23,370 nucleotides of DNA from a virus. The notes under the pieces were generated by a model. The model searched no databases and had not been told where the DNA came from. It saw only the letters and a program-made list of their open reading frames with translations. Within the stretch, counting starts at the first letter, position 1. Every line of letters begins with the position of its first letter. The stretch lies in the IMG/VR virus record IMGVR_UViG_3300006751_000146, positions 1 to 23,370 of that record. One strand, 5' to 3'. Made by a program: the position numbers and the translations under genes. This document shows positions 1 through 23,370 of this stretch, in pieces.

Positions 1-2013
1 AGATGCATCAAAAGTATCAATATTAGATTCTGAAGTTGTTGTAGTTGTTGCTGTAGCAGCATCTAATTTAATTATTGTGGTTATACTTCCAGCACCAATC
101 TCTAAACCACTTCTAGCAGTAGCGATACCAATAGAATCTACATGGGTGACATCATCATAAGTTACCGTTCCACCAACACTTAAATTTCCTGTAAGAGTAA
201 GGTTAACTCCAGTCGCACCATCTACTAATGTTGTAGCTTCTCCAGTCCCAGAAAGTGCTGTACTAGCAATACCAACCCACTCTGTTCCATTAAATATTAA
301 AAGTTTATTTGCACCTATGCTTTCATCAAAACTAACGTCTCCAAGGTCTTTTATGAAACCAGCACCACCTCCACCAATAGATGAAAGTTGAATCTGTATT
401 CTGTTAACAAACAGTCTGTAGTGATCCTGCAATTGCTTGAGGGTCACATAATTTTTATCTAATGATGTGAGAGGATCACTAGTCTTAGTATCTGGACTTC
501 CTGGAGTGATTGGAGTATCTTCAGTCAGAAGTGTTTTTTCACTAAACTTAGAAAGAACATCTTCAATATGATTTACTTTTTTAATAAGATCCTGATTCTT
601 CTCTTCAATAGTATCAATATGAAGTTTATTAATTACGTCCCGAACTTCCTCTTTAATACTTTCAATGTGCTCATTCTGTTTCTTAATATGTACTTCATTT
701 GTGCTTAAGTTGACCTCAAGATCTTTAATCTGCTCAACTAAATCTTCTTCAAACTTATAAACTTCCTTCTTTAATCTATCATGATATGCAGAAGTACTGA
801 TGTCAAGATTAGCTTGAAGTTCTAAAACATCTTGAACTGTGGTTTCTTCAATCTTTTCAAGTTTTTCTGCAAAATTTTCTAATCTACCAGAGAATGCTTT
901 TAGTTTTTTATCCTCTATTACCTCTTTCTTTTTAGAATCTTTACACAATCTTGCATATGATTCAAAGATTTCTCCAGTTTGATTTTTTGATTCTTGAACA
1001 GTTGTTTGAACTTTTTCTAAAAGAGAATCAATATCAGTTTCTTTGATATTATTAACTTTGTATAGATTTTCTATTTGTTCTGTTAAATCACTAACTTTTT
1101 TTAGAACAGATTTTTCTAATTCCTTGACTTCCTCTTCCGACTTTAATTTAGATTCCACCAGCATTTTGCTGTACTTTGGAATTTCTGTATTTGTAAATTC
1201 TTTGACCGTGGAATTTAATTCCCCCAATCTTTCCTGATAAGTTTGATTGATAAAGTTAATTTTTTCATCAAAAATATTCTGAGATTCACTGAGTTTCTCT
1301 TCTGTCCTTAACTCAGTTTCAGCAAAAAACTTTTTATATTGAGGTAAATCTTCATTGATGAGATCAACAACAACACTATTAATATCTCCAACTTCTTCTC
1401 TTATAGAAGACAGACTATTTTGATTGATTGTCTCAACATCTGTCAGGATAGTATTAACTTCTTTATTTACATCTGCTCTAATTATATCAAGATTTTCTTC
1501 TACAGAATCTTTTAAATTTGCAAATCTGCTATCAATTCTAATTTCTGATTTTGAAATTAAATCTTCGTATTGTGGAACTTCAACACTTATAAATGAATTG
1601 ACCATTTCAGATAGATCTGAAAAGTCATTGCTAATTTTATTTACAATATCCTCATTAACTCCAGATATTCTATTTTCAATTTTTGCAATTGCCTCTTCTA
1701 CAAAAAAGAGATGTGCCATCATGGCATCATTCAGATCTTCTTTTTTGATTAAGGTCTGAATTTGTTTCTTTAAGTCTCCAATTTCATTGGAGATAGTTTC
1801 AACTTTTTCGACGTTTTCTTTAAAATTACCAAATGTTGAAGAAAAATCAGTAATTGACTGAATATTATTCAGGTTAGTTTTAAATACATCAAAAGCCTCT
1901 GAGATTTTTTCAATCTTCTTTGGTTTAGACGAAGAAAATTCTTCCTTCAAAGAATCAAAAGAACTCTTTTCTTCAGGTTTGATATAAAAATCGGAAGGCT
2001 TCTTTAATGCCAC
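1..2013 (-). CDS. Coiled-coil fibre-like virion protein, C-terminus beyond left edge
   Basis: The minus strand is open for 671 codons from position 2013 to position 1 with no stop, so the C-terminus lies outside the window. The start is GTG at 2013-2011 (V/M-ALKKPSDFY). An in-frame TAA lies directly before it, and a GGGG (2023-2026) sits 9 bases upstream, so no earlier start is possible. Residues 12 to about 490 are charged, Leu/Ile/Glu/Lys-rich and read as a long coiled coil. They contain three related punctuation units (VPQYED at P147, LPQYKK at P224, IPKYSK at P279), each followed by a Ser/Thr-Glu/Lys-rich helix. A Pro/Thr/Ser hinge follows (about 500-514), then a glycine cluster (548-551), then a beta-rich module (DLGDVSF, NGTEWVGIAS, NLSVGGTVTYDD, VDSIGIATARSGLEI) of the type found in cyanophage fibre-like proteins. 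It lies 27 bases after gp16, where T4 has gp17. It is probably a trimeric fibre or whisker; attachment site and receptor are unknown. Confidence 0.85.
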   Translation of the reverse strand, partial: MALKKPSDFYIKPEEKSSFDSLKEEFSSSKPKKIEKISEAFDVFKTNLNNIQSITDFSSTFGNFKENVEKVETISNEIGDLKKQIQTLIKKEDLNDAMMAHLFFVEEAIAKIENRISGVNEDIVNKISNDFSDLSEMVNSFISVEVPQYEDLISKSEIRIDSRFANLKDSVEENLDIIRADVNKEVNTILTDVETINQNSLSSIREEVGDINSVVVDLINEDLPQYKKFFAETELRTEEKLSESQNIFDEKINFINQTYQERLGELNSTVKEFTNTEIPKYSKMLVESKLKSEEEVKELEKSVLKKVSDLTEQIENLYKVNNIKETDIDSLLEKVQTTVQESKNQTGEIFESYARLCKDSKKKEVIEDKKLKAFSGRLENFAEKLEKIEETTVQDVLELQANLDISTSAYHDRLKKEVYKFEEDLVEQIKDLEVNLSTNEVHIKKQNEHIESIKEEVRDVINKLHIDTIEEKNQDLIKKVNHIEDVLSKFSEKTLLTEDTPITPGSPDTKTSDPLTSLDKNYVTLKQLQDHYRLFVNRIQIQLSSIGGGGAGFIKDLGDVSFDESIGANKLLIFNGTEWVGIASTALSGTGEATTLVDGATGVNLTLTGNLSVGGTVTYDDVTHVDSIGIATARSGLEIGAGSITTIIKLDAATATTTTTSESNIDTFDAS

Positions 2014-2037
2014 TTAATATTACCCCATCTATAGTTA

Positions 2038-2045
2038 TATTTATT
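2038..2045 (-). promoter_or_regulatory. Candidate T4-type late promoter for the fibre-like gene
   Basis: On the minus strand this reads AATAAATA, close to the T4 late promoter core TATAAATA. It lies in the 27-base gap after gp16 and 24 bases before the GTG start. The TAA stop of gp16 (2041-2043) is part of the motif. No mapped transcript start is available here. Confidence 0.55.
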
Positions 2046-2466
2046 TTTTCTCTGTGTCTTCATTTTGAGACTTGAGAAATTTGGATAGATCTGAAGTAGA
2101 TCCAACAAAAAGTGCATTTGTTACATTAGTAGGGCCTTTTTTAGACTCCTCATTAACATCTTTGAGTTTCTTCTGAAGATCTAATAGTTTATCTGTCGCA
2201 TCAGCAACATTTTTAATTAGTTGTCCAGCGACTTCATATGCTCTAGGCATTTCACTTTCTTGAGCTAATTCAAGAATACCATTAATCGCTTCCTGACCCT
2301 TTTCAATTATAGAATACAGATTACCTCTCGTATATTCATAATCTTTATTAACATCACTCTTTTGCCTATCTATTTTTTTAGCGACTTCTATGGACTCTTC
2401 TTCTCCAGAAACAATTTCAGTTTGTACATTAAACACTTCATCTAAACCATTATAATTCTTAGCCAT
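2041..2466 (-). CDS. 16: Terminase small subunit gp16
   Basis: The 141-aa product aligns by eye with T4 gp16 (164 aa) across its length. The central helical region reads DYEYTRGNLY...ELAQESEMPRAYEVAGQLIKN, against DYGVVRRNMH...[21 protein letters not shown] in T4. It is followed by the helix KLLDLQKKLKDV (T4 EILKLHKDMKDI) and a C-terminal NALFVGSTSDLSKFL (T4 NATVFMGSPTELMD). In T4, gp16 forms a ring that recognises DNA and regulates the gp17 packaging ATPase/nuclease. gp17 is not in this window. The start ATG at 2466 lies 2 bases after the gp15 stop, suggesting translational coupling. The first 40 residues are acidic and probably flexible. Confidence 0.93.
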   Translation of the reverse strand: MAKNYNGLDEVFNVQTEIVSGEEESIEVAKKIDRQKSDVNKDYEYTRGNLYSIIEKGQEAINGILELAQESEMPRAYEVAGQLIKNVADATDKLLDLQKKLKDVNEESKKGPTNVTNALFVGSTSDLSKFLKSQNEDTEKK

Positions 2467-2468
2467 AA

Positions 2469-3476
2469 TTAAGAAATACTTCCAGTAAATCCGAAGTCGT
2501 CACCAAATTCGATAATATCACTATCCTCTGTGGCAGTGTAATCAATACCTTTAACCTCTGCCCCCTTCAAATGATCTGAAACAGTTGTTCCATCTTTACC
2601 TCTCTCTACAGTAATTTTGTTACCAGCAATCTTGGTAACGAACATTTCTTCTCCACCAATTTCAATATATTTTTTAAGAGTAACTGAGGATCCACTATCA
2701 ACATTAAATGCTGTCGTAGATATATCAACATCTTCAGAAAGATTAGTGACGACATCTCCAGTGTAATCTTTAATTGCTCTTGGTTTGACACTATATGTAA
2801 GATCTCTAACTGTACTCTTACTGTCTCCGGAGTAATAAGAAACCGAAGATCTCTTGACAATATCTGAGGTTGCAGAGGAAACAGGACCAAATAGATATGT
2901 CTTTGCTGTAAATCTTAAGGTATAAAGAAGAACTCTACGAGTGGAGAAATCTCCCTCATAATCGTCTTGCATTGTTATATTTTCCAATATAACAGGAATA
3001 TCTCTTTTTTCGCTTATTGGTCCAACTAAATTTACTGTTAAATTATATTGTGGTTGAAAATATGGTAAAATTTGTTCTACAATTTGTAAAGCATCATCAT
3101 TCAATTTGGACATGATACTCAATTCAAATTGCATATTATATGGAACTGGCATGTATGCTTTCTTGACACCAGTATCATTAGCAGGATCTTTAACCGTGAA
3201 CTGTTGAGTTGTAGTTACCTTTCTACTTTGATCATAAGTCAGTCCAATAAATTCAAAAGACATTCTAGGGAGAGTCATTGCTGTCCCTTTACTTAAATCT
3301 GGCGACTGCTCTAGTCGTGCAAGAAATTTTTGCGTAGGTCCATAAGCAAGAGGAACCCTGATAATACTTGTTGTACTATCAGAATCATCTTTATGCTCAA
3401 TCTCTAATGAATTGAAAAGAGTGCCAAAAGAAATGATAGTCTTTCTTAAAATTTCGTTGTAAAAATATTCAAACAT
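2469..3476 (-). CDS. 15: Tail completion and sheath stabiliser gp15, with C-terminal extension
   Basis: The 335-aa protein matches T4 gp15 (272 aa), the hexameric terminator at the top of the tail tube and sheath that also joins tail to head. Visible matches are the N-terminus MFEYFYNEILRKTI (T4 MFGYFYNSSFRRYA), IRVPLAYGPTQKF (IRVPITYASKEHF), MQFELSIMSKLNDDALQIVE (MIYELSIFTRYEDDMFQIVE) and the shared hexapeptide ILPYFQP. The homologous part ends near residue 215. The rest is an added beta module (IEIGGEEMFVTKI...VERGKDGT...DHLKG, about residues 265-307) with relatives in two other genes of this window, then an acidic tail. TAGG lies 8 bases before the ATG. The gene is 41 bases downstream of gp14 and immediately upstream of gp16. 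Confidence 0.94.
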   Translation of the reverse strand: MFEYFYNEILRKTIISFGTLFNSLEIEHKDDSDSTTSIIRVPLAYGPTQKFLARLEQSPDLSKGTAMTLPRMSFEFIGLTYDQSRKVTTTQQFTVKDPANDTGVKKAYMPVPYNMQFELSIMSKLNDDALQIVEQILPYFQPQYNLTVNLVGPISEKRDIPVILENITMQDDYEGDFSTRRVLLYTLRFTAKTYLFGPVSSATSDIVKRSSVSYYSGDSKSTVRDLTYSVKPRAIKDYTGDVVTNLSEDVDISTTAFNVDSGSSVTLKKYIEIGGEEMFVTKIAGNKITVERGKDGTTVSDHLKGAEVKGIDYTATEDSDIIEFGDDFGFTGSIS

Positions 3477-3514
3477 TGTTCAAACCTACACTAACCCACA
3501 TATTGAGATATTTT

Positions 3515-3522
3515 TATTTATG
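3515..3522 (-). promoter_or_regulatory. Candidate T4-type late promoter for gp15-gp16
   Basis: The minus strand reads CATAAATA, matching 7 of 8 bases of the T4 late core TATAAATA. It sits in the largest intergenic gap of the window (41 bases), 38 bases before the gp15 ATG. The gp14 stop TAA (3518-3520) is embedded in it. Confidence 0.6.
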
Positions 3523-6109
3523 GTGTACCAAAAGGATTCTGTTCAGAGAAGTCTAAAATTGAATCAGCCTCTGTCTCAATAGCATTATTATCTGCAAAAT
3601 TTGTAAGTGGTGGGAATGTTTCTGATGTTCTCAATACATATTGAGCTCCAGATTCAGAACCTGTTAGAGTTTCTCCTCTAACAAAACTTCCGTTCACATT
3701 CATGACCTCTAATTGATTGGTGGATTCATTCCATATCCTTACTCTAGCAGTAGTTCCACTTGATGATCCAGTTATAATCTCATTAAACTTAAACGATCCA
3801 GAAGAATCTGAAACAGGATCTTCAACTATTATCGTAGGTGTTATTACATAACCATGTCCAGCATCTGTAATATAGATTTTTTCAACTGCTCCTGCAGATG
3901 TTAAAGTTGAAATACCTGTCGCTGTAGCAATTCCCAAAGTATTATGATAGTCAATATAATTCTTGTCACCAACAGTATTTGAAATTGATACTGTTGGTGG
4001 TGTTAAATATCCGCCACCACCATACGTGATTAAAATGCCGGTAACGATGCCACATTGATCTCTACCAAGTTCAAACGCAGAAGTTGCAATACCAACATTT
4101 GTTGCTGCAGTTGACATGATGATACTGCTTTGACCAATACCAGAGACAAATGCATTTTCTACGATAAAATTATAAGAGTCACTATATCCAACACCCAGTC
4201 TTACTCTATCTCCAACAACAACTCCAAGAGTGTTGATTCCAGTAATTGTTGTAGATCCAATACCAACAGTTCCTTGATAATGGATAGAATTGAATCTTAT
4301 CGTTGCAATACCAGTTGCAGTAAATGTGCTCGCTGCTCCAGTTGGGGCAGCAATTGTGACTGTAGGAATCGCATTGTAACCATATCCACTGTTACCAATT
4401 GCAATTGAAGTGACTGATCCAGCAACTGACACTGTTGACGTTGCTGTTGCTCTAATAGGATATGGGACTGCAAAATTGAGTGTTGGAGTAACTGTATACC
4501 CAGCTCCGATCGTTGCCCCAGTGCCAACACACCATGGATCTGTGGTGCTATTAAATCCAACTGCAGTAACAACTCCGATAGAATTAACTGTCGCAATGCC
4601 AAGTGCTGTTGTGGTTGGACTAACAGTTCCTGTTCCAAGTCCAACAGAAACTTGTGGTTTTGAAGAATATGCTTTACCCCCAGTAGAAATTGCAACACTA
4701 CTACTATCAATTGCTGATCCTGAACTATATGCGGATGCAGCACTTTCTACAAGACCAATGGTTGCTGCAGCATAAGCATACCCCGGATGTTCAATTGTAA
4801 CTATAGGAGCACTAGTGTAAAACTTACCAGAATTGCCAATAGAAATTTGCGTAACATTTCCCCCATATAATGTAAATGCATTGATTGAGGCAGTCGCTGT
4901 AGCAGTGATTCCTGACCCTTCAGGAACCCCAAACGTGACCGTAGGTGCAGTTCTATAGAATACGCCACCAGTGGTGCCTCCTGGGAACAGGAAGGCGGAA
5001 GAACCAACGCTTATAGGTGCAGACATAATACTGACTCCACCACCAACCATTGGTGTTGCAAGAACTGCAGTTGCTGCAGCTCCGACATGTTTTGGTGTGG
5101 AGAATGTTACTGTAGGAGAATTAACATATCCTCCACCTGAAGAACTTACAGTGACTACTCCAACTCCACCAGTTGTAGAAATTCCTGATGTAGCGGCCGC
5201 TCCAGATCCTCCACCACCACTAAATTTAACCGTAGGTGCAGAAGTATATCCTGTTCCTGGATTGACTATTGCTACTCCCTGAACAGATCTTAATTTATTA
5301 TTTGTGTTTGTATTGCAAACATTTATACCACTTATCATTTGAGAAGCTGTTCCTATTCCAGTTACTGAACCTGCAAATCCTACTGATGAAACTCCTACTG
5401 TTGGTAAAGTGCTATAACCCGCTCCTCTATTAGTGAGCCTTATGAACCTGATACCATTGTTTACGAGTGAGGTATTTGCTGTAGCAGTAGATCCCGTTCC
5501 AACAACATAGAGGAGTTGTGCTATTCCTATAATTGTTGACGTGCCACTCTCAGATGTTCCATCATAATCATCTCCGATCAACTCATTATCAATCTCTTCA
5601 ACTCCAGTATCGATAACTTCATCTTCAATACGGAAGAGTTCACATCTCAACTCATAAACGTAGTTTTTTTGTAATTGATAGAATGGTTTTTCGTGCTCTA
5701 CATATTTAATTTCAAATAACCTATCTCCTAAGGGAAAATATATTAAATCTCCTTCTTTTGGTCTAGTTGAAAGTTTTACATCGGATTCATTCTTCATCAA
5801 TGGAGAAATATAAGTCTCAAATCTCTCCTTGGAAATAATTAAAGTTATTTCATTCGTCGCTTGAATGCCAAATTTAGATAGAAGTGTTGGATTATCACCA
5901 TATCCTTCAAAAGATTCGACATAAGCCTCTATTGGATAAGCATCATCAAACTTTGATTCTATTACTTCTCTTATAATAGTATTTTGTGTTAGATATTTTC
6001 TTGGCAAAAAATGTACATTTATGCCATATATCCTTAACTGTTCATTAATTAAATCCTGGACAAGATTTTGCTCTCCAGAGGATCCTTGTTGAAAAAATGG
6101 ATTTAACAT
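3518..6109 (-). CDS. 14: Neck protein gp14 with a roughly 600-residue repeat insertion
   Basis: At 863 aa this is more than three times T4 gp14 (256 aa), the neck protein that with gp13 closes the head after packaging and joins it to the tail. The conserved core is residues 1 to about 180. It has GINVHFLPRKYL (T4 GVECYYVPREYV), AYVESFEGYGD (AYLNSFEGYEG), FGIQATNEITLII (FGMQVQDEVTLSI), PKEGDLIYFPLGDRLFEI (PKEGDLIYFPMDNSLFEI) and KPFYQL (DPFYQL). From about 181 to 800 runs a Gly/Ser/Thr/Ala/Val-rich array of some ten units of the form '...VTSIAIGNSGYGYNAIPTVTI'. Two GEI/LTG-x-x-SG-x-x-A units follow, then a C-terminal acidic tail that resembles the end of T4 gp14. The start ATG is 5 bases after the gp13 stop, with GGA 8 bases upstream. 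The extra mass would sit outside the neck ring, possibly as a collar decoration (inference). Confidence 0.94.
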   Translation of the reverse strand: MLNPFFQQGSSGEQNLVQDLINEQLRIYGINVHFLPRKYLTQNTIIREVIESKFDDAYPIEAYVESFEGYGDNPTLLSKFGIQATNEITLIISKERFETYISPLMKNESDVKLSTRPKEGDLIYFPLGDRLFEIKYVEHEKPFYQLQKNYVYELRCELFRIEDEVIDTGVEEIDNELIGDDYDGTSESGTSTIIGIAQLLYVVGTGSTATANTSLVNNGIRFIRLTNRGAGYSTLPTVGVSSVGFAGSVTGIGTASQMISGINVCNTNTNNKLRSVQGVAIVNPGTGYTSAPTVKFSGGGGSGAAATSGISTTGGVGVVTVSSSGGGYVNSPTVTFSTPKHVGAAATAVLATPMVGGGVSIMSAPISVGSSAFLFPGGTTGGVFYRTAPTVTFGVPEGSGITATATASINAFTLYGGNVTQISIGNSGKFYTSAPIVTIEHPGYAYAAATIGLVESAASAYSSGSAIDSSSVAISTGGKAYSSKPQVSVGLGTGTVSPTTTALGIATVNSIGVVTAVGFNSTTDPWCVGTGATIGAGYTVTPTLNFAVPYPIRATATSTVSVAGSVTSIAIGNSGYGYNAIPTVTIAAPTGAASTFTATGIATIRFNSIHYQGTVGIGSTTITGINTLGVVVGDRVRLGVGYSDSYNFIVENAFVSGIGQSSIIMSTAATNVGIATSAFELGRDQCGIVTGILITYGGGGYLTPPTVSISNTVGDKNYIDYHNTLGIATATGISTLTSAGAVEKIYITDAGHGYVITPTIIVEDPVSDSSGSFKFNEIITGSSSGTTARVRIWNESTNQLEVMNVNGSFVRGETLTGSESGAQYVLRTSETFPPLTNFADNNAIETEADSILDFSEQNPFGTP
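3790..5470 (-). repeat. Protein-level repeat array inside gp14 (G-x-G-Y-x-x-x-P-T-V-x-I units)
   Basis: About ten degenerate units are readable in the gp14 insertion, among them GAGYSTLPTVGV, GTGYTSAPTVKF, GGGYVNSPTVTF, FYRTAPTVTF, KFYTSAPIVTI, GAGYTVTPTLNF, GYGYNAIPTVTI, GGGYLTPPTVSI and GHGYVITPTIIV. Each is usually preceded by a short strand such as VTSIAIGNSG and followed by an Ala/Thr-rich strand such as ATATA. The pattern predicts a regular all-beta solenoid or bead-like chain. Units are divergent at the DNA level, so this is not a recent tandem duplication. Confidence 0.85.
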
Positions 6110-6114
6110 AATCT

Positions 6115-6957
6115 CTATCCGATCATATCAAAAGGTGGAATTTCATATGTATTAGACATTTGTTCTCTAATAATTTCAAGATCTTTCATCCCATCATCAT
6201 ATATTTGTCGGCCGTTCAACTCTGTTCCTCCTGGAAGTTTTACGCCTTGGAATTTGATCAAATTTTGACCCCACTGCCTTTTAATAAGAGCAGTTAAATA
6301 TTTTTTTAGAAAAGAATCGTTATAAACTCTAGCATGGTCTGAAGGATCTATTATTCGATAACAATCAAGAACCATATAATCATCTTTCCTAACACTAGCC
6401 CAATCAATATCAAGATATAAACGATCTTGTCTTTGATTAAATCTTATTTGTTTTTCTGTGTTCAATGCAAAATCAATATCTTCAAGGTATCTCTTAGTCA
6501 TTGCATAACTAAGAATTTCTGCTGATCCTAAACCATAAATGTCATTTAAGAACAATTGATATTTAACACTGAACATGTTATTTGTTGCAGTGTTGGATCC
6601 ATCAAAACGGAAAATTTTGTTTATACCAATAACTGCTGGTGGAACTTGAATGTAATTATTGCTTTCAGTAAATGCAAAAGATGATGTGCTACCCACACTA
6701 TGAGTAACCGTAGTTGTAGTAATTCCACTGACTCCTGATGTATCAGGACCTTTTCCCCTCTTTACATCATCTTCAGTAATTTTATAATGTAAAAAAGTTT
6801 GTATTACTCCATCAAAATGCCTTTCATGAAAATATTGAATTGCATCATCTACTAGATCCTCAATTTGCTCATCCGCAACATTGATTTCTAGAACTGGAGC
6901 TCCCAGTTGTCTTTTGCAGTAATTAATGAGGTCTGTTCTACTTGCTGGTTGTGCCAT
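6115..6957 (-). CDS. 13: Neck protein / head completion gp13
   Basis: The 280-aa product matches T4 gp13 (309 aa), a head-completion protein of the neck. At the N-terminus, RQLGAPVLEINVADEQIEDLVDDA plus YFHERHFDGV (residues 16-51) corresponds to [21 protein letters not shown] plus YGEYHFDGL in T4. At the C-terminus, KYLTALIKRQWGQNL, GVKLPGGTELNGRQI and PPFDMIG correspond to DWATALAKELNGQIL, GMMLPGGVTIDGQRL and PPFGILVG. The middle section is shorter than in T4. A weak AGGA lies 13 bases before the ATG. The stop overlaps the ribosome-binding region of gp14, so gp13 and gp14 are probably coupled and made in similar amounts, as expected for neck partners. Confidence 0.95.
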   Translation of the reverse strand: MAQPASRTDLINYCKRQLGAPVLEINVADEQIEDLVDDAIQYFHERHFDGVIQTFLHYKITEDDVKRGKGPDTSGVSGITTTTVTHSVGSTSSFAFTESNNYIQVPPAVIGINKIFRFDGSNTATNNMFSVKYQLFLNDIYGLGSAEILSYAMTKRYLEDIDFALNTEKQIRFNQRQDRLYLDIDWASVRKDDYMVLDCYRIIDPSDHARVYNDSFLKKYLTALIKRQWGQNLIKFQGVKLPGGTELNGRQIYDDGMKDLEIIREQMSNTYEIPPFDMIG

Positions 6958-6979
6958 TTATTCACAAGTTTCCTAAGTG

Positions 6980-6986
6980 TATTTAG
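6980..6986 (-). promoter_or_regulatory. Weak candidate late promoter for gp13-gp14
   Basis: The minus strand reads CTAAATA, one mismatch from ATAAATA. It is 22 bases before the gp13 ATG and contains the TAA stop (6983-6985) of the 129-aa gene, the same arrangement as at gp14/gp15 and gp16/fibre. The match is weaker than those two. Confidence 0.4.
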
Positions 6987-7372
6987 GGAGCTGCTGCTAC
7001 CGGAGGTATTACTAAAATGTTCCCTCTAACGAGAGAGTACGTGGTTGATGCTGCACTTACAACTAAGACATCGTAAACATATCTTCCCTCATTCAAAGAT
7101 CTGGTTACTCCAGAACTTAATGATATTTTCAATTTACCATCAGTTGCACTTGTAAATCCAACTGTAAATGCGGTCGTTATGCCAAGAGTAGCCCCTATAG
7201 AAACACTCTTTGATATAGCAGCGGAACCTGAATATCCACTCAAATTAAATGCTGAGTTATTGGTTCCAACAACTTCAAAGTTTCCCTCAAAGTTTGCTCC
7301 GCCAAGTATACTAAAATTAGTTTCTGGCGAAGCACCTGCATCCGGATCAAAAGTAATTGTTTTAGTTGCCAT
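6983..7372 (-). CDS. Small beta-rich virion protein candidate, 129 aa
   Basis: The 129-aa product begins MATKTITFDPDAG and is almost entirely beta-prone. Alternating segments (FEGNFEVVG, SGSAAISKSV, AFTVGFTSATDGKLKISL, GRYVYDVLVV) end in VRGNILVIPPVAAAP. The layout of a GNF...FNLSGYSG...LNEGRYVYDVLV...G.I.V chain resembles the N-terminal beta-sandwich of phage baseplate proteins such as BppU; this is a pattern resemblance, not a proven homology. AGGA (7382-7385) lies 9 bases before the ATG. The first 11 bases overlap the end of the upstream small gene, a sign of coupling. It sits between the large DUF4815 protein and gp13, where T4 has gp12/wac. A structural or assembly role is inferred from position. 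Confidence 0.75.
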   Translation of the reverse strand: MATKTITFDPDAGASPETNFSILGGANFEGNFEVVGTNNSAFNLSGYSGSAAISKSVSIGATLGITTAFTVGFTSATDGKLKISLSSGVTRSLNEGRYVYDVLVVSAASTTYSLVRGNILVIPPVAAAP

Positions 7373-7583
7373 TTGTTAAGATCCTTAATAGTGATTTGAT
7401 TTCATTTAAATCATCTTTCATACTAGCAAAGTCAGTCTCAAGGTTTTCTATAGTTTGTTTTTCATCATTTTTTACATTACGACGACGTATGTAATCATTA
7501 TATTGAGACTGACTTGTATTAATAATGCAGTTTGTTGTAGTATCCCTAACAAGATGAGTTTGATCCTTTACTTTATGTTTCAT
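7362..7583 (-). CDS. Conserved small phage protein, about 73 aa, function unknown
   Basis: The product from ATG 7583 is 73 aa: MKHKVKDQTHLVRDTTTNC..., ending KDDLNEIKSLLRILTNGN. An upstream TTG at 7598 would add five residues (LLLHN) but would overlap the previous gene by 14 bases and has no good ribosome-binding site, so the ATG one base after the preceding stop is preferred. The N-terminal half is basic and polar (QSQYNDYIRRRNVKNDEK). The C-terminal half (about 45-70) has a heptad-like pattern, I-x2-L-x3-F-x2-M-x3-L-x2-I-x2-L-L, predicting a short coiled coil. I recognise the type as a conserved cyanophage hypothetical placed next to baseplate and neck genes. A small assembly or connector protein is plausible, but no biochemical function can be read from it. 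Confidence 0.75.
   Translation of the reverse strand: MKHKVKDQTHLVRDTTTNCIINTSQSQYNDYIRRRNVKNDEKQTIENLETDFASMKDDLNEIKSLLRILTNGN
7382..7385 (-). promoter_or_regulatory. Shine-Dalgarno site for the 129-aa gene
   Basis: AGGA on the minus strand, 9 bases before ATG 7372 and inside the coding end of the 73-aa gene. It is one of the clearest ribosome-binding sites in the window. Confidence 0.6.
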
Positions 7584-7584
7584 A

Positions 7585-10500
7585 TTATGCAGTAGCAATA
7601 ACTCTCAAGTCTTTCATTCTTGGTGGATAAGTTTGATTTAAACTTGTCATAACAACCTTAACTCTAAAGGATTTAAACGAAGGTAGATCGTCCGCAGTAA
7701 ATGTATACTCTCTAAAGTCTAAATCTTCAGAAGCGAATCCAGAGACATCAGATACTGTATTGTAAGTATCAGATTTGCCATTACTATTTTCAAGAGCAAT
7801 GATTTCTCCACGATCATTCAAGTTATCAAAACCAGGGAATGGTACGAATATAGGATCAAAATTAGCAGTTTCACTAACCGAGTAGAATACTCTGATGTCC
7901 GCATAATTGTTAACATGTGCATCAAGTATTACCTTAAGCGACGAAGCAGGATTTTCTAAAGTATTTTCTTTAGAAATATACTGGCAAGATGTTGGATCAT
8001 CATTCAAACTATTAACTCTATTGTCTTGAGCATAATTTGTGATTGGAGCATCAACTCTATTGGTTGTGAAAATCGCACTTAATCTTTGAGCGTCAATGAC
8101 AGGAGAAAGAAATTCGCTGGCAGTAGTAAGTTCGAGAGAAACATTCAATGAACGCTCCCCTGGAAGATCCTGCAAAGATGATGCTGAAGTTTCATTAACT
8201 CTGGAAGCAATAATTCTTGGGGAAGTGAGATAATTGCTATTGTTGAGTGTAAGAGCTTCCCTATCTTGAACGACGAATGGAAGATCAGTACCAGCACCAG
8301 ATCCATCATTCAAACTTGTTCCTGAAATAGATCTAATTGTTGCATTAATATTTGTTCCAGGAAGAGTCAAATTCTGAATCTGTGGGGTAATGATTTCGTA
8401 CTGCATATTTTGAGTAGCTTTGACACTAAACCCACCAGTAGATTTGGTCTGATCGAGATAAAGAATTGGGAAACTTTCTCCAGTTGTTCTGGCAACTCCA
8501 GAAGTTGCCATATCAATATTAAGGTTGTAAGAATCAAATGCAATTGGATTAGAAACGGTTACATCACTAAGAAGATGTTCCTTATTAATTCGTCTTAAAG
8601 ATACTCCACCAAGTTCATATTTGTAAATAGGAGTTCCTGCAGAATAATCGGTAGCAACTGTTCCATCAACCTGTCTTGTGATTCCTCCAAGAGTATTGTT
8701 AGAAGATTCAGTGTAAGACAGAATCTCATCACCAATCAGAAGGTAACCAGCATTAGTTGTACCAACACCAACATTTTCAAAAGTTCCAAAATCGGATGAG
8801 TCATCAATGCTGATGCCGCCCGTAGATGATGAATCATAAGCAACAGAAATCTTTGTTGGCATAATATCGGGTTCAATATCAGAAATAATTACTCTGTTAG
8901 TTTCATGGTGCATTCCATGATTCTTATGATCAACAACAATGTGACGACCATCAGAAATTGTAACAATAGAACTGACACGAGAAGCGGCATTCTCTCCACC
9001 AAGAGTGGTTCCAATACCAACGCTGTTAGTAAACATGATTGTGTTTCCAACACCAGTAATAAAGTCTCCTTGAACATTGTCAAGAATTAACTGGTTTGTA
9101 GAACCAAGGGAAACAACAGAGAATCTAGCATTTGTTCCTGTCTCTTGATTACCAAGTCCTTCAGTAATTTCAAGAACATCACCAATAGTGTAACCAGATC
9201 CACCACTACGAACCGTTGCAATAGAAACCACGCCATTAACAACATGGACATCTGCTGTTAAATCTAAACCAGTGCCAGTTATATTAGACATCGCAGTGTT
9301 ATCGTATCCGCGACTTCCACTGTGTGGAGTAAATCCAATACCAGCATTGATAAGATTAAGTTCACCTGTTGCAGAACCGGCGCTACCGACATAGTTGCCA
9401 GTTGCATTGGAATTTATTTGATAAATCGTGTTTCCGATTTCGGGAACATGACTACCACTATTTGCAAAGTTCAAACCTGTTGTTAATCCCACTCTAATTT
9501 TTCTAGAATTTAGATTAATTGGATCTGGCATTAATGTAGGAATTTGAGCATTTCCTTCAGCAAGAACAGGGCTATAAATTTCCACGGTTCCAGATTCGGA
9601 GAATCTTGCTCTGTTAATTACAAACTTGAGATCTTCCCATTGACTAGGATTCCATGTAGAACCATTCTGAGACTTGAAGAATGAACCAAGATTTGGTTGC
9701 TGAGAAACAAACTGATCAGTAAGTAGATCGTTTTCGCCAACTCTTGAAATCCAAACCTTATATTTTGTGGAAGCAGAAATTAAGACCATTGCATATTCAG
9801 TCTGTTCCTCAACATATACTGGAGAATCAAAGAATATTCTAGTTCCAACATCACCATCAGTAGATGTTTCAATACCTGCAGGAGCAATCGCCACTTCTGA
9901 GAATGGTAAAATAGTATCTGTTGGAATACCATTTTCCATTGTTCTCAATTGAAGTATCACTGGAATATCATTAGTATCAACTTCTGCAAAGAAAATATCA
10001 ATACTGGTTAAAAAGACTCCACTATCACCAAACACAGTGAATGACTGTGCAATCGGATCTCTTGGTCTTCTCCGTCTTCTAGCTCTTCTCCGTCTTCTCC
10101 GTCTTCTTCTGCGCCTCCTTACTCTTCTCGCACCTCTTCTTCTCCTTCTTCTTGCAACTCTTCTTCTTACAACTCTTCTTCTTCTTACGGGACGAGGAGC
10201 AGGCCTGCGGGGAGAAGGAGGCCTCCTCGGCGTTGTTGTTGGTGGGGACCCACCACCGCCGCCGCCACCACCACTACTTCTCGGTGGGGGATCCGGTGGT
10301 GGTGGTGGCGGAGTAAATGTAGTTCCTGTTAATACAGTCGTTGTAACTGAGCCAACTGTTGCAGTTGATGTAGTTGTACCTGTAAACTCTTCACGATCAA
10401 CTTGCTCTCTTTCAGCAATAACTTCAATCTTCGCATTTCGTACAGAAACAACGGACTCTTGTACTGTCTCCAGAGTTCCAGATGCAGTATATGTTTCTGA

Positions 10501-13500
10501 AGCTAATGTTAATGCTTCTTCCTCGCTATTTTGCTTATTATCAATTAGAACAAAAGTTTTTGTTCCAGTTGTGAACTTAGGATTCGCATTAATTACTGGT
10601 GAAGGAATAAAGAAACTTCCTAAAATATCAGAACTTAAATCCGTAATAAGTCTATTATTTACAATTTTAGCACGAGCACCCGAAGATCCTCCATATAGAA
10701 TCATTCCAGTCTCAATATATCCAAAGAATTCTCCGGCAGCTTGCTCTGCAAGAGCTAATGTATCAATATTAAGGAGTGCAGATGTTGCAGAGTAGGTAGA
10801 TGGAAGTGTTGCGGCACCTCCCAATGCAAACAGTTCATATTCGCCTCTTAGTGCTTCATCAGATTTTGCTCCTACTGTTGATGTATATGGATTACTTGCA
10901 TATAATCTATCTGGAGCATTGAAAGGTCCTTCTTTGTGATTTGGTTGACATAATCTAAATCTTATTTGAAATCCAGTTCTGAACGATGCACCACCAGTGG
11001 CAAGACTCTTAATCGGTCTTCCAAAAACAGTTTCTCCAACCTGGAAAGATCCTGTAAGCATCTGAACTTCCAGAAGTTTTGGAACACAGAATTTAGATAC
11101 ATCAATACCTTCAAAGAATGGATAAACTGTAGTTAGTGGTTTGAATCCTCTACCAACAAATTCAATATTTCTAGATCTCATGAAAGAGATCACCTCTCTA
11201 CTGATAGTTCTATCTCCAAGACTCTCAGTCTCAATTTGAGGTGTAATTAACTGTCTTCTACCATTTCTAAAGTTAATTCCAGTTCTGAAGTTGTCAGTAA
11301 ACGTATCTTGGAAAGTGGTTCTGGTGGTTGCTTGGAAGTTATTAGTTCTAGTTCCACCACGTTCGCCAGTATTAGTGGAGAAGTTTCTACGACCTGTAAC
11401 TTCAGTTCTCTGTGCTCTACGAATAGCAGTTCTAGTACCAGTCCACTGAGTTTGCCATGCATTCCAAAGAACTGGTGTTAAACCAGTTTGTGGATCAAAT
11501 CCACCAAACTGTCGAGCAGCAATATCTACAGTGTTTGCATAATTACCTTCAACATCAATAACCTTTGCTTTAACTCTAGCAGTATCGGTCCAAGTATCTG
11601 ATGCTGGAGTTAGTTTAATATTTGCTCTCCAGAAGCTTAACAGGAATGGAGTAACATTCTCAGTTCTGGTTGCATATTCTTGAGCAAGATACTCAACCTC
11701 GTCATAATCTAGAGTAACAATGTCTCCAGTTTTTCGAATATTAGTTCCCTCTGGGAATATTGACGACGCATTTAATGTTAAATCTACAACTGAAGGATCA
11801 ACCGGACCAATAACTAAATCAATGGCGTTTGTATAATGTGATGGTCTACACTCTTTATTGCTTTGATCAATACTATTTTTAATAACTCTACTATCTTCTT
11901 GTGGTAAAAAAGAAGTGAAGTTGTCTACAAAGAAACCTGACTTGAATTTGTTTAATCCCGAATTATCGGGTACAAATAAATTAGCAGTTTCTGTTTCTAA
12001 AATAGAAAGTGAAGTGTAGTATTCTAGGTTTCTAATTCTATCTTCCAGTTTTCCAATGTCACGCATCGTATATCTCTTATGATCTAAGAAATGAATTGAT
12101 GCGTCCTCTGTGCTATAGAGATATGGTGGAAGTGTGATAGTTGCAATTTCTAATGCATTATCAATAGGATCCGGTTTTTCTGGATTCTCCGCTGGATTGC
12201 CCAGTTTTATTTCAAAATCTCCTCTATCATTGATATATAATCTATCAATTCTTCCACCATAGAAAGAATAGTTTGTTACGATAGATTCGTCAGAAGCTAA
12301 AATATTTGTGGCAGAGTTTCCTGATGCAGTAAAACTTCTACCTAAAAACTCAAGGGGTGACCTAGTAGATTCTGCGATAATGTAATCAGATACTTTTGGT
12401 CTGATATCAATTATATCAGTGTTTCTATTACTATTAACTGTTTGAATTTCTTTACCATATTCAAAGGTATTATATGAATTATGTGTTGTTATATCTCCAT
12501 CATCTGAAGATTCATAGTATCCATTCTTAAAGTAAATTTTTAACTGCTTAGATGGTCCTTTAACATTAGATTTTCTAGTTAAGAAACCATAATCATAAAA
12601 AGTTGACTTTTGACCATTGTTAAAAGTATAGTTTGAAGAAACATCTTTACTAGGAATATCTAAAGATGAAATTACTGCCTGTAAATTAGATTCTTCAAAG
12701 GTGACAGTTTCTCCTTCACTGAAACCAAAATCATTCAAATCAATATAACTAAGTTGCTCGTCTGCAACTCTTTCTGCAACTACAGCAATTGATCCCGAAG
12801 TTTTGCCTGTAATTTTTTCTCCGATTATCAAATCTGAAGTTTTTCCAGTAAGTCCAGTAATTGAAGTTAAAGTTAATTTTGGTGCAGATGCTTCTGATGT
12901 ATTGTTTGATTCAAAAATTCCTAGAATTTCTAAAATATCACCAGTATTTAATGAGATTACTTCGTCCTGAACTCTTGTTCCATATGGATAATTTCCATAT
13001 GATAGACCATCATTTAAAGTAGTGGCTCCGACACCAGAACCGATTAACTTAGATGTACTAACAATCAGAGTGTTTACTCTGTTCTTCCTCTTTAGTTTTG
13101 CTTTGGGTTTTACTTTTTTAATCGTGGTGACTAATTTTGCCTCCATATTGGCAGACAAATCAACCCCAATGTTGTTAATTTGAAGAACTGTATTACCACT
13201 TGTAAATGACATCCTATCTGAGGTTAGGATCTCGGTAGTTCCGTCAGATCTTACGAGAGAATATCTTTCTTCATCAAATGCTAAGAATGTTTCATTGCTC
13301 CCAGCAGTAACACCAGAATTTAATTGATTGTCTGTTGTAACAATAACATCAAAAGATTTTCTTATGATCAGTTGTGCATCGCTAAGATCAACATTAGCAA
13401 TATTTCGCTTCGGCATTTCTGTAAATAACCGATTCTCACTAGCATCTGCTAAAGGAGTGCTGATAAGTCTCAGATCAGATACACTTACAATATTTGCTGC

Positions 13501-15495
13501 ACCTGTCTGAGGAATTTGTCCTTCACTTACTTTTGATACTGTTGTAACTCCGGTAACTGTGACTTGAGAACTACCAACACTAACAATTCTTGCTAAGGTT
13601 TGTGTAGATTGTGCAGTTGCGACTCCAGTATTCGTAAATGCTAAAATATTACCAACTTTAAGATTTCCAGGAAATCTTTCAGAAATACTGGTTACGGTAC
13701 TAATACCACTAGTGCGAATCCTGTCAGTAACTTGGGCTTGGCCAAAGAAGAAAGAGTCTTTTTGAATAGTATCCGCAATAAAAGTTAGACCAACTCCAAC
13801 AACTCCTGGTCCTACAGATACAGACGGACCACCGTAAATTGCTTTAACATCGGCCATTGAATGTGCTGTTACCGCAATAGCGACTCTAGTATCCTCTACA
13901 CCATTAACAATAAGTGGCTCATTCTTAAGGAAAGTTCCTACAGTATCATATAATTGTAGAGAAGTACTAGCAGATACAGAATCTCTTAAGAATGCTTTTG
14001 ATCCACTATACTTTCCTTTTATAAAAGTTGGTACGGTAAGAGTAGTAGGCTCATTTAATGTTATATTTGTTTGCAATCTAACATCAAACAGAGAAATATC
14101 CCATTGATTTATGGTTGAAAATTCAGAATCATACGATCCAGATTCTAATGCACAATCATATATTCTTGCTAACCCAATCTCTTCTCCAGGAGCATCTGTG
14201 CTGACGCCAGCTCTTTGGTCACGTAAACTTACAATATAACTATTTCCAATACCAATTTCTGGAGCTCCTTTGATATTATTTGCCCTTACAGTTACGCCTG
14301 TATTATAATTTACCGCTTGATTGGTTAAAGTTGCAGCATCTCTTGTTTTAGGAAAACTTAAGTATGCGGTATCTAAAGATCTTACTTCATATCCCTTAAC
14401 AAATGCTTTTCCTGGAGCAATAGCATATAAACCAACATCATCGCTTACTTGTCTTCCATCTCCAGTATCTTGACCTTCTGCATATACACCATCATTACCG
14501 AGATTATCGTTAAGAGAATTTCTAATTTCTATTCCGAATGGAGTAACTGTGTAATCACCAGATTCAGCGAAAGTTCTTCTTGCTAATTCATTTCTAAGTA
14601 ACTTATATTGGGAAGTGTCAGTAACAAAATCACTTTGAAGTACACCATCTTCTACTTTTGCAAGTTCTACGAAGTTATTATCATTAAGGTCTTCTATAGC
14701 CTTAAATGCTAAGGTACACTGTATTTTTAACCTATCAGCACCTGGTGCTGCATAGTTATTAAATCCTTTTGAGTTATCCGCAAGTGTGAGATCTTCGTCA
14801 GCATTAACAATACTTTCTTGAATATTAAATCCAATTCTTCCTGTGGGGAGATTATCATATTGATCTAATAATATAGTTTGTGCTGCAATATTGACAAAAT
14901 TGCCTCTAATAAAATATACACCATTATCAACTGAGAAGGTAGCTCCACATGTAACGGAGTTTTCTGTTAAAGTTGATGCAAAAGATTCGCCTGCAGGAAC
15001 AAAAACGTTATTTTCTGGGCCAGAAACAATATTATCATCACATGCTAAAAGTTCACCATCATTAAATTCTGATTGAGCATTGTCACCAATACCAGACGAA
15101 AGATATGAAATATAAAGTGTGGTAATATCAAAGTCACTCTGCTCTGGAGTGATAAAATTTACAACCTCAGCAGTAACACCAGTAGTAACACCATATATTC
15201 TTTTACCTATCAGCTGCGATAGATATGCACTAACGGGTATACCTAAGTGTGTTGGATTTATGGAAACACCAGTATATCCAGTATCATATGTAGTATTTCC
15301 GGGAATTACTTTAGCTCCCTCCTTAAACACATGGGAACCAAATTGTTCAATTTGATTTTGAAGAATTGACTGCAGTCCCGTCAGTTCCCTCGCTTGAACA
15401 GGGTATCCAGGTTTAAACAGAACCTTATAATAGTCATTTGATGATTTAAAATCATCAAAATATGGTGATACATTGAGGTTAGTTTGTTGCGCCAT
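7585..15495 (-). CDS. Giant DUF4815-type tail/baseplate structural protein with arginine-rich tract
   Basis: This is a 2636-aa virion protein. The N-terminus (about 20-55: YYKVLFKPGYPVQARELTGL, then SILQNQIEQFG) is the signature of the DUF4815 family of phage structural proteins. Other recognisable blocks are TMRDIGKLEDRIRNLEYYTS near 1143-1165; FMRSRNIEFVGRGFKPLTTV with YPFFEGIDVSKFC near 1438-1470; a Pro/Gly/Arg-rich linker at 1729-1812; and DPIAQSFTVFGDSGVFLTSI from 1813. A GDEI...GITRQVDGT module lies at about 2245-2290, and the C-terminal beta domain ends YPPRMKDLRVIATA. The ATG at 15495 is 6 bases after the gp8 stop with no clear Shine-Dalgarno, so translation probably depends on coupling to gp8. 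It occupies the position of T4 gp9-gp12 and probably forms peripheral baseplate or fibre-attachment structures (inference from synteny). No enzymatic motif was seen. Confidence 0.88.
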   Translation of the reverse strand: MAQQTNLNVSPYFDDFKSSNDYYKVLFKPGYPVQARELTGLQSILQNQIEQFGSHVFKEGAKVIPGNTTYDTGYTGVSINPTHLGIPVSAYLSQLIGKRIYGVTTGVTAEVVNFITPEQSDFDITTLYISYLSSGIGDNAQSEFNDGELLACDDNIVSGPENNVFVPAGESFASTLTENSVTCGATFSVDNGVYFIRGNFVNIAAQTILLDQYDNLPTGRIGFNIQESIVNADEDLTLADNSKGFNNYAAPGADRLKIQCTLAFKAIEDLNDNNFVELAKVEDGVLQSDFVTDTSQYKLLRNELARRTFAESGDYTVTPFGIEIRNSLNDNLGNDGVYAEGQDTGDGRQVSDDVGLYAIAPGKAFVKGYEVRSLDTAYLSFPKTRDAATLTNQAVNYNTGVTVRANNIKGAPEIGIGNSYIVSLRDQRAGVSTDAPGEEIGLARIYDCALESGSYDSEFSTINQWDISLFDVRLQTNITLNEPTTLTVPTFIKGKYSGSKAFLRDSVSASTSLQLYDTVGTFLKNEPLIVNGVEDTRVAIAVTAHSMADVKAIYGGPSVSVGPGVVGVGLTFIADTIQKDSFFFGQAQVTDRIRTSGISTVTSISERFPGNLKVGNILAFTNTGVATAQSTQTLARIVSVGSSQVTVTGVTTVSKVSEGQIPQTGAANIVSVSDLRLISTPLADASENRLFTEMPKRNIANVDLSDAQLIIRKSFDVIVTTDNQLNSGVTAGSNETFLAFDEERYSLVRSDGTTEILTSDRMSFTSGNTVLQINNIGVDLSANMEAKLVTTIKKVKPKAKLKRKNRVNTLIVSTSKLIGSGVGATTLNDGLSYGNYPYGTRVQDEVISLNTGDILEILGIFESNNTSEASAPKLTLTSITGLTGKTSDLIIGEKITGKTSGSIAVVAERVADEQLSYIDLNDFGFSEGETVTFEESNLQAVISSLDIPSKDVSSNYTFNNGQKSTFYDYGFLTRKSNVKGPSKQLKIYFKNGYYESSDDGDITTHNSYNTFEYGKEIQTVNSNRNTDIIDIRPKVSDYIIAESTRSPLEFLGRSFTASGNSATNILASDESIVTNYSFYGGRIDRLYINDRGDFEIKLGNPAENPEKPDPIDNALEIATITLPPYLYSTEDASIHFLDHKRYTMRDIGKLEDRIRNLEYYTSLSILETETANLFVPDNSGLNKFKSGFFVDNFTSFLPQEDSRVIKNSIDQSNKECRPSHYTNAIDLVIGPVDPSVVDLTLNASSIFPEGTNIRKTGDIVTLDYDEVEYLAQEYATRTENVTPFLLSFWRANIKLTPASDTWTDTARVKAKVIDVEGNYANTVDIAARQFGGFDPQTGLTPVLWNAWQTQWTGTRTAIRRAQRTEVTGRRNFSTNTGERGGTRTNNFQATTRTTFQDTFTDNFRTGINFRNGRRQLITPQIETESLGDRTISREVISFMRSRNIEFVGRGFKPLTTVYPFFEGIDVSKFCVPKLLEVQMLTGSFQVGETVFGRPIKSLATGGASFRTGFQIRFRLCQPNHKEGPFNAPDRLYASNPYTSTVGAKSDEALRGEYELFALGGAATLPSTYSATSALLNIDTLALAEQAAGEFFGYIETGMILYGGSSGARAKIVNNRLITDLSSDILGSFFIPSPVINANPKFTTGTKTFVLIDNKQNSEEEALTLASETYTASGTLETVQESVVSVRNAKIEVIAEREQVDREEFTGTTTSTATVGSVTTTVLTGTTFTPPPPPPDPPPRSSGGGGGGGGSPPTTTPRRPPSPRRPAPRPVRRRRVVRRRVARRRRRRGARRVRRRRRRRRRRRRARRRRRPRDPIAQSFTVFGDSGVFLTSIDIFFAEVDTNDIPVILQLRTMENGIPTDTILPFSEVAIAPAGIETSTDGDVGTRIFFDSPVYVEEQTEYAMVLISASTKYKVWISRVGENDLLTDQFVSQQPNLGSFFKSQNGSTWNPSQWEDLKFVINRARFSESGTVEIYSPVLAEGNAQIPTLMPDPINLNSRKIRVGLTTGLNFANSGSHVPEIGNTIYQINSNATGNYVGSAGSATGELNLINAGIGFTPHSGSRGYDNTAMSNITGTGLDLTADVHVVNGVVSIATVRSGGSGYTIGDVLEITEGLGNQETGTNARFSVVSLGSTNQLILDNVQGDFITGVGNTIMFTNSVGIGTTLGGENAASRVSSIVTISDGRHIVVDHKNHGMHHETNRVIISDIEPDIMPTKISVAYDSSSTGGISIDDSSDFGTFENVGVGTTNAGYLLIGDEILSYTESSNNTLGGITRQVDGTVATDYSAGTPIYKYELGGVSLRRINKEHLLSDVTVSNPIAFDSYNLNIDMATSGVARTTGESFPILYLDQTKSTGGFSVKATQNMQYEIITPQIQNLTLPGTNINATIRSISGTSLNDGSGAGTDLPFVVQDREALTLNNSNYLTSPRIIASRVNETSASSLQDLPGERSLNVSLELTTASEFLSPVIDAQRLSAIFTTNRVDAPITNYAQDNRVNSLNDDPTSCQYISKENTLENPASSLKVILDAHVNNYADIRVFYSVSETANFDPIFVPFPGFDNLNDRGEIIALENSNGKSDTYNTVSDVSGFASEDLDFREYTFTADDLPSFKSFRVKVVMTSLNQTYPPRMKDLRVIATA
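10054..10317 (-). repeat. Low-complexity Pro / Gly / Arg tract within the DUF4815 protein
   Basis: Reading along the protein there are six Pro, Asp and three Pro (1729-1738), eight consecutive Gly (1742-1749), a Pro/Arg-mixed stretch (1756-1769), then a tract at 1771-1810 in which 32 of 40 residues are Arg, including a run of 12 (1793-1804). The Arg codons are mainly AGA with scattered CGG, AGG and CGC, so the plus strand is an almost pure pyrimidine triplet repeat over 10066-10185. The reading frame continues intact on both sides into conserved sequence, so the tract is translated and not an assembly break. Confidence 0.9.
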
Positions 15496-15501
15496 GGTTT
15501 A

Positions 15502-17052
15502 TTAGAACTGCAGTATAATTTTTATATCTTCTTTTTGGTTGGAAGATCTTGTAATAGCTGGTCGGTTGTCAATATAGATTATGTCACCAGAATATTTTTT
15601 AACCTCTGGATTTGACAAACCATTTGTAAATGACTGTCCAAGGTAATATGTTCTATTATTTAGAGTAGTAGAGAGACCACTAAATGTAGTTGAAATACTT
15701 AATCCAGCAGTTGTTCCTACTATACTAAAAGACCCATTTCCAGATATTGAGTTTGAAAATCTGGTTAACTCATAACCATATTGTGGATTTGTTTGAGCGG
15801 TTCCATCTGTGTTAAATCCTGCAAGAGTTCTATCTTGCCAATATTTTAAAACACCAGTAATCGGATCATAATTTATAACTCTACCTATTGCTGTAGCACC
15901 AGTTCCTACAGTTTGTGTGATAGTAGAATCTGCTGTAAAAGTTGCTGAACTATATCCAGTACCAACTAATCTCATCGCATAAACCGCACTGGCTTTTGAT
16001 AATGAAATATTTGAAGTAGAATTATATCCCTTAGGATTTTTTACAATACCGATTCTAGAAACTTGATTGCCTGTAATAAAATCAGGATTTTCATCATCAT
16101 TTTCAATTCTTGCATACATAAGTGCATTTTTAGCACCTAATTCTCTATAAATGTCTTTTCCATGACCACCTGGTGGAGAAATTATAACATCAAGTTCCGG
16201 CACATCAGTTCCTGATGGAACATTTCCTGCAATCAAATCGACATTGCCAAATGAATAATCTTTTCCTGGATTTGAGATTGTAACACTATCAATTTGTTGA
16301 TCATTATTAATAACTACTGTACACTCGGCGTCACTTCCATCTCCTTTGATGGGAACTCTAGTATAAGTTCTATTTGCAGTTCCTAATCCAACACCTCTAA
16401 ATTGTACGATAACTGTTTTGATACTTCCATCAACAGCGTTATCTCTTATAGCAGCATGGTCATTGTTAGTTTCCCAATTTAAAGGAACTGGCATAAATTC
16501 CGTAGAATCAAATTTGATTAAATCGGATGGTTTAATTGTATAAAGATATTTCCAAATATATCCATCACCACTCGTTCCAGCTGCTCTTGGTTCTAAGTCA
16601 GTAAATGTTGGTTCATCTAATGAAGGTCTTCCATCAACATTTTCTGGATCTGTTCCATTATCTAAACAAATATAGACTCTAAAATCACTATTAATCGCAT
16701 AATAATTCGCAGAATATAATGAAGTGCCATTTGCATTTTTTGGAATATTTGATATACCATAATCATGTCTATAATAATCATAAGTTGTTCCAGAATTCCA
16801 AGATACCTTTCTGATAACAAGTTTAATGTCATCAGGAGTTATCTTTTTCATGGCGATCATGGTATCCCATGTATCATTAACCTGGCTAAAATTATCAACG
16901 GGACTAGGAGGATCATCATCCCAATCAAGTTGAATATCTGTTGGATTTGGTAATCCAACAAAAGCATAATACGAATTATCAGATGTGGTAACACCAGAAA
17001 CAAAGTTCTTTGCGTTTAATATCCTAATCTGATCAGTTATAATAGCAGCCAT
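15502..17052 (-). CDS. 8: Baseplate wedge protein gp8, enlarged
   Basis: The 516-aa protein matches T4 gp8 (334 aa), a dimeric baseplate wedge subunit. N-terminal matches are DTWDTMIAMKKITPDDI and VIRKVSW (T4 DMWTHMMGTVKVLPSML and IPRRDWG) and VYICLDN (VYRCLDV). The block GDGYIWKYLYTI starts at residue 162 (T4 GDGYVWEYLFEI). The C-terminal 30 residues, YSGDIIYIDNRPAI...EDIKIILQF, correspond to HSGEMIYMENRPPI...EEINILFTF in T4. The excess of about 180 residues lies in between (roughly 205-480) and contains one GKDYSFGNVDL unit of the repeat family seen in gp14. The ATG is 32 bases downstream of the preceding stop; no strong Shine-Dalgarno is visible. The stop lies 6 bases before the DUF4815 gene. 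Confidence 0.95.
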   Translation of the reverse strand: MAAIITDQIRILNAKNFVSGVTTSDNSYYAFVGLPNPTDIQLDWDDDPPSPVDNFSQVNDTWDTMIAMKKITPDDIKLVIRKVSWNSGTTYDYYRHDYGISNIPKNANGTSLYSANYYAINSDFRVYICLDNGTDPENVDGRPSLDEPTFTDLEPRAAGTSGDGYIWKYLYTIKPSDLIKFDSTEFMPVPLNWETNNDHAAIRDNAVDGSIKTVIVQFRGVGLGTANRTYTRVPIKGDGSDAECTVVINNDQQIDSVTISNPGKDYSFGNVDLIAGNVPSGTDVPELDVIISPPGGHGKDIYRELGAKNALMYARIENDDENPDFITGNQVSRIGIVKNPKGYNSTSNISLSKASAVYAMRLVGTGYSSATFTADSTITQTVGTGATAIGRVINYDPITGVLKYWQDRTLAGFNTDGTAQTNPQYGYELTRFSNSISGNGSFSIVGTTAGLSISTTFSGLSTTLNNRTYYLGQSFTNGLSNPEVKKYSGDIIYIDNRPAITRSSNQKEDIKIILQF

Positions 17053-17071
17053 TTTGAGCTAGATTTTTCTT

Positions 17072-17079
17072 TATTTAGT
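17072..17079 (-). promoter_or_regulatory. Weak candidate late promoter for the gp8 unit
   Basis: The minus strand reads ACTAAATA in the 32-base gap between the giant protein stop (17085-17087) and gp8. It is one mismatch from ATAAATA and 19 bases before the gp8 ATG. Unlike the other three sites, it does not overlap the stop codon. Confidence 0.4.
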
Positions 17080-17084
17080 ATGAA

Positions 17085-20000
17085 TTATGTACTATAACTT
17101 TGGACCTTCAGCGATTTTTGTCTAATCACTACAGGACCTGTTTCAATTCCAGTAATACCGTTTGTAACATTTACTGGATATGTTTGAAGTTTATTTCTAT
17201 CTGTTAACAGTAATTTACCCCAACTGTAGTCTCCGTAGAAGTGACTGACTGCTAATCCAGTTAATCCGTCAGTAGAACTGACACTAACAACAACCTGAGT
17301 TACTGTAGTTTGTCCAAAACCAATAGCATCAGTTGATACGCCAGTAGTAGTATGAGCAACTCTATAAACTCCATCCATAAAGGATGTACCAACGCCAACA
17401 ACAGCATTGTTTTCATCTAAGGATGTCAAACCATTACCAACGTTTGAATTCCTAATAACAAACAGATCGCCAGTACCAATTCCACTTGCATTAATTGCCG
17501 ATGGTTGAGTAATATCACTGTTTCTCAAGAATGAATCATGTGGAATAACTAGATCAAGAACTAATCCAGTAACAGCAACACCTGCTATAGATGTTGTTCC
17601 AATACCAGTTATAATTCCAAAATCACCAGAATAAGAATCAATTGTATTTGTCTCCGTTACAAAGGTTGGAGGTCCAATTAATACTCTAGGATGAGTTGTT
17701 TGTGCATAACCAATGCCACCAGTATCTACGGAGATTGAAGATACAGATCCACCAGAAATAGTCGCTGTAGCGGTTGCTCTAGAAGTTGTTCCTAACCCAA
17801 CAGGATTCTGTATAGTTACGGATGGGGCACTAGTATAACCTTTTCCTCCATCTGAAATAACTATTGATGTAACTGTGACACCATTTCCAACAACTGCTGT
17901 TGCAGCGGCCGCGACATTCTGAGGATTATCTACAAAAAGAATATCCTTTTGGAAATTAGTGTTAACTTTATTTTCATTCGCAGCATTAAAGAATGGTCTT
18001 ACATTATCAACGTTAATAACTGTGGATCCAATTCCAACAGATTTAATTATATAAGTCGATGGGAAGATTTTTGCATTATAAAGATCTCTTGCCTTACTAA
18101 TTTGCTTACCAGCAACAAATCTATCTTCAGTTTGTCTACACCATTTAACAGGTCTCAACATTCTAGTCTTATCACTGAGACCACCACCATAATATGGATT
18201 TGTATCAACAGAACTTGATGATGTTATCTCAGAAACTGTGCGAGAATCTTCTTGCAAGAATCTACCTTGATTGATATTTAATGGAGTTTGCTTCAGGTTT
18301 CTATCATATCCAATAGTAAGATCATCACCAGTCTTTACAGTTTCAATGATATCTCTATCAACAACATCAGCACCACCAGTTCCTCTATAGAAAATTAATT
18401 TAAAACTATCCCCTGCTTTGGGTGCTTCTTCAAAACTGAAGTTACTTCCTCCAGTAAAGAAGTATGATTCTTCTGGAACTTGAAGAATGTCATTAACAAA
18501 GAGTAGTAAAGTATCTTGAACTTTTACAAGTGATCCAGGTGCAGATTGAATAGAGAAAGAATTTCCGCCTAATGAAATTGGGAATGTCTTTGTTACTCCG
18601 TCAAATAATTCAGATATATCATCAAGAACTTGAAGTTCTCCAATAGACCATGATACAAATGAATCAGAATCAATTTGCAGAATATCAACTTTAAATTCTT
18701 CAAAATTAGAAGATGATGTTGTGGGTATTCCAGTTGCACCTCCAGATGGGATAGTCAAGATTTGACCAACACCATATCCATATCCAGTGTTTGATAATGA
18801 GAAATCTATAACACTAGATCCTTGACCAACAACAACATCAATAGTTGCATTTACTCCACCAGATCCAAGAGAATCGGAGCTATATTCTAGTGGAATATTA
18901 TTATAACTATTTGGAGCATCAATAATTACCTTAAGTAATTGATTTACTTTACCACCCCTTGCATATAGGTGAGCTCTTGTTGATATACCGCTATCAATTT
19001 CAAACTCAGTTGCACTCAATACTCTCAACACGGAAGCACCATCAAATACAGGATCTTGACCACTAGCTGAGTTATTATTTCCTCTAGGAGCAATAACTGC
19101 AGGTTGGGCGGATCCACCAGAAACATATTGTGTAGGAACAGTGCATATACCAGCGTTAATTGTAAATTGAGTGGCACTCGCAACACCAACCACTGATGTG
19201 CCATCAAATATAGGATCTCCACCTCGTGGGTATCTGTGTTGAGTTGCATAGTTGTTCTTAGAACATGTGAATCTTAATCCTTCTTTCAATAACTTAACAC
19301 TACTCTCAGTTGTTAATGTATGAGCCTTCATCATGGTTAGCATCATATCACCAGTTGTCTGATAATAAGTGGCAGCAGTAACAGTATTAAATCCAACAGC
19401 AGATGTACCAACATTAATAGTAATAGTATTAGTTGATGCTGCTGTAATTACAGTATTAATTCCTGCTATAGGATCACTTGCACGAGGATATGCATGATCA
19501 GTACCGTACTGATCCATTTCACAAGCAAATGCTAATGAATTTGTACCAATTCCTACTAGGTCTCTTGCATGACTTATTCCATCAGGATCGGCAGATATCA
19601 ATGTATGAATTCCAGTATTAGTAGAAGGTACATTATCTAAAACTTGAATAGCAAAGGTATCAGTAGTTACATCAGAAATTGCAATCCACTTACCACTAAT
19701 TGGGTCTGTAGATCTTGGATAAGTTTTAGTAGCAGATCCAGTTACACAACTAAATGTCAGTGAATCATCAGTCAACTTAACAAAATCACCATTTGCGAAT
19801 CCATGATCAGCAACAGTTAAGGTAACAATACCAACTACTGGATCATAAGTTGCTGTTGTTGCTGTACTGGTACTTGGTGCATTTAATCCATGAGAATATA
19901 TTGTTAAAACTACATCTCCAGTAACAGCATTATAAGTAGCATCTTTAGCAGTAAATGATGTATTACCCGAAGACGTTACACCATCATTAGTTGCCCATCT

Positions 20001-23000
20001 AAATGCGTGCGAATATTCCCCTCCCACAATAACTGTACTTGCTGCAGCCCCTACAAATCTATGAGCATATTGATCCTTCTCAGCAGATGTAGTTACGTTT
20101 AGAGTGATTGTACCATCGTTATGGATTAGACCACCTGTAGTGGCACTGACGAAGGTGTGAGCACTAGTATTAGTAGATGGAGCAGCAGAAGCAGTTCCTG
20201 TAGTTCCTATTCCTAAAACATTAACTTGGAAAGTATTTGCAGTTACATTAGTAATAGGTAACCATTCTCCATGAACAGGATCGGTTGATCTTGGATAAGA
20301 ATGATTAGTAGTATTACTATCTTTAGCACATGTAAATGTTAATGACCCATCAAGGAATCTAACGTAATCCAAATTAGAGAATCCATGACTAGCAACTGTA
20401 ACTGTCGTTAAACCAGTTATAGGACTATAAAGTGCATTTGATACCGTATATGGCGTTCCATCGCTCTTAATACCTACGGCAGTGTCATATACCCTATCTC
20501 TGTTTCTAGGGTATATGTGGTTGACTGTAGCACCAAGTCCACATGTAAATGCCAAACCAGTTAATATCACATCACTATTCTTTCCTGTTGTAGAAAGGCC
20601 ATGTGCCCCTGTAGTGGTGACAGTCATGATACCCGTTACATTGTTATAAATTGCACTTTGGACACCAACAGCAGGCGCGTAGTCGCAAGTAAATGCAATA
20701 CCAGATACAATCACTTCATTACCAACAGATAGATTATGTGCAAATGCATTAGTTATAGTTGTTATACCAGTAATCGAAGAATAACCAACATTACAAATGT
20801 CTCTTGGTTTATAGAACACTCTACTATCTGTTACATCAACTCCAGTGATATGTCCATTGGAGACTGCAGCAGTTCCAATTGCAACAATATCAGCACCATT
20901 TAATCTTTCTCTCTGGATTGAAACATTTACAGTTTGTATTCCTGATCTATATCCGGAACCCGTATTTCCAACAGAGATAGATGCGATAGTTCCTGCAACA
21001 GAAACAATTGCAGTTCCTCCAGCAGATACGAGCGGTTGATATCCAAATCCTTCAGAAGATCCAACAGAAACAATGACACCACCAACTGGAATATTTGCAT
21101 TATTAGGATCATAACTAACAGAACTTGCAGTTCCTGTAAATCTTATACTGGAAATTCCACCAACTTCAGTTAAAGTATAATCATAATTATTTCCGGGTCC
21201 TTGGAATATATTATTGATTAATACCACTGCATTATTTGTGGCAACTCCTGTAACATTAGTTCCATTATCAACAGTTAGAGAAAATTCTTTATCTTTTCCA
21301 GTAAATTGTTGTGCAATATCATCATAAAGATAGTTATGAGTATATGATTCTAACGTAGAACCTTTTGTTCCAGATCTAAGGAATACTCTTCCATTAAAAG
21401 ATGAAGATGTTGTTATGCCAACCCAATCTCTTGAATCTGGCGGATTTGTTGGCGATTGAACTGGATTTAATCCGCTAGGAGCTTCAGCAAAATTCACACA
21501 ATTATCAACAATATTATAACCACCTCTTAGTTTGGTTATTGTGGCTCCTGTATCATGACCCACAATTGGAGTTCCCAACCATCCACGTTGAACTTTAACT
21601 CCATTTGTTGTACCAATACCAACACCAAGAATTTTCATAATTTCTCCAGTGTCTTTTGGACCAACTCGAATATAATCTGCTCCGAAGAATGAAGTCAATC
21701 CAACAAATTTGAGAATATCTGTATTTTTAATAGCATTATCTGATAAAACAGATGTAACAGAAGTTCCTGCAACAGGGGACTGAATAATATTGTCAATGGA
21801 TAAAATGACTTTTTGATTTTGATTTTTTGAAGTGAAACTATGAGATGTTCCAATACCAACACTGGTTAGATCAAGAGGAACTGCGATCATTTTAAGAGCA
21901 TCTTCCGCAGATCTTGCCAATTTAATTCTACTCTCACTCTGTTTAATAACAAATACGGATGTTGGTAACTGAGTTGTAGATCCAACACCAACGAACGTTG
22001 TTCTTGCAATACCAATAGCGTGAGTCCCAACTCCACTGGATGTTTCATACACAATTTCTTCGCCAGTCACAAAGAAATGATCAGGTATGGTAATAGTATC
22101 GTTTGATATATTAACAAATGATGTAGAAGATCCGTCAACAACTCTTCTGAATACATCAAGAGATTTATGTTGTAAATTAAATTGTCTCTTAACACTATTT
22201 TGTGTACCAGTGTAGATTGCATCTGAGTTTTTAACAGATGCATTACCAAAATCAATTTCCCTTTCTCCACCAACAACTCTTCCACTAGGACTTGGAGTGT
22301 CATTAGTTTCAGGTCTCATGGCATTCATATAGGTCTTAACTTCAATGTTTGCCCCGGCATCTGGTGTAAATGTGACCTCAGTATAATTTGAACCATCTCC
22401 AGCTCTTCTTGCACTAATTGTTCCAAGTCCTACAAAGGCACCTGAGCCAACTTGAGTATTACCATATTCAACAAGTTGTACGCTTTCAGGATCCTCATCA
22501 TTATAATCATCGATAATCAGAACTTCAGATACTTCATATCTTCCATTTGTTGTATCAGATACTTGAACGAAGCAATATGCTGCGTCATAAGCATCACTAT
22601 AACTTGCAATTCCTACCGCTACTGGACTTGATGTCGATGGAATAGTGGTTGACTTGGCTTCAATTGAACTATTCGTAAATTCATACGTACCAATTCCAGT
22701 ATATCCCTCAGAAGTTAATCCGACAGTTATTGTATTAACACTAGCAGTTGTCAATCCTGCAATAGGAGTATATGACACTCGTATATCACTTCCACTAATG
22801 GAAGCACCAAATGTTCCAATATTCGCTCCTGTAGAATATGCATCAAATGAATGTATCGTTAATTGACCATATTCCATCAATTGAACATTTGTTCCATCAT
22901 GAACAACAGTTAATTCGTCGTATTCAACAGTACCATCACTACCTTCAACATTAACAAGAATTTTTGCAGATCTAGAACCAGAAACGGTTGTTCCAATTCC

Positions 23001-23370
23001 AGCTAAAGTTACTATGGTCGTCTCTGCGCCACCTGCCATTTGAACAACAGATGATGCGATACTTACCAGTCCACCTGTAAATCCGGTTGACTCTCCAATA
23101 GAAGTGCTTCCTACTGAAACAAATTCTTGAGTTGTAGTAACTCCCAAAATATTAGCATCTATATTATATGAGAATAATCTCACATCATAATTATTATATT
23201 TAAACTTATTTGGGAAGAATTGTAAGACAGATTCTGCACCTTCAATAACTGAATCAAACGATCCAAGATCAAGAACAGTGTCAAGTGCTCCATATTGATT
23301 GGTCATTACCATTCCACGCCCAGTATCATAAAGGGCGTTAACAACCATAAGTTGTCTTTCTCCCGTAAAC
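17085..23370 (-). CDS. Giant repeat-rich virion structural protein, N-terminus probably beyond right edge
   Basis: An ATG at 23348 gives 2087 aa, but the frame stays open to the right edge. The seven codons before that ATG read FTGERQL, which joins smoothly to MVVNALYDTGRGMVMTNQYG, so the true start is probably outside the window. A GGGAG 11 bases before the ATG keeps an internal start possible. From the ATG: residues 1 to about 400 are beta-rich (twice LMEYGQLT/LVEYGNTQ); about 490-800 carry N-I-I/F-Q-x-P units (LSIDNIIQSP, VLINNIFQGP, later FVNDILQVP); 880-1400 carry the Cys/His-YPR array; then a conserved block with LLLFVNDILQ, EAPKAGDSFKLIFYRG, LRPVKWCRQTEDRF and IFPSTYIIKSVG; the end has GKGYTSAPSVTI and GIGYAQ repeats. 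It precedes gp8, the place of T4 gp7, so it is probably a baseplate-associated structural protein. Homology to gp7 is not visible. Confidence 0.82.
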   Translation of the reverse strand, partial: FTGERQLMVVNALYDTGRGMVMTNQYGALDTVLDLGSFDSVIEGAESVLQFFPNKFKYNNYDVRLFSYNIDANILGVTTTQEFVSVGSTSIGESTGFTGGLVSIASSVVQMAGGAETTIVTLAGIGTTVSGSRSAKILVNVEGSDGTVEYDELTVVHDGTNVQLMEYGQLTIHSFDAYSTGANIGTFGASISGSDIRVSYTPIAGLTTASVNTITVGLTSEGYTGIGTYEFTNSSIEAKSTTIPSTSSPVAVGIASYSDAYDAAYCFVQVSDTTNGRYEVSEVLIIDDYNDEDPESVQLVEYGNTQVGSGAFVGLGTISARRAGDGSNYTEVTFTPDAGANIEVKTYMNAMRPETNDTPSPSGRVVGGEREIDFGNASVKNSDAIYTGTQNSVKRQFNLQHKSLDVFRRVVDGSSTSFVNISNDTITIPDHFFVTGEEIVYETSSGVGTHAIGIARTTFVGVGSTTQLPTSVFVIKQSESRIKLARSAEDALKMIAVPLDLTSVGIGTSHSFTSKNQNQKVILSIDNIIQSPVAGTSVTSVLSDNAIKNTDILKFVGLTSFFGADYIRVGPKDTGEIMKILGVGIGTTNGVKVQRGWLGTPIVGHDTGATITKLRGGYNIVDNCVNFAEAPSGLNPVQSPTNPPDSRDWVGITTSSSFNGRVFLRSGTKGSTLESYTHNYLYDDIAQQFTGKDKEFSLTVDNGTNVTGVATNNAVVLINNIFQGPGNNYDYTLTEVGGISSIRFTGTASSVSYDPNNANIPVGGVIVSVGSSEGFGYQPLVSAGGTAIVSVAGTIASISVGNTGSGYRSGIQTVNVSIQRERLNGADIVAIGTAAVSNGHITGVDVTDSRVFYKPRDICNVGYSSITGITTITNAFAHNLSVGNEVIVSGIAFTCDYAPAVGVQSAIYNNVTGIMTVTTTGAHGLSTTGKNSDVILTGLAFTCGLGATVNHIYPRNRDRVYDTAVGIKSDGTPYTVSNALYSPITGLTTVTVASHGFSNLDYVRFLDGSLTFTCAKDSNTTNHSYPRSTDPVHGEWLPITNVTANTFQVNVLGIGTTGTASAAPSTNTSAHTFVSATTGGLIHNDGTITLNVTTSAEKDQYAHRFVGAAASTVIVGGEYSHAFRWATNDGVTSSGNTSFTAKDATYNAVTGDVVLTIYSHGLNAPSTSTATTATYDPVVGIVTLTVADHGFANGDFVKLTDDSLTFSCVTGSATKTYPRSTDPISGKWIAISDVTTDTFAIQVLDNVPSTNTGIHTLISADPDGISHARDLVGIGTNSLAFACEMDQYGTDHAYPRASDPIAGINTVITAASTNTITINVGTSAVGFNTVTAATYYQTTGDMMLTMMKAHTLTTESSVKLLKEGLRFTCSKNNYATQHRYPRGGDPIFDGTSVVGVASATQFTINAGICTVPTQYVSGGSAQPAVIAPRGNNNSASGQDPVFDGASVLRVLSATEFEIDSGISTRAHLYARGGKVNQLLKVIIDAPNSYNNIPLEYSSDSLGSGGVNATIDVVVGQGSSVIDFSLSNTGYGYGVGQILTIPSGGATGIPTTSSSNFEEFKVDILQIDSDSFVSWSIGELQVLDDISELFDGVTKTFPISLGGNSFSIQSAPGSLVKVQDTLLLFVNDILQVPEESYFFTGGSNFSFEEAPKAGDSFKLIFYRGTGGADVVDRDIIETVKTGDDLTIGYDRNLKQTPLNINQGRFLQEDSRTVSEITSSSSVDTNPYYGGGLSDKTRMLRPVKWCRQTEDRFVAGKQISKARDLYNAKIFPSTYIIKSVGIGSTVINVDNVRPFFNAANENKVNTNFQKDILFVDNPQNVAAAATAVVGNGVTVTSIVISDGGKGYTSAPSVTIQNPVGLGTTSRATATATISGGSVSSISVDTGGIGYAQTTHPRVLIGPPTFVTETNTIDSYSGDFGIITGIGTTSIAGVAVTGLVLDLVIPHDSFLRNSDITQPSAINASGIGTGDLFVIRNSNVGNGLTSLDENNAVVGVGTSFMDGVYRVAHTTTGVSTDAIGFGQTTVTQVVVSVSSTDGLTGLAVSHFYGDYSWGKLLLTDRNKLQTYPVNVTNGITGIETGPVVIRQKSLKVQSYST
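19020..20770 (-). repeat. Cys-x8-His-x-Tyr-Pro-Arg repeat array in the giant protein
   Basis: Six units of a degenerate repeat of about 50-85 residues are visible. Fuller units have a strand pair (YDPVVGIVTLTVADHGF), a core strand ending in F-T/S/A-C, then HxYPR, then DP and a strand such as TNTITINVG. The cysteines are at residues 888, 936, 1007, 1201, 1276 and 1362, counted from the ATG at 23348. Three units have Cys-x8-His-x-Tyr-Pro-Arg (HSYPR, HAYPR, HRYPR), one has Cys-x7-His (HIYPR), one lacks the His (KTYPR) and the first is truncated. Degenerate fragments such as QYAHRFVGA and HLYARGGK lie between and after the units. Confidence 0.82.
23360..23364 (-). promoter_or_regulatory. Shine-Dalgarno-like GGGAG before ATG 23348
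   Basis: GGGAG on the minus strand, 11 bases before the ATG. It would support an internal start at 23348, but the same bases code for a plausible protein continuation (TGE), so it may be fortuitous. Confidence 0.3.

What the first reader, a model, noticed from the sequence alone, without database searches (positions are those of the whole stretch)
10054..10317. Arginine-saturated linker (32 Arg in 40 residues) inside a conserved tail protein
A 6-Pro / 8-Gly spacer leads into a tract with a run of 12 Arg, flanked by conserved domains (FMRSRN...YPFFEG block before, DPIAQSF block after). Such a charge density is extraordinary for a virion protein. Possible roles are binding of lipopolysaccharide or another anionic host surface polymer, binding of DNA or RNA during tail assembly, a membrane-active segment exposed on contraction, or electrostatic clamping to an acidic partner.
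Basis: partly seen in the sequence, partly recalled or inferred. Interest (0 to 1): 0.62.

Follow-up and report, generated by a model that had tools for sequence, protein, structure and literature searches.

The report
Arginine-rich linker in phage baseplate protein
A tail-tip protein of a marine, cyanophage-like virus carries a floppy segment made almost only of the positively charged amino acid arginine, right beside a domain shaped like a sugar-binding protein; related viruses have gained similar segments at the same spot many times, which suggests a sticky, charge-based aid for holding on to cells.

Summary
Residues 1726-1812 of a 2636-aa DUF4815/VrlC protein (window 7585-15495, minus strand) form a Pro/Gly spacer and then 32 Arg in 40 residues (10066-10185), with a run of 12. 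The protein is homologous to the phi812 baseplate DUF4815 protein. In A511 the homologue (Gp106) forms pyramids that turn toward the cell. The tract is predicted to be disordered and directly precedes a lectin-like jelly-roll domain. In six relatives with 83-87% identical surroundings the tract persists as 34-43 Arg and zero Lys. Its Arg codons drift synonymously, so it is kept as protein and is not repeat noise. More distant homologues (about 54% identity and below) mostly have short neutral linkers. The site tolerates poly-Pro, acidic, DUF4214-like or Gly-rich inserts, and in at least 13 loci the gene is split there. Arg-rich tracts arose there about 12 times on a rough tree, always without Lys. 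Separate Lys-rich and (Pro-Arg)n versions exist, the latter in cultured phage S-SCSM1. Best reading: an evolvable, host-facing linker site whose cationic state gives generic electrostatic adhesion next to a carbohydrate-binding-like domain. Function is untested. New variant of a known kind.

The parts
7585..15495 (-). DUF4815 / VrlC-type baseplate protein, 2636 aa
   Evidence: Pfam PF16075 E 3.6e-47; phrog_358 E 0 over full length; phmmer to phi812 baseplate DUF4815 chain 9euf E 3.9e-42; lies between gp8 and the gp13/gp14 neck genes
10060..10320 (-). Interdomain linker 2: Pro/Gly spacer plus Arg tract (39 Arg, 0 Lys in 87 residues)
   Evidence: AF2 pLDDT 34-44 across it, no secondary structure
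10066..10185 (-). Arg core: 32 Arg in 40 residues, run of 12
9441..10059 (-). Domain C, lectin-like jelly roll beginning DPIAQSF; jelly-roll core about 9571-10059
   Evidence: AF2 model residues 386-542 match phi812 DUF4815 protein (9euj_G Z 15.8) and Cwp84 lectin-like domain (4ci7_B Z 9.0)
10456..11220 (-). Domain B (SLGDRTISREVISFMRSRN... to ...TVQESVVSVRNAKIE)
   Evidence: AF2 confident fold, model residues about 5-255; conserved in all homologues
11224..11440 (-). Interdomain linker 1, mildly Arg-rich here (up to 9 Arg in 40), strongly Arg-rich in several other lineages

Best explanation
The tract is the cationic state of an evolvable, solvent-exposed linker site in the DUF4815/VrlC baseplate protein. 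Shown: the site joins two conserved folded domains, is predicted disordered, tolerates very different inserts or a gene break, and in this clade is maintained by selection as Arg and not Lys. Inferred: as in the A511/phi812 homologues, trimers of the protein form peripheral baseplate pyramids that turn toward the cell on adsorption. Three Arg brushes per trimer (over 110 Arg) would then lie beside the lectin-like domains and give fast, reversible, low-specificity electrostatic adhesion to the anionic host envelope (uronic-acid, phosphate or sulfate groups), helping specific receptor binding to be reached. The Pro/Gly spacer would set reach and flexibility. Arg rather than Lys is expected if bidentate guanidinium contacts with such groups matter.
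For: Homology to a solved baseplate protein. VrlC as part of the two-layered baseplate (PMC7029224). A511 Gp106 pyramids reorient to contact the cell wall, and its homologues carry predicted CBMs there, one matched to Cwp84 (PMC11406892, PMC9863714); the same Cwp84 match was found independently here. Disordered linker. Maintenance as Arg: 25/41 Arg columns with synonymous changes, 0 Lys, against 2/15 Arg columns with Lys upstream; 0 Lys in all nine near tracts. Recurrence at the same site: about 12 gains, Lys 0 in all 16 tips; Lys-type versions L245, L246, L247. Site open to modules and gene splits. Neighbouring linker 1 becomes Arg-rich in the same proteins (rho 0.47, p 2e-5; other regions not). 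Cultured S-SCSM1 has a long (Pro-Arg)n tract, and its record labels VrlC a virion protein.
Against: No binding or virion data for this phage, and no cyanophage baseplate structure of this type to place the tract. In the unbiased sample only 2 of 55 joined clusters are this Arg-rich, and 3 of 55 are clearly acidic, so charge is not a general need of the site. Seawater ionic strength screens weak electrostatics. The L1/L2 correlation partly rests on loci found by an Arg pattern.
Confidence: 0.5

Rival explanations
1. Intravirion electrostatic latch: the Arg brush binds an acidic surface of another baseplate or fibre protein, holding the pyramid in its pre-contraction pose or aiding assembly, and is released on contact.
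For: All neighbouring structural proteins are net acidic (gp7-like -64, gp8 -16, gp14-like -24); linkers 1 and 2 gain Arg together, as expected if both face one surface.
Against: No acidic tract special to this phage: the most acidic 40-aa windows of the shared neighbours (about -8 to -12) are similar in SynMITS9220M01, which has no Arg tract. Fibre genes outside the window were not seen.
Confidence: 0.2
2. Contact with nucleic acid or membrane: a protamine-like or cell-penetrating-like segment that touches DNA during ejection, captures extracellular DNA or RNA, or perturbs the outer membrane after contraction.
For: Composition (Arg-only, no Lys, Pro/Gly spacer) resembles Arg-rich nucleic-acid-binding and cell-penetrating segments in general (own knowledge).
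Against: The homologous protein is peripheral in the baseplate, away from the DNA path (literature). No amphipathic or hydrophobic membrane segment in the tract. Not tested further.
Confidence: 0.12
3. Selectively neutral codon-repeat expansion in a tolerant spacer.
For: Tandem 9-bp period at 10065-10107; tract lengths vary; lineages use one unit each (poly-Arg, (Pro-Arg)n, poly-Lys), which suggests expansion as the origin.
Against: In the clade synonymous Arg changes abound while Lys, one transition away from AGA, never appears (0/41 columns). Single-nucleotide codon differences in the linker are 354 synonymous to 95 non-synonymous pair counts, like the conserved upstream flank (1148 to 372). 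Recurrent gains at one site.
Confidence: 0.1
4. Entropic or repulsive spacer: charge only keeps the three chains of a trimer apart and soluble, so any strongly charged or stiff linker would do.
For: Other lineages use poly-Pro, (Pro-Arg)n, acidic or Gly-rich linkers at the same site.
Against: Acidic tracts of comparable strength were not seen; the strongest tracts are basic.
Confidence: 0.08

Closest known systems
Staphylococcus phage phi812 baseplate DUF4815 protein (PDB 9euf, 9eui, 9euj)
   Same: Homologous over N-terminal, DUF4815 and lectin-like regions (E 3.9e-42; fold Z 15.8 for domain C)
   Different: 1152 aa against 2636; a SATA8505 (Herelleviridae) relative has 4 Arg and 3 Lys in the 40 residues before DPLAQSF; about 650 extra residues in the window protein's N-terminal half
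Listeria phage A511 Gp106 / Bacillus phage Gp120, Gp176 (VrlC, pyramid protein)
   Same: Same family by literature; a predicted CBM with a Cwp84 lectin-like match in the corresponding region (PMC11406892; here)
   Different: No Arg-rich tract reported; Gram-positive hosts
SynMITS9220M01 'structural protein' (MT408532)
   Same: 54% identical over 96% of the protein, same gene order
   Different: Linker short and mixed: 5 Arg, 4 acidic in 40
Synechococcus phage S-SCSM1 VrlC
   Same: Long Arg-rich tract at the same site; record labels it a virion protein
   Different: (Pro-Arg)n repeat ending in NDDDD before DPLAQSF; 42% identity overall
Arg-rich nucleic-acid-binding segments (protamine-like)
   Same: Arg-dominated, no Lys, disordered
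   Different: Embedded between two structured baseplate domains; no evidence of nucleic-acid binding

Membership tests
DUF4815 / VrlC / Gp106 baseplate protein | Pfam DUF4815 match above the curated cut-off | tested here: met
   161.4 bits against cut-off 30
DUF4815 / VrlC / Gp106 baseplate protein | Homology to a protein seen in a solved contractile-tail baseplate | tested here: met
   9euf E 3.9e-42; model to 9euj_G Z 15.8, rmsd 2.8 over 129 residues
DUF4815 / VrlC / Gp106 baseplate protein | Encoded in the baseplate/neck gene block | tested here: met
   gp8 (PF09215) on one side, gp13/gp14-type neck genes on the other; same order in SynMITS9220M01
DUF4815 / VrlC / Gp106 baseplate protein | Lectin-like (CBM) domain after the DP[LI]AQSF motif | tested here: met
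   Cwp84 lectin-like domain Z 9.0, other CBMs Z 5-6.5; a shared fold does not show sugar binding
DUF4815 / VrlC / Gp106 baseplate protein | Forms trimeric pyramids in a two-layered baseplate and reorients on contact | not testable with these tools
   Known for A511; no virion of this phage
RGG-type Arg/Gly RNA-binding segment | Repeated RGG triplets | tested here: not met
   No RGG in the window's linker; near relatives have a single RRGGRR
Protamine-like nucleic-acid-binding segment | Binds nucleic acid | not testable with these tools
   Composition only
Peptidase_S74 self-cleaving chaperone insert (as hinted at this site in L018) | S74 domain match | tested here: not met
   No match in the window protein; only sub-threshold in L018, E 0.0057

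The most novel reading that the evidence does not exclude
The two linkers around domain B of VrlC-type baseplate proteins are a recurrent evolutionary slot in marine T4-like phages where an unfolded Arg-only brush (Lys excluded) repeatedly evolves as a generic host-surface adhesive working alongside a lectin-like domain: a non-folded class of adhesion device.
Probability: 0.35. Interest if true: 0.75.

Novelty: new variant of a known kind. Interest (0 to 1): 0.52.

Why it matters
Phage attachment is normally explained by folded receptor-binding proteins. A repeatedly evolved, selected, unfolded Arg brush at the cell-facing edge of a contractile baseplate would point to a second, low-specificity mode of attachment. 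It could help explain broad host ranges among cyanomyoviruses: S-SCSM1, which has a (Pro-Arg)n tract, infects both Synechococcus and Prochlorococcus (PMC9602691). The Arg-only, Lys-free rule is a sharp clue that can be tested with peptides and one cultured phage.

Tried and rejected
(1) Antisense reading: the + strand ORF 10037-10795 (252 aa, Leu-rich) is the shadow of the Arg/Pro/Gly codons; not taken as a gene. (2) Internal start giving a separate C-terminal protein in the window: no Met near DPIAQSF, unlike the 13 split loci. (3) Acidic partner in neighbouring genes: none special. (4) psbA as a host marker in seven contigs of tract-bearing phages: none found, but they are fragments. (5) General need for positive charge at the site: not supported by the unbiased sample; the position of the most basic window coincides with the site in only 2 of 50 proteins. 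(7) The A511 structure paper (PMC6356063) and a paper naming 9EUF were not held.

Full report
WHAT IS THERE. The finding lies in a minus-strand gene, window 7585-15495, encoding 2636 aa. The linker is residues 1726-1812 (10320-10060). Its richest 40 residues hold 32 Arg (10185-10066), and the whole linker has 39 Arg, no Lys and one Asp, with a longest Arg run of 12. Given 4.4% Arg in the rest of the protein, such a window has a chance of about 3e-36. The tract's Arg codons are mostly AGA (27 of 39), as in the rest of the gene (85 of 113), so it does not look recently imported. No other protein in the window has a comparable basic stretch.

WHICH PROTEIN. Pfam calls DUF4815 (E 3.6e-47) and PHROGs give the full-length family phrog_358. 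Gene order is gp7-like, gp8, this protein, a 129-aa protein, gp13-like, gp14-like, gp15-like, as in the cultured cyanophage SynMITS9220M01, whose protein is 54% identical over 96%. phmmer finds the DUF4815 protein of the phi812 baseplate (9euf, E 3.9e-42), aligned over the N-terminus, the DUF4815 part and, most strongly, residues 1806-1977 starting at DPIAQSF. An AlphaFold2 model of residues 1425-2040 folds domain B and domain C well and leaves the linker disordered (pLDDT 34-44). Domain C matches phi812 (9euj_G Z 15.8) and then the lectin-like domain of Cwp84 (Z 9.0). The literature says VrlC is part of the two-layered baseplate (PMC7029224). In A511 the homologue Gp106 forms trimeric pyramids that reorient to contact the cell wall, and its Bacillus relatives carry two predicted CBMs, one also matched to Cwp84 (PMC11406892, PMC9863714). 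So the Arg tract sits immediately before a lectin-like domain in a peripheral baseplate protein. This is an inference by homology; the virion of this phage has not been seen.

IS IT MAINTAINED? Six near relatives (surroundings 83-87% identical; for five of them) keep the tract with the same layout: Pro spacer, Gly/Pro stretch, VRRRRVVRRRVARRR...RRRRGGRR...RRRRGRDPIAQSF. They have 34-43 Arg and zero Lys each; two more distant tracts (L012, L088) also have no Lys. Of 41 Arg-majority columns, 25 show synonymous Arg-codon changes and none shows Lys, although AGA to AAA is a single transition; upstream, 2 of 15 Arg columns show Lys. Pairwise single-nucleotide codon differences are 354 synonymous to 95 non-synonymous in the linker and 1148 to 372 upstream; these pair counts are not independent. 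The tract is selected as protein and as Arg. Repeat expansion may still be how such tracts start (9-bp period).

THE SITE IN OTHER PHAGES. The same position is hypervariable. It can be short and neutral, poly-Pro, Gly-rich, acidic (L080), or hold a DUF4214-like insert (below the Pfam cut-off). In at least 13 loci the gene is split there, the second gene starting with M-[KN]-x-[VI]-DP[LV]AQSF. A linker whose covalent continuity is dispensable, and which accepts modules, is most simply an exposed site. In the unbiased sample (55 joined clusters) the last 40 residues average 4.0 Arg against 1.7 in other windows, but only two clusters reach 12 Arg, so the extreme state is rare. L180 (C domain 49% identical) repeats the anatomy, poly-Pro then Arg with a run of 12; L186 and L184 and the cultured phage S-SCSM1 carry (Pro-Arg)n. 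A Lys scan found 23 stretches, among them true Lys tracts (L245 with 12 consecutive Lys, L246, L247). Linker 1, on the other side of domain B, is also an Arg hotspot in several lineages, and its Arg content correlates with that of linker 2 (rho 0.47, p 2e-5; no correlation for domain B, domain C or the N-terminal part; rho 0.36, p 0.025 in the unbiased subset alone).

MECHANISM. Best supported: a cationic, flexible brush at the cell-facing edge of the baseplate giving generic electrostatic adhesion to the anionic envelope beside a lectin-like domain (confidence 0.5). Shown: location, disorder prediction, selection for Arg, recurrence. Inferred: exposure, target and role. Rivals: latch to an acidic virion partner (0.2; no special partner in the window), nucleic-acid or membrane contact (0.12), neutral expansion (0.1), repulsive spacer (0.08).

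NOVELTY. The protein is an ordinary member of a known baseplate family. The Arg-only linker state and its repeated evolution were not found described in the literature searches made here, which cover only openly licensed papers.

Noticed in passing
window 3518-6109 (-): The gp14-like neck protein is 863 aa against 479 in SynMITS9220M01; Pfam T4_neck-protein matches only residues 2-166, the rest is Gly/Thr-rich repeat-like sequence.
   Followed up: no
L018 9161-9619: Where the VrlC-type gene is split, a small ORF that reads like a SET-domain protein (RGVFA..., NHS motif, judged by eye) lies just after the first half.
   Followed up: no
L057 about 7203-7268, L060 about 7665-7720: Some relatives split the gene also at linker 1, giving a separate small gene for domain B.
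   Followed up: partly
window 10216-10227: Perfect 12-bp palindrome AGGAGGCCTCCT (Shine-Dalgarno-like on either strand) inside the linker-coding DNA.
   Followed up: no
L245, site before DPLAQSF: A homologue with 12 consecutive Lys at the same site, the Lys counterpart of the Arg tract.
   Followed up: partly
L335, L336 (phages Sf-CH8, S-T4): Linker built of alternating Arg and Glu (RTREIRTREVVREVQRR), a mixed-charge version of the same site.
   Followed up: no
window 17085-23348 (-): The gp7-position protein matches PHROG baseplate wedge, tail fibre and virion structural families in repeat-like segments; it may carry further host-contact repeats.
   Followed up: no
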